Source: Armatimonadota bacterium
GTDB lineage: Bacteria; Armatimonadota; Fimbriimonadia; Fimbriimonadales; Fimbriimonadaceae
DNA: 50,417 nucleotides
Direction of reading: 5' to 3'
Assembly (NCBI GenBank): GCA_021413725.1
Contig: JAIOPU010000035.1
Span: 1 to 50,417, forward strand
Part shown: positions 1 to 50,417 of the stretch, one piece after another
Layout: each line of letters begins with the position of its first letter
How positions within the stretch are numbered: the stretch's first letter is position 1
The notes under the pieces: generated by a model
What the model saw: the letters and a program-made list of their open reading frames with translations, nothing else
Database searches by the model: none
Told to the model about the DNA's origin: nothing
Translations under genes and position numbers: made by a program

Positions 1-638
1 TCTTCCAAACCGGGATACTTTCCGGTTCCTGGCCCGAAGCAGGCGGTGACGCGAGCGACGTCGCCCATGAGCCACATCAGTTGGTCAAGCCCATGAGTCC
101 CGAGGTCGCCGAAGGCTCCGCTCCCCGCCCGCTTAGGGTCCGCCATCCAAGCCCATTCACCGTCAAACCAACCTGCGAGAGCCGCACCGTGACAGATGCA
201 AGTCCGAATCCGCGTAACTTGCCCAAACCAGCCGGAATCGACGCGCCGTTTGATCTCCTGAACCGCCGCGTCGCGCATTTTGTAGCCCGTGTGGAAGAGC
301 ACCCCCGCCTGCTCGATCTCCGCCGTCATCCGGGCTGAGTCCGCTAGGGCGAATCCAAGCGGCTTTTCGACAAACATGTGCTTTCCCGCCCGAGCCAAGG
401 GCGTCACGAGTTCTTCATGCAGGCAAGTCTCGCTCAAAATGATCACCGAGTCCAGACGCTTGTTCTCAACGATCTCGTCGAAGCCGACCGCATAGCAACC
501 AAGCTTAGCCCCCGCTGCCTGCGCCCGGGCATGGTCGTGGTCCCAGACGCTGGTGACTTGGATACCTCGCTGAATGATCTTGTTCAGAAAGTCGGGGGTG
601 TGGATATGAGCGACGCCAACAAGCGCAACGGATTTCAT
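1..638 (-). CDS. Gfo/Idh/MocA-family oxidoreductase, C-terminus off the left edge
   Basis: Reading the minus strand from the ATG at 638 gives about 212 open codons that continue past the left edge. The N-terminus (MKSVALVGVAHIHTP) has the beta strand and turn of a Rossmann dinucleotide fold. The motif VEKPLG, with the lysine typical of the family, follows, and then DLGTHGLDQ, which resembles the catalytic GxHxxD stretch. Members are NAD(P)-dependent dehydrogenases of sugars or sugar-derived polyols; the substrate cannot be told from sequence. It starts 14 bases after the stop of the esterase gene and is the third gene of a minus-strand run with DUF4127 and esterase. Family is secure, function open. 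Confidence 0.85.
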   Translation of the reverse strand, partial: MKSVALVGVAHIHTPDFLNKIIQRGIQVTSVWDHDHARAQAAGAKLGCYAVGFDEIVENKRLDSVIILSETCLHEELVTPLARAGKHMFVEKPLGFALADSARMTAEIEQAGVLFHTGYKMRDAAVQEIKRRVDSGWFGQVTRIRTCICHGAALAGWFDGEWAWMADPKRAGSGAFGDLGTHGLDQLMWLMGDVARVTACFGPGTGKYPGLE

Positions 639-652
639 CCCGCAATTATGGG

Positions 653-1309
653 CTAAACGAGAGCGTGGCTGAGGAGCCACTTCGGCAGCTCGGGATCGCC
701 GTAGGCTAACTCCCAAGAATTGTGTCCCACGTTAGGATAGAGTGTCATTTTAGGCTCGCCACCGGCGGCGCGGATAGCTTCCACGGCAAGAATCGACCCG
801 GTAGGTTGCACCACTGTGTCCACAGCCCCGTGAAACGCCCAAATCGGCGTCTTGACAAGTTCAACTCCCGCCTTAGCGGGATCGCACCAACCACAAATCG
901 GCGCAATCGCCGCAAACTCCCAATGGAGGTTGCGAGCAAGCGTAAAGGTTCCGTGCCCCCCTTGGCTCAGCCCGGAAAGATATCGGCGTGAGGGATCCAC
1001 GTCGAACTCACTCTCGACTCGCGTCAAAATGGCATTCAAAAAGTCTGTTTGCGAGGGCCACAAATCTTCCTCGCGAAGTTTCTGGGGCATAACAACCAAC
1101 ATGGGCCAGTTCTCCCGATTGCGGACAATCGAATTGGCGGGGCCATGAATCAGGGGCCTTAACCCATCCTCGCCGCTCTCGCCTCGACCATGTAAAAACA
1201 AAAGTGCAGGAATCGGCATTAACTCGTGATAGTTGTGCGGTACGTAAACCACATAAGACCGCGACTCTCCACGAAAATCAAAGTATCGCTCTAGGAATCC
1301 TGATTGCAT
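653..1309 (-). CDS. Alpha/beta-hydrolase esterase (predicted peptidase/polyester-hydrolase type)
   Basis: A 218-residue single-domain hydrolase without a signal peptide. Visible parts are LFLHGRGESGEDG near residue 40 (oxyanion region), the nucleophile elbow GLSQGG with Ser115, Asp164 in AFHGAVD, and His196 in VGHNSWE, so a complete Ser-Asp-His triad is present. The layout matches the short 'predicted peptidase'/feruloyl-esterase-like family that hydrolyses esters on carbohydrates or short acyl chains. Its ATG overlaps the stop of the DUF4127 gene by one base (TAATG), which suggests translational coupling. The substrate is unknown; cytoplasmic location is inferred from the missing export signal. 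Confidence 0.85.
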   Translation of the reverse strand: MQSGFLERYFDFRGESRSYVVYVPHNYHELMPIPALLFLHGRGESGEDGLRPLIHGPANSIVRNRENWPMLVVMPQKLREEDLWPSQTDFLNAILTRVESEFDVDPSRRYLSGLSQGGHGTFTLARNLHWEFAAIAPICGWCDPAKAGVELVKTPIWAFHGAVDTVVQPTGSILAVEAIRAAGGEPKMTLYPNVGHNSWELAYGDPELPKWLLSHALV

Positions 1310-2940
1310 TAGTTAGCTCCCTTGGCAGTCCTGATGACCTCATTTGCACGAAGGGTGAATCCAATTCGCACCTCGTAGGCTCTCGGCCAAGGAAGTTGAA
1401 CGTTTAAGTTATCCAGTTCATCCACTTGGAAAAGTTTGGTTCCGGCATAAAATCTCTTGCCTAGGAACTGAGCTTGGAATGTCGCCCCTACCCGATGCGC
1501 CACGTCTTGTTGGACGAAAGTATTCATGACATCGAACGCATGACCATATACTTCTTCGCGGGGACCGGGCTCTGTTTTGTCCCTGAGCGCATAGGCTTCT
1601 GGTCGGGTGAAGCGATGATACTGGAAATCGTTGACCAAGCGATGCAGAAGAAACGCCTGCTGGTTCAGTTCGCGGACCATCGGGTCAATATCCATTTGTC
1701 GAGCGCAAAGATAGACGTTTGACGCCGGAATCACGGTCCCCAGTGTATTTCCCGCCGTGTTCCAACCGGCATAACCGAGGAGTTTTTTCGCCCGACCGCT
1801 CTCGCCAATCGCCTCAAAGAGTTGGAGGTCGCCAGTTCCGGTTTTGCCGAGATTGATATCTGCGAGTGCGACGGGCAGACCTTGGTCGATTTCCTGTTCA
1901 AGACTTTCGAGGAATCGAGCAAACACTTTGGGGCGAGGGTCGGCGGTGTTCACATACAGTGAATAGTCATAGTTCTCCCCTTGCGCTGCGATCTTCGCTC
2001 CACTCGCTTCAATCTGATTGGAAAGATTGCTCTCCATCTGCTTGGTTTCGTAGTCGCTGATCATGTTGCGTTGACCGTTGTCGGAGAACACAAGCCGGAT
2101 ATTGGGGCTGAACTTCTGACTGTGCAAGATCGCGCGGCTGAGCAAGACGTTTGAGTGCTGATCGATACCTTCGCAAAAATAGATCGAATTCTTTGCCTTC
2201 AGATTCGTGACCATTTGGCGGAGCTTAACGGTCTCGGAAACGTGAGGGCCCGTAGGTTGCGCGTCATCTTGACCCAGGATGAGATAGTCGAAAACCCCGG
2301 CGGCGGTCATTCGGCAGAGTTCCTTTTGCACCAGGTGATCGCGGCTACGGGCGGCGTAATATTCGGTTTGAACTCTTTCCGGCAAACGCCCTTTGAGTCT
2401 TTCGATTTCAATGAGTTCTTCAGGGCGCGCCTCAACTTCGAGCCGACTCCGAGCCACAACCAATTTCGTGAGCGTGTCGCGCCACGACTTGGTGGATTGA
2501 AGCGCGGTTGGGGCGAGCCGCATGATAGAGCTGAAAGCGAAAAACTTTGTCTCCGGGGACGACCGGCGCATAAGTTGTAAAGTGCGCAATCTGTCAATTG
2601 CCTTTCGGTAGGGCGTGGTTGGGATTCTGGATGAAATCAGGCCGCCGTATGCGATCATATCGGTACTGACGATGACTGCAGAATAGTCCCTGAGGTCCTG
2701 TTTTCCGAGCCATTCGAGAATCTTGTCGGGGTCTCCGGGCTTCGTGAATCGACCCAAAAGGTCCAAGGGTGGGGTCAGAACATCGACATCCGCGATGCTT
2801 CCAATCATTTGAGCGAACTGACCAGCCGCCGGGCGGTCGTCAATGGGAATCAGCAAAATTGGCCGAGGTTTGTCAGAGGCTTGGCACAGAGCCGCAACTC
2901 CCACAAGTCCTGCCCAAATCAGCCGACGAAACACCTTCAC
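1309..2940 (-). CDS. DUF4127 family protein, exported
   Basis: About 543 residues. The start is hydrophobic and signal-peptide-like (RRLIWAGLVGVAALCQA). The family hallmark LLIPIDDRPA follows, with DMIAYGGLISSR near residue 115 and LGQDDAQPTG in the middle. These match DUF4127, a family of unknown function seen in bacterial carbohydrate loci. Two in-frame GTG starts exist (2940 and 2934). A TATCTT box abuts the first and lies six bases before the second, so 2934 would fit the leaderless pattern seen elsewhere in the window. The gene heads a coupled run with an esterase and an oxidoreductase and is divergent from the GH20 hexosaminidase. A role in glycan processing is inference from neighbours only. 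Confidence 0.8.
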   Translation of the reverse strand: MKVFRRLIWAGLVGVAALCQASDKPRPILLIPIDDRPAAGQFAQMIGSIADVDVLTPPLDLLGRFTKPGDPDKILEWLGKQDLRDYSAVIVSTDMIAYGGLISSRIPTTPYRKAIDRLRTLQLMRRSSPETKFFAFSSIMRLAPTALQSTKSWRDTLTKLVVARSRLEVEARPEELIEIERLKGRLPERVQTEYYAARSRDHLVQKELCRMTAAGVFDYLILGQDDAQPTGPHVSETVKLRQMVTNLKAKNSIYFCEGIDQHSNVLLSRAILHSQKFSPNIRLVFSDNGQRNMISDYETKQMESNLSNQIEASGAKIAAQGENYDYSLYVNTADPRPKVFARFLESLEQEIDQGLPVALADINLGKTGTGDLQLFEAIGESGRAKKLLGYAGWNTAGNTLGTVIPASNVYLCARQMDIDPMVRELNQQAFLLHRLVNDFQYHRFTRPEAYALRDKTEPGPREEVYGHAFDVMNTFVQQDVAHRVGATFQAQFLGKRFYAGTKLFQVDELDNLNVQLPWPRAYEVRIGFTLRANEVIRTAKGAN

Positions 2941-2973
2941 AAGATACCCCGGACAGGCTTCTCAGTTTGCCGG

Positions 2974-2979
2974 TAACCT
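2974..2979 (+). promoter_or_regulatory. -10-like box (TAACCT) of the GH20 gene
   Basis: TAACCT lies nine bases before the ATG at 2989 and no Shine-Dalgarno sequence is visible, suggesting a leaderless or nearly leaderless transcript. The minus-strand DUF4127 gene starts only 48 bases away, so the two promoters must overlap. Confidence 0.45.
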
Positions 2980-2988
2980 ACGTTCGTT

Positions 2989-4605
2989 ATGATTCTCGGT
3001 AGCATTCTTTTCGCCTCGCTCGCACTCGGCGCACCTACGGCCAGCCCAATCTCCATCGTCCCCCGTCCTACCTCGATCGAATTTGGTACAGGAGCCTTTC
3101 AAGTTGATTCAAAAACATCTATCGTGGCCGCACCCAAGGCAAGGGGGACCGCGAAGTACCTGCAGTCAGTTCTGCGTCCTGCGACCGGGTTTGACTTCGA
3201 AATCAAGACTAAGGGCGCGGGCGGAATACAACTTGTCCTTGACCCAAAACTTACGACTCTCGGTGAGGAAGGTTATCTACTGGTCTCGAATCCGAAAGGA
3301 GTTTTGATTAGCGCAAGCACTCAAACCGGTCTCTTCTATGGAGTCCAAACTCTCCGCCAACTCCTTCCGACCGAGATTTTTCGTGCCTCAAACCAAACGA
3401 CAAAGTGGGCAGTGCCAGCCGTTACCATTGAGGATAGTCCTCGCTTTGGTTGGCGCGGGGCGCACCTGGATGTTGGTCGGTATTTCATGCCCAAGGAGTT
3501 CGTGCTGAAATACATTGACCTCCTCGCAGTCCACAAAATGAACATGTTCCACTGGCATCTCACCGAGGATCAGGGCTGGCGAATTGAAATCAAAAAGTAC
3601 CCCCGACTTACGGAAGTAGGAGCTTGGCGCAAAGATTCGATGCTGACCTATTCTCCAGAGACTTACTCAGGCAAGCCGCACGGCGGGTTTTACACTCAGG
3701 AAGACGTGCGGGAGATCGTCGCGTACGCCGCCGAGCGCCATATCACCGTGATGCCGGAAATCGAGATGCCCGGTCATGCCCAAGCTGCGATCGCCGCTTA
3801 TCCGGAGCTTGGAAACACGGGAAAACAACTTGAGGTTTACACCAAATGGGGAGTGAGTAATGACGTGTTTAATACCGAGCCAAAAACGATCCAATTTTTG
3901 CAAGATGTTTTGACGGAAGTTATGGAACTCTTTCCTTCCAAATTTATTCACATCGGAGGAGATGAGTGCCCTAAAAGCCAGTGGAAGACGAGTAAATCGG
4001 CTCAAGCGAAAATTAAGGAATTGGGCCTCAAAGATGAACACGAACTGCAGTCCTGGTTCATCAGCCAAATGGATAAGTTCCTTACGTCCAAAGGTAGACG
4101 GTTGATGGGATGGTCAGAAATCCTTGAAGGCGGCCTCGCCCCCGGCGCAACGCTTATGGTATGGCTGGGTGATGATGGTGCCCTCGCCGCCTCTGGAAGT
4201 GGCCACGATGTAGTGATGGCTCAGAATGCCCACACCTACTACGACCACTACCAAACCGACAAGCGCGACACAGAGCCCTGGGCTATCGGCGGCAATCTTC
4301 CACTTGAGAAGGCCTATGCCTACGAACCAATCCTCCCCCAAATGTCTGCCGAACAAGCCAAGCACGTCCTGGGTGTACAAAGTCAGTGCTGGACAGAGTA
4401 TATGCCGGACGAGAAGAGAGTTGAGTATATGGTGTTTCCTCGGGCGTGTGCGATGAGTGAAATTGGCTGGACTCAGCGCGACCTGCGCGACTACCCAGAC
4501 TTCTCGAAGAGGATGGACACTCATCTCCAAAGGCTCACCAATCTCGATGTGAACTACCGTGGGCGGGGGAATTCTTACCCGTATCCTTTAAAATACATTA
4601 AGTAA
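2989..4605 (+). CDS. Beta-N-acetylhexosaminidase, GH20, exported
   Basis: A 538-residue glycoside hydrolase family 20 enzyme that removes terminal beta-GlcNAc or GalNAc. A short signal peptide (MILGSILFASLALGAPTA) is followed by the GH20b-like N-terminal domain to about residue 150 and then the TIM barrel. Key stretches are FHWHLTEDQGWR (187-198), the PEIEMPGH loop near 256-263, and the catalytic pair Asp325-Glu326 in HIGGDECPK. A Trp-rich C-terminal region (VWLGDD, SQCWTEY) completes the pocket. All catalytic residues are present. A TAACCT box nine bases before the ATG is the likely -10. It may supply GlcNAc from chitin, peptidoglycan or glycoproteins to the kinases encoded further right. 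Confidence 0.93.
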   Translation: MILGSILFASLALGAPTASPISIVPRPTSIEFGTGAFQVDSKTSIVAAPKARGTAKYLQSVLRPATGFDFEIKTKGAGGIQLVLDPKLTTLGEEGYLLVSNPKGVLISASTQTGLFYGVQTLRQLLPTEIFRASNQTTKWAVPAVTIEDSPRFGWRGAHLDVGRYFMPKEFVLKYIDLLAVHKMNMFHWHLTEDQGWRIEIKKYPRLTEVGAWRKDSMLTYSPETYSGKPHGGFYTQEDVREIVAYAAERHITVMPEIEMPGHAQAAIAAYPELGNTGKQLEVYTKWGVSNDVFNTEPKTIQFLQDVLTEVMELFPSKFIHIGGDECPKSQWKTSKSAQAKIKELGLKDEHELQSWFISQMDKFLTSKGRRLMGWSEILEGGLAPGATLMVWLGDDGALAASGSGHDVVMAQNAHTYYDHYQTDKRDTEPWAIGGNLPLEKAYAYEPILPQMSAEQAKHVLGVQSQCWTEYMPDEKRVEYMVFPRACAMSEIGWTQRDLRDYPDFSKRMDTHLQRLTNLDVNYRGRGNSYPYPLKYIK

Positions 4606-4606
4606 T

Positions 4607-4635
4607 TTGGATTTTGAACGAATTTGGCATACAAT
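4607..4635 (+). promoter_or_regulatory. Promoter of the Asp-box/dockerin gene
   Basis: A TACAAT -10 box (4630-4635) is preceded at 17 bases by a weak -35 candidate TTGGAT (4607-4612). The ATG at 4659 is 23 bases downstream, leaving a leader of about 16 bases with AGGA at 4642. It lies directly after the GH20 stop, so the two genes need not be one operon. Confidence 0.45.
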
Positions 4636-4658
4636 ATTGTCAGGATTTATCAGTGAAT

Positions 4659-6305
4659 ATGAAATCATTACTCAGTATCGCCCTCTTGCTCGGATTTACG
4701 AGCATCTCATTTGCTCAAAAGGACATCGTTTTGGAAGAGGTCGAGGGTGTTGATCCGCCGAGACCTCGACCGATCGAACTGACTTCACCCCCGATGAATA
4801 TCCTCGCCCGGGGCGGCATCAGCATCTATCAGGTCAATGTCAACGCGGCTGGACAGAACATCATCGGGGATGCCGCCAACGAGCCATCGCTCACGGTGGA
4901 CCCTTCCAATCCGAATCGCATTGCGGCTGGCTGGCGGCAATTCGCAAGTATCACTTCCAACTTCCGTGAAGGCGGTTACGGCTGGTCCACCGATGGCGGA
5001 GTGACTTGGCAGGCGGATAAGCATACACCAGGACTTTTCAGAAGCGACCCCGTTCTAGAAACCACTAGCGCTGGAGTGTTCCACTACAACAGTCTTCAGC
5101 AAACGTTTTTCTCGGACGAGTTTCGCTCCAGCAACTACGGGGCAAGTTATTCCCTGCTCGGACCCGCCACGGGCGGAGATAAGCAGTGGATTGCCATCGA
5201 CAAAACCACCCTCGCCAGCAACGGGAACATTTACCAGTGGTGGAGCACGGCTGGAAACAATTACAGCGGACGCCAGTTTAGCCGAAGTATTGATGTGACC
5301 CCAAACATGAGCGGCGATATCATTAACGGAAGGTCCATCAACCCGGGCGGACTCGCTGGACAAATGAGTTGCGTCGCTGATACCGGGAATGGTCCGACCG
5401 CAGGCAATGTCTATATGATGGGCACTTTGCAGCGAGACGTGGGTAGCGAACTCGACGTGATGTTTGTCCGTAGCTCGAACCAAGGCGTTTCCTTCAGTCC
5501 TGCCGTCCGCATCAACGATGACCCGGCCGGGCAGGGCCATAGTCACTGGTTCGGAACTCTCGCCGTCGCACCAAACGGCCGTCTCGACGCCATTTGGTTC
5601 GATACCCGCATCGACGCGTCCAAAATAAAGTCTGCCCCGTTCTACTCGTATTCCCTCAATGGCGGGACTACGTGGTCGGCGAATGAGCAGATCGCACCGA
5701 TGTTTGACCCCCTGATCGGATGGCCCCAGCAGAACAAAATTGGCGACTACATCGGAGTGCTTTCGACGAATAATTTCGCCCAGTGCATTTTTCCCGCCAC
5801 ATGGAACGGCGAGCAAGATGTTTACTTCGCTCGAATCCCTGCCCCGGATATCCTGGTCCAAGGGAATATCATTCCTGCCGATTGGTCAATCACTCGTGCC
5901 GGATTGGTCGCAACGATTTCGGTTTACGATGCGGCAAATAACCTCAAGCAAACCGCAAGCGCAACGCTAGACGCCGCCGGACACTACCAGTTTGCGCTGG
6001 ATCAGAATCTGGCCCATCTATCGCTCAAGATAAAGGTCAAACTGAGCCATTGGTTGCGTAAAACGGTTTATAACGGAACGGTGGGGCTAGCTGGGCTAAC
6101 TACTGCGACTCAGACGCTCATTAATGGCGACGTGGACAACGGCAACGAAGTTGATTTGACGGATTACACGCAACTTCTCGTTGCGTTCAACGCCACCGTC
6201 GTTGATGGAAACTGGAATCCATCCGCAGACCTCAACGGAGATGGAATCGTAGACCTCACGGATTACACGGTCCTAGTGTTCGCGTTTAACGGAGTTGGAG
6301 ACTAA
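4659..6305 (+). CDS. Secreted sialidase-like (Asp-box) protein with C-terminal dockerin-like domain
   Basis: I chose the ATG at 4659 because it opens a clean signal peptide (MKSLLSIALLLGFTSISFAQ); an upstream in-frame ATG at 4614 would bury it. The 548-residue product has Asp-boxes such as STDGGVTW (110-117) and SLNGGTTW plus a degenerate SSNQGVSF, which point to a sialidase-type beta-propeller. I cannot see the sialidase Arg triad with confidence, so enzyme activity is unproven. From about residue 400 a small beta domain carries SHWLRKTV. It leads into two EF-hand loops (DVDNGNEVDLTD, DLNGDGIVDLTD) typical of type I dockerins. The same C-terminal module recurs in three other proteins of this window. 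Confidence 0.82.
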   Translation: MKSLLSIALLLGFTSISFAQKDIVLEEVEGVDPPRPRPIELTSPPMNILARGGISIYQVNVNAAGQNIIGDAANEPSLTVDPSNPNRIAAGWRQFASITSNFREGGYGWSTDGGVTWQADKHTPGLFRSDPVLETTSAGVFHYNSLQQTFFSDEFRSSNYGASYSLLGPATGGDKQWIAIDKTTLASNGNIYQWWSTAGNNYSGRQFSRSIDVTPNMSGDIINGRSINPGGLAGQMSCVADTGNGPTAGNVYMMGTLQRDVGSELDVMFVRSSNQGVSFSPAVRINDDPAGQGHSHWFGTLAVAPNGRLDAIWFDTRIDASKIKSAPFYSYSLNGGTTWSANEQIAPMFDPLIGWPQQNKIGDYIGVLSTNNFAQCIFPATWNGEQDVYFARIPAPDILVQGNIIPADWSITRAGLVATISVYDAANNLKQTASATLDAAGHYQFALDQNLAHLSLKIKVKLSHWLRKTVYNGTVGLAGLTTATQTLINGDVDNGNEVDLTDYTQLLVAFNATVVDGNWNPSADLNGDGIVDLTDYTVLVFAFNGVGD

Positions 6306-6332
6306 GCCAAGACCATCCTGACTCGCATGACG

Positions 6333-6338
6333 TAGACT
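6333..6338 (+). promoter_or_regulatory. -10-like box (TAGACT) of the MacB-like permease
   Basis: TAGACT stands nine bases before the ATG at 6348, with no Shine-Dalgarno site between them. This fits the leaderless layout found at many starts here. Confidence 0.4.
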
Positions 6339-6347
6339 AACCTGTCC

Positions 6348-7541
6348 ATGCGAAATTTTAGCGTTGCTCTCGCCGCTTTGCGGGAGCAAAAATCCCGCGC
6401 CCTCCTGAGCGCTCTTGGGATTGCGGTTGCGGCGGTCGCGATTATTCTCCTTGTCAGCATCGCCTTGGGTGTCCGCCAAGATATCAAAGGTCAGGTCGAA
6501 GACTTGGGCGTGAGTACCCTCGTTGTCCTACCCGGAAAGGTCGATTTCGGCACTTTCAACCCCAACATCGGAGGACAAAGTTACCTCAAAGAAGAGCAGG
6601 CGATAGCGGTGAGACAGGTTGCAGGCGTGGTGCGTTCTTGCCCGATGACCTTCGTAGGGGGTGGTATACGAGCGAACAAGAAGGACGCCAACCCGTTTAT
6701 CGTCGCCACCACTTCCAACTGGTTTATGATGCGCCCAATGCAAATGAGGTCGGGAGACGTTTTTCGCGACCCGGATACCAAGGAACGAGTTGCCGTGATC
6801 GGTAGCATCGCATCGGATCAACTTTTTGGCGACAACGTGGACCCGGTGGGCAAAATGCTGAATGTCAACGGGCATGAGTACAAAATTCTTGGCGTGACCT
6901 TCGACAAGAAAACTGAAGGTAGCTTGTTCAGCATGGGCAGTCTTCAGAACGTGGTTTACATCCCGTTCCACGCCCAAAAGGCCATCACCCCTGAGTTGCA
7001 AGTCGACCGCATTATGATCCAGAGCGCTTCGGATGCGGACCCCAAGGTTCTCATTCCCGCGCTCACTAAGACCTTCAAACAGTTTCTCGACGAAAAGCAG
7101 TTTTCAGTCCTTACTCAGGAGGATCTGCTGAATCTGGTTTTCAAAGTCATGAGCATTCTGCAATGGCTCCTGCTGGGGCTCACTTCGATTGCACTCTACG
7201 TGGGCGGAATCGGCATCATGACCGTGATGCTCATGTCCGTCAATGAGCGCTCCAAGGAAATCGGAATCCGAAAGACCGTCGGTGCCACGCGCAAGGATAT
7301 CTTCCAGCAGTTCATGGTCGAAGCGGTTGCTCTCGCAATACTCGGCGGTCTCGCTGGGCTGATCTTTAGCTCGATCGTCGCCTATCTCCTTACCATTTTC
7401 ACGCCGATCAAACCACTGATCACCCTCGGCGTTGTCGCCCTATGCTTTGGCACTTGTCTTGTGGTCGGACTCACCTTCGGTCTCATCCCCGCTGTCCGTG
7501 CTTCACGAAAGGACCCCGTTGACGCGATGCGAAACGAATAA
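6348..7541 (+). CDS. ABC transporter permease, MacB/FtsX family
   Basis: A 397-residue permease. The first membrane helix is at about 18-40 (LLSALGIAVAAVAIILLVSIALG). A long extracytoplasmic MacB_PCD-like domain follows (about 45-250). Three helices sit at the C-terminus with the FtsX-type signature GGIGIMTVMLMSVNERSKEIGIRKTVGATR, the cytoplasmic loop that contacts the ATPase. Such proteins work with a LolD/MacB-type ATP-binding subunit in macrolide, peptide or lipoprotein export and act mechanically rather than as channels. No ATPase gene is adjacent, so the partner must be encoded elsewhere. It is convergent with the two-component genes. Confidence 0.9.
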   Translation: MRNFSVALAALREQKSRALLSALGIAVAAVAIILLVSIALGVRQDIKGQVEDLGVSTLVVLPGKVDFGTFNPNIGGQSYLKEEQAIAVRQVAGVVRSCPMTFVGGGIRANKKDANPFIVATTSNWFMMRPMQMRSGDVFRDPDTKERVAVIGSIASDQLFGDNVDPVGKMLNVNGHEYKILGVTFDKKTEGSLFSMGSLQNVVYIPFHAQKAITPELQVDRIMIQSASDADPKVLIPALTKTFKQFLDEKQFSVLTQEDLLNLVFKVMSILQWLLLGLTSIALYVGGIGIMTVMLMSVNERSKEIGIRKTVGATRKDIFQQFMVEAVALAILGGLAGLIFSSIVAYLLTIFTPIKPLITLGVVALCFGTCLVVGLTFGLIPAVRASRKDPVDAMRNE

Positions 7542-7546
7542 AAAGT

Positions 7547-7617
7547 GCCCCGTCCACGGTTACTCGTCGGACGGGGCCAGGGTCATGTCTGGGTTTGAAC
7601 TCCTCTTTGAGAGTTCA
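7547..7617 (+). terminator. Two hairpins downstream of the permease gene
   Basis: GCCCCGTCC (7547-7555) pairs with GGACGGGGC (7569-7577), and TGAACTC (7596-7602) pairs with GAGTTCA (7611-7617). Neither has a clear T-tract on the plus strand, so termination is plausible but not certain. The space lies between convergent genes. Confidence 0.45.
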
Positions 7618-7665
7618 TAGTTATGATAAGCCCTGAATCTTACAAATGCATGAACGCAGGGTGAA

Positions 7666-8361
7666 TTATTCGCAACCAAACGAGTACCCGAATCCTCGAA
7701 TCGTCTTAATCGCATCCGGCCCCCCCGTCACAGAAATCTTGTTCCGCAGTCGGTAAACGATCACATCCAGAATATTGCTGCTGAATTCAATGTCGTAACC
7801 CCAAACCTGCTCAAAAATCTGCTCTCGGCTGAGAGCGCGATCCCGGTTCTTGAAGAAGTAAAGCAGGAGATCAAATTCACGGCTCGTAAGGTTCAGTGCA
7901 GACTCGCCCACCCCTACTCGCCGACTTGCCTCATCCACCGATAAGTTGCCGAGGACGTGCTTTTCGACCGACGCCGTGGCGACCTCCACCGGCTTCGCTC
8001 GTCGCAAGAGCGCGCGGACCCGAGCGCCCAGGTCCGTGGGCTCGAACGGCTTGGTCACGTAATCATCCGCACCCATCTCAAAGCCTAAAACTTTATCTGC
8101 AGCCCTCGCCCGCGCAGTGAGCATTAGAATGGGCACCGCCGACTGAGCGCGAATCAAGCGCGCCAAAGTCGTCCCATCAAAATCTGGCAACCCGAGGTCA
8201 ACGATGACCAGATCGGGGGCGTTCGCGCGCATGTAGAGTAGGGCTTTCTCGCCAGTATTTACCGCCTCCGTGCCAAAACCACTGACGTTAAGCAACCCTG
8301 AAATTTGCTTTAGCAAGAATGGGTCGTCGTCGACCGCGAGAATCATCGGTTGTTTCAACAT
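7666..8361 (-). CDS. OmpR/PhoB-family response regulator
   Basis: 231 residues. The N-terminal receiver domain has the acidic pocket DDD (11-13), phosphoacceptor Asp55 in VIVDLGLPD, the conserved Thr in MLTARA and Lys in VTKPFEP. The C-terminal winged helix (about 130-231) shows LTSREFDLL and the recognition-helix region ILDVIVYRLRNKI typical of OmpR-type DNA-binding domains. Its ATG lies inside the last codons of the histidine kinase gene (7-base overlap), so both are co-translated and surely form a pair. Regulated genes are unknown; the neighbouring permease is one candidate. Confidence 0.95.
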   Translation of the reverse strand: MLKQPMILAVDDDPFLLKQISGLLNVSGFGTEAVNTGEKALLYMRANAPDLVIVDLGLPDFDGTTLARLIRAQSAVPILMLTARARAADKVLGFEMGADDYVTKPFEPTDLGARVRALLRRAKPVEVATASVEKHVLGNLSVDEASRRVGVGESALNLTSREFDLLLYFFKNRDRALSREQIFEQVWGYDIEFSSNILDVIVYRLRNKISVTGGPDAIKTIRGFGYSFGCE

Positions 8362-10304
8362 GGTAAATTCACCTCAAAAGTTGTGCCGGCGGAAGTTGTA
8401 TCCACCAACTCAAGTGTCCCTCGATGTTCACCCGCAATTCGGCGGCAACTAAACAGTCCGAGACCAAATCCAGTTTTGCGCGAGGTCACGAAGGGCTCGA
8501 ACAAGCTCTCCTGAATCTCCCACGGGATTCCCGGTCCAGTATCAGAGACCCGGATCATCGCGCGGCCGTCCTCGCTTCCGTAGGAAATCTTTACACTTCC
8601 CCCCGTCGAAGACATTGCCTCAATCGCGTTGATAATGAGGTTCACGAGCAAATGCTCAAGTAAGCCCTCATCACCCTGGACTGAGACAGCCTCCGCTGCC
8701 TGCTCTATCGCAAGCGTTACTCCGTGGGCCGAAGCCACTGGGGTTAGCAACGTCAGACAACCTTCACAAACCACCCCGATATTCACTCCTTCCACCGTCC
8801 GGGCGTGCGGCTTTGCGTAAACAAGCAGCCGATGATTGAGAACCTCAAATCTTTCGATCTGAGTCTTCACGAGCGACCAACTTTCCACGGTTGGAGGTTG
8901 CGCGAGGTGGAAAGACAGAGTGGCGAGGATATTTCGAATGTCGTGGGCGATGGAAGTTGCCAACGTTCCGGACAGCGCAAGCTTGGCTTGCTCTATCAGC
9001 TTGAACCCAGCTTTGTCCAGTGCACTTTCCGATTCACCAAGTTGGGCACCGAGCAAGACCTGTGTCAGGAGCAGGTTTACGTGGCTCACCAAGGTGCTTT
9101 CATAGACAGTCCGAAATTGCGATTGGACGATCGGCTGAACCATGACAATTCGACCAAAATAGTTGCCCGGAAGTTGAAGCAAAACTCCACCCGAATGCGG
9201 AGGAAACGGTTGAGTTCCAACTTCGATCACCCCGATGGTTATCCCTCCGAACCCGTTCAAAATTAGCGTCAGTTGCTCGCAGATTTGAACAACTGGTAGG
9301 TTTTGCGACAGAACTCGGAAAGACCGGTGAATAGCGCTAAGAGCCTCCTGAAATCTTATTAAGGCGATCTCTTGACTAGCTTTGGCTTCCCGCAATTGAG
9401 CAATTCTCTGGTCAAATTCGCTTTCGCGGAGGAGTTCGCCGGCAATTCGCGTTGCGCACATTGCGATGAAGTCCACTTCGTAGTCTTGCACTGGCTCATC
9501 CGAGCGTTCGTCCAAGATGCACAAGGTCCCTACGGTTTGCCCACTGGGTAGGCGTACTGGCACCCCTAAATACCGCGTCAGTCCAATTTTACAAGCGGTC
9601 AAAAGTGAACCACCTGGGTCTTGTCGCGCATCCTGGATGACCTTAGGAGCGTCCTGATTAAGGCAGAACTGGCAGTAGGAATCGTCTAACGTATTCCCGG
9701 CCATTTGTCTTGCCGGGCCATCTGGACCGCCGATGGCGCGAAACTCCATGTAGTCTCCGTGCCGCAAGGAGAGGAAACAAATTGATCCAAAAAATGTTCC
9801 GATGCGCTCTACAATTTCACGGTAAACATGGCCCGGGTCCGGATCAACGAGTTGGCTGATTTTGAAGAGTTCGTCACGCATTTCTCGGTTTCTCACCTCA
9901 TGCGTTTGATCTCGAAAAGTCCATAGTCGCCCAAGGACGTTGCCCTTGGTATCAAACACTGGACGCGTGTCTCGGCTCAGAATTGCGGTCGGGTTTTGTA
10001 ACTTCAAGAAGTCTCTCTGGCAAAGCAGTGGATCAGCATAGAGAACCTCAAGGTTCTCCAACCAAGCTGATTTATCGCAGATTCTGGCCAAAACCATCTC
10101 CCGAACCTGCTCAAATTCAAGGTCGATCACCGCAGTGAAATCAACGCCAAAAATTTGGCCAAATTGTGGATTGCAGACAACGGCCGCATGATTCAAATCC
10201 GTCAGGAGCACACCCTTATCCGTTGCCACAAGAATAGAATCCAAAAGTTCAATATGGCTAGAGAACAATCCTGAACGAATCGCGGTTTGAAATGATCGGG
10301 GCAT
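8355..10304 (-). CDS. Soluble PAS-GAF sensor histidine kinase
   Basis: 649 residues with no convincing membrane helix, so a cytoplasmic sensor is expected. Order: PAS-like domain (about 15-125, GVLLTDLNHAAVVCNPQFGQIFG), GAF domain (about 145-300, with the Cys-containing SYCQFCLNQ and YLGVPVRLPSGQTVGTLCI), a linker and second sensory region (about 320-430), then an H-box IAHDIRN with His454. A HATPase domain follows, with the N-box NLIINAIEA, DTGPGIP and GFGLGL. The kinase core is complete. It precedes and overlaps the response-regulator gene. GAF domains of this kind bind small molecules, haem or chromophores; nothing here decides which. A TAAAAT box lies 14 bases before the ATG on the minus strand. 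Confidence 0.93.
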   Translation of the reverse strand: MPRSFQTAIRSGLFSSHIELLDSILVATDKGVLLTDLNHAAVVCNPQFGQIFGVDFTAVIDLEFEQVREMVLARICDKSAWLENLEVLYADPLLCQRDFLKLQNPTAILSRDTRPVFDTKGNVLGRLWTFRDQTHEVRNREMRDELFKISQLVDPDPGHVYREIVERIGTFFGSICFLSLRHGDYMEFRAIGGPDGPARQMAGNTLDDSYCQFCLNQDAPKVIQDARQDPGGSLLTACKIGLTRYLGVPVRLPSGQTVGTLCILDERSDEPVQDYEVDFIAMCATRIAGELLRESEFDQRIAQLREAKASQEIALIRFQEALSAIHRSFRVLSQNLPVVQICEQLTLILNGFGGITIGVIEVGTQPFPPHSGGVLLQLPGNYFGRIVMVQPIVQSQFRTVYESTLVSHVNLLLTQVLLGAQLGESESALDKAGFKLIEQAKLALSGTLATSIAHDIRNILATLSFHLAQPPTVESWSLVKTQIERFEVLNHRLLVYAKPHARTVEGVNIGVVCEGCLTLLTPVASAHGVTLAIEQAAEAVSVQGDEGLLEHLLVNLIINAIEAMSSTGGSVKISYGSEDGRAMIRVSDTGPGIPWEIQESLFEPFVTSRKTGFGLGLFSCRRIAGEHRGTLELVDTTSAGTTFEVNLPC

Positions 10305-10631
10305 GGTGGGCTTAGTGAATTTTACACCGACATAGACTCGCTTAAATGAACGCCATATGAATTCAGCCCGAGGTCGTCCAAAAAGAAAATGAACCCGGCA
10401 TGTTTACTTCTGGTGATTTTGCGGAATAAGACCGATATGTAAGGCAAGAACGGATTACTTGCGGCGAACGTCTTAGGGTCAAAGGTACTCTGAGAATATT
10501 GCTGGGGAGATGTGCTTCGGACCCGAGGATGGGTCCAACGGACTATGCGACGACACCTGGGGTGTCCAACGTAGAACAAGGCATGATCAAAAGCGGTCGT
10601 AGATGGACTCCTACAAGGATGGAAAATTAAG
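10305..10631. other. Intergenic region between histidine kinase and clpC
   Basis: 327 bases with no gene I can support. Its left end holds the kinase promoter (TAAAAT at 10319-10324, minus strand). Its right end holds the clpC Shine-Dalgarno site (AAGGA about 10 bases before ATG 10632). I looked for a CIRCE inverted repeat and for a CtsR-type direct repeat in front of clpC and found neither. An 85-codon minus-strand frame here lacks any recognisable domain or start signal. Confidence 0.6.
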
Positions 10632-13148
10632 ATGTGGCAAAGATTTACTGAAAGAGCAAGAAAGGTCGTTTTCTACGCACAGGAAGAGGCGCAGAAATTC
10701 GGCGAGGGTTACGTTTCGACGGAACACCTACTTCTCGGGTTAGTGCGCGAGTCCGATTCGGTCGCGGCCCGCGTGCTTGAACGGCTCGGAGTAAGTCTGA
10801 GTCGAATTCGACAGGAAGTGGAAAAGCAGTTGCCTCGCGGCGACGCCCGGCCTTCCCAAGAAATGACTTTAACTCCTCGCGCCAAGCGAGTGATTGACCT
10901 CGCGTACGACGAGGCACGGAATCTGAACAACTCCTATATCGGCACCGAGCATCTTCTCTTGGGGCTGATTCGAGAAGGTGATGGACTTGCCGGTCGCGTC
11001 CTCGCCAAACTCGGCGTGGAACTGGATCGCGCTCGCCGCGAAGTAATGTCGTTGCAAGACAACGAGTCCCAAACCAAGGGGACGAGCCGAGCTTCGAGTT
11101 CCGGTTCCAGCAGCACGGCTGCTCCTACCGGCGCTAAGACAGCAACTCTCGACGAATTCGGTCGAAACCTGACCCAACTCGCCCGAGATGGCAAACTTGA
11201 CCCGGTTGTCGGACGACATGCAGAGATCGAGCGCGTCATGCAAATTCTCAGTCGTCGAACCAAGAACAACCCGTGCCTTATCGGCGAACCGGGCGTGGGT
11301 AAGACGGCGATTGCCGAAGGGCTTGCGCTTCGAATCGTCAGCGGCGACATTCCTGATTTGCTCAAGAACAAGAAAATTATCGCCCTCGACCTGGCGGGTC
11401 TCGTCGCTGGTACCAAATATCGTGGTGAATTCGAAGAGCGGATGAAGAAGGTAATGGACGAAGTTCGCAAGAGCGAAGGTGAAGTCATTCTCTTCATTGA
11501 CGAACTCCACACGCTGGTCGGAGCCGGTGCGGCGGAAGGTGCAATTGATGCCTCAAACATCATGAAGCCCGCCCTCGCCCGAGGCGAACTCCAGTGCGTT
11601 GGCGCAACCACTCAGGAAGAATTCCGAAAGTACATCGAAAAGGATGCCGCTCTTGAGCGACGTTTCCAAGGTGTCCAAGTTCGGGAGCCGAGCGAGGACG
11701 AGGCCGTGGAAATCCTCAAAGGTCTCCGCGAGAGATACGAAGTTCACCACAACGTGGAAATTACCGACGATGCCATCGACGCATCCGTCAAGCTTTCGCA
11801 GCGCTATATCACGGACCGAACTTTGCCGGACAAGGCGATCGACCTCATCGACGAGGCCGCCAGCCGTGTGCGCCTTCAGCTCAGTATGCCGCCGCTCGAC
11901 GTTCGACAAGACAAGGTCAAAATGACCAAAATCAAGTCCGAAATCGACCATCTCTCCCGTAAGGGCGAGAGCGAGGCTCTGACTAAGTATCAAAAGGAAT
12001 ACAACGACCTCGAGGACAGCGTAATCACTCGTGAGGACGCATGGAGTCTGCTCGAAAAGCCAGAAGCCGTCGTCACCGAGAACGAGATCGCTCTCATTGT
12101 CCAAAGCTGGACTGGAATTCCGGTACAGATGGTCAAGGAAACCGAGTCCGCCAAACTCCTTCGAATGGAAGACGACCTTCACGCCCGAATCATCGGTCAA
12201 GAAGACGCCGTCAGCGCGGTCTGCCGCGCCATTCGACGAAGCCGCGCCGGCCTCAAGGATCCGAAGCGACCTCTGGGCAGCTTTGTGTTCCTCGGACCTA
12301 CCGGTGTCGGAAAAACTGAGCTCGCCAAGACCTTGGCTGGATACCTCTTCGACAAGGAGTCGAACATGATTCGGATTGACATGTCCGAGTACATGGAGCG
12401 ATTCGCGGTCAGCCGACTCGTCGGTGCCCCTCCGGGATACGTCGGATACGATGAGGGTGGTCAGCTCACCGAACAGGTTCGCCGCAATCCCTATTGCGTG
12501 ATCTTGCTCGACGAGATCGAAAAGGCTCACCCGGACGTTTTCAACATCCTGTTGCAAGTGATGGAAGATGGTCACCTCACCGACTCGCAAGGTCGCAAGG
12601 TGGACTTCCGAAACACGATCATCATCATGACTTCGAACGTCGGCGTAAAACCCATCGAACTCGATAAGGGCCTCGGATTCGTCGATCAGCGAATGAACGC
12701 TGACGATCCGAAGACCTACGAGTACATGAAGACCAAGATGCTCGAGGAGATGAAGAAACTCTTCCGACCCGAGTTCTTGAACCGCGTGGATGAGACCATC
12801 GTGTTCCGACACCTCAGAAGGGAGGAAATTTTGGAAATCTCGAATCTGTATCTGAAGAGAGTCAACGAGCAAGCGGCAGAGCTTGGCATCACAATCCAAC
12901 TCAGCGAAGAGGTCAAGGACCTTCTCGTCAAGGAAGGATACGATCCAAACCTCGGCGCCCGCCCGCTCCGAAGAGCCGTCCAAAGGTTCATCGAAGATCC
13001 ACTTAGCGAGGATCTGTTGATCGGAACCTTCGTGCGAGGCGACAACATCATGGCTTCCCTGGAAGACGGCAAGGTCGTGTTCCACAAGGTCACGGTGGAA
13101 GAAGAACCACCCGCTCCGAAGCGGAAAAAGGCTCTGGCAAAGAGCTAA
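10632..13148 (+). CDS. clpC: ATP-dependent Clp protease ATP-binding subunit ClpC
   Basis: 838 residues, full length for ClpC. Two Clp-N repeats lie at 1-140 ([11 protein letters not shown] and [11 protein letters not shown]). A Ser-rich linker leads to AAA domain 1 with Walker A GEPGVGKT (218-225) and Walker B VILFIDE. A middle region with a UVR-like stretch (about 425-460) separates it from AAA domain 2 with Walker A GPTGVGKT (555-562) and [14 protein letters not shown]. ClpC hexamers unfold proteins and feed ClpP; the middle domain binds adaptors of the MecA/McsB kind. clpP is not in this window. No CtsR/McsA/McsB operon partners are adjacent, so it appears to be transcribed alone and ends in a strong terminator. 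Confidence 0.97.
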
Positions 13149-13158
13149 GAAGCAGCGA

Positions 13159-13188
13159 GCCGCTGGACCTCAGTCCAGCGGCTTTTTT
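13159..13188 (+). terminator. Rho-independent terminator of clpC
   Basis: A 10-bp perfect stem GCCGCTGGAC (13159-13168) / GTCCAGCGGC (13173-13182) with a four-base loop is followed by six T. Confidence 0.92.
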
Positions 13189-13217
13189 GCTGTATCAGCT
13201 ATCCTCTTAGGGTCGTG

Positions 13218-13664
13218 ATGACGAACGCAGAAGTTCAAGACTATCTCTACAAGCAAATCCCATTGTCGGCAGCGATGGAGGTGAAGGTAGACCGCATGGA
13301 CTCCACTGGCATCGAGCTCTCAGCTCCTCTCGAACCCAATATCAATCACCGCCAAACCGCTTTCGGCGGGAGCCTCTCGGCAGTCGCCACCCTTGCCGCA
13401 TGGACTCTCCTGCACATGCGCCTCCAACACGAGTCCAGTCCGGCTCAACTCGTGATTCAATACGGACAGATGGACTACATCGCCCCCGCCCGAGGCTCCT
13501 TTGTCGCGAAATGCGCAAACCTCGAACCCAAAGAATGGGACCGCTTTCTGAATGGTTTGACGCGAAAGGGCAGAGCGCGCATCCGCCTGCAAGTGGAAGT
13601 TACTTCGGGAATCCTCCAGGTTGCAAAGTTTGAAGGGGAATTCGTCGCATTAACCCAGTGTTAA
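13218..13664 (+). CDS. Thioesterase-domain protein (YiiD C-terminal type hotdog fold)
   Basis: 148 residues from the ATG at 13218 (a GTG three bases earlier is also possible). The stretch NINHRQTAFGGSLSAVATLAAW matches the helix and loop of the YiiD_C-type hotdog thioesterase, in which N-H-x-T-x-F-G-G-S marks the active-site turn. The rest alternates strands (VIQYGQMDYIAPARGSF, RIRLQVEV) as expected. Such proteins hydrolyse acyl-CoA or acyl-ACP, substrate unknown. It lies alone after the clpC terminator and before a dockerin gene with its own promoter. Confidence 0.8.
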   Translation: MTNAEVQDYLYKQIPLSAAMEVKVDRMDSTGIELSAPLEPNINHRQTAFGGSLSAVATLAAWTLLHMRLQHESSPAQLVIQYGQMDYIAPARGSFVAKCANLEPKEWDRFLNGLTRKGRARIRLQVEVTSGILQVAKFEGEFVALTQC

Positions 13665-13716
13665 TACGGTGTTAGGCACTTTTTTCTGCCTTTTTCCGCA
13701 ACCCGGTAGAAAACTA

Positions 13717-13746
13717 TTGCCAAATTTGCAAAAAACGTCGTACAAT
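13717..13746 (+). promoter_or_regulatory. Promoter of the propeller-dockerin gene
   Basis: TTGCCA (13717-13722), 18 bases, then TACAAT (13741-13746). The ATG at 13757 comes only ten bases after the -10 box and no Shine-Dalgarno site exists, so the transcript should start within a few bases of the start codon. Best -35/-10 pair in the window. Confidence 0.65.
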
Positions 13747-13756
13747 TAGAGCGATT

Positions 13757-15055
13757 ATGAAAAAGATCGCATTAGCTGTCGCATTGGCGTCCATGTCGTT
13801 TGCCGCGCAAGCAACCATGGACTGGGTGCTTGACAATACGAACAACCAAGTCATTCGTTTTGTTGCTGAAACTGGCGAGTACCGCGGAACGTTTGGTCGA
13901 GGCGTGATCGATGCCGCCGGGTTCCCTCGCGGTATCTGCCAGAGTCCGGTAGACGGGCGAGTCTTTATCTCCATCCAAAACGGAGCGTCGTCTTCAGTCA
14001 AGATTTTTGATCCGTACACAGGAGCTTACGGCGGAGTCTACGCCAGCGGGTTCATGGCGGCACCAGGATCTATCGCCATCGCAACCGATGGCAAAATGTA
14101 CGTCACCGATCTGTCCACCCAAAGAATCCTTATCTTTGACACTGCAACAGGAGCGTACGGCGGAGTCATTGGAGCCGGATTCGGCATCAACAAAGCGGTT
14201 CTAAACGGCAACACTCTGGTTTGCACAACCGCAACCCAAATCCTCAAATTCGACCGACTTACCGGCGCACTCACCGGAATCCTGAGCGGCTTCGGTCAAT
14301 CACCTTCAGCCGTTGGCGTCATCAGCCCTACTCAGTATGCGTTCACGGGTCCTGGCTCACCTCAGCCCGGTATCCTGAGGTTCGAGGCAACTGCTGGTAC
14401 GTACCAAGGCAGTCTCGCCACCAACTGGTTTGCTACGATCACCGACTTTGAGACAATGGCAAACGGCGACATGCTCGTTCTTGCCAACTCTCTGAACAGC
14501 ATTCCTCTGATCGCTCGATTTGTAGCCTCAACTGGGCAGTACAAAGGATTGCTCGGGGTCGGATTTCCCATTGGTTCAAGCCAGGATATGGCGATCGAAC
14601 AACCCTGCTCCGTCAGCGGCAATTTGATTTTCCAAGATTACGTCGGGGCCAACCGAAATCTCTTTGTTGATGTAGTAGATCCGGTATCGGGCGTCACTCT
14701 AGACTCGGTCACGATTCCGAACAGCAACACGGGTCCATTCACTTTTAAGACGGTCTATCGCGGCACACTTGATCTCTATTTCAATGGGTCGCACTGGCTC
14801 AGAAAGAAGGTCGGCAGCGTTGTAATTGGAGCATCAGGAGCTACTGGCGTAAACGTCAGCCTAGTCAACGGCAATTGCGTTTATGACTCGGTCATCGACC
14901 TCTCTGACTACACCGCCTTGATTACGGCTTTCAATGCGGATCCCCTCGCAGGGAACTGGAACCCAGAAGCCGATGTCAACGGCGACAATATCGTCGACCT
15001 GACCGACTACACGGTTGTGGTTGTCAACTTCAACGCGCTTGGCGACGGACCCTAG
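13757..15055 (+). CDS. Secreted six-repeat beta-propeller protein with C-terminal dockerin-like domain
   Basis: 432 residues with a signal peptide (MKKIALAVALASMSFAAQA). Six repeats of about 45-50 residues follow, each with the pattern F-D/V-x-x-T-G-x-Y-x-G-x-x-G-x-G-F (for example FDPYTGAYGG, FDTATGAYGG, FVASTGQYKG). Six such units would make an NHL-like six-bladed propeller; no catalytic motif is visible. From about residue 300 comes a small beta domain containing SHWLRKKV. Two EF-hand loops then end the protein (VYDSVIDLSD, DVNGDNIVDLTD). The C-terminal module is the same as in the genes at 4659 and 18432. Likely a surface or cell-envelope protein; ligand unknown. Confidence 0.83.
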   Translation: MKKIALAVALASMSFAAQATMDWVLDNTNNQVIRFVAETGEYRGTFGRGVIDAAGFPRGICQSPVDGRVFISIQNGASSSVKIFDPYTGAYGGVYASGFMAAPGSIAIATDGKMYVTDLSTQRILIFDTATGAYGGVIGAGFGINKAVLNGNTLVCTTATQILKFDRLTGALTGILSGFGQSPSAVGVISPTQYAFTGPGSPQPGILRFEATAGTYQGSLATNWFATITDFETMANGDMLVLANSLNSIPLIARFVASTGQYKGLLGVGFPIGSSQDMAIEQPCSVSGNLIFQDYVGANRNLFVDVVDPVSGVTLDSVTIPNSNTGPFTFKTVYRGTLDLYFNGSHWLRKKVGSVVIGASGATGVNVSLVNGNCVYDSVIDLSDYTALITAFNADPLAGNWNPEADVNGDNIVDLTDYTVVVVNFNALGDGP

Positions 15056-15070
15056 TCATTCAGACTAGAA

Positions 15071-15102
15071 AAGGCGGACCTCGTTGAGGTCCGCCTTTTT
15101 TT
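15071..15102. terminator. Bidirectional terminator
   Basis: A 12-bp perfect stem (15071-15082 with 15086-15097, loop GTT) is followed by a run of T on the plus strand and flanked by A on the left. It can serve both the propeller gene and the convergent peroxidase gene, whose stop is at 15106. Confidence 0.9.
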
Positions 15103-15105
15103 GCC

Positions 15106-15687
15106 TTACTTAGCCTTTAAAGCGGTTTCCAAAGCGTCTACGATTTTCTTATCGTCGGGCTTCATCCGAGGGTCAAAGCGGTTGGCGACTTTGCCGTGTC
15201 GATCCACGATGAACTTCGCAAAGTTCCACTCCACCTCGTTGTTGTTTCCACTTTGGGCAACCAGCCAGCGATAGAGTTCGTGCGTCTCCGCGCCCTTGAC
15301 AACGATTTTCGAGAACATGGGGAACGATACTTTGTAGTTGCTCTTGCAGAATTCCTTGATTTCGGCGTTACTGCCTGGTTCCTGACCTCCGAATTCATTT
15401 GCGGGGAACCCCAGGACAACGAACCCCTGCTTTGAGTACTTCTCGTAGAGGGCCTCCAGAGCCTTGTACTGCGGCGTGTTGCCGCATTGGCTCGCGACGT
15501 TGACGACCATGATCGCCTTACCTTTGTACTTCGCCAGTTTGACGTCCTTGCCGTCAATGTCCTTCATCGTGAATTCATAAATCGTCTCCGCTTTTGGCGC
15601 GAGATGCGCGGGAAGCTGAACGGCACCAAGACCGGCCGCCGCCCACATGGAAGAAAAAACACCTGCAACTCTCATAGTTTTGAGCAT
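15106..15687 (-). CDS. Glutathione peroxidase-family thiol peroxidase
   Basis: 193 residues. A hydrophobic N-terminus (about 1-25) suggests export. The peroxidatic cysteine is Cys68 in NVASQCGNT. The other tetrad residues are Gln102 in FGGQEPG and Trp154-Asn155 in EVEWNFAKF, so the active site is intact. The usual FPCNQF box reads FPANEF here, so the cysteine that often acts as resolving residue is absent; Cys114 (KEFCKS) may replace it. Bacterial members usually reduce hydroperoxides with thioredoxin. A TAGAAT box five bases before the ATG suggests a leaderless message. The gene ends at a shared terminator. Confidence 0.92.
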   Translation of the reverse strand: MLKTMRVAGVFSSMWAAAGLGAVQLPAHLAPKAETIYEFTMKDIDGKDVKLAKYKGKAIMVVNVASQCGNTPQYKALEALYEKYSKQGFVVLGFPANEFGGQEPGSNAEIKEFCKSNYKVSFPMFSKIVVKGAETHELYRWLVAQSGNNNEVEWNFAKFIVDRHGKVANRFDPRMKPDDKKIVDALETALKAK

Positions 15688-15692
15688 GACCT

Positions 15693-15698
15693 ATTCTA
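15693..15698 (-). promoter_or_regulatory. -10-like box (TAGAAT) of the peroxidase gene
   Basis: On the minus strand TAGAAT is five bases upstream of the ATG at 15687. The box overlaps the end of the pterin dehydratase gene, so the peroxidase can be transcribed independently. Confidence 0.4.
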
Positions 15699-15986
15699 CG
15701 CCATTGCCAGCAAATCCGCTTTTTTTGCGAGCGACAAGTCAAATTCCGTAATTCCGTCCGCATCGTGAGTCGAAAGCGACACTCGCACTTTTTGGTAAGT
15801 CACCAGAAGATCGGGATGGTGGTCCATTTGGTCCGCAAAGTGCCCCACCGCAACCGCAAACATCATTCCGTGTGCGTAAGAGTCAAAGGTATAAGTCTTT
15901 ATGATCTGCCCGTCCGCATATAACCATCCGGGTAGCCCAACGAGTGCAGAAGTGAGTTCCGTTTCAGAGAGTTTGTTTCGAGTCAT
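15696..15986 (-). CDS. Pterin-4a-carbinolamine dehydratase
   Basis: 96 residues from the ATG at 15986; a TTG-led extension to 16013 is less likely. The family core is clear: FAVAVGHFADQMDHHPDLLVTYQKVRV contains the H-x-x-D/E-x-x-x-H-H-P-D active site. STHDADGITEFD then matches the STH-x-x-GLT-x-x-D motif. The enzyme dehydrates 4a-hydroxytetrahydropterin to regenerate the cofactor of aromatic amino acid hydroxylases; a moonlighting role in molybdopterin or transcription is known for some members. No hydroxylase gene is near. Divergent from yggS, 35 bases apart. Confidence 0.92.
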   Translation of the reverse strand: MTRNKLSETELTSALVGLPGWLYADGQIIKTYTFDSYAHGMMFAVAVGHFADQMDHHPDLLVTYQKVRVSLSTHDADGITEFDLSLAKKADLLAMA

Positions 15987-16008
15987 GCCCTGATTGTGAC
16001 GCCAAAAG

Positions 16009-16014
16009 TACAAT
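16009..16014 (+). promoter_or_regulatory. -10-like box (TACAAT) of yggS
   Basis: TACAAT is seven bases before the ATG at 16022 with no Shine-Dalgarno site. An ATG in another frame at 16015 is not used. Confidence 0.5.
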
Positions 16015-16021
16015 ATGGCTC

Positions 16022-16669
16022 ATGGGAATCGCTGAGCGCCTTCAAGAAATCCAGTCAAGGATTGACAAAGCGTGTGAATCCGCTAACCGCGCCCCCCAGC
16101 AGATAACTCTCATTGCGGTCTCCAAAACATTCCCGACCGAGGCCATTCAAGAAGCCTACGATTGTGGGCACCGGCACTTCGGCGAATCCCGCCTCCAAGA
16201 GCTACTCCCCAAGGCAGAAGCGCTTCCAAAAGATATTTTTTGGCATTTTATTGGAAAAATTCAATCCAATAAAATTCGCCGTGCCGCAGGGATTTGCTCC
16301 CTCATACACACCCTTGAAAGCCATTCTCAGATTCAAGAGCTGGAGAAACTTGACAAACCCACCGACGTTCTCATCGAAATTAATATCGCACGCGAAGAAA
16401 AAAAGTCAGGAATTTTGCCCGAGGACCTTGACAAGTTCTATCAAAGAGTGCTAATCTCCCCAACAGTACGTTATCGAGGGCTAATGACCATTGGCTCCAA
16501 TACCGGGACAATCGAACAAACGAAGGCAGAATTTCGCACAATGCGAGAACTCAGCCGGAAGTATGAAGGCGATTTTCTGAGTATGGGAATGAGTGGTGAC
16601 TTCGAAGTGGCGCTCCAGGAAGGAGCCACCCACATTCGAGTTGGAACAGCAATCTTTGGCGGACGATAA
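16022..16669 (+). CDS. yggS: PLP homeostasis protein YggS/PLPBP
   Basis: 215 residues of the alanine-racemase-like TIM barrel without the second domain. The PLP lysine is in LIAVSKTFP (about residue 35). HRHFGESRLQEL, FWHFIGKIQSNKIR and the phosphate-binding end SMGMSGDFEVAL with THIRVGTAIFG are all present. The protein binds and buffers pyridoxal phosphate and has no known catalytic reaction. It is followed 22 bases later by sepF, the same order as the ylmE-ylmF pair in Firmicutes and other Terrabacteria division clusters. Confidence 0.95.
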   Translation: MGIAERLQEIQSRIDKACESANRAPQQITLIAVSKTFPTEAIQEAYDCGHRHFGESRLQELLPKAEALPKDIFWHFIGKIQSNKIRRAAGICSLIHTLESHSQIQELEKLDKPTDVLIEINIAREEKKSGILPEDLDKFYQRVLISPTVRYRGLMTIGSNTGTIEQTKAEFRTMRELSRKYEGDFLSMGMSGDFEVALQEGATHIRVGTAIFGGR

Positions 16670-16691
16670 TCCAGGAAGGACATATAAGGTT

Positions 16692-17117
16692 ATGGAAGAT
16701 AGAGCTTACGTCATCGACGAAGAGGCCGAGAGGCCCGGATTTTTCACTAAGGTTTCGACCTTCTTTTCTCGCGATCGCGATATTGAAGGTGACGAGGAAA
16801 CCGAATTCCCAACATCACCCAAGCTTCGAGTGCACCAAGCACCTCGCTACAGCATCACCGTGCGACGTCAAGTGACGTCATTTAACGATGCTGTTGCCGC
16901 CGCTGACGGCCTCAAGAATGGTGAGCAGCAGATTATGAACCTCTCTGCCGCTGACGCCCACACCCGAGAAAAAATCAAGGACTTCATGGCCGGCGTGAAC
17001 TACGCGCAAGAAGGTCACTGGGAAGAACTCGGCGACAACGTCTACCTCCTCGCCCCCCATTTTGCCGCGGTTGATACCGTAGCTGCAAGCCCTAAGGCCC
17101 AAGCCCAACGAAACTGA
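16692..17117 (+). CDS. sepF: Cell division protein SepF
   Basis: 141 residues from the ATG at 16692, preceded by AAGG; a longer frame reaches back into yggS but has no support. The N-terminus is acidic (MEDRAYVIDEEAERPGFFTKVSTFF) and may form the amphipathic membrane helix. The C-terminal SepF/DUF552 core shows DAVAAADGLKNGEQQIMNLSAADAHTREKIKDFMAGVNYA and ends in DNVYLLAPHF. SepF polymerises and tethers FtsZ to the membrane. Location after yggS supports the call. A terminator follows. Confidence 0.93.
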   Translation: MEDRAYVIDEEAERPGFFTKVSTFFSRDRDIEGDEETEFPTSPKLRVHQAPRYSITVRRQVTSFNDAVAAADGLKNGEQQIMNLSAADAHTREKIKDFMAGVNYAQEGHWEELGDNVYLLAPHFAAVDTVAASPKAQAQRN

Positions 17118-17137
17118 ACCTCTCTCGAAATGCATTT

Positions 17138-17173
17138 GCCTCCTCTGGACAACGAGTCAGAGGGGGCCTTTTT
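17138..17173 (+). terminator. Terminator of yggS-sepF
   Basis: GCCTCCTCTG pairs with CAGAGGGGGC (one G-T pair) across a short loop, followed by five T at 17169-17173. Confidence 0.8.
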
Positions 17174-17177
17174 GGCT

Positions 17178-17183
17178 CATAAT
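17178..17183 (+). promoter_or_regulatory. -10-like box (CATAAT) of leuD
   Basis: CATAAT (five of six matches to TATAAT) lies seven bases before the ATG at 17191; no Shine-Dalgarno site is seen. Confidence 0.4.
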
Positions 17184-17190
17184 TTCGACT

Positions 17191-17778
17191 ATGGCAGGTT
17201 TGCAGTTTCACGAAGGGCGCATCGCGGTTTACAATTCGGATAATGTCGATACCGACCGCATCATCCCCGCGCGCTTTCTCAGCCGAATTTCTAAGCTCGG
17301 CTACGGCGAACTTCTCTTCTCCGACGTTCGCGGCCCCGAGTTCTTCATGGACCAGCCCGAAGCCGCCGGAGCAACGGTTTTAGTTGCAGGCACCAACTTC
17401 GGCTGCGGCTCTTCCCGCGAACATGCGGTTTGGGCGATCCAACAGGGTGGATTTATTGCCGTCATCGCACTCAAAACCGAGACCTCGCCCGGATACAGCG
17501 ACATTTTTCGACAAAACTCGGCAAACTGCGGTCTCCTTCTCATCGAGCTCCCGGCTCCAGCACACTCGGCCCTCGTCGCCGCCGGAACTGGTGCGACCGT
17601 CGCGATAGATGTAGCGGCGCAAACGGTGATTCTTGGCGATCAGAAGTTTGAATTCGAGATTTCCCCTGCCTCCAAAGATCAAATCCTCAAAGGTCAAGAC
17701 CTCATCGGAACTACCCTAGAATTCGAGTCCGCGATCGGTGGGTACGAGGCCAATATGAATACTTTTGTGGGTAAATAG
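17191..17778 (+). CDS. leuD: 3-isopropylmalate dehydratase small subunit
   Basis: 195 residues. NVDTDRIIPARFL near the N-terminus, NFGCGSSREHAVWAI (about 69-83) and IFRQNSANCGLLLIEL are the swivel-domain motifs of LeuD. The large iron-sulfur subunit LeuC isomerises 2-isopropylmalate to 3-isopropylmalate together with it in leucine synthesis. The length fits bacterial LeuD. leuC and other leu genes are not in the window. A homoaconitase or methylmalate dehydratase small subunit would look similar, so the exact substrate is slightly open. Confidence 0.88.
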   Translation: MAGLQFHEGRIAVYNSDNVDTDRIIPARFLSRISKLGYGELLFSDVRGPEFFMDQPEAAGATVLVAGTNFGCGSSREHAVWAIQQGGFIAVIALKTETSPGYSDIFRQNSANCGLLLIELPAPAHSALVAAGTGATVAIDVAAQTVILGDQKFEFEISPASKDQILKGQDLIGTTLEFESAIGGYEANMNTFVGK

Positions 17779-17788
17779 CGAGCAACCG

Positions 17789-18280
17789 CTAAACTTCCTC
17801 AACCTCAACATGACAGCGAGCCGCAAGCTCCTCGGTAATTAAGTCAAACTGAACCTCAATCCCGTTCCGACTCCAACCCACCGGGACCCGAACCCGACCC
17901 GCAACAATGTGCGCGTAAGGCTTGATCTCCAAGCTCCCCTGCGACAAAATAAACTTCACCTTGTCCGAACTGCGCCGGATCGACTTCACATCAGAGTACA
18001 GAACTTTCTTCACCGAACGACCGGAGTGAATTTCAAAAGAGTGGCCGTCTAGGATGTATTCGCTGGCCTCGGCTTGGCGGTGCATCATATCCGCGACCGC
18101 GCCCTTGCCGTAGTCCATCGCCGCGCCAAAGATGCCGCCGATATCCTTGCCAATTCCCCGCTCGCCACGCCGTTCAACAACATCGCGAGTATGTCTCTTG
18201 GCCGAATCCTTGAGCGAACCCGAGCCGAGATCCAGCCACCGAATCGCATCCCCTGCCTTGTACCTTATCAATTCCGACAC
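17789..18280 (-). CDS. Conserved hypothetical protein, possible PH-like beta domain
   Basis: 163 residues starting with GTG at 18280; a TAATCT box six bases upstream fits a leaderless start. I do not recognise the family. The middle (about 20-70) is rich in charged residues and Gly and Ala (RRGERGIGKDIGGIFGAAMDYGKGAVADMM). The second half alternates short strands (YILDGHSFEIHSGR, VLYSDVKSIRRSSDKVKFIL, LEIKPYAHIVAG), which looks like a pleckstrin-homology-like or YcxB-type domain. No signal peptide or membrane helix. It is convergent with leuD, separated by ten bases. Confidence 0.7.
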   Translation of the reverse strand: MSELIRYKAGDAIRWLDLGSGSLKDSAKRHTRDVVERRGERGIGKDIGGIFGAAMDYGKGAVADMMHRQAEASEYILDGHSFEIHSGRSVKKVLYSDVKSIRRSSDKVKFILSQGSLEIKPYAHIVAGRVRVPVGWSRNGIEVQFDLITEELAARCHVEVEEV

Positions 18281-18414
18281 TGCTATAGATTACGCTATAT
18301 TCCCGTTCAGCCTCAGGTTTCCGGTCTAAAGGCCCAGGTGAGGGTGGGGTTGGGAGGCTCTCACCATAACTTTTTAATATATTCGTCCGCGAATTGCCCC
18401 ATTTCCCCCGCAAA

Positions 18415-18420
18415 TATGAT
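18415..18420 (+). promoter_or_regulatory. -10-like box (TATGAT) of the third dockerin gene
   Basis: TATGAT ends 11 bases before the ATG at 18432. TTGCCC at 18394 is a possible -35 with a short 15-base spacer. No Shine-Dalgarno site. Confidence 0.4.
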
Positions 18421-18431
18421 TAAATTAACTC

Positions 18432-19688
18432 ATGCAACATTCTTGTAAAGCATTCGTAACCGCGAGTCTGATCGGACTTACTCTGCCGGGCTCCGCAACA
18501 GTCTCAACTTACTACATCAACTACTACCGGTCCCAGTATCAAACCGCCGACAACGCGCCCGCCGGTCCGAACTACTATGGGTTCTCCGCATTCCTTATCA
18601 CAAGCGGTCCTTCTGAGGCAACCGCGGGAAATCTTACGGGAGCAGCGGGCAGCCTACCCATGCAGTGGGACAACGGCACGATCCTCGTTCACTATGGTCC
18701 GAGTCAGAATTCGATTGCCGAAATGCAAGCCAGCTACCCCTCAGGGAATTACACCTTCAACATTACGGCTGGGCCCCTCGCGCCGGTTTCTGGAACGCTT
18801 CCGGTAGCCGCCATCCACTATCCCAACCGCGATCCGTGGCTTGATTCGGGTACTTATGGCGCACTTCAAAATGCAACGGCCAATGTCGCAAAACCGGTGA
18901 GTTGGGGCACTTTCACCAGCACGGGTGCCCAACCATTTCGTGCGACGAGTTTTAACGTTGTTGACATGACCGAAATTTCCCTTGCCCATACCAACGGTGG
19001 AGATCAAACCTACGTTGCGGACACCCTTGCTGCGAACAAGATGAAGAGCGGGCACAGGTACTTCTACGGCCTCGTTTTCAATAGCTATTACCAGTGGCCG
19101 AATCAGGGATTTGGCACGGCGCAAGGCTCAGTGAGTTATCCTAGCCAAACCACAGGGTATTTTAATGTGAAGGCGAATCCCGGCACTATCGCCGGAAAGA
19201 TCACGCTCGAAGCCAATCCCTACATCAACGGCAAGAACATCCGAATGATCACTCGTCGCGCGGGGACGAATACGATCCTCGACACCCGAGTCATTAGTCT
19301 TGGATATGAGGGTTACTATGCGTTCGAGCCGGGCACGACGGGAATGGTTGATGTTTATTTCAAGGGCGATTACTGGATCACGAAAAAAGTGACCAATATC
19401 AATCTCGGAGTCGGTCAGGATAACGTCAACGCGACGCTCTTCAATGGCGATTGCAATGGCGATGACGTCGTGGATCTCACGGACTACACCCGTGTCTTGC
19501 TGGCTTTTAACTCCATCAGTGGGAATCCGGGGTTCGATGTCTCCGCAGATTTGAATGGCGACGGAACTGTGGATCTGACGGATTACACGATCTTGGTAAC
19601 GAACTTCAATAAGTTGGGACGCGCTCGAGGGGACTCAACTCAGGTTAGGGTTACCCAGGGTAGGCACGGCGTGCCAACCCTGGGCTAG
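18432..19688 (+). CDS. Secreted protein of unknown fold with C-terminal dockerin-like domain
   Basis: 418 residues. The N-terminus (KAFVTASLIGLTLPGSATVS) is a likely signal peptide. Residues about 25-245 are Tyr-, Gly- and Thr-rich and match no family I recognise. A small beta domain with GDYWITKKV follows, then two EF-hand loops (DCNGDDVVDLTD, DLNGDGTVDLTD). The dockerin relatives in this window stop within a few residues of the last helix. Here the frame continues for about 20 residues encoded partly by a palindromic repeat, which also supplies the stop codon. The native end was probably shorter. Confidence 0.78.
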   Translation: MQHSCKAFVTASLIGLTLPGSATVSTYYINYYRSQYQTADNAPAGPNYYGFSAFLITSGPSEATAGNLTGAAGSLPMQWDNGTILVHYGPSQNSIAEMQASYPSGNYTFNITAGPLAPVSGTLPVAAIHYPNRDPWLDSGTYGALQNATANVAKPVSWGTFTSTGAQPFRATSFNVVDMTEISLAHTNGGDQTYVADTLAANKMKSGHRYFYGLVFNSYYQWPNQGFGTAQGSVSYPSQTTGYFNVKANPGTIAGKITLEANPYINGKNIRMITRRAGTNTILDTRVISLGYEGYYAFEPGTTGMVDVYFKGDYWITKKVTNINLGVGQDNVNATLFNGDCNGDDVVDLTDYTRVLLAFNSISGNPGFDVSADLNGDGTVDLTDYTILVTNFNKLGRARGDSTQVRVTQGRHGVPTLG

Positions 19689-19708
19689 AGGATATAGCCC
19701 CTTTGGGG
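19653..19708. repeat. Two-hairpin palindromic repeat, copy 1
   Basis: CCCAGGGT (19654-19661) pairs with ACCCTGGG (19677-19684), and the loop holds an inner stem GGCAC/GTGCC (19663-19667, 19671-19675). After a CTA and a short AT-rich spacer comes CCCC-TTT-GGGG (19698-19708). The same arrangement recurs at 40332-40387. It overlaps the last codons of the dockerin gene and lies just before the convergent thiolase stop. Confidence 0.7.
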
Positions 19709-19716
19709 AACGGGAT

Positions 19717-20895
19717 TTACAAAGCCTCGATCAAGACCGCGGTTGCTTCCCCACCGCCAATACACGGCGTAGCAATCGCGTACTTCCCGCCTCGGCGTCG
19801 CAACTCGTGCAATGCAGTCAGAACCAACCTTGCGCCAGTCGCGCCGATGGGGTGGCCGATTGCGACCGCGCCGCCGTTCACATTGAGTTTCTCCATCGGA
19901 ATCCCGACGTTCTGAGCGACGACCATGGCGACGACAGCGAATGCCTCGTTCACCTCGAAAAGATCAATATCCGCGACCGTCAAACCATGCTTTTTCAGCA
20001 ACTTCTCAATCGCGAAACCCGGGGCGGTAGTAAACCATTCCGGCTCTTGGGCATGCGTCGCATAGCCGACAATTCGCCCGATGGGCTTGACTCCGAGTTC
20101 CGCTGCCTTCTCCGCCGAACTCAGGACCAATGCCGCTGCGCCGTCATTGATCGAGCTTGCGTTGCCCGCCGTTGTGACGCCGTCTTTGCTGAACGCCGCA
20201 CGAAGTGAGGGCAATTTCGCAGGGTTCCCCTTGCCCGGCTCCTCGTCTTGCGAGAACATGATGGGGTCGCCTTTACGCTGAGGGATTTCGACCGGGACGA
20301 TTTCGTCGTCAAACTTCCCTGCCGCCTGGCTTGCCAGGGCGCGGTTGTAACTCTCCGCCGAAAACTCGTCGAGAGATTCTCGAGAGAAGCCGCACTCGCT
20401 CGCGGTTTTGTCTCCGCACGAGCCCATGTGGACGTCGCTATACGGGTCCCAAAGCCCATCGTGGACCATCGAGTCGATGATCTTGGAATTCCCCATCCGG
20501 TAGCCCGAACGCGCCTTATCGAGGACGTAAGGCGCATTCGTCATGCTCTCCATTCCGCCCGCGACAACCACATCGGAATCCCCGAGAGCAATCGCTTGCG
20601 CGGCGAGCATCACAGCTTTCATGCCCGAGCCACAAACTTTATTGATGGTGAGGCATGGGACCGAATTCGGAACTCCCGCGCCGAGCGAGGCTTGACGCGC
20701 TGGAGCCTGGCCCATGCCTCCGGTCAGAACGCAACCCATAATCACTTCGGAAATCGCGTCCGCCGGGATCCCTGCCTTGGCAATCGCGCCTTTGATCGCG
20801 ATGGAGCCGAGCTGGGGGGCGGTAAAAGGGCTGAGTGCGCCTTGGAAAGAACCGATTGGGGTACGAACCCCGCTAAGAATCACTACATCGTGCAT
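19717..20895 (-). CDS. Acetyl-CoA C-acetyltransferase (thiolase)
   Basis: 392 residues, standard thiolase length. The acyl-accepting nucleophile is Cys88 in NKVCGSGMKAV. NEAFAVVAM, the GGAVAIGHPIGATGAR block with the active-site His, and the catalytic Cys in PCIGGGEA near 378 are all present. AtoB/PhaA-type biosynthetic thiolases condense two acetyl-CoA; degradative thiolases do the reverse at the end of beta-oxidation, and sequence alone does not settle which. No phaB, hbd or crt neighbour is seen. The acyl-CoA dehydrogenase at 45849-47438 may belong to the same pathway. TACGAT lies eight bases before the ATG. Confidence 0.95.
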   Translation of the reverse strand: MHDVVILSGVRTPIGSFQGALSPFTAPQLGSIAIKGAIAKAGIPADAISEVIMGCVLTGGMGQAPARQASLGAGVPNSVPCLTINKVCGSGMKAVMLAAQAIALGDSDVVVAGGMESMTNAPYVLDKARSGYRMGNSKIIDSMVHDGLWDPYSDVHMGSCGDKTASECGFSRESLDEFSAESYNRALASQAAGKFDDEIVPVEIPQRKGDPIMFSQDEEPGKGNPAKLPSLRAAFSKDGVTTAGNASSINDGAAALVLSSAEKAAELGVKPIGRIVGYATHAQEPEWFTTAPGFAIEKLLKKHGLTVADIDLFEVNEAFAVVAMVVAQNVGIPMEKLNVNGGAVAIGHPIGATGARLVLTALHELRRRGGKYAIATPCIGGGEATAVLIEAL

Positions 20896-20903
20896 TAACT
20901 AAA

Positions 20904-20909
20904 ATCGTA
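20904..20909 (-). promoter_or_regulatory. -10-like box (TACGAT) of the thiolase gene
   Basis: On the minus strand TACGAT ends eight bases before the ATG at 20895, with no Shine-Dalgarno site. Confidence 0.45.
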
Positions 20910-20966
20910 CCCGTTTGGGGTGCGGGAGTCTTTTTGGATGTCGGTTAGGAGAGCTTCACGCAAGCA

Positions 20967-22574
20967 TCAGTCTGTCGCTTTTTTCTTTCGATCCAACTTC
21001 GAAATCGCACGATCCAGGTACTCGACCTCGGGCATTCGCATCTTGCGACAGAGGAAGTAGTACGCCCAAGCAAAGACCACCAAAACAAATCCAACCATCG
21101 CAACTTGCCCGAAACGACCAACCCCCGATGCGGCGTCCGGCATGACTTGGTGGCTCGCCACCAGAACCAAACCCGCCCCAAACGCCGCAACCACCGACTT
21201 GATCAAAGTCACGCTCATCGCCACTAGATCAATCTTACCGACTTCCTTACAAAGCCCAAATGTCATCGCGACCGCCATCGCCATGGCGAGGAACGACCCC
21301 AGCAACGGCATAGATTCCTGACCAAAACCAAATCGCACGCAAGCATAACACCCGCCCACATAAATGAAGGTACAAATCGTCCCCATGATCACCGGCGGAA
21401 GAGTTTTGTGCACCGAGAAGTATCCCCGCATCAGCACGGGCTGCATGCACCAGCCAATAATCCCAACTCCCGCCATCGTAAGTGCCGCCGCCGTCCGCGC
21501 CGTCGCATCGGGACCGAACTTGCCGTGCTCGAAAATCGCCTTGACGATATCGTGCGAAAACAAAACAAACATCGCACAAAACGGGGCCGACAAGAAAATA
21601 ATCTGCCTCAGCGATGAGGCGAGTTGGTGGCGATACTTCGCCATATCTCCGGTCGCGAAAAACTGACTCAGCGCGGGTAGCACCGCGATCGCGAGCGATT
21701 GCCCAAACACCCCCAAAGGCGCCTGCATAAGCTGGTTCATGTTCTCCAGCGAGGACACAACGCCTGAACCGTAGTAGTTTCCGAAATATCGCGTGATGAT
21801 GGGGAAAACACTCGGTAGGGACAGGCCGAAGATGATTGGAGCCATTAGCTTGAAGACTTTTCGCGTTCCGGGATGGCTCGTGTCAAGCGTGAATTTGTAC
21901 TCCATTCCCATCTTGCGAATGACAAACAAGGGAAGAATCAGGCTCCCCAGAAACGCCCCCGCTAGCGCTCCCCAAGTCATTCCGACGATCGGAACCGTGC
22001 AAAACGAGGATATGACCAACGCACCGAAAATGATCCCGAGGTTGTAGATATTCGGCCCGAGACCCGGAATCGTGAAAATTTGCCGCGCATAGAGTGTGCC
22101 CATCAGCAGTCCGCCGATCAGGAACGCGAACTGCGTAAACACCAAAATCCGGCTCATGTACGCGATCAGCGAAACTAATTCCGCTGAACGTCCGGGAGCC
22201 AAATAATGTGCCAAAGGCTCCGCCGCAACCCACGCAAAAGCGATAAAGGCGATGACGAAAACGCCCATCAAAGAAACGACCGCGCTGAAGACTTTCCACG
22301 CTTCCTTCTCGCGTCCGGTGTGCAAGTATTCCGAGAAAATTGGAATAAATGCCTGACTCAACGCTCCAGCGGAAATGAGATAGAAGAGCAAATCTGGAAT
22401 CTGGAATGCCGTGCGGTAAGCGTCCGTGATTTCGTTTTGGCCGAACTTCCAACCTAGGATCATCTCGCGTCCGATGCCCAAGACTCGGCTCAGGAAGATG
22501 GAGGCCATCATGATTCCGCCTGCTCTTCCGACGTTCGGGGCTGCGCTGCTTGATCCGGTGGGTACTTCTGCCAT
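20967..22574 (-). CDS. murJ: Lipid II flippase MurJ
   Basis: 535 residues from the ATG at 22574, which has AAGGA five bases upstream; the frame extends further but without support. At least twelve hydrophobic segments are visible. The MATE/MVF-type features AGGIMMASIFLSRVLGIGREMILGWKFG at the N-terminus and LPALSQFFATGD in the middle are typical of MviN/MurJ. The protein flips lipid-linked peptidoglycan precursor across the membrane. Divergent from birA with 55 bases between the starts. MurB is encoded 10 kb away. Confidence 0.94.
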   Translation of the reverse strand: MAEVPTGSSSAAPNVGRAGGIMMASIFLSRVLGIGREMILGWKFGQNEITDAYRTAFQIPDLLFYLISAGALSQAFIPIFSEYLHTGREKEAWKVFSAVVSLMGVFVIAFIAFAWVAAEPLAHYLAPGRSAELVSLIAYMSRILVFTQFAFLIGGLLMGTLYARQIFTIPGLGPNIYNLGIIFGALVISSFCTVPIVGMTWGALAGAFLGSLILPLFVIRKMGMEYKFTLDTSHPGTRKVFKLMAPIIFGLSLPSVFPIITRYFGNYYGSGVVSSLENMNQLMQAPLGVFGQSLAIAVLPALSQFFATGDMAKYRHQLASSLRQIIFLSAPFCAMFVLFSHDIVKAIFEHGKFGPDATARTAAALTMAGVGIIGWCMQPVLMRGYFSVHKTLPPVIMGTICTFIYVGGCYACVRFGFGQESMPLLGSFLAMAMAVAMTFGLCKEVGKIDLVAMSVTLIKSVVAAFGAGLVLVASHQVMPDAASGVGRFGQVAMVGFVLVVFAWAYYFLCRKMRMPEVEYLDRAISKLDRKKKATD

Positions 22575-22616
22575 GAATTCCTTGCTAAACCCCGCCGAGG
22601 CCGGTCGGGGTATTAC

Positions 22617-22622
22617 TAACCT
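22617..22622 (+). promoter_or_regulatory. -10-like box (TAACCT) of birA
   Basis: TAACCT is exactly seven bases before the ATG at 22630; no Shine-Dalgarno site. It sits in the divergent murJ-birA space. Confidence 0.5.
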
Positions 22623-22629
22623 CATTATT

Positions 22630-23310
22630 ATGAGAAGTCCGCTCGAAAATTCCCCGTGGGTCGAAATCCAGGAAGTTGCCTCAACGCAAACCCACATGGC
22701 GGAACTCCTCTCGACCGGGGCTAAACCGGGTGTCGTTTTTGCCCACCACCAAACTGAAGGTAAAGGGCGCTTCGAACGAGAATGGTATAGCGAACAAGGC
22801 GGATCATTGACAATGTCGCTCGCTTTTCACGAATACGCGAACCACCCCAAGCCTTGGTTGATTGGCATGGCAGTTGCCGTAGCCGCATCGGGAGTCCTCC
22901 ATTGCAAACTCGCCTGGCCCAACGACCTGATGAACGGTCCGAAAAAAATTGGCGGAGTTCTCACGGAAATCATGCCCGGAGGGATCCCAGTGGTCGGAGT
23001 TGGAGTTAATTTGAACCTCGCCCATATCCCCAAAGAGCTCCAGGACCGGGCGACAAACCAGCACAGCATCCACACTCCTCTCGAACTAGCTCGGGCGATT
23101 GTGGCAAGGCTTGAAACTCTTCCCGAGCCCGCAGAATGGTCTGACCTTAGACCCGTCTGGATGCTCTTCGACGCAACTCCGGGCAAGCACTACAAACTCC
23201 CCTCGGGCGAAAACGCCCTCGCCATCGGCATCGGGCCCGAAGGCGAATTGATAGGTGCCGTGGATGGTGAAACCACTTCTGTCATGGCGGCTGAGGCAAT
23301 TTTCGGCTGA
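22630..23310 (+). CDS. birA: Biotin--[acetyl-CoA-carboxylase] ligase, class I
   Basis: 226 residues from the ATG at 22630; the longer frame upstream runs antisense through murJ. Motifs: EVASTQTHM (substrate Ser-Thr), QTEGKGRFEREWYSEQGGSLTMS (biotinyl-adenylate loop, usually GRGRxGR), LAWPNDLM, KIGGVLTE and VVGVGVNLN. No N-terminal helix-turn-helix, so it is a ligase only and not a repressor. It attaches biotin to the carboxyl carrier protein. The adenylate loop reads GKGRFER rather than GRGRxGR, a mild deviation. Confidence 0.93.
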   Translation: MRSPLENSPWVEIQEVASTQTHMAELLSTGAKPGVVFAHHQTEGKGRFEREWYSEQGGSLTMSLAFHEYANHPKPWLIGMAVAVAASGVLHCKLAWPNDLMNGPKKIGGVLTEIMPGGIPVVGVGVNLNLAHIPKELQDRATNQHSIHTPLELARAIVARLETLPEPAEWSDLRPVWMLFDATPGKHYKLPSGENALAIGIGPEGELIGAVDGETTSVMAAEAIFG

Positions 23311-23328
23311 GTCTTCCGTCTAAAGGTT

Positions 23329-23814
23329 ATGCACGAGAGATACATTGAGCGTTTTGAAAGATACGAGGCCCGCCGACAGGCCTTCATCATCCGAATTTGG
23401 CAAATCCCCGAGGCGGAAAGAATCGTTCGCAAGAACGGCGCGTTCAACGGGATGGAACTCATCATGCACATGGCTCTCGCTGACGGAGCCACCAATGATG
23501 TCCTTGACGAAACGCCTTTAGGGAGCTACGAGGGCAAAACCGCGAAGCCCACATTCATCTACAACTACATCGTGGGGAGAATGCGCGAAGGCAAGTCCCT
23601 TCCCGCCCCCAAGGAAATGCTTCCCAAGTGGGTCCCCGGCATGGACGAAGCTATCGCGGCTTGGGACAAAGAGCAGGACAGACTCAGAAACCACCTCAAC
23701 CCAGCGCGGCTGGGCGAACCTGTTGGGAAGTTCAAAATGATCGGTTTGCTGAACGCGGATCAAATCTTCGACCTCATGGACGCCCACCTGACTTATCACG
23801 ATAAGCGGCTCTAG
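23329..23814 (+). CDS. DinB-like four-helix protein
   Basis: 161 residues, mostly helical. His in MELIMHMALAD (about residue 47) and the pair in DAHLTYHDKRL near the C-terminus have the spacing of the metal-binding His triad of DinB/YfiT-like proteins. These bind nickel or zinc and in some cases catalyse thiol S-transfer. The function of most members is unknown. The ATG is preceded by AAAGG. It lies 18 bases after birA and is likely co-transcribed, ending at the hairpin at 23849. Medium confidence on the family because the overall similarity is weak. Confidence 0.65.
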   Translation: MHERYIERFERYEARRQAFIIRIWQIPEAERIVRKNGAFNGMELIMHMALADGATNDVLDETPLGSYEGKTAKPTFIYNYIVGRMREGKSLPAPKEMLPKWVPGMDEAIAAWDKEQDRLRNHLNPARLGEPVGKFKMIGLLNADQIFDLMDAHLTYHDKRL

Positions 23815-23848
23815 CAAGGAAAACATTCTGCGAAAGGTGAACTATTTG

Positions 23849-23886
23849 ACTAGTTTGACGCTCCAAGAAGTGTCAAACTAGTTTTT
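23849..23886 (+). terminator. Terminator of birA-dinB-like unit
   Basis: An 11-bp perfect stem, ACTAGTTTGAC (23849-23859) with GTCAAACTAGT (23872-23882), is followed by T. The stem is AT-rich, so it could also be an operator for the next gene at 23915. Confidence 0.65.
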
Positions 23887-23914
23887 GGTTTGCGGTTCCT
23901 TTGGAGAGGTAAAA

Positions 23915-25225
23915 ATGAAATTATTCCCCTATTGTCAGCGGTCGCTTGCGACCGGAGCTTTCTTCGCTCTGCTTTCTGCGACTTCGTTCGCCCAACTCAC
24001 GCCCCCCGCCTTGAACAGCAATCCTGGCGCGAGGTACACCATCTATCTGAACTTTAAGGGCTTCAATTACGATGGATCCTGGGCAGGACGAACGCCCGGC
24101 AATGTCCCGGCTTATACCATTGATGGAGATGCGAACTCCTTCAATGGCGATGAACTCACGGCCATTAAGGAGACTTGGGCGCGGACTTCCCAGGCTTATG
24201 TGGGATTTGATATCAACGTAACCACCGTGGACCCGGCACCGGTAAGTTTCACGGACGCTCAAAGAAAGGCCTTTTACGACAACACGCAGTATTTAACACA
24301 TACCATTATAGGGGGGTCCTACGACTGGTTTGGTGCGGCGGGCGGCGTGTCGTATGTCGGCGCGGCTCAGCAACCTTTGCTATCAGACGGAGTTCGGACC
24401 AACTGGGTATTCCCGGCGAACGGAACGGGCACCACTCCGAAATACATGACGGCGGCTATCATTCACGAAGACGGACACCACCTCAGCATGTATCACCAGA
24501 CCGACGAAACGACTGGAGCCGGATACAGCACCAACGGGAACGCCGTCGGTGACGGAAGCTATGCGCCAATTATGGGCGTCAGCTACTATTCCCAGCGCGG
24601 GACTTGGCGGCAAGGCAAGGCCGGTGTCAATGACAATGACGTTCAAGTTTTGATGAACAACCTTAACATGGGGCCGATTCGCGACAGTGGAATTGGTCAC
24701 ACCCTTGCCACGGCAAGTGCGCTCAATATTCTCGGAAACGGCAACGTGAACTCGACTTTGTCCAAGAGCTTTATCATGCCGAAGGCCTCGACCGGCTTTA
24801 GCGCGAGTGGAGAAGATAGCTATACCAAGGACTATTTTTCATTCTTCGCCGCGGGCGGAAGCCTGACTCTGACTGCGCACGATGGCACTTCATTTATTCA
24901 GAACGGAGTCGCCGATCCGGGGGCGACGATGCGATGCGTTTTGCGGATTTTGGACAGCAACGGAATTGTCCTCGGGACTTCAACCGAAGATGCCTCAACT
25001 TTGCGACACACTTGGTCAGGAAGTTTGGTCGCTGGAAGATACTACGCTCAGGTCGTGAGTTATGGAGCCTATATTTCGGGTCACGAACCGGATTCGCGGT
25101 ACTTCAACATGGGTGCTTACTTCCTTTCCGGCAGTGGCTTCTCACCTGTTCCAGAACCAGCCTCAATGTTGGGGCTCCTCGGTGGACTGCTTTTGGTTTG
25201 CAATCGCAAGAAGCGTAAGAGCTGA
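23915..25225 (+). CDS. Metzincin-like metallopeptidase with PPC-like domain and PEP-CTERM anchor
   Basis: 436 residues from the ATG at 23915, preceded by GGAGAGG. Signal peptide 1-26 (ends SATSFAQ). The zinc site is His184-Glu185, His188 and His194 in HEDGHHLSMYH, which has the HExxHxxxxxH spacing. The usual Gly at the eighth position is Ser. A Met-turn candidate APIMGVSYYS follows about 23 residues later, so an active protease is plausible. Residues about 285-400 resemble a pre-peptidase C-terminal beta domain. The end VPEPASMLGLLGGLLLVCNRKKRKS is a PEP-CTERM signal: VPEP, hydrophobic helix, basic tail, processed by an exosortase. No exosortase gene is in the window. Confidence 0.85.
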   Translation: MKLFPYCQRSLATGAFFALLSATSFAQLTPPALNSNPGARYTIYLNFKGFNYDGSWAGRTPGNVPAYTIDGDANSFNGDELTAIKETWARTSQAYVGFDINVTTVDPAPVSFTDAQRKAFYDNTQYLTHTIIGGSYDWFGAAGGVSYVGAAQQPLLSDGVRTNWVFPANGTGTTPKYMTAAIIHEDGHHLSMYHQTDETTGAGYSTNGNAVGDGSYAPIMGVSYYSQRGTWRQGKAGVNDNDVQVLMNNLNMGPIRDSGIGHTLATASALNILGNGNVNSTLSKSFIMPKASTGFSASGEDSYTKDYFSFFAAGGSLTLTAHDGTSFIQNGVADPGATMRCVLRILDSNGIVLGTSTEDASTLRHTWSGSLVAGRYYAQVVSYGAYISGHEPDSRYFNMGAYFLSGSGFSPVPEPASMLGLLGGLLLVCNRKKRKS

Positions 25226-25340
25226 GATAAGGTTAATCATGGGGCTGACGAGTGTCGGCTCCATAGAATTATCCAAAAGTCCCGCCCCCCTCACCGCCAA
25301 ATCGCATATCATATCCTTAAGCCCAAACGGGCTGGAGAAA

Positions 25341-25841
25341 ATGATGATAGTTCTAGGTGATGTTTTTGCAGTGATCGCAACTTTGGTCGGACTCTTCTTG
25401 ACCGGGTACGCAATGATTTCTGGGCTGAGCTTGCTCTTTGCAGCCCGTGCAAGGCAAGCCGCAGACGAGTTGATTTGCGCTCCACGCGCCATCGCGCTCC
25501 GAGGATTCCTGATCGGCGTGCCAAGCATTTTCCTATTCCTGGTCATGCTCGGCCTCCCGAACCCGATCACCAAACTCGTCGGATGGATGGGAATCGTTCT
25601 GCTTTTGACTGTATCGATGTTCGGCGCAAGCGGAGTGGCTTGGATCATGGCCGAAAAACTTCGGCTTCTCGATGCGAACCAAACTCCGCATTCCGCGATG
25701 TCCCGCTCGATCATGCTCCTTCTCGGCGCGGCCCTGTTCCCCGTCGTCGGCTGGTTCCTTTTTGCTCCCGTCATGATCTTCACCGGTCTGGGCGCAGGGC
25801 TGAAAGTCTGGACCTCTCGTCGCCAAACCATCGCTCAATAA
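25341..25841 (+). CDS. Small integral membrane protein
   Basis: 166 residues from the ATG at 25341 with GGAG just upstream. Four hydrophobic segments (about 5-27, 50-70, 74-98 and 122-150) separated by short charged loops. No family is recognised and no catalytic motif is visible. It ends five bases before the DUF1800 gene and so is probably the first gene of that operon; a role in anchoring or exporting the two TAT substrates is possible but only inferred from position. The frame could begin earlier (ATG 25239), which would overlap nothing but adds a polar tail. Confidence 0.7.
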   Translation: MMIVLGDVFAVIATLVGLFLTGYAMISGLSLLFAARARQAADELICAPRAIALRGFLIGVPSIFLFLVMLGLPNPITKLVGWMGIVLLLTVSMFGASGVAWIMAEKLRLLDANQTPHSAMSRSIMLLLGAALFPVVGWFLFAPVMIFTGLGAGLKVWTSRRQTIAQ

Positions 25842-25845
25842 ATCA

Positions 25846-27237
25846 ATGGAAGTCTCTCGAAGAGAAGTTCTGGGCGCGGCGGCGGTAGTCGGTGCCGGTC
25901 TCGCCGCCGGCTGCTCGCCATTGCGGCCGAGTGCGCCCAAGGAAGCGCCAAAAGCAACTTCCAGTGAGGGCTACCGATTCTTGTCCCGGGCCGGATTCGG
26001 TCCGGGGTTGGGAGAGAGCACAAAGTTCAGCGATCAAGATCGCAGGGATTGGATTGAGATGCAATTGCGCGCCGAGCAAGATGAGCCCGCGTTCTTGACT
26101 TGGCGTCTCTCCCGGCTTGATATTCTAAGAATTGAGGGCTGGGAACTGGGGGACATGCCCGAAGAGGAGATTATTCGCCAACTCCAACAAGCCGCTCTAC
26201 TTCGCGCCATTTATAGCCCCAATCAGCTTCGTGAGCGAATGGTGGACTTCTGGACCAACCACTTCAACATCTACTCGAAGAAAGCCGATGGCGCCTACGC
26301 GATGACCGGGGATCAAGAGTCTGTGATTCGCAAAAATGCTCTCGGGAGCTTCCCGGCGATGCTTCGGGCGAGTGCAACCAGCCCGGCGATGCTTAACTAT
26401 CTAGACAACAAAGTCAACCGCGCGGGAGTCGCAAATGAGAACTATGCGCGCGAAATTTTGGAACTCCACACACTCGGCCTCGGTGGCGGCTACACCCAAC
26501 AAGATATTCGCGAAGTCGCTCGGTGCTTCACCGGTTGGACTATTGAAAACCGATTCTTGCGCGCGCGAGGCAGGTTCAGATTCCGAGAAGAGTGGCACGA
26601 TGCAACGCTTAAGAAAGTCTTCGAGCAAAAGATAACAGAGGGTGGGATCAAAGACGGCGAACGTGTGCTGGATATGATTTCCGTCCATCCGTCAACGGCA
26701 AAACACCTCAGCCGCAAGCTCTGCGAGTACTTCCTCGGCACCGCCCCTGCCAACCTGACGGAAGGAATGTCAGAACGATTTCTCGCTACTCGAGGAGATA
26801 TCAAGGAGACTCTCAAACCCCTTTTGGAATCCAAAGAAATCCTCGGTGACCCCCAGGGCGTCCGCCGCCCCTTCGACTTTGTCGTAGCGATCCTCCGCGC
26901 CACAGGGGCCGACACGGACGCCCGAAAAGGCCTCGAACAGAGCCTTACGAAGATGGGTCAAGACCTTTTCAAGTGGCCTATGCCCGACGGCTTTCCTACC
27001 GAAACAAGTTCCTGGACTGGCTCCATGCTTCCCCGCTGGAATTTTGTCCACGCTTTCTCCCAAAACAGTATCCCCGGGACCAAAGTGGACTGGCAAGCCC
27101 TCGAAAAGCTCTTCACCAACACGTCCCTCAACGAAACCACGCACGCCCTCGCCGGGCGCGACCCCGTACCCGGCGCAGGACCACTAACCGACCACGTCGC
27201 CCTGCTCTTCGCAAGCCCGGAGTTTCAATGGAAGTAA
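25846..27237 (+). CDS. DUF1800 family protein, TAT-exported lipoprotein
   Basis: 463 residues. The N-terminus SRREVLGAAAVVGAGLAAGC combines a twin-arginine motif with a lipobox cysteine, so export folded by TAT and lipid anchoring are likely. The core has RERMVDFWTNHFNIY (about 128-142), LDNKVNRAGVANENYAREILELHTLG (about 185-210) and VARCFTGWT, the hallmarks of DUF1800. The family's biochemical function is unknown. It nearly always precedes a DUF1501 gene, as here, where the two overlap by ten bases. Confidence 0.92.
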   Translation: MEVSRREVLGAAAVVGAGLAAGCSPLRPSAPKEAPKATSSEGYRFLSRAGFGPGLGESTKFSDQDRRDWIEMQLRAEQDEPAFLTWRLSRLDILRIEGWELGDMPEEEIIRQLQQAALLRAIYSPNQLRERMVDFWTNHFNIYSKKADGAYAMTGDQESVIRKNALGSFPAMLRASATSPAMLNYLDNKVNRAGVANENYAREILELHTLGLGGGYTQQDIREVARCFTGWTIENRFLRARGRFRFREEWHDATLKKVFEQKITEGGIKDGERVLDMISVHPSTAKHLSRKLCEYFLGTAPANLTEGMSERFLATRGDIKETLKPLLESKEILGDPQGVRRPFDFVVAILRATGADTDARKGLEQSLTKMGQDLFKWPMPDGFPTETSSWTGSMLPRWNFVHAFSQNSIPGTKVDWQALEKLFTNTSLNETTHALAGRDPVPGAGPLTDHVALLFASPEFQWK

Positions 27238-28484
27238 ATCAAAGCTGGACAACCTGTAGCGGAAGCCCGGATCAGACCGGAATTTCGCGCCGCCAATTAG
27301 CGGGCCTGGGCGCCCTCGCCCTTCTCGGCTGGGCTTCGCCTGCACTCGCCCAAACGACCTTCGCCCCTGAGGGTGAGCCTCGCGATGTCCTTGTCGTGGT
27401 CTTTTTGCGCGGGGGTATGGACGGGCTGAATCTCTTGATTCCGACCGGAGAGGACAATTACTATCGCCAGCGACCGAGCGTCGGAGTCCCCGCGAGGGAG
27501 GCTCACAAGCTCACCGACATGTTCGCCCTCCACCCCGCGATGCGACCTCTGTTTGAGACTTTTGACCGGGGCGAAATGTCGCTTGTTCACGCCTGTGGCT
27601 CGGGCGACCAAACCCGATCCCACTTCGAGGCAATGAACCTCATGGAAACCGGTCGATTCGAGAATCGCCAGAACTTTTCCGGCGGCTGGATCGCGCGGAC
27701 TTTGGAGTCCTCTCCGAGAGCCAACGCTCCTTTGCGAGCAATTTCTTTCTCGGACACTATGCCGGATTCTCTTCAAGGTGCCACGGGGGCCTTGGCGCTC
27801 AATTCCATCCAAGATTTCAAACTAGAAGCGAGCGATCAGCGATTTCTGCTTGGACTTGAAAAAATGTATGGTCAAGGCACCAACCCCGTTCAAGAGTCGG
27901 GTCGCGAGACATTGCGGGTCCTGAAAATGCTCGAAAAACTAAACCCCAAAGCCTACAAACCGTCCAACGGGGCCGTTTTCCCGAATTCTGGTCTCGCCCA
28001 AGGACTCCAACAAGTTGCCATGCTCATCCGCGCCCGAGTGGGACTAGAAATCGCCTGTCTCGACCTCGGGGGTTGGGACACCCACGTCGCCCAAGGCGCA
28101 GGAACCGGTTGGTTCGCCCGCCAAGTCGAAGAACTCTCAACCGCCCTTGCCGCATTCCTCAAAGACCTCGGCCCCGAGACTCGAAAAGTGACAGTTCTGG
28201 TTCAAACCGAGTTCGGGCGGAGGCTCCAAGAGAACACTGGTTTGGGGACAGATCATGGACGCGGCTCGGTCGCGATGGTCTTGGGAGGCGGAGCTTCGGG
28301 CGGAATCCACGGAAAATGGCCCGGCCTACGACCCACCGATCTTGACGAAGTTGGCGACTTGCGAGTGGCAAACGACTACCGCAACGTCATCGCCGAGATA
28401 CTCGCAAAGCGGATGAAAATGACGAATCCGGAGAAGGTTTTCGCCAACCATACTTATTCTGAGCTCGGAGTTTGCCGCGCCTAG
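27228..28484 (+). CDS. DUF1501 family protein, TAT-exported
   Basis: 418 residues from the ATG at 27228, inside the last codons of the DUF1800 gene (ten-base overlap). A longer frame exists upstream but runs through DUF1800 out of phase. The signal is ISRRQLAGLGALALLGWASPALAQ, a twin-arginine peptide. The DUF1501 core includes VVVFLRGGMDGLNLLIP, the sulfatase-like CLDLGGWDTH and QTEFGRRLQEN with DHGRGSVAMVLGGG. The fold is related to alkaline phosphatase/sulfatase, and the Asp/His residues that could bind metal are present. Enzyme activity has not been established for the family to my knowledge. Confidence 0.92.
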   Translation: MEVNQSWTTCSGSPDQTGISRRQLAGLGALALLGWASPALAQTTFAPEGEPRDVLVVVFLRGGMDGLNLLIPTGEDNYYRQRPSVGVPAREAHKLTDMFALHPAMRPLFETFDRGEMSLVHACGSGDQTRSHFEAMNLMETGRFENRQNFSGGWIARTLESSPRANAPLRAISFSDTMPDSLQGATGALALNSIQDFKLEASDQRFLLGLEKMYGQGTNPVQESGRETLRVLKMLEKLNPKAYKPSNGAVFPNSGLAQGLQQVAMLIRARVGLEIACLDLGGWDTHVAQGAGTGWFARQVEELSTALAAFLKDLGPETRKVTVLVQTEFGRRLQENTGLGTDHGRGSVAMVLGGGASGGIHGKWPGLRPTDLDEVGDLRVANDYRNVIAEILAKRMKMTNPEKVFANHTYSELGVCRA

Positions 28485-28528
28485 TTGACCCATGCAACTC
28501 CCAATGCCAATCCTAGGCAGGTTCAAAG

Positions 28529-28579
28529 TTGATCATCATAAATTCAATCATCTTAGCCGGAGCACATGATGATGATCAA
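28529..28579. promoter_or_regulatory. Inverted repeat before the amino-sugar kinase gene (possible operator)
   Basis: TTGATCATCA (28529-28538) and TGATGATCAA (28570-28579) are perfect 10-base inverted repeats centred about 45 bases before the kinase ATG. Inside lies another ATCATC. No T-tract follows, so an operator is more likely than a terminator. A CATACT box at 28587-28592, seven bases before the ATG, could be the -10. Confidence 0.45.
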
Positions 28580-28599
28580 TTCCGGGCATACTTTCACCG

Positions 28600-29520
28600 A
28601 TGATTATCCTCGGACTAGATTGCGGCGGCACTTCTTGCAAAGCGCTCGCATGCGACGAATCCCAAGCCGTATTGTTCGAAGGACAAGGCGGCCCTGGAAA
28701 CTGGGCCTCAACCGACCGAAGGCATATTAAGGAGAACCTGCGCCAAGCGATCGAGGGCTGCCCGAAGCCCGATATCGTCTTCGCTTGCCTGGCCGGAATC
28801 ATGACCGACCGAGACCGGGAGGAATGTTCCGACTTATTGCGCGCAGTATTATTATTAATGTTCCCCGGCTGGTCAGGGCAGATCAAAGTTGAGCCCGATT
28901 TTGTGGCCGTCTTAGGTGCAAGTCCACCCGATACCCAGATCTGCGCCATCGCCGGGACCGGTTCACTCGTGTTCGGAATTCAGGGGGACCAGATAGTAAA
29001 AGTGGGAGGCGGCGGCCCCCTCATTGGCGACAAAGGGAGTGCATTTTGGATGGGGCAGCAGTTCCTTTTCTCGCTGATAGAAGAAGGCGATGTTTCCAAG
29101 CAACAAAAAATATTAGAGGCTCATGCATGCACATTTCAATACCTCCAAGATCAGCTTCTGGAGGATACCGTTCCCGGGATCATCAGCGGGATTTATCGAC
29201 AAGACAGACCGGCGACCTTCATTGCGTCTCTCGCAAATATGCTTGCTACCGATGCCACGGTCATCGCCCGAATTGAGTTTTTGCATGCCGCCCAGTTGAT
29301 CGCATCCCAAATCAATAGCCTTGCTGGAACCCTAGCGATCACAGATTCGTTGAAGGTCTCCGTAAGCGGAGGGATGTGGGACATTTGGCCAGAGATGATA
29401 ATGGTGCTTGGCAAAAATCTAGATTCGTCAGAACTCTATTCAGGAGAACCTGTCAAAATAAGCAGGCCCGAAGTTTCGCCCCAAATGGGGGCGGTACGAC
29501 TCGGACTTAAACTAATTTAA
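28600..29520 (+). CDS. BadF/BadG-type ATPase: N-acetylglucosamine or N-acetylmuramic acid kinase
   Basis: 306 residues with the ASKHA kinase layout. Phosphate-1 loop LGLDCGGTSCKAL at 3-15, a phosphate-2 loop CAIAGTGSLVFG near 122-133, then GGGGPLIGDKGSAFWMG, the glycine-rich stretch of GlcNAc kinases, and SVSGGMWD as adenosine motif near the end. Known relatives are NagK of eukaryotes and MurK of Clostridium, which phosphorylates both MurNAc and GlcNAc. Its stop overlaps the start of murQ (TAATG), so a MurK role making MurNAc-6-phosphate for MurQ is the best inference. Confidence 0.88.
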   Translation: MIILGLDCGGTSCKALACDESQAVLFEGQGGPGNWASTDRRHIKENLRQAIEGCPKPDIVFACLAGIMTDRDREECSDLLRAVLLLMFPGWSGQIKVEPDFVAVLGASPPDTQICAIAGTGSLVFGIQGDQIVKVGGGGPLIGDKGSAFWMGQQFLFSLIEEGDVSKQQKILEAHACTFQYLQDQLLEDTVPGIISGIYRQDRPATFIASLANMLATDATVIARIEFLHAAQLIASQINSLAGTLAITDSLKVSVSGGMWDIWPEMIMVLGKNLDSSELYSGEPVKISRPEVSPQMGAVRLGLKLI

Positions 29521-30335
29521 TGAGTACGGAAGGAAGAAATCCAAGGTCGCTCGGTCTCGACAAAATGACCGCCCAAGAAATCGTTCGCCTGATGAACGAA
29601 GAGGAGCAAGTTGTCATGCGAGCCATGCACCACGCGGAAGAAGGCCTCGCAATCGCGGGGGCAAAAGCCGCCGAAGCATTTCAGAATGGCGGGCGCGTCA
29701 TCTATGTCGGTGCTGGAACCAGTGGTCGAATCGCCGTCATGGACGCCGCGGAAATGCCCCCGACATTCGGAATTGATGGAGACCGTTTCGTCGCCATCCA
29801 CGCTGGCGGAAACAACGCGATCGGTCAGGCAACCGAAGACGCCGAAGACAGCGATCACGCCGCAGTGGAAGCTCTCAATCAGCTTGGAATCACGAAGAAA
29901 GATGTCGTGATCGGCCTTGCCGCCTCTGGTAAGACTGCGTTCGTCGTCGCCGCCATCCGCCACGCGAAGCAAAAAGGCATATGGACATGCGGCATCGCCA
30001 ACAACCGAAACACGCCTCTGTTGCACGAAGCGGACCTCGGAATCATGCTCGACACCGGTCCCGAGATCCTCACAGGTTCCACCCGCCTCAAAGCCGGAAC
30101 CGCTCAAAAACTCGCCCTCAACCGCATTTCCACTGCGGCGATGGTGCTTTCAGAAAAGGTCATCGAGAACCTGATGGTGGACGTAAAGGCCAAGAACCAC
30201 AAGCTCAAAGAGCGGTGTGTGCGGATAGTGCGCGAACTTTCTAACGCCACGGAAGACGAGGCTCGCGAGCTCTTGGAGCAGCACAATTGGAGTATTCGCA
30301 CGGTGCTAAACGTTTTCCAAAGCCAGGCGGTCTAG
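29520..30335 (+). CDS. murQ: N-acetylmuramic acid 6-phosphate etherase
   Basis: 271 residues (E. coli MurQ has about 298). Motifs: TEGRNPRSLGLDKM at the start, the SIS loop VGAGTSGRIAVMDAAEMPPTFG (about 63-84, with the catalytic Glu), GLAASGKTAFV and NRISTAAMV; the C-terminal helices are present. MurQ removes lactate from MurNAc-6-P to give GlcNAc-6-P in cell-wall recycling. Coupled to the kinase gene upstream. nagA is not in the window; the SIS-domain enzyme at 36685 could act later in the route. Confidence 0.96.
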   Translation: MSTEGRNPRSLGLDKMTAQEIVRLMNEEEQVVMRAMHHAEEGLAIAGAKAAEAFQNGGRVIYVGAGTSGRIAVMDAAEMPPTFGIDGDRFVAIHAGGNNAIGQATEDAEDSDHAAVEALNQLGITKKDVVIGLAASGKTAFVVAAIRHAKQKGIWTCGIANNRNTPLLHEADLGIMLDTGPEILTGSTRLKAGTAQKLALNRISTAAMVLSEKVIENLMVDVKAKNHKLKERCVRIVRELSNATEDEARELLEQHNWSIRTVLNVFQSQAV

Positions 30336-30346
30336 CCATGAAACGA

Positions 30347-30398
30347 ACTCATCCTCTCCCTCTGGGAGAGGCAATGACCGAAGGGAATTGGGTGAGGA
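30347..30398. repeat. Palindromic intergenic repeat (CCTCTCCC-TCT-GGGAGAGG type)
   Basis: CCTCTCCC (30353-30360) pairs with GGGAGAGG (30364-30371) across TCT, followed by a spacer and GGGTGAGG (30391-30398). This matches a kind of short interspersed palindrome common in many bacterial phyla. It sits in the 56 bases between murQ and the GH65 gene and covers the region from which that gene's start is chosen. A degenerate relative is at 40190-40206. Confidence 0.6.
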
Positions 30399-32224
30399 CG
30401 CGCACGATAACTCTCCTTCTCGCATCTTCCCTGTCACTTTCAGGCTGCAACCCAAAACCAACAAGTCCAAAGCAAAGCTTCACCCCACCCCCACCGGCAG
30501 TTCTGTCCAACGGCTCCACCGGAATGCGCCTCGGCCCGCTACTTTTGGCGCGAGGATGGAGTGGCGAAAAGCTCCCGCAATTTGAATCGGAGAGTTACCA
30601 GAAGACCGGCGAAGAAAAGATAACTTACATTCCCGAAGGGGGACTCGGATTCCTCCTTGAAGCTGAAATCAACTCGGAGTGGAAAGTCGTTGGGCCCGTA
30701 AACCCCTCCATTGAGGTATCCGCGGCGCCATATTCGCTAAAATCCAAAGGGCTGGTTACGATTGCCAACAAAAAGTACAATTTCTCAGCGTCGGCAACCA
30801 TGGAACCCAGGTACGACTGGGCGAAATACGAGATCGAGATCGAAGGATTTTCTGGCCGCTTACGGTTAGACGGCTTTACACCTAGCCAAGGGGGCAAGCT
30901 TACTGAAACCTACACTTTCACACCCGAGCCAGTCGGCCCAAACGTCATCGCTGTGGCCATCGAGAAAAGAGTCAAGACACTTCCCACCATCCAAATTGAA
31001 TCCACCGACGCTTCGGATGCCGCCTTTGTCTCCAATGCCCTCTGGCGGCTCCAGACTGAACTCCCGTTCGACGACCGACCGTTTGCGCCGATGGGGTTGA
31101 CGAGTGAACTCTACGGCGGCCACACCTTTTGGGACGCGGACGTTTGGATGATGCCCGTCTTTGTCCTTTGCGCTCCCGATCGAGCTGCGGCACTCGCCAA
31201 ATATAGACTGAACCGCGCTCAACAAGCAGCCGAGAACTACCGAATCTGGGTGGCCTCCGGAGCGCCGATTGGCAAAGGAAAGCTATCGACCCGCCAATTT
31301 GAATCTTGGGGGGTGAAATATCCTTGGGAATCTTCCGTCTCGGGCAAAGAAACGGTACCGGGACCGAGTCAGTTCGAAGACCACATTTCCGGCTCGGTCC
31401 TGCACGGACTTGATTTAGCTCGGTCATACGGCTTGGCGGATGCGGCGGCGGTGAAGCAAGTAGGAGCCGGAGTGGCTGCGTTTTATAGAAGTCGTGCCGA
31501 CGAAATCAACCCTGGCGAGTGGGGGATTCGGGGCACGATGAGTCCAGACGAGCTCCATATTGGCGACAACGATCTGTATACAAATTTGCTCGCAGAGTGG
31601 TCAAACCGCACCTATGGTAAGCCTGACTGGCGCGCCTATCGCCCTCGTGACGCCACCTCACTTTTGACCTATGATAATGACGGGTTGCGAAGTTACAAGC
31701 AAGCAGCAGCGGTCTTGGCAATCTACCCTCTACAGGATCAAGACGCCGAATCACAGGCTGGCGTCATGATTAAGCGCTTCAGCGAGAAAGTGATCAAAAA
31801 TGGTCCCGCCATGTCCGACTCGATCCATAGTTTGATTTGGGCAAGATTGGGGGAAAGTGAAAAAGCGTACAAGTTCTGGCGTGCAAGCTGGACTCCATTT
31901 GTTCGCGGATCGATATTATTGTTCAACGAAAAGCGTAATTCTAATATGGATCGAACATATTTTTACACCGGTGCTGCAGGATGCCTTCAGACGGTTTTGT
32001 ATGGGTTTGCAGGAATTAGATTGGATAATGCGCCTCAGGCTAACTCAAAGTGGACAGTGAAACTTAAAAGTGGCAAATTTCTTAGTATTCTTCCCCATTT
32101 GCCGTCTGAGTGGAAAAGCATTACCCTTGATAAATTCGTAATCGAAGATAAAACCTATCGCTTTGAAATTCAGCCGAACAATGTGAAAGTTCAATTGACT
32201 TCGGGGACGAGTGGCACAAACTGA
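30392..32224 (+). CDS. Glycoside hydrolase family 65-like lipoprotein
   Basis: 610 residues from a GTG at 30392, chosen because AAGGGA stands five bases upstream and because it opens a short lipoprotein signal (TITLLLASSLSLSGC, lipid Cys19). ATGs at 30338 and 30374 are alternatives but would add a leader coded by the palindromic repeat. The middle has GLTSELYGGHTFWDADVWMMP and, near residue 387, SPDE with the expected general-acid Glu of GH65. This places it close to trehalase (Ath1)/glucosylgalactosyl-hydroxylysine glucosidases. An inverting hydrolase or phosphorylase acting on an alpha-glucoside at the cell surface is likely. The last 34 bases overlap the convergent murB gene. Confidence 0.82.
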   Translation: MRTRTITLLLASSLSLSGCNPKPTSPKQSFTPPPPAVLSNGSTGMRLGPLLLARGWSGEKLPQFESESYQKTGEEKITYIPEGGLGFLLEAEINSEWKVVGPVNPSIEVSAAPYSLKSKGLVTIANKKYNFSASATMEPRYDWAKYEIEIEGFSGRLRLDGFTPSQGGKLTETYTFTPEPVGPNVIAVAIEKRVKTLPTIQIESTDASDAAFVSNALWRLQTELPFDDRPFAPMGLTSELYGGHTFWDADVWMMPVFVLCAPDRAAALAKYRLNRAQQAAENYRIWVASGAPIGKGKLSTRQFESWGVKYPWESSVSGKETVPGPSQFEDHISGSVLHGLDLARSYGLADAAAVKQVGAGVAAFYRSRADEINPGEWGIRGTMSPDELHIGDNDLYTNLLAEWSNRTYGKPDWRAYRPRDATSLLTYDNDGLRSYKQAAAVLAIYPLQDQDAESQAGVMIKRFSEKVIKNGPAMSDSIHSLIWARLGESEKAYKFWRASWTPFVRGSILLFNEKRNSNMDRTYFYTGAAGCLQTVLYGFAGIRLDNAPQANSKWTVKLKSGKFLSILPHLPSEWKSITLDKFVIEDKTYRFEIQPNNVKVQLTSGTSGTN

Positions 32225-33141
32225 CTCCAATCACCGAGATATAGAACTTCCTCTTCTAGGTCCCGCCCGTATTGAGCGAAGACTCGATCTCGGGCATATT
32301 TCGCCAAAGAGCGAATCTCAGTCGCGGTCGCGCCTCCCACGTTGAGCATGAAATTAGCGTGGCGAGTAGCCAGCATCGCCCCTCCGAGCCGGAATCCCGC
32401 CATGCCCGCATTCTCAAGCAGATATCCCGCCGGTACCACCCCTGCAGACTTCAAACGCTCAGGCAAATTCGATAGGCTCTGCGCCAATTCATGATCGTTA
32501 ATGTTCTTGAAGAACGACCCCGCACTCGCCGGAGGCGGCTGTTTGCCAATCCGTTGGCGCTGATAATCTCTCGCCTCGTCAAAAATCTCTTTCTGGGGCC
32601 GAGCAGGGAGTTGAATCTTGATTCGCAACACGACCAAAGCCGGTGGAGTGGGCGACCTCAAAATTGAATCGCGATAAGAAAATTCCATAATATCGGGTGA
32701 AACCCACTTGCGTTCCCCATCCTGGACCACTTCAAGTTCCACTAGGTGCTCGCTGATGTTGCTCCGATACGCCCCAGCATTGCTGACCAACGCTCCCCCT
32801 ACGGAACCCGGAATGCCAACTGCGTATTCCAGTCCGCCGAAACCACATTGCGCCGTCTTCAAGAACAACTCTTGAAACCACACCCCGGTTTCGGCGATGA
32901 CTTCACCGGTTCTGCTCATCCAAATTCCCCGCGATTGATTCACGGCAACGATGCCAGGAACGCCCGCATCACTGGGCAACAGATTTGATCCACCTCCAAT
33001 CACAGTCAAGGTATGGCCATTCTGCTGCGCATAGATTGCCACCTCAGCAAGTTCGTCGGCATGAAATGCCCTATAAAACCACTCCGCCGTTCCTCCTGCC
33101 TTTAGAGAGCAATAGGGAGAGAGGGATTCGTTGGAGGTCAA
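32191..33141 (-). CDS. murB: UDP-N-acetylmuramate dehydrogenase
   Basis: 316 residues from a TTG at 33141; no in-frame ATG precedes it before the tsaB stop 14 bases away. The FAD-binding part has LTVIGGGSNLLPSDAGVPGIV and GLEYAVGIPGSVGGALVSNAGAY. The second domain has SAGSFFKN with the catalytic Ser, ENAGMAGFRLGGA and HANFMLN, and ends with a Glu-rich segment LEEEVLYLG that holds the proton donor. It reduces enolpyruvyl-UDP-GlcNAc to UDP-MurNAc. The spacing of segments fits type II (Gram-positive-like) MurB. Confidence 0.94.
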   Translation of the reverse strand: MTSNESLSPYCSLKAGGTAEWFYRAFHADELAEVAIYAQQNGHTLTVIGGGSNLLPSDAGVPGIVAVNQSRGIWMSRTGEVIAETGVWFQELFLKTAQCGFGGLEYAVGIPGSVGGALVSNAGAYRSNISEHLVELEVVQDGERKWVSPDIMEFSYRDSILRSPTPPALVVLRIKIQLPARPQKEIFDEARDYQRQRIGKQPPPASAGSFFKNINDHELAQSLSNLPERLKSAGVVPAGYLLENAGMAGFRLGGAMLATRHANFMLNVGGATATEIRSLAKYARDRVFAQYGRDLEEEVLYLGDWSQFVPLVPEVN

Positions 33142-33155
33142 CGAATGGGTAACGC

Positions 33156-33725
33156 CTATCCCAGACCTCCCGCCGTGGAAAACGGTTTCTTGGGCGTGCT
33201 AATACTCGGCTCAATGAGGTATCGAGGGATTAAGTGCATCGGATCAGTCCAATCAATCTCGTTCCAAACTTGTTCACATCGCGCGGATACCGGGTAAACG
33301 GGATCAACTACCCCCGATCCATAGCCCACTGCACCTACGGGGACATTCTCCGAGAGAAAAAACTCGTCGCCATTGAGCACAAATACCTCGCCCTTTCGGC
33401 TCGGAAGAACCACCGTTCCTGTATGAGACACAAGCCTCTGGGCCGGAATGCCACCGCACCGTCCGTTCCCGGCAAAGGCAAGTGCCTTTGCAAGCGTCAC
33501 TCCTACCTTGACTCCCGTGAAACTCCCCGGTCCCAAATCCGCGACAAAGCCGGTCAAGTCCGATGGGTTCCAACCGCCTTCGGTCAATATTCGATCCAGC
33601 AACGTCAGCACCACCTGTGAAGCAGACATCGGTGCCCATTCTTCAGCCGCGATCAAGAGCGACCCGTTGTCAGAGAAAATCGCGACGCTTGCCAAAGGGG
33701 ACGATGTGCTGAATACGGCGATCAC
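33156..33725 (-). CDS. tsaB: tRNA threonylcarbamoyladenosine biosynthesis protein TsaB
   Basis: 189 residues from a GTG at 33725. ADLGPGSFTGVKVGVTLAKALAF is the TsaB signature, and the N-terminal MIAVFSTSSPLASVAIF is the degenerate phosphate-1 strand. TsaB is the non-catalytic partner of TsaD (with TsaE) in making t6A at position 37 of ANN-decoding tRNAs. tsaD and tsaE are not in the window. The GTG overlaps the stop of the upstream gene by four bases (GTGA). The C-terminus is short compared with E. coli TsaB (231 residues). Confidence 0.9.
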   Translation of the reverse strand: MIAVFSTSSPLASVAIFSDNGSLLIAAEEWAPMSASQVVLTLLDRILTEGGWNPSDLTGFVADLGPGSFTGVKVGVTLAKALAFAGNGRCGGIPAQRLVSHTGTVVLPSRKGEVFVLNGDEFFLSENVPVGAVGYGSGVVDPVYPVSARCEQVWNEIDWTDPMHLIPRYLIEPSISTPKKPFSTAGGLG

Positions 33726-34873
33726 AGATTCGGCTGCAGTCCCAATGTCTCCATCAAACTCCGAATGAGTTTCAGATCATCCTTGGCTTGTTTCATAGAT
33801 TCGGATCGATATTCAACGAGCCAGTAGTGGTTATCAAACGACCCGATGCCATAGAACAAGACTAGGTCTCCGGCCTCGGAATTACCTTCCCGCAGTACCG
33901 TGGCGACCCGATAACCCGCCGCAGTTCTAAACATTGCAGGATCTTCGCGACGACTCACCGACTTGAACTGGGACAAAGTTTTGCTTGGGGCACTCACAAG
34001 CTGATTTTCCGGAGAAAGTGAGTCGATGGTGCTAAGCACATCGACGGTCACGATTCCGCTCGCTCGCGCATGAGTAAATCGAAGTTTGTCTCCGACCTTG
34101 GTCACGGTCCAGCCCTTTTCATATCGCAAAATTGAAGGTTGGCCCGCAAGTTGCACCTCCAGTTTTTCGGACCCGAACCGACCCTTCATTGGAGCCGTGA
34201 TCGCTGGATGCAAAACTATGGTTACGCTGGGCTTTAGCGGCGCGTCCGGAACACGAGCAGTATCCGTCGGCTTGCCTTGATCTGGTTTCTTTGGCTTTTT
34301 CGGCTTTTTGCCAGGCTCAGCAATTTCAACTGGGGGTGGATCTTCGACGAGAGGCAATGAGCCGTCAATCGTTCGCAAAGTCAACAGCGCCGCCTTCCAA
34401 ATGGCCTCGGCATCATCAAAATTTCCCCGAGGAACAGCCAGTCTGAATTGGAACTTGTTTGGAGTTCGCGTGTACAAGAGACCCGTATACGCCGCCATTT
34501 CCACCGTACGATCCACGTACGTCAGTTTTGTCAGCAGCATTGGCACGCCCAAATAGTCCTCGCGCCATTGCTTTTCAACCCCGGCGCCTTGCGACTTTGC
34601 CGCCGTACCCTGGAGTTGCTGCCAAAGGTCTGCCGTGCCTCGGAAAGTATTTTCAAAGATCTCCACCTTTGCCTGAGACTTCCCCTCATAAAGTGGAATC
34701 GTGAACTCCACGCTATGTTTCTTTTGCTTGAAAATCCAAGATTTCGGGTGGAAAAACGCCAATCCAAGATTCGGGCTTTCGAAAACCCTATCGTCTCGAA
34801 TGGCGGCTGCTGGCCAAACGAGACTCAATCCAAGCACAGCAGACAACAAAAGTTTACTATTGCGAATACGCAT
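33722..34873 (-). CDS. Exported protein with two PsbP-like segments, function unknown
   Basis: 383 residues from the ATG at 34873 (GTG at 34876 is possible); TACCCT lies eight bases before the ATG. Signal peptide LLLSAVLGLSLVWPAAA. Residues about 30-170 (LGLAFFHPKSWIFKQKKHSVEFTIP ... RLAVPRGNFDDAEAIWKAALLTLRTID) and about 215-380 (LRFTHARASGIVTVDV ... YWLVEYRSESMKQAKDDLKLIRSLMETL) have the strand and C-terminal helix layout of PsbP/Mog1 or DUF1795-type domains. A Lys/Pro linker (KKPKKPKKPDQGK) separates them. No function can be assigned. It leads an operon with tsaB and murB. Confidence 0.75.
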   Translation of the reverse strand: MRIRNSKLLLSAVLGLSLVWPAAAIRDDRVFESPNLGLAFFHPKSWIFKQKKHSVEFTIPLYEGKSQAKVEIFENTFRGTADLWQQLQGTAAKSQGAGVEKQWREDYLGVPMLLTKLTYVDRTVEMAAYTGLLYTRTPNKFQFRLAVPRGNFDDAEAIWKAALLTLRTIDGSLPLVEDPPPVEIAEPGKKPKKPKKPDQGKPTDTARVPDAPLKPSVTIVLHPAITAPMKGRFGSEKLEVQLAGQPSILRYEKGWTVTKVGDKLRFTHARASGIVTVDVLSTIDSLSPENQLVSAPSKTLSQFKSVSRREDPAMFRTAAGYRVATVLREGNSEAGDLVLFYGIGSFDNHYWLVEYRSESMKQAKDDLKLIRSLMETLGLQPNL

Positions 34874-34881
34874 CACCCCGT

Positions 34882-34887
34882 AGGGTA
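34882..34887 (-). promoter_or_regulatory. -10-like box (TACCCT) of the PsbP-like/tsaB/murB operon
   Basis: On the minus strand TACCCT ends eight bases before the ATG at 34873. No Shine-Dalgarno site is visible. Confidence 0.4.
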
Positions 34888-34912
34888 CTCAAATTTTAAA
34901 AATCTCTGTGCC

Positions 34913-36625
34913 TCACTTTCCAGCAAGGGGTAAGAGAATGATAAATTTTGCGCCATTGCCAAGCTCACCGGTCTCCACTACACTTCCACCGTGAGCCTCA
35001 ACAATTCCCTTAACAATGGAAAGTCCCAGCCCCATGCCCTTGACGCGAGAACTGTAGAACGGCTGAAATATCTGGTTTTTCTGTTCCGCTGATACACCTG
35101 GGCCTTGGTCCAAAACCTCCACCGCGGCAAATTCTCGCTTAAGCGGCAAACTCGCTCGCCTCTTCAACTCTCGGTTTGCAATATAAGTACTCACCTTCAA
35201 CTGGCCGGTCGAAAAGAAACTGAGTCCGTTTTCGACAATCTCCGTGATCGCTCTGCGGATTTTTCTCGCATCAATTTCAACTTCAGGAATCTCGCCCAAA
35301 TCGTAGACCAAGTGAATTTCACTTCGCCGCGGGAAAACCTCCTCTACTGCCTCTTTAACCACAAAATTTAGGTCCGCGCGCACGGTTGACAACTGTGTCG
35401 CCATCACGAAATCTCGGAATTCCTGTAGAATCTCTTCAATCCGATGGACGTTGGTGTCTAGACTTTTTTGCAGAGCAAGCAACTCAGCAAAATCTTTGCC
35501 CTCTTCACGGAGCAGGTGCCCAAGTTCATTTACGTCGCCTTTCAGAGCAAAAACGCGATTCCCGATCATGTGGGAACTCTTGGCGCTGAGTTCGCCCCAG
35601 GCCGCCATACGTTCAATCTGGATAGCGCGCTGAACAGAGCGCACGTTCTCCAAGCCCATGGCCGTCTGCTCGGCGACCGTGCTGAGAAGACGCTCATCGT
35701 CCTCTGTGAACTGAGAATCACGGTATGGATTTTCACCCACTCTCCGAACGACTCGAAGTGCCCCAATAGACTTGCCTCGGTACACAATCGGAACCGCAAG
35801 ATAGCTCGCAACTTTCTCCTTGGGCAAATCAAGCCAGAGGCCGCGCCAGCGCTCGTCTTCCTGAGGATTCTCCAACCGCAACGGCAACCCATTCGCACAA
35901 ACCCAGCCCGTGCACCCCTCGTTAGCCTTATAACCGACCCCGCCGACGCGGTCCTTCAGTGAACCCGCTGAACCCCGAAGCATGAATAAATCGGTCAACG
36001 GATCCAGAAGAAAGAGCGAGCAAGATTGAAACCGCAAGACATCGCCTGCAATCCCGAGGACGTTTTCGATCAGATCCTCTTCTGTCGTTGCGCGGTCGAG
36101 CGCACTCCCGATCAGTTCCAAAGCTTCTTCTCGACGCAAAAGTTCCTCCCGAGTAACCACGGTCAGAACAAGGAATGCAATGGTCTCCGCGATCTCTAAG
36201 TGATCGTCAGAGTAGTGGTTCTCCTCATCTGACTCGAGATTAAGGACAGCCCGCACTCTGCCGTGCCGGTCCATAATTGGAACCGCAATTTCGCTCTTGG
36301 AAGTGCGAATCAGATTCATGTACTGCGGCTCTTTCGTCACGTTTCCGGTGACAAAACTTTCACCTTTAGCCGCGACGTAAGCCACGATTCCGGCCCCTTC
36401 CTCTGCCGTGATTTCAACTTGCCGTACCTCGGATTCCTCGGCATGCTTTCCGGCGATGATGGACAGCTCCAAGGTGCCCAGTTCTTCATTCATCCGGCCA
36501 ATCATCGCCGTTGTGCTGTCAGTAAGCTCCATCGCCGACTCCGCGAGCATCCGCAACGCGGTATCGGTGTCCCATTCGGTCGCAGCAATTGCCGAAAGTT
36601 GCTTGAGTACGGAAGTATTTGGCAT
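34913..36625 (-). CDS. Soluble GAF-domain sensor histidine kinase, orphan
   Basis: 570 residues from the ATG at 36625, favoured over an upstream GTG (36646) because TATACT lies exactly seven bases before it. Two GAF domains (about 10-160 and 180-330, the second with GCTGWVCANGLPLRL and YLAVPIVYRGKSIGALRV), then a His-kinase helix with SSHMIGNR (His352). The ATPase domain follows, with EIVENGLSFF, DQGPGV and GMGLGLSIVKG. No membrane helix and no response regulator next to it, so the partner is encoded elsewhere. The upstream SIS gene is divergent. Ligand unknown. Confidence 0.92.
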   Translation of the reverse strand: MPNTSVLKQLSAIAATEWDTDTALRMLAESAMELTDSTTAMIGRMNEELGTLELSIIAGKHAEESEVRQVEITAEEGAGIVAYVAAKGESFVTGNVTKEPQYMNLIRTSKSEIAVPIMDRHGRVRAVLNLESDEENHYSDDHLEIAETIAFLVLTVVTREELLRREEALELIGSALDRATTEEDLIENVLGIAGDVLRFQSCSLFLLDPLTDLFMLRGSAGSLKDRVGGVGYKANEGCTGWVCANGLPLRLENPQEDERWRGLWLDLPKEKVASYLAVPIVYRGKSIGALRVVRRVGENPYRDSQFTEDDERLLSTVAEQTAMGLENVRSVQRAIQIERMAAWGELSAKSSHMIGNRVFALKGDVNELGHLLREEGKDFAELLALQKSLDTNVHRIEEILQEFRDFVMATQLSTVRADLNFVVKEAVEEVFPRRSEIHLVYDLGEIPEVEIDARKIRRAITEIVENGLSFFSTGQLKVSTYIANRELKRRASLPLKREFAAVEVLDQGPGVSAEQKNQIFQPFYSSRVKGMGLGLSIVKGIVEAHGGSVVETGELGNGAKFIILLPLAGK

Positions 36626-36632
36626 TTCCAAC

Positions 36633-36638
36633 AGTATA
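36633..36638 (-). promoter_or_regulatory. -10-like box (TATACT) of the GAF histidine kinase
   Basis: TATACT on the minus strand, seven bases before the ATG at 36625; five of six matches to TATAAT. It decides the choice of start. Confidence 0.55.
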
Positions 36639-36684
36639 TTCCCCACCCGTGAGACGGTAACCTTAGGGTGTGTTAGGACAGTGG

Positions 36685-37617
36685 ATGGAATCGGAAATTC
36701 GCGAGCAGGCCTTGGTGCTCGAAGTCAACACCGATCGTTACTACGCTGAACTAACGCCGTTTTTGAAAGACAGAGATTTCGAACTCGTCGTGATCGCCGC
36801 CCGAGGTTCCTCGGATCATGCCGCACTCTACCTGCGTTATCTCATCGAAATCCACCTCCAAATCCCTGTTTCGCTTGCTGCGCCGAGCGTCATCACACGG
36901 TTCCACAGCAAGATAAAGTATCCAAGGTCGCTCGGCATTGGAATCTCACAATCGGGTGCTGGTCCCGACGTTGCCGGGGTTCTGGAATATTTGCAATCCG
37001 AGGGGCACGAGACACTTGCCGTCACGAATACCGTCAACTCAAATCTTGGAAAAGTCTCACAGCACACGCTAAAACTTGGAGCTGGACCAGAACGGAGCGT
37101 CGCAGCGACGAAAAGCTACACCGCGAGTCTGCTCGCCGCCTACCAAATCGCGCGCGCAATGGGGGCAGACTTGCCTGACCCCCGGGGCAACCTCCCCACA
37201 AACGAGTGGGTGAATCAGTGCCAGGAAGTAGCGCAAGCTGACTTGGGAGCCATCCTGCGGTCTACGACCCTTATCAGCCTTGCCCGAGGCTACAGCTATT
37301 GCACTGCGCTCGAAACCTCCTTAAAGATGATGGAGTGCGCCTTGCTCCCTTGCAAAGGCTATTCGACGGCGGATTTCCAGCATGGACCCAAGGCGTTAGC
37401 GGGTCACGGTTCCGCCGCGATTGTCTTCGGCGATTCGCCTGAAGACCTGACTGATTATGGGTGCGTGGGTCTTTACGCGCCGGAGGCTCCTGATAACGCC
37501 CTGACTCCGATCTGGGATGCCATGTTCGCCCAATGGCTGGCTCTTCTTGCCGCGCGAGCGAGAGGTCTGGACCCTGATCACCCACGCTCGCTCAAAAAAA
37601 TTACCCAGACACTTTAA
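36685..37617 (+). CDS. SIS-domain sugar-phosphate isomerase/deaminase (GlmS-C/NagB-II/AgaS-like)
   Basis: 310 residues from the ATG at 36685, with AGGA eight bases upstream; a GTG at 36670 is the alternative. Two SIS domains without the glutaminase domain of GlmS. The start MESEIREQA recalls the E-x-R-E-Q-P of this family. AARGSSDHAALYLRYLIE is the first sugar-phosphate loop, SQSGAGPDV the second, and SVAATKSYTASL and KGYSTADFQHGPKAL match GlmS-type isomerase segments. Likely converts glucosamine-6-phosphate to fructose-6-phosphate plus ammonia (NagB-II) or a related ketose. It would follow MurQ and a deacetylase in amino-sugar use; nagA is not visible. Confidence 0.82.
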   Translation: MESEIREQALVLEVNTDRYYAELTPFLKDRDFELVVIAARGSSDHAALYLRYLIEIHLQIPVSLAAPSVITRFHSKIKYPRSLGIGISQSGAGPDVAGVLEYLQSEGHETLAVTNTVNSNLGKVSQHTLKLGAGPERSVAATKSYTASLLAAYQIARAMGADLPDPRGNLPTNEWVNQCQEVAQADLGAILRSTTLISLARGYSYCTALETSLKMMECALLPCKGYSTADFQHGPKALAGHGSAAIVFGDSPEDLTDYGCVGLYAPEAPDNALTPIWDAMFAQWLALLAARARGLDPDHPRSLKKITQTL

Positions 37618-37658
37618 CAGAAAGTTCACTGATTTTCAAAAAAAGTCCCGGAAATCTC

Positions 37659-37686
37659 TTGTTTTTTTGAAAAAGTGTGATATCAT
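37659..37686 (+). promoter_or_regulatory. Promoter of prepilin cassette 1
   Basis: TTGTTT (37659-37664), a 16-base spacer, TATCAT (37681-37686). The ATG at 37696 follows after nine bases without a Shine-Dalgarno site. Confidence 0.55.
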
Positions 37687-37695
37687 CCTCTGATC

Positions 37696-38511
37696 ATGAG
37701 GAATTCTACGAATTTTTCTCGACGCGCGTTCACGCTCATCGAACTGCTCGTCGTTATAGCCATTATTGCCATTCTTGCCGCCATTCTCTTCCCTGTATTT
37801 ACCCAGGCGAAGCGAGCTGCCAAACTTACTTCATGCTTGTCCAATAACAAGCAACACGCCCTTGCGGTGAATATGTACGTTCAGTCTTACGACAGCACAT
37901 ATCCAACCGTTGAGAGAAGCGTGAATGACTATTGCAATCCGCGTGCCGGGGATATGGTCATTCGACTGCAGCCCTACATCAAGAGCACCAACATCTTCTT
38001 CTGCCCTGAGCGCGTGAATCGAAGGAACCCATACTCGAGCACGGCTTGTTCATGGAACCCTCAGAATTATCTACTTGGCTACGGTTCGAACTTCGGAATG
38101 TGGTCGATTAGCGATGGAACTGGTCTCTACCAGTACAATTCGCCAGTCGGTGCAGCCGGATATACCGAGTCCGAAGTCGAAACTTCAGCAGACTTCATTG
38201 TGATGGGAGAGACTTTGGACTATCCCTACTACACCATGTCGTTGTACTTCCAGGACACAGAGGGTAACAACAAGAACCTCATTCGACACGGTGGCCGCTG
38301 GCCCTACAGCTTTGCCGATGGTCATGCGAAGTCGAACCCGACCGCTGCGTACCGAATTCCAGGAATCAAGGAATTCACCGTTCTTCCGATGAAGCAGTCC
38401 GATATGGAAAGCTTCTGCAGTCAGAAGGATCGAATTTCTAGAGACTCAGCGAATCCTTATCCTTGCAAGGAAATTGCTCGTCGAATTGCCGTGAGCAGGA
38501 TCGCCCTTTGA
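37696..38511 (+). CDS. Type IV-like prepilin, H-X9-DG type (pseudopilin)
   Basis: 271 residues. A basic leader ending RRA precedes [21 protein letters not shown], the methylated prepilin helix; cleavage before Phe leaves Glu at position five. [22 protein letters not shown] follows, typical of Armatimonadota and planctomycete prepilins. Near the C-terminus [16 protein letters not shown] contains His, nine residues and Asp-Gly, the H-X9-DG motif. The protein is probably a surface pilin or a minor pseudopilin of a type II secretion-like machine. No pil/gsp assembly genes are nearby. A tiny lipoprotein gene overlaps its stop. The same pair occurs at 42473-41362. Confidence 0.92.
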
Positions 38512-38669
38512 GAAAGGTCTGGTTGGTTCTTTTCGCACTTGGGCTTGTGTGTGGGTTAGCCGGTTGCTCCAGCCAACCAGAACCGGAAAAGCCAAAGGAA
38601 GAGACCACTCAGGTCAAGACTGGTAACGGTGAGGCTCCGGCCTTGCCCGAAGGTCCAGCCGCTAAATAA
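38508..38669 (+). CDS. Small lipoprotein coupled to prepilin 1
   Basis: 53 residues starting with TTG at 38508, which overlaps the prepilin stop (TTGA). Signal peptide [19 protein letters not shown] with a clear lipobox LAGC, followed by a Glu/Lys/Pro-rich tail ([12 protein letters not shown] ... LPEGPAAK) with no fold expected. No family recognised. Position and overlap with a prepilin gene are shared by the gene at 41362-41538, so the two likely have the same role, perhaps a pilotin-like or outer-membrane partner. That is inference. Confidence 0.75.
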
Positions 38670-38670
38670 C

Positions 38671-38708
38671 AAAAAATCCCCCGTCCAAACCGGACGGGGG
38701 ATTTTTTT
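38671..38708. terminator. Bidirectional terminator
   Basis: An 11-bp stem ATCCCCCGTCC/GGACGGGGGAT (38676-38686, 38692-38702) is flanked by A6 and T7, so it works for the lipoprotein gene and for the convergent nuoF. Confidence 0.93.
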
Positions 38709-38712
38709 GTTC

Positions 38713-40020
38713 CTACGGAACGAGCATCAAGTCCTTGCTGGACTTGACCATGCTCTTCCCGTTTGCGATGAAGTAGTCAAACTCCTCGGGGAAGACCCGG
38801 ATCGCGGCGGCTACGGGCCAAGCGGCGGCGTCACCTAAACCGCAGAACGAACGCCCGTCGATCTGCGAGCAGACTTCCAGGAGCAACTCCTTGTCGCCCG
38901 GTTGCCCATTCCCGGCAACAATGCGCTCCATGATCTGCAGCATCCACTTCGTCCCCTCGCGGCAGGGAGTGCACTTTCCGCAACTCTCCTGAGCGTAAAA
39001 CATAGCCGTTCGCCAGATGAACGAAACGATACAGGTGTGCTCATTCAGGAACATACAGCCACCCGAACCGACCATCGACTTCACGTCGCTCATTTCCTCA
39101 TAACCCAGAACCGCACGACCGCACATTTCAGCGTCGATAATCGGCACCGATGAGCCACCGGGGACGCAGGCTTTGAGCTTTCCGCCTTTCATTCCACCCG
39201 ACATTTCAAGCAATTCGTTTAAAGTTGTTCCGAATTCAATTTCGTAGTTCCCGGGTTTGTTGACATGCCCACTCACCGAGAAAATCTTTGTTCCGCGCGA
39301 GTTCTTGGTTGCCGCACCCAGTGTTTGATACCACTCGCCGCCCTTATTCACGATGAACGGCACGCACGTGTAAGTCTCGACATTATTGATGAGCGTCGGC
39401 GAATCCCAGAGGCCGCTAATCGTCGGCAACGGCGCGTGAGGGAATTTTAGCCGCGGCATTCCCCGCTCTCCCATCAAACTCGACATGAGCGCGCTTTCCT
39501 CGCCGCACTCGTATGAGCCCGCACCCATGTGGATATAGAGATCAAAATCCCGCCCGGATCCCAGAATATTCTTGCCGAGCAATCCCGCCGCATAAGCCTC
39601 ATCTATTGCCGCGCGGAGAGCTTTCGCCGCGTCAATGAACTCGCCGCGAATATAGATAAATCCGGCATCGCCCTGAGTCGCAAAACCGGCAATCGTCATG
39701 CCCTCAACCAGCAAGAATGGAGTTTCCTCCATAAGTTGCTTGTCCTTGAAAGTGCCTGGTTCGCCTTCGTCGGCGTTGCAGACCACGTAGTGCTTTTTGC
39801 CGACCTTTTCTTTCGGCAAGCCATTCCACTTGATCCAAGTAGGAAATCCCGCGCCGCCTCGACCTCGCAGGCCGCTGGCTTTGACTTCGTCAATAATCGC
39901 CTGGCGCTCCATCTTGACGGCCTTCTCGAGAGCCTTGTAACCGCCCTTTTTGCGGTAGCCATCGAGAGTGCGATAAGCGGTGTCGTCGGAGTGCTCAAGG
40001 AGGAGTTTATACTCGGCCAT
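38713..40020 (-). CDS. nuoF: NADH-quinone oxidoreductase subunit F
   Basis: 435 residues. GLRGRGGAGFPTWIKW is the NADH-binding glycine-rich loop, YVVCNADEGEPGTFKDK binds FMN, GAGSYECGEESALMSSLMG follows. The 4Fe-4S site is ESCGKCTPCREGT plus the Cys in GRSFCGLGD. It oxidises NADH and passes electrons through FMN to the N3 cluster in complex I. Neither nuoE nor nuoG is adjacent; upstream is a 458-base repeat-rich gap. A soluble hydrogenase or formate dehydrogenase beta subunit looks similar but usually carries extra domains. TAGAAT lies nine bases before the ATG. Confidence 0.93.
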   Translation of the reverse strand: MAEYKLLLEHSDDTAYRTLDGYRKKGGYKALEKAVKMERQAIIDEVKASGLRGRGGAGFPTWIKWNGLPKEKVGKKHYVVCNADEGEPGTFKDKQLMEETPFLLVEGMTIAGFATQGDAGFIYIRGEFIDAAKALRAAIDEAYAAGLLGKNILGSGRDFDLYIHMGAGSYECGEESALMSSLMGERGMPRLKFPHAPLPTISGLWDSPTLINNVETYTCVPFIVNKGGEWYQTLGAATKNSRGTKIFSVSGHVNKPGNYEIEFGTTLNELLEMSGGMKGGKLKACVPGGSSVPIIDAEMCGRAVLGYEEMSDVKSMVGSGGCMFLNEHTCIVSFIWRTAMFYAQESCGKCTPCREGTKWMLQIMERIVAGNGQPGDKELLLEVCSQIDGRSFCGLGDAAAWPVAAAIRVFPEEFDYFIANGKSMVKSSKDLMLVP

Positions 40021-40029
40021 ATTGACTCT

Positions 40030-40035
40030 ATTCTA
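40030..40035 (-). promoter_or_regulatory. -10-like box (TAGAAT) of nuoF
   Basis: TAGAAT on the minus strand, nine bases before the ATG at 40020, no Shine-Dalgarno site. It implies that nuoF has its own promoter here. Confidence 0.45.
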
Positions 40036-40102
40036 CTCGGTTGGCGAACTTTTCCTCTCTTTGATTGGGTGGAGATCAAAGGATGCCTCCACGCGTTCGA
40101 AG

Positions 40103-40128
40103 TTCACAGTTCATTTTTGAATTGTGAA
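40103..40128. repeat. Inverted repeat upstream of nuoF
   Basis: TTCACAGTTCA (40103-40113) and TGAATTGTGAA (40118-40128) pair over 11 bases with one G-T. It may be an operator for nuoF, 80-110 bases upstream of its start, or simply a relic of the repeat cluster. The gap 40021-40478 holds no gene I can support. Confidence 0.4.
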
Positions 40129-40297
40129 TGTAAATTGAACCTGGCTTGTAGATTCTTGAACCTAAATTGACGTTCATTCACATAAGCTGTTTCCCCCTGG
40201 GAGAAAGCATTTGGAATGTCGGACTGTAATCGTTCATGCATTTGGACGAGGCGAGGCTAGAAGTCAACTGAGGGAGTGCGGTTCTTAAATTGTGTGA

Positions 40298-40387
40298 CCC
40301 CGTCCGGGGCCAGTGCTTTAGACCCGTCTAACCCCAGGTTTCGCTCCGCTCAACCTGGGGCTAAGAATTGTGTCATCCCTTCGGGAT
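40298..40387. repeat. Two-hairpin palindromic repeat, copy 2
   Basis: CCCCAGGTT (40332-40340) pairs with AACCTGGGG (40352-40360). A CTA and a spacer follow, then ATCCC-TTC-GGGAT (40375-40387). The order, the CTA after the first hairpin and the short T-rich loop of the second match the copy at 19653-19708. A further small CCCCG/CGGGG hairpin stands at 40298-40309. Confidence 0.7.
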
Positions 40388-40423
40388 AGTACTGCAATTC
40401 CATTTGCCAACTCAACCACGATT

Positions 40424-40472
40424 CAGCGGGCGAGACGCCCGTGGTCCAGTAGGCGGACGGAGACGCTCGCGC
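40424..40472. repeat. GAGACG-core tandem hairpin repeat
   Basis: CGGGCG-AGA-CGCCCG (40427-40441) is a perfect six-base stem with AGA loop. About 25 bases on, CGGACGG-AGA-CGCTCG is a decayed second unit with the same loop. The element abuts the stop codon of ygfZ. It is a third repeat type within the same 458-base gap. Confidence 0.55.
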
Positions 40473-40478
40473 TCCAAT

Positions 40479-41306
40479 TTATCTTTGTCGGCGCAATGGG
40501 AATTCAGATATCTTGCAGGCCACCCCTTCGATAGTGATCCGCCCAAGTTCAATTTGCTCCGCCTTCAAAAAGATCCCTCCCAAGAATCCATAGTCAGGAC
40601 TAAAGGCCGCACTAGTAACTCCCGGCAGACCTTCCAAAGACACCTCAGCCCGCAGACAAACCCATTGGCGATTCACGTGACCACGGCTGTGAATACGCTG
40701 CAAGACCTCCTGCCCCGTGTAGCATCCCTTTTCATAGTGGATGTGCCGAGACTCGAACCATGCGCCCAACTCCGGTGGCAGCGTCTTTTCGGTGGTGTCG
40801 ATGCCGCGTCTAGGAATCCCAACCTCAAGGCGCAGTGCCTCCCACGCCTCCGGCGCAAGAGAGATCCCTTCGGGCACGAATTCATGATCGACGAGGGTGT
40901 CGAAGCCGCCGTATCCGAGCCGGTTGTGCTGGAATCCAGCTTCCGGCGCGAGCGGACCTTGAAATGAGATCAGCTTCCCCGCGAGCACTTCGGCGCGAAC
41001 ATCCTCTAGGATCACCCATTTCTCCACTCGCTTGAGCAAAGTATCCGCCGACTCCGGGTCCATGATAAGCAGAAAGCCGCCATCCTCAGCTCGAAACGCT
41101 CGCCCCAATCCAGCGAGTTGCCCCGTCGGCGTGCAGAGGCAGAAGTCGCAAGGCAACGCCGTCATATCCTGCGTCGTTTGCCCCTGCAGCCAGGAGTCTG
41201 CGTCCGCGCCGGTGAGCCGCACCAAGCGGTCGCCCGTTCGATACCACGCAGCACCAGTCTGCACGGCGCGATAACTCTCGATCCAAGGCACTTCAATATT
41301 TGTCAT
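40479..41306 (-). CDS. ygfZ: Folate-binding protein YgfZ (GcvT-like)
   Basis: 275 residues. The family hallmark KGCYTGQEVLQRIHSRGHVNR (about 195-215) contains the K-G-C-Y-x-G-Q-E motif. Upstream, VRLTGADADSWLQGQTTQDM matches the GcvT-like fold. YgfZ binds tetrahydrofolate and helps maintain certain iron-sulfur enzymes such as MiaB. It is not a glycine-cleavage T protein because it lacks the T-protein length and catalytic region. The gene lies after a terminator and has no clear Shine-Dalgarno or TANNNT box of its own in the 50 bases upstream. Confidence 0.9.
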   Translation of the reverse strand: MTNIEVPWIESYRAVQTGAAWYRTGDRLVRLTGADADSWLQGQTTQDMTALPCDFCLCTPTGQLAGLGRAFRAEDGGFLLIMDPESADTLLKRVEKWVILEDVRAEVLAGKLISFQGPLAPEAGFQHNRLGYGGFDTLVDHEFVPEGISLAPEAWEALRLEVGIPRRGIDTTEKTLPPELGAWFESRHIHYEKGCYTGQEVLQRIHSRGHVNRQWVCLRAEVSLEGLPGVTSAAFSPDYGFLGGIFLKAEQIELGRITIEGVACKISEFPLRRQR

Positions 41307-41312
41307 GAGAAA

Positions 41313-41345
41313 TCAAAACAGGACTGGATAAATCCAGTCCTGTTT
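41313..41345 (-). terminator. Terminator of prepilin cassette 2
   Basis: A 13-bp perfect stem (41316-41328 with 41333-41345, four-base loop). Read on the minus strand it ends in TTTT. It separates the prepilin/lipoprotein unit from ygfZ. Confidence 0.88.
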
Positions 41346-41361
41346 ACTCTACTCCACTTGA

Positions 41362-41538
41362 TCAACGATCAGGTCGTTCGGGTGGAGGCGGAATGCCCGC
41401 TGCCTTATCCTTCTTATCTTGTTCGCTCTCCGACCACTTTTTGGCGTCAGTCTCTTCAACTGTTCCGCCAGATCCGCATCCGCAAACACTGAGAATCGTG
41501 CCGCCGAGAATTAGACCGATGAGAAGAACTCGTTTCAT
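41362..41538 (-). CDS. Small lipoprotein coupled to prepilin 2
   Basis: 58 residues from the ATG at 41538, which overlaps the prepilin stop (ATGA). Signal peptide KRVLLIGLILGGTILSVCGC with lipobox, then a charged segment (EETDAKKWSESEQDKKDK) and a proline-rich end (GIPPPPERPDR). No family recognised. Length, lipobox, charged middle, proline-rich tail and overlap with a prepilin gene all mirror the lipoprotein at 38508-38669. A terminator follows. Confidence 0.8.
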   Translation of the reverse strand: MKRVLLIGLILGGTILSVCGCGSGGTVEETDAKKWSESEQDKKDKAAGIPPPPERPDR

Positions 41539-42473
41539 TGGCCGAGGTTCCACATCGGGAAGTTGAGGCTCGTATTCGGATTGTTTGAGCCGCTATAAAC
41601 ATAGGCCGATGTTGCTCTTCGGCAATTGCTCGCAAAAGCACTCGCGGGGAATGCGACCCCACCCATGTACTGAGCATTCGTCGGAGTATTTCCTAAGAAC
41701 TTTCCGACCTGGAGGAATTTGGCTGAACCATCAGCAAACCCGACCACGACGCCACCGGCAGGAGCTCCGATTTGGTCCACTTCTTCTGAAGTTGTACAGT
41801 TATTTGTGCTTGTACTCTTGAGGAACATTGAGCGCCAGTATTCTCGAATTGCAATCGGGTAGATCGTTTCCAAAGAGAAACCGGTGGTCGGATCGGTCGG
41901 CCATCCCCCACTCTTCACCACGAAAGGTGCGGCATAGGTCTGTGGCATTTCCAAAAGCAACATTGTTTCGGATGGGTAGGAAATTCCACCCTGCGTTCCA
42001 CCCGTCCATGGCGTACTGATGAAACCGCTAACCGATGAACCGGTCACTCCAAGATTGATCGCAAAAGCATTCAAGAATTGACCGTTGTTGTTCCAATCCG
42101 TCGCAGACTTTGTTCGAAGCGGGTGCTCAAAAAGTCCAACTGACTTGATGTACGGCATCACGTACTTCTGCCAGCTTTGCCAAGTCATGCTGTGACCAAA
42201 TCCTGTTCCACCCGAACAGCGAAGGACACCGTCGTTTAGTTTGGTGTTCAATGAAGTGTTGAGTTCACATCCAGAGCGACGTGGATATTGATCGTCATTG
42301 CTGTCGATGTAGAGCATAAAACCAAGGCTGATCTGCTTCTGGTTTGAGATCGCAACGGTTTTCTTTGCCGCAGTCTTAGCCTGCGTGAAAACTGGGAAAA
42401 GGATAGCGGCCAAAATCGCGATAATCGCGATGACCACCAAAAGTTCGATGAGCGTAAAAGCTTTTTTCAACAT
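41535..42473 (-). CDS. Type IV-like prepilin (pseudopilin), cassette 2
   Basis: 312 residues from the ATG at 42473, seven bases after GGAG; the frame extends upstream without support. The short leader MLKKA precedes [21 protein letters not shown], followed by [22 protein letters not shown]. The C-terminal region has VVVGFADGSAKFLQVG, but the His of the H-X9-DG motif is not in place, unlike cassette 1. Mature parts of the two pilins differ strongly, so they are not a recent duplication. Assembly genes are not in the window. Confidence 0.92.
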   Translation of the reverse strand: MLKKAFTLIELLVVIAIIAILAAILFPVFTQAKTAAKKTVAISNQKQISLGFMLYIDSNDDQYPRRSGCELNTSLNTKLNDGVLRCSGGTGFGHSMTWQSWQKYVMPYIKSVGLFEHPLRTKSATDWNNNGQFLNAFAINLGVTGSSVSGFISTPWTGGTQGGISYPSETMLLLEMPQTYAAPFVVKSGGWPTDPTTGFSLETIYPIAIREYWRSMFLKSTSTNNCTTSEEVDQIGAPAGGVVVGFADGSAKFLQVGKFLGNTPTNAQYMGGVAFPASAFASNCRRATSAYVYSGSNNPNTSLNFPMWNLGQ

Positions 42474-42743
42474 GTTAATCTCCGATCCGAAATGCCGGCC
42501 AGTACGCCAGCCTAAAAATTGCCCGAGCAACCCATATTATCGCCCTCAATTATTGTGGATATGTTAAGAAAGCCAATATTTGCCTAATTTTATGACAAAA
42601 AGATCACTTCTCAACCGTTGTTTCAGACCCTAGTTTACCGTCAAGAGGACCCGTTTGCCAAGTGGTTGTGTGAGGAAAAGTACGGGGCTTGCCTAAAAGC
42701 CAGCAAAATTAGAAGGGCTTCCCAACAAGATGTAGACATAGGG

Positions 42744-42749
42744 TAACAT
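42744..42749 (+). promoter_or_regulatory. -10-like box (TAACAT) of ruvAB
   Basis: TAACAT is seven bases before the ATG at 42757; no Shine-Dalgarno site. The 283 bases between the prepilin start and ruvA otherwise hold only AT-rich sequence in which I see no gene. Confidence 0.45.
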
Positions 42750-42756
42750 CCCGGCA

Positions 42757-43362
42757 ATGATTTCTCGCCTGCGGGGGACCGTGATCGAAGTAACACCGCC
42801 TTCGATGGTGGTGGATGTTCAAGGCGTCGGATACGACGTCCTTGTCCCCGAACCCGTTCTTGTTTTGCTCTCCAAAGCCGAGGGTCAAGTCGAGCTTTTT
42901 GTGCGGCAAATTTTCCGTGAAGATGGCGTGACGCTCTATGGATTTTTTGACTCCCATCAGCGTCGAATTTTTGATCTGCTCACCGGTGTCACCGGATGTG
43001 GTCCCAAGACTGCCCTTGCCGCGATCAGCACCCTCGGAGAGGCCGGGGTCGCGGAAGCGATTGTGACCCAGGACGCCAGAATCCTCGTACGCACCCCCGG
43101 CATCGGCCAAAAGGTCGCCGAGCGGCTTGTTTTGGAGCTGAAGGATAAGATTCAGGAAGAAGAATTTGTTCGCCGCCTAAGCAAAGGATTACCCAAAAAC
43201 GCGGTCACTCGCACTGAAGTTGAGGACGAACTCGTGGATGCCTTGCTAGGGCTTGGATATAAACGCCAAGAAGCCGAAGCCGCTTCAATTGCCGCTCGCG
43301 AAGAAACGGACGTGTTGGAAGAGCAAATCCGAGCCGCATTACGTCAACTTAAGAAGTCATGA
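42757..43362 (+). CDS. ruvA: Holliday junction branch-migration protein RuvA
   Basis: 201 residues. The N-terminal OB domain starts [12 protein letters not shown] and has [15 protein letters not shown]. Two helix-hairpin-helix motifs ([18 protein letters not shown] and [23 protein letters not shown]) follow. The C-terminal domain that contacts RuvB ([20 protein letters not shown]) is complete. RuvA tetramers hold the four-way junction for RuvB. Stop overlaps the ruvB start by four bases. Confidence 0.97.
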
Positions 43363-44390
43363 CACGCGACGACGAATTATCGCCCGAACAACTCCCGGAG
43401 GATCGCCCCCAGGAACAGTCTCTTCGTCCGCGCGTGCTTGCGGAGTTTATTGGTCAGGAGAAGCTCAAATCGAACCTGAAAGTCTTTTTAACCGCCGCCC
43501 GCCAACGCGAGGAAGCTCTTGATCATGTCCTGCTGTACGGCCCTCCCGGTCTCGGGAAAACCACCATCGCGCACATCATCGCGACTGAGATGAATGCGCC
43601 CTTCCATGTGACGACCGGACCTGCCTTGGAACGGCCCGGAGACTTGGTAGGCATCGTGACGAACCTCGAACCCGGTGCCGTGCTGTTCATCGATGAAATT
43701 CACCGGCTCAGCAAGATGGTCGAGGAAATTCTTTATCCCGCGATGGAGGATTATAAGATTGACCTCATGATCGGCAAGGGTCCGGCCGCTCGGTCCGTTC
43801 GGTTGGACCTTCCCCGCTTCACGATCATTGGCGCGACCACCCGACAAGGCCTTCTCACCGGACCATTCCGCGACCGGTTTGGCATTGTCTCACACTTTAA
43901 CTATTACGACGCCATCGCTTTGCACAAGATCATCACGCGGTCGAGCGCGATTCTCGGCTTTCAGATTGAGGACGATGCGGCGCAAGAAATTTCCCGCCGC
44001 GCCCGAGGGACACCCCGAATTGCGAACCGCTTGCTTGCTCGGGTGCGAGATTTTGCGCAGGTTGACGGTCACTCCGTGATCAACCTGAAGTCTGCAAAAG
44101 TCGCCCTCGACGAACTTGAGATCGACTCCATTGGCCTGGATCGACTCGACCATCGCATTTTGCTGGCGATCATCGAAAAATATGAAGGTGGTCCGGTCGG
44201 AATCGAAACGATTGCCGCAACCATAGGCGAGGACTCGGGCACGATTGAGGATGTTTATGAGCCTTATTTGATGCAGCTAGGTTTGCTGCAACGAACTCCC
44301 CGAGGGCGAGTTGCAACCGCCACCGCCTATCGACATTTGGGGCGGGAGCCGAGGAAGTCGGATAGTTTGTTTGGCGAACAGATCGACTAG
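43359..44390 (+). CDS. ruvB: Holliday junction branch-migration ATPase RuvB
   Basis: 343 residues. Walker [10 protein letters not shown] (about 66-74), Walker B LFIDEIHR, sensor 1 GATTRQG, arginine finger region GPFRDRFGI and the C-terminal winged helix ([24 protein letters not shown]) are all present. It drives branch migration with RuvA. RuvC is not in the window. Its stop codon shares the palindrome CTAG with the convergent dus gene (four-base overlap of ends). Confidence 0.98.
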
Positions 44391-45436
44391 ACTTGGACCG
44401 GTTGGATGTCCTTCACCGATTTCGCAAATCCTCGCATGATGTCCTCGACCTCAGCGTAAGTTGAGCAGGCGGTGATTTTTGAGCGAATCTCCGCTGCGCC
44501 CATCGCGCCCTTGATATACATTGGGAGCTGACCTCGCAAGGCGCGGATCGCGTTTTTCTCGAATTGGGGATAGTCCGCCTCGGAGATATCTCCGACCGAG
44601 TTCACCTTAGCCTCATAGGCGATCATCAGCCGGGCGTGCTCCAATGCCACTTCGACTCGCTCATCCAGACTCGGCTCGGCAGGAATTTCCGAGCCTGTCA
44701 TTGCGGCAGAAATTCGCGCCAACGCCCAAGGATTCGCAATCGCGGCCCGACCCACCATAATTCCGTCGCAGCCTGTTTCGTCGAGCATCCGCCTTGCGTC
44801 GGCTCCGGTTTTTACGTCTCCGTTCCCGATCAGGGGAATCTTGATTGCCTCCCGCAGACTCGAAATCAGCTTCCAATCCGCCTCGCCTTCGAAGCCTTGC
44901 TTGGCGAACCGCGCATGGAGGGTTAGCATCTGCGCGCCAACCGCCTCGAACCGCCTGGCAAGGTCCGGCGCAGCAAAAAGCGACCAGTCCCACCCGGCTC
45001 GAACCTTCACGGTCACCGGAACCTTGACGGCTTTGACCACCGCTTCAACAATTTTGGTTGCGAGTTCGGGGTCTTTCAACAGGGCCGCGCCGGAACCGGT
45101 TTTGCAAACCTTAGGCACCCAGCAACCCATGTTGATATCGATGATATCCGGCCCAAATGACTCCGCAATGCGCGCAGTTTCCGCCATGATTTCGGGGTCC
45201 GCGCCAAATATCTGAATTCCCATCGGACGCTCCTCCTCGCGGATTTGCATTTTTTTGTAGGTTTTTTCGGCCCCGTGGTGGATTGCCATTGCGCTGACGA
45301 ATTCGGAGAACATCAAGCCCGGAGTGCCAATTCTCTTGCAAATGAGCCGAAAAGCAAGGTTGGTTACATCCTCCATCGGGGCCAAAACTAGCGGCGATGA
45401 AACGCGGACATTACCAACGGAAAAACCGGAACTCAT
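44387..45436 (-). CDS. tRNA-dihydrouridine synthase
   Basis: 349 residues of the Dus TIM barrel. [20 protein letters not shown] is the FMN-binding start, [10 protein letters not shown] follows, and [22 protein letters not shown] holds the catalytic Cys with the usual Pro after it replaced by Trp. [19 protein letters not shown] and [13 protein letters not shown] complete the flavin site. It reduces uridines in the D-loop of tRNA; the specific position (DusA, B or C type) cannot be told, though the length fits DusB. TAGGGT lies seven bases before the ATG. Confidence 0.93.
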
Positions 45437-45443
45437 AAGGGGA

Positions 45444-45449
45444 ACCCTA
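45444..45449 (-). promoter_or_regulatory. -10-like box (TAGGGT) of dus
   Basis: TAGGGT on the minus strand, seven bases before the ATG at 45436. Confidence 0.35.
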
Positions 45450-45479
45450 ATGGTACCTGCCGAAGCACCCAGAATCGGC

Positions 45480-45485
45480 TACACT
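45480..45485 (+). promoter_or_regulatory. -10-like box (TACACT) of the DUF948-like gene
   Basis: TACACT ends seven bases before the ATG at 45493, no Shine-Dalgarno site. Confidence 0.45.
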
Positions 45486-45492
45486 TTTAGTG

Positions 45493-45852
45493 ATGAATCC
45501 AGCACCCGAGCATTGGTGGTTTGTACTGACCGGCGTATTTTTCGGTCTGTTCATCCTGCTACTGATTATTCTGATTGTTGTCGCCCTTCAACTTGTGGCA
45601 ACCATCAAGCAGGTCGGAACCCAACTCAATAATCTGGGCGAGCGGGTCGACAAGATTAGCACCCGGGTCGAAGAACTGCTGGTGAACGTCAAATCCACAA
45701 CCCACGCTCTCGGCACCCGCGCCGACAACATTGGGCAGTCCTTTGAGATAGTGAGTTCCGCATTCGCGAACCGCGCCCAAACCGTCGCCAGCGTTCTAAC
45801 GGGCATCATGCTCATCAAGAACTTTCTCGGAAACCGCCGGAACCGTCGTTAG
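45493..45852 (+). CDS. Small membrane protein with coiled coil (DUF948-like)
   Basis: 119 residues. One strong membrane helix (about 9-35, FVLTGVFFGLFILLLIILIVVALQLV) is followed by a predicted coiled coil (VGTQLNNLGERVDKISTRVEELLVNVKSTTHAL), and the C-terminus ends in basic residues (GNRRNRR). This is the layout of DUF948-type proteins, some of which are induced by stress; the function is unknown. GTG at 45490 is an alternative start. It overlaps the stop of the convergent acyl-CoA dehydrogenase by four bases. Confidence 0.75.
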   Translation: MNPAPEHWWFVLTGVFFGLFILLLIILIVVALQLVATIKQVGTQLNNLGERVDKISTRVEELLVNVKSTTHALGTRADNIGQSFEIVSSAFANRAQTVASVLTGIMLIKNFLGNRRNRR

Positions 45853-47438
45853 TCAAGAGGGCCTTTCGCACGAACAACCGCTTGAGCAATTTCTCCAAGA
45901 TTCGCCGAACGGGGAGCAGGAATCGTGACGCCCTCGCCGGTTACTTGCTGGTAAGCCTGCCCTGCCTGGACATTCGCCCAGTTCAGGAATAAGTCATAGA
46001 CGGCACCATACCGAGGAAATCGCGCTGCACGCAACCGCGCACTTTGTTCAGCATAGCTGAGCATCAAAAGGTCGCTTAAAGCCCCCACCTTAGCCTGACC
46101 CGGCGCATCGCCGACCTTAGCAAATGCGGCTCCCGCAAGTTCGCTGACAAAAGAGTCCCCACTTGCAACAACCGACGCCTTCCCTTCTTTCACTCGCTTC
46201 AGGAAGCGGTCGGCGAGGAAGATGCGGTTGATTTCGTTCGTCCCTTCGTAAATTCTGCTCACCCTCGCATCGCGGTAGAGCCGGGCGACGGGGAATTCTT
46301 CGGTAAACCCATAGCCGCCGTAGGTCTGAATCGCCTCATCTACGATAAAGCCTTCCGCCTCCGTAGCGAAAACCTTGCAGGCACTGCACTCAATCGCATA
46401 CTCCTCAGCCGCCTTGCGATTCGCATCGATTTCCGGCAAATCAAGCGTCTTGCAGTAATCAAAAGCGGTGTCGATCAAGGCTCCGGTCCGATAAATCATG
46501 GACTCTGCGGCGAAAAATCGTGCTGCTGACTCGGCGAGTTTCTTTTGAATGAGTTCAAATTCGACTAGGGATTTCCCGAACTGCTTTCGATCCGAAGCAT
46601 AGGCCGCCGCGCACCGTAATGCCTCACGGGCGGGACCGATTGACATCGAGGCGAGTTTGAATCGTCCCAAGTTCAGAGCATTGAACGCGATGTAGTGCCC
46701 CTTACCCGGCTCCCAGATCACGTTTTCGAGCGGCACTTCCGCGTTCTCCAGAACTACACGTGCGGTAGAGGAACCCTTAAGACCCATCTTGTGCTCCTCG
46801 CGGGCGATGCTGACACCGGGGAAATCGCGCTCGACGATGAATGCGGTGACTTTGTCTTCTACTTTTGCCAAGACGATGAATTGCGTAGCCCACTGGGCGT
46901 TCGAAATCCACATTTTGGTTCCATTGATCACCCACTTTCCGTCCTTTTGCTCTGCGCGCGAGGACATGGAGAGCGCGTCGGAACCCGAATTCGGTTCACT
47001 GAGACAGTACGCTCCGATCTGCTCACCGCTCGTCAAGAGCGGCAAATATTTCTTCTTCTGGGCCTCGTTGCCAAAAAGCGAAACGCCGACCTGGCTGATC
47101 CCGCTTGTGATTCCGATGGTCACCGAAAAAGACCCGTTGAGGGACAGGAACTCCAGAATGCGGGCAGCAAGATTCTTGGAAAGGCCAAGCCCGCCGTAAG
47201 CCTCAGGAGTGTCGATTCCGCAGAATCCCAGTTCCCCGGCCTTAGCGATCAGCGCGGGCATGAGGCCCGGCTCCTGCTGGTCAATCGCTTCGACCTGCGG
47301 CAAAATCTCCTCACGGCTGAACTTCTCTGCCATTTGGATCATCAGCAATTCATCGGCGATGAAGTCTTCTGGGGCAAAAGCCGTCTCGGGCGTGGAGGAA
47401 AAGAAGGAGCAACCGCGCAGGGCGTTTTCGGTGACCAT
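45849..47438 (-). CDS. Acyl-CoA dehydrogenase
   Basis: 529 residues from the ATG at 47438 (TTG at 47444 also possible). The N-terminal helical domain leads into the FAD-binding region AYCLSEPNSGSDALSM and WVINGTKMWISNAQWA. The C-terminal helical domain has ASDRKQFGKSL and QTYGGYGFTEEFPVARLYRDARVSRIYEGTNEINR, in which the Glu of YEGTNE is the catalytic base. An extra C-terminal segment of about 110 residues makes it resemble the VLCAD/ACAD9 type of bacteria rather than short-chain enzymes. Probably the first step of beta-oxidation of long acyl-CoA. Nine bases downstream of transaldolase, likely same transcript. Confidence 0.93.
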   Translation of the reverse strand: MVTENALRGCSFFSSTPETAFAPEDFIADELLMIQMAEKFSREEILPQVEAIDQQEPGLMPALIAKAGELGFCGIDTPEAYGGLGLSKNLAARILEFLSLNGSFSVTIGITSGISQVGVSLFGNEAQKKKYLPLLTSGEQIGAYCLSEPNSGSDALSMSSRAEQKDGKWVINGTKMWISNAQWATQFIVLAKVEDKVTAFIVERDFPGVSIAREEHKMGLKGSSTARVVLENAEVPLENVIWEPGKGHYIAFNALNLGRFKLASMSIGPAREALRCAAAYASDRKQFGKSLVEFELIQKKLAESAARFFAAESMIYRTGALIDTAFDYCKTLDLPEIDANRKAAEEYAIECSACKVFATEAEGFIVDEAIQTYGGYGFTEEFPVARLYRDARVSRIYEGTNEINRIFLADRFLKRVKEGKASVVASGDSFVSELAGAAFAKVGDAPGQAKVGALSDLLMLSYAEQSARLRAARFPRYGAVYDLFLNWANVQAGQAYQQVTGEGVTIPAPRSANLGEIAQAVVRAKGPLD

Positions 47439-47447
47439 GTTCAACTC

Positions 47448-48119
47448 TTAAACTGTTGCTTTATCGAAGATACTCAAGCCAGCCTTATTCCAGTCGGCTA
47501 GGAATCGCTCCAATCCGCTGTCGGTCAGTGGGTGGTGGAAGAGCATTTCGATGATTTTTAGAGGCATCGTAGCGACGTGGGCGCCGGCGGCGATTGCCTG
47601 GGTTACGTGGAGCGGGTGGCGGACGCTGGCGACGAGGACTTCAGAGTCAAATCCGTAGGTGTCCACCATCTGCACAGTCTCCTCCACGGCGGCCATACCG
47701 TCGATGTTAAGGTCATCCACACGGCCGACAAAATTGGAAATGTACGTTGCTCCTGCCTTCGCCGCCAAAAGAGCCTGCCCGACGGTAAAGACCAAAGTCA
47801 CGTTCGTGCGAATGCCCTTGTCGGACAGTGTGCTGACGAGTTTAATTCCGTCCTTGATCAGCGGCACTTTGACCGTGATTTGCGGGTGCCAGCTCGAGAT
47901 TTCCATGGCTTCTTTGAGCATGGTGGGGTAGTCGGTGGCGACGACTTCGGCGCTGATGTCTCCGCCAGGGACCGCTTCGCAAATCGCGAGAACGGTCTCT
48001 CGGAAGCCTTTCCCGGCCTTTGCAATCAGGGTCGGGTTAGTGGTGACGCCGTCAAGAATCCCCCACTCCGCTGCCTGCTTCACTTCATTAATGTCGCCCG
48101 TATCTACAAATATTCGCAC
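47448..48119 (-). CDS. tal: Transaldolase, small (TalC/F6P-aldolase-like) subfamily
   Basis: 223 residues starting with GTG at 48119; TAAACT lies six bases upstream. MRIFVDTGDINEVKQAAEWGILDGVTTNPTLIAK is the family start. The Schiff-base Lys is in ITVKVPLI (about residue 85), and TNVTLVFTVGQALLAAKAGATYISNFVGRVDD follows. The subfamily covers transaldolases and fructose-6-phosphate aldolase, which differ at a Tyr/Phe. Phe in TLVFTVGQA favours transaldolase. Acts in the non-oxidative pentose phosphate pathway. Lies upstream of the acyl-CoA dehydrogenase. Confidence 0.95.
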   Translation of the reverse strand: MRIFVDTGDINEVKQAAEWGILDGVTTNPTLIAKAGKGFRETVLAICEAVPGGDISAEVVATDYPTMLKEAMEISSWHPQITVKVPLIKDGIKLVSTLSDKGIRTNVTLVFTVGQALLAAKAGATYISNFVGRVDDLNIDGMAAVEETVQMVDTYGFDSEVLVASVRHPLHVTQAIAAGAHVATMPLKIIEMLFHHPLTDSGLERFLADWNKAGLSIFDKATV

Positions 48120-48125
48120 CTTAGG

Positions 48126-48131
48126 AGTTTA
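48126..48131 (-). promoter_or_regulatory. -10-like box (TAAACT) of the transaldolase gene
   Basis: TAAACT on the minus strand, six bases before the GTG start at 48119. It overlaps the end of the microprotein region. Confidence 0.4.
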
Positions 48132-48132
48132 C

Positions 48133-48216
48133 CTAGGGTAAGGGCGGCTGGCTTCGGGCCTTGATGACAACATCCGCAGTCAAAGCTGCGAATAGCACTA
48201 GTGCCATCGCAATCAT
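48133..48216 (-). CDS. Possible microprotein B, single hydrophobic segment
   Basis: 27 codons from the ATG at 48216 (MIAMALVLFAALTADVVIKA ...). One hydrophobic stretch of about 14-17 residues and a short basic, Pro-rich tail, so a tiny inner-membrane protein is possible. Its ATG overlaps the stop of microprotein A (ATGA), the arrangement expected for translational coupling. Too short for a homology judgement; could be chance. Confidence 0.4.
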   Translation of the reverse strand: MIAMALVLFAALTADVVIKARSQPPLP

Positions 48217-48299
48217 CGGATGCGGAGGAGGGAGACGAGGCACATGACAAGGGCAAACCCCGCCATCCCGACGAGGGCTTGGTCAGTGAACCCTTTCAA
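48213..48299 (-). CDS. Possible microprotein A, single hydrophobic segment
   Basis: 28 codons from a TTG at 48299 (LKGFTDQALVGMAGFALVMC ...) with an unusually good Shine-Dalgarno site, AGAGGAG five bases before the TTG, in a window where most starts have none. One hydrophobic segment of about 18 residues ends in RIR. It overlaps the last codons of the aldo/keto-reductase gene, suggesting an operon in which it is re-initiated. An in-frame ATG at 48266 is an alternative. Confidence 0.45.
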   Translation of the reverse strand: MKGFTDQALVGMAGFALVMCLVSLLRIR

Positions 48300-49128
48300 G
48301 TTTGCTCCTCTGTGCGGCTCGTTTCACCCAAGGACGCGGATCGTCGGCGAATACTTCCCAGGCCTCTGGTGATTGGTACTTAATTTTAAACTCATCGACA
48401 CTCTGCTCCAGATTTCCCGAAAACTCCAGACTCGTAGCCGCCGCCCCAATCTGCTCCATTGATCTCACTCCCACCAAGACGGGATGCTGAGCGGAGTATC
48501 GGGCAAGCAGACCGGAGGCAACATCCGATGAATCGGGAAAAACAGTAAATGGCGCTCCAAGCCCCCAATCTAAGGGGCGACTCGTCACGACGCCAACCCT
48601 GCGGTCTGCCGCTAAGCCCTGTAAAGCATCAAAAAGATCGTGCTCAATCGGATTCCGGGGAAGCAAAATCACGTCAAAGGCATCGTGAAACTGCCAAGTT
48701 GACAACACCGCCGGAACCGACCCCATTCCAGCAAGCCCGAGGTGCCGAATTAATCCTTCCTGCTTATTCATTTCAAGAGCTTCGAGCGCACCAGATATTT
48801 GGTGTTCTTCCAACCGGCGTTGAATCGGCAAAAAGTACAGGTCAATGTACTCCCGACCGATGCAGGATAGCAGCTGAATGAGATCGCCTTGAACCATGTC
48901 TGCCGCATGGTTATGGCTAGTCGCATTCACAAGGTTCGTACTCGCGACTGCCATGAGTTCAGCTGCCGTTCCTCGCAAGAATCCGCCCCAAAGGGCGGGC
49001 TGGCTCGAAATATCCATCACGGTATTCGCCGCCAACGCCGCTTCAACAAGAGTTTGGGTTTGTCCCTGTTCAGGCACCAAAAGACTCAGCCAAATGGGTG
49101 GAAATTTCCGGTTTGTTCGACCAAGCAT
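48283..49128 (-). CDS. Aldo/keto-reductase-like protein, active site not conserved
   Basis: 281 residues from the ATG at 49128, chosen over a TTG at 49167 because TACCCT stands seven bases upstream and because MLGRTNRKFPPI then aligns with the usual AKR start. The barrel is recognisable from LLSCIGREYIDLYFLPIQRRLEEHQISGALEALEMNKQEGLIRHLGLAG and from PVLVGVRSMEQIG at the NADPH site. The catalytic Asp-x-x-x-x-Tyr turn (usually DTAxxYG) is replaced by MDISSQPALWG, and the usual active-site His is not evident. It may bind a ligand without redox activity. Divergent from the ROK kinase. Confidence 0.75.
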   Translation of the reverse strand: MLGRTNRKFPPIWLSLLVPEQGQTQTLVEAALAANTVMDISSQPALWGGFLRGTAAELMAVASTNLVNATSHNHAADMVQGDLIQLLSCIGREYIDLYFLPIQRRLEEHQISGALEALEMNKQEGLIRHLGLAGMGSVPAVLSTWQFHDAFDVILLPRNPIEHDLFDALQGLAADRRVGVVTSRPLDWGLGAPFTVFPDSSDVASGLLARYSAQHPVLVGVRSMEQIGAAATSLEFSGNLEQSVDEFKIKYQSPEAWEVFADDPRPWVKRAAQRSKLERVH

Positions 49129-49135
49129 CTCAGTC

Positions 49136-49141
49136 AGGGTA
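49136..49141 (-). promoter_or_regulatory. -10-like box (TACCCT) of the AKR-like gene
   Basis: TACCCT on the minus strand, seven bases before the ATG at 49128; it decides the start chosen. Confidence 0.4.
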
Positions 49142-49162
49142 CCCGTCCCTCTTTCAACAGAG

Positions 49163-49168
49163 TACAAT
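49163..49168 (+). promoter_or_regulatory. -10-like box (TACAAT) of the ROK kinase
   Basis: TACAAT ends 11 bases before the ATG at 49180. Between the two divergent starts there are only 51 bases, so the two promoters overlap. Confidence 0.5.
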
Positions 49169-49179
49169 TCGGCGAGTCC

Positions 49180-50184
49180 ATGAAGTGTGTTATCGGAGTA
49201 GATTTAGGCGGAACCAACGTGCGGGCGCAGGCGATTGACCGAGAGGGGAAAGCCGTCGGTCCCCGATGCGAACTCCCCTCCCGCGCCCAGGAGGGCACGG
49301 AGGTCATTCTAGACGCCCTCACCACCGTGATTCGCCAAGCCGCGAGTGGGGCGTCCATCGAACCGGAGGCCGTTGGCCTCGCCATCCCTGGGTTCGTTGA
49401 TGATGCCGCAGGAATGGTGCGTTGGGCTCCAAATTTTGGGCACAAGGAGGGCGACGTCTTCCACTACTGGAAAGATGTCCCGATCGGGCAGCCTCTTCGC
49501 CAGCGGCTAAATCTGCCGGTTCACATGGGGAATGACGCGAACCTTGCAGCTCTAGGCGAATATATGTTTGGCTCCGGGAAAGGCACGGCAAAGTGCCTTG
49601 TTATGATCACAATCGGCACTGGAATTGGCGGAGGGATTGTCATGGCCCCTACTTCGTTGCAGGGAGATGTAAGGGGTCCGGTTGTGCTACTCGGCGGAAA
49701 CCTTGGTGCCGCCGAACTCGGCCACATCCTTGTCAATCTCAACGGTCCCGATTGCAACGCGGGAAGCTACGGCGCGCTGGAGGCGTTCTGCCAACGTGAT
49801 GCGATCATCACCCGCGCTCGTCACAAAATTCAACGCGGTCGCCCGTCCACAATATATGATCTCGTCGAGGGCGATCTCACGAGAATCACGCCGAGAATCA
49901 TCTTTGAGGCTTGTGAAAAGGGCGATGAGGTCGCGCTGGAAGTCTACGAGGAAATCGGCACGTTCCTCGGAGCGGGGCTCGGTACTTGTATCAACATCTT
50001 CGCTCCCGATGTTATTGCCATCGGGGGACAAATCGCAAAGGCCGGGGAGTACATCCTTGGGGCGGCAAGAAAGTCGGCAAGAAACGTGGCAATCCCCGCC
50101 CTCTTTGAATTCGCCACGATCGGCCTCGCCGAGCAACTCGACGACGCAGGAATCCTTGGTGCCGCCGCGCTTGCGATGATATAA
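49180..50184 (+). CDS. ROK-family sugar kinase (glucokinase-like)
   Basis: 334 residues from the ATG at 49180; a longer frame upstream runs antisense through the AKR gene. ATP site VIGVDLGGTNVRAQAID at 4-20. Catalytic Asp in MGNDANLAALGE (about 125), and ITIGTGIGGGIVM follows. The ELGH motif is present, but the zinc signature C-x-C-G-x-x-G-C-x-E reads CNAGSYGALE, with one of three cysteines left, so structural zinc is unlikely. No helix-turn-helix, so a kinase and not an NagC/XylR-type repressor. Glucose is the most likely substrate, N-acetylmannosamine or other hexoses cannot be excluded. Confidence 0.9.
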   Translation: MKCVIGVDLGGTNVRAQAIDREGKAVGPRCELPSRAQEGTEVILDALTTVIRQAASGASIEPEAVGLAIPGFVDDAAGMVRWAPNFGHKEGDVFHYWKDVPIGQPLRQRLNLPVHMGNDANLAALGEYMFGSGKGTAKCLVMITIGTGIGGGIVMAPTSLQGDVRGPVVLLGGNLGAAELGHILVNLNGPDCNAGSYGALEAFCQRDAIITRARHKIQRGRPSTIYDLVEGDLTRITPRIIFEACEKGDEVALEVYEEIGTFLGAGLGTCINIFAPDVIAIGGQIAKAGEYILGAARKSARNVAIPALFEFATIGLAEQLDDAGILGAAALAMI

Positions 50185-50218
50185 AAAAGGGTGGCTCCGA
50201 CTGGAGCCACCCTTTTCA
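50185..50218. terminator. Bidirectional terminator
   Basis: A 10-bp stem GGGTGGCTCC / GGAGCCACCC (50189-50198, 50203-50212) is extended by A-T pairs; A and T runs on both sides let it serve the ROK gene and the convergent dockerin gene. Confidence 0.92.
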
Positions 50219-50234
50219 CTTGTCAGCGAGATTC

Positions 50235-50417
50235 TTAGTCTTCGTCTACGCCGTTGAAGTTGACGACAACTTCAGTATAGTCGCTCAAGTCAACTGCTCC
50301 GTCTCCGGTAACATCAGCTTCCTTGGGCTTGTGGCCATCGGCGCCGACGACGTCCCATGTGAGGTCTGTAGACACCGCATTAAAGTACGTCACGACGACT
50401 GTGTAGTCCGTCAAGTC
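50235..50417 (-). CDS. C-terminal dockerin-like domain of a fourth secreted protein, cut by the right edge
   Basis: The last 60 residues of a minus-strand gene that starts beyond the window; stop TAA at 50237-50235. It begins within the first EF-hand (DLTDYTVVVTYFN) and has the second as DVTGDGAVDLSDYTEVVVNFNGVDED. The Asp/Asn positions 1, 3, 5 and 12 of the loop are kept as in the three other dockerin-like proteins here. The insert GADGHKPKE between the helices is longer. The rest of the protein is unknown. Confidence 0.85.
   Translation of the reverse strand, partial: DLTDYTVVVTYFNAVSTDLTWDVVGADGHKPKEADVTGDGAVDLSDYTEVVVNFNGVDED

Follow-up and report, generated by a model that had tools for sequence, protein, structure and literature searches.

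A beta-domain and dockerin module with a genome-specific code on exported proteins of Armatimonadota: a candidate docking tag

The window analysed here, a contig of 50,417 nucleotides (50 kb), encodes exported proteins that differ in their N-terminal parts and end in the same pair of EF-hand repeats. Orphan dockerins, for which no cohesin is present, are a long-standing observation, and the locus raises the question of what such a module does on many exported proteins of a genome in which no cohesin is detected. We followed the module from the window to its draft genome (3.13 Mb, 87.7% complete), its class and its phylum.

One C-terminal module in the window and across the genome

Three window proteins with unrelated N-terminal parts (a BNR/Asp-box region in P0001, an NHL-like propeller in P0002 and none recognised in P0003) share one C-terminal module of two domains and 145 residues (Table 1). 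To confirm it, we used a profile made from the other modules of the genome, with the window's own modules excluded. The whole modules of P0001, P0002 and P0003 scored 150, 160 and 152 bits, respectively, compared to 5.6 bits for the best of 300 shuffled controls. The motifs SHWLRKTV, SHWLRKKV and DYWITKKV are present as given in the preliminary description, and DLTDYT/DLSDYT occurs twice. The same EF pair also ends the gene at the right edge, where it scores 71 bits with this profile; here, only the EF pair is visible at the end of the contig. The order of a beta domain followed by an EF pair was likewise recovered, whereas the spacer of 20–30 residues that had been described between them was not: these residues are the last strands of the beta domain, and the EF pair follows directly.

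Table 1. Features of the window, in window coordinates
Feature	Position	Strand	Remark
GH20 hexosaminidase	2989–4605		flanks P0001
P0001	4659–6305	+	exported; signal peptide, BNR/Asp-box region, C-terminal module
X-like beta domain of P0001	5856–6122	+	SHWLRKTV; match to beta-domain profile
21-base unit, two copies	5868–5909		within the start of the P0001 beta domain
EF repeat 1 of P0001	6129–6194	+	code motif DLTDYT..LLVAFN
EF repeat 2 of P0001	6228–6293	+	code motif DLTDYT..LVFAFN
MacB/FtsX permease	6348–7541		flanks P0001
P0002	13757–15055	+	exported; NHL-like propeller, C-terminal module
X-like beta domain of P0002	14609–14866	+	SHWLRKKV; beta-domain profile
EF pair of P0002	14867–15046	+
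P0003	18432–19688	+	exported; C-terminal module, then an unusually long tail (~25 residues)
X-like beta domain of P0003	19185–19442	+	DYWITKKV; beta-domain profile
EF pair of P0003	19443–19619	+
EF pair of the fourth tagged protein	50235–50417	-	contig edge cuts the gene

Two minor features of the window concern P0001. A 21-base unit is repeated within its beta domain, and the gene possibly forms a small glycan-use cluster with the neighbouring hexosaminidase and permease.

About 69 proteins of this 3.1-Mb genome end in the module, nearly all at the extreme C-terminus; the stop codon lies 4–6 residues past the last Phe-Asn in 59 of the 65 modules with a visible stop. The Dockerin_1 profile yields 57 matches in the genome, all but one above the cut-off. 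A profile restricted to the beta domain yields 70, of which 69 are real and one is spurious, as judged by reading the genes. An EF pair follows every real beta-domain match whose contig continues. Dockerins lacking the beta domain are few (on contigs C49, C266 and C255, and the first one on C280), and the one on C49 keeps DLTDYT. Such proteins had been named as evidence against a shared two-part module; nearly all dockerin proteins of the genome have the beta domain, and the claim stands.

By a crude test, 53 of the 64 proteins with a complete start carry a signal peptide. The recognised cargo comprises subtilases, an M12B protease and MAM, P-domain, WD40, NHL, TIG and Ig-like domains. Among the 25 of 60 families listed (proteases, propellers, Ig/TIG), there is no glycoside hydrolase or cellulase cargo, single exceptions being possible. 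The suggestion of a sorting or anchoring tag for a family of exported proteins fits all of these findings, and that of a role in maturation finds no support in them.

The module is present in 62 of the 113 genomes of the class and in 96 of the 291 genomes of the phylum; a genome holds either a few copies or many. Complete counts give 31–73 copies for five genomes and 16 for another, and ten genomes from a distant family are each rich in the module. In other sequence collections, the sole match is to dockerins of Clostridium sp. DSM 8431, which have DLSDYT in repeat 1 alone and no such beta domain, and nothing was found in viral contigs.

Class of the dockerin and search for a cohesin

Members of the Dockerin superfamily (PF00404) have a pair of F-hand repeats, in which calcium is bound at positions 1, 3, 5, 9 and 12, and the EF pair agrees with this: positions 1 and 12 are nearly invariant, and positions 3 and 5 are mostly D/N. 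The preliminary description spoke of type I dockerins; the PDB matches place the module nearest to type II dockerins with an X-module instead. The best sequence matches of the whole module are the X-module/type II dockerin dyads of cellulosomal scaffoldins (1e-15 to 4e-10), and these alignments cover the beta domain as well as the dockerin. Dockerin-only chains rank below the dyads, and the best of these, 2y3n, is itself classed as a type II dockerin (PMC8063739). With a second alignment, made from modules of eight genomes, the order of PDB matches is nearly unchanged.

The beta domain alone matches the X-module of ScaA at 4e-5, and its W-L-R-K aligns with the Y-L-x-R strand of X-modules. NOMO2 is found at a score similar to that of the ScaA X-module, and seven of eight cross-lineage modules also match CarboxypepD_reg (PF13620). 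Because of these last two matches, the fold is most likely of the carboxypeptidase-regulatory type that is common to X-modules. An AlphaFold2 model of the module from the three window sequences has a pLDDT of 43 and contains six strands, in the beta domain only. All real beta-domain matches with enough contig have this Ig-like domain directly upstream of the dockerin.

The module thus resembles the dyads of CipA/ScaA (2b59, 3kcp, 4wi0, 4u3s), which have the same C-terminal combination of an Ig-like, carboxypeptidase-regulatory-like beta domain and a two-repeat dockerin; the resemblance is one of architecture and sequence rather than of proven orthology. The solved dyads bind type II cohesins of cell-surface proteins through an intimate X-dockerin interface, and a role in surface attachment is known for their relatives (PMC5141474). 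However, the dyads occur on one or few scaffoldins, together with type II cohesins, whereas the module described here is found on ~69 proteins, with no cellulase cargo seen and no cohesin detected.

The cohesin profile (PF00963) has no match in the genome itself and none above the cut-off in the 113 genomes of the class. Across the phylum, it exceeds the cut-off in 32 of 291 genomes and never in the 48 that are rich in the module (at least seven module matches, as tallied from the search tables). At E<=10, nine module-rich genomes yield only scattered fragments and nothing consistent. Since the same profile works in this phylum, we conclude that the absence of cohesin is real as far as sequence detection reaches; the statement that no cohesin is seen, made for the window, extends to the genome, the class (0/113) and the module-rich genomes (0/48). 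The 32 cohesin-positive genomes, none of them module-rich, may hold classical docking systems. In module clusters of seven genomes, no common neighbour gene appears among the leading matches apart from the tagged proteins.

Genome-specific residues in the EF pair

We compared 50 modules of the genome with 9–20 modules from each of eight other genomes. The beta-domain motif is common to several genera, and the EF-pair motif differs by genome (Table 2). In each repeat, the residue is most informative about the genome (by mutual information) at positions 17, 14, 10, 13, 11 and 21; the calcium ligands 1 and 12 carry no such information. The six positions are uniform within a genome and different between genomes. 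When columns were chosen on half of the modules and the other half was assigned, the code columns identified the genome in 99.2% of cases (chance 11%), compared to 31% for the best beta-domain columns. This code is the central feature of the module and is not visible from one window.

Table 2. EF-pair code by genome
Genome	Code
G000 (own genome)	DL[ST]DYT..VV..FN
G044 (same genus as own genome)	DIADY[ST]..LA..FD
G080	IGDYA..LS..FG
G076	N.ADFL..LR..FG
G079	TIFDYL..LS..FD
G111	L.DLN..VL..FG
G046	DAADID..VI..FG
G098	DDADLL..VL..FG
G108	DDSDLA..VL..FG
Distant family, three species	TLFDFG..LV..FG

Part of the code falls on positions known from other dockerins. Cohesin specificity has been assigned to positions 10, 11, 17, 18 and 22 (PMC5748583), with 10 and 11 also named as determinants in PMC8063739. 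The species-uniform signal is strong at 10, 11 and 17, moderate at 18 and weak at 22, so that lineage signal at the known cohesin contacts 18 and 22 is lower than at 13, 14 and 21. Species of one genus use different codes (G047 and G046; G044 and the genome studied here), and thus the code switches fast; these switches could be dated.

Within the genome, EF pairs have a mean identity of 61% and beta domains of 23%. Such a difference would also be expected if the module were a passive calcium-binding cap that merely stabilises the C-terminus, the uniform EF pairs being a relic of recent amplification or gene conversion. Codon use at the invariant EF residues is near background, and the diversity of synonymous codons there disfavours gene conversion. 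The diverse codons also speak against the cap, as do two further observations: most of the uniform positions do not ligate calcium (ligands 1 and 12 show no lineage signal), and the code of orthologous cargo changed in concert. We consider a passive cap very improbable, and it is disfavoured already.

The last observation comes from cargo orthologues recognised by their N-terminal parts (59%, 54%, 53%, 50% and 47% identity), which bear the code of the host genome. For instance, the subtilase on C27 has orthologues in G044 (59% identical) and in G082 (47%), each with its host's code. The same is seen for the M12B protease on C113 (50% identical in G046, with the G046 code) and the subtilase on C133 (53% identical in G074, with the G074 code). 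Because these orthologues bear the host's code, the codons are diverse and the beta domains have drifted, the code has changed in concert on old, separate genes. Selection by a shared binding partner would produce this pattern.

A candidate receptor and its place among known systems

The rewriting, species by species, of predicted contact residues on all tagged proteins points to a receptor outside the cell. From the sequence evidence, we think that the module is probably a docking tag at the C-terminus, similar in kind to X-module/dockerin dyads, for a receptor that co-evolves with the code. The tagged proteins would be exported, and calcium would fold the EF pair outside the cytoplasm. The two EF helices may then attach to a single receptor, or to several receptors with a common specificity in each species, located at the cell surface or in the extracellular matrix. 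Proteases, propellers and other tagged proteins would thereby be held at the cell interchangeably, with the X-like domain acting as a rigid stem and stabilising the EF pair. In this scheme, the receptor would take the role of cohesin; it would either have diverged beyond the reach of the cohesin profile or have no relation to cohesin. More tentatively, and with some doubt on our part, this could be a cohesin-free form of dockerin docking, in which a new surface receptor family of the class reads a two-fold symmetric species code and gathers ~70 proteins per cell. Counting against a docking tag are the negative cohesin searches, module clusters that have no neighbour gene in common besides the tagged proteins, and the lower lineage signal at positions 18 and 22.

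The symmetry of the code is strong. The position profiles of the two repeats have a rank correlation of 0.96, and the two repeats of one module have matching residues at 80% of the code positions, compared to 17% when repeat 1 is set against repeat 2 of another genome. The EF pair may have two equivalent binding orientations. A uniform and two-fold symmetric code would be explained equally well if EF pairs bound one another and the tagged proteins formed a matrix or coat, where all copies must match and change together; self-association would also account for a receptor that is not detected in cohesin searches. Cohesins, however, are the partners of known dockerins, including the dyads that are the closest relatives with solved structures. 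Furthermore, the code could hardly drift if each copy were both ligand and receptor, yet two species of the same genus differ. We thus regard self-association as rather unlikely.

The code could also reflect the fit to an export machine (type II, type IX or similar) that reads the EF pair as a secretion signal. The module does lie at the extreme C-terminus of signal-peptide proteins, and a possibly secretin-like piece is present in each of the nine genomes searched, but the type IX translocon SprA/Sov, the partner of T9SS C-terminal domains, is above the cut-off in none of nine module-rich genomes. Known export signals are generally less strongly species-coded, and we know of none that is coded as strongly as this EF pair, which makes a secretion signal quite unlikely. 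This piece matches SprA positions 592–689 (e.g. G000:C80:2244-2531) and lies in proteins of ~850–1200 residues.

Returning to a docking tag read by a receptor, several known systems share some of its properties. In cellulosomes, too, many enzymes of a genome carry one common type I dockerin, whose recognition residues are specific to the species in each of the two repeats (PMC5748583, PMC3413522). The module described here belongs to another sequence class, nearly always has a beta domain attached and is borne by proteases and propellers; the searches for a cohesin gave none. The hypothetical 'Planctosome' of freshwater Planctomycetes is a non-cellulosomal docking system that likewise includes M12B peptidase cargo; there, cohesin domains occur in the same genomes (PMC6461901), whereas none was found here. 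GC-type dockerin-anchored proteins (NCBIfam NF041540) also carry a dockerin that is treated as an anchor by the family name, and the modules stay below the cut-off of 29 bits for this family, with 12.6, 18.2 and 11.5 bits for the window proteins.

Our literature search returned no dockerin system described for this phylum. Taken singly, orphan dockerins, X-dockerin dyads and species-specific recognition have all been described before; what is new, to our knowledge, is their combination, with ~70 X-dockerin-tagged proteins in the absence of cohesin and a concerted species code. The sequence record indicates that a reader of the dockerin exists, names the residues that would be read and offers natural swaps in the form of orthologues with different codes, and therefore a search for the receptor is directly doable. 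If the proposal is true, the module and its receptor would be a second docking pair, outside cellulosomes, and would help to explain the organisation of the cell surface in a poorly studied bacterial group.

Lastly, PEP-CTERM/exosortase systems likewise mark dozens of exported proteins per genome with a short tag at the C-terminus, but that tag is a signal of 24 residues, in contrast to the two domains and species code found here. The two tags do not replace each other: PEP-CTERM is present in 105 of the 113 genomes of the class, including module-rich ones, and the idea of mutual replacement was rejected. The genome studied here encodes at least 68 PEP-CTERM proteins alongside the ~69 dockerin-tagged ones, and thus has two C-terminal tag families in one secretome.
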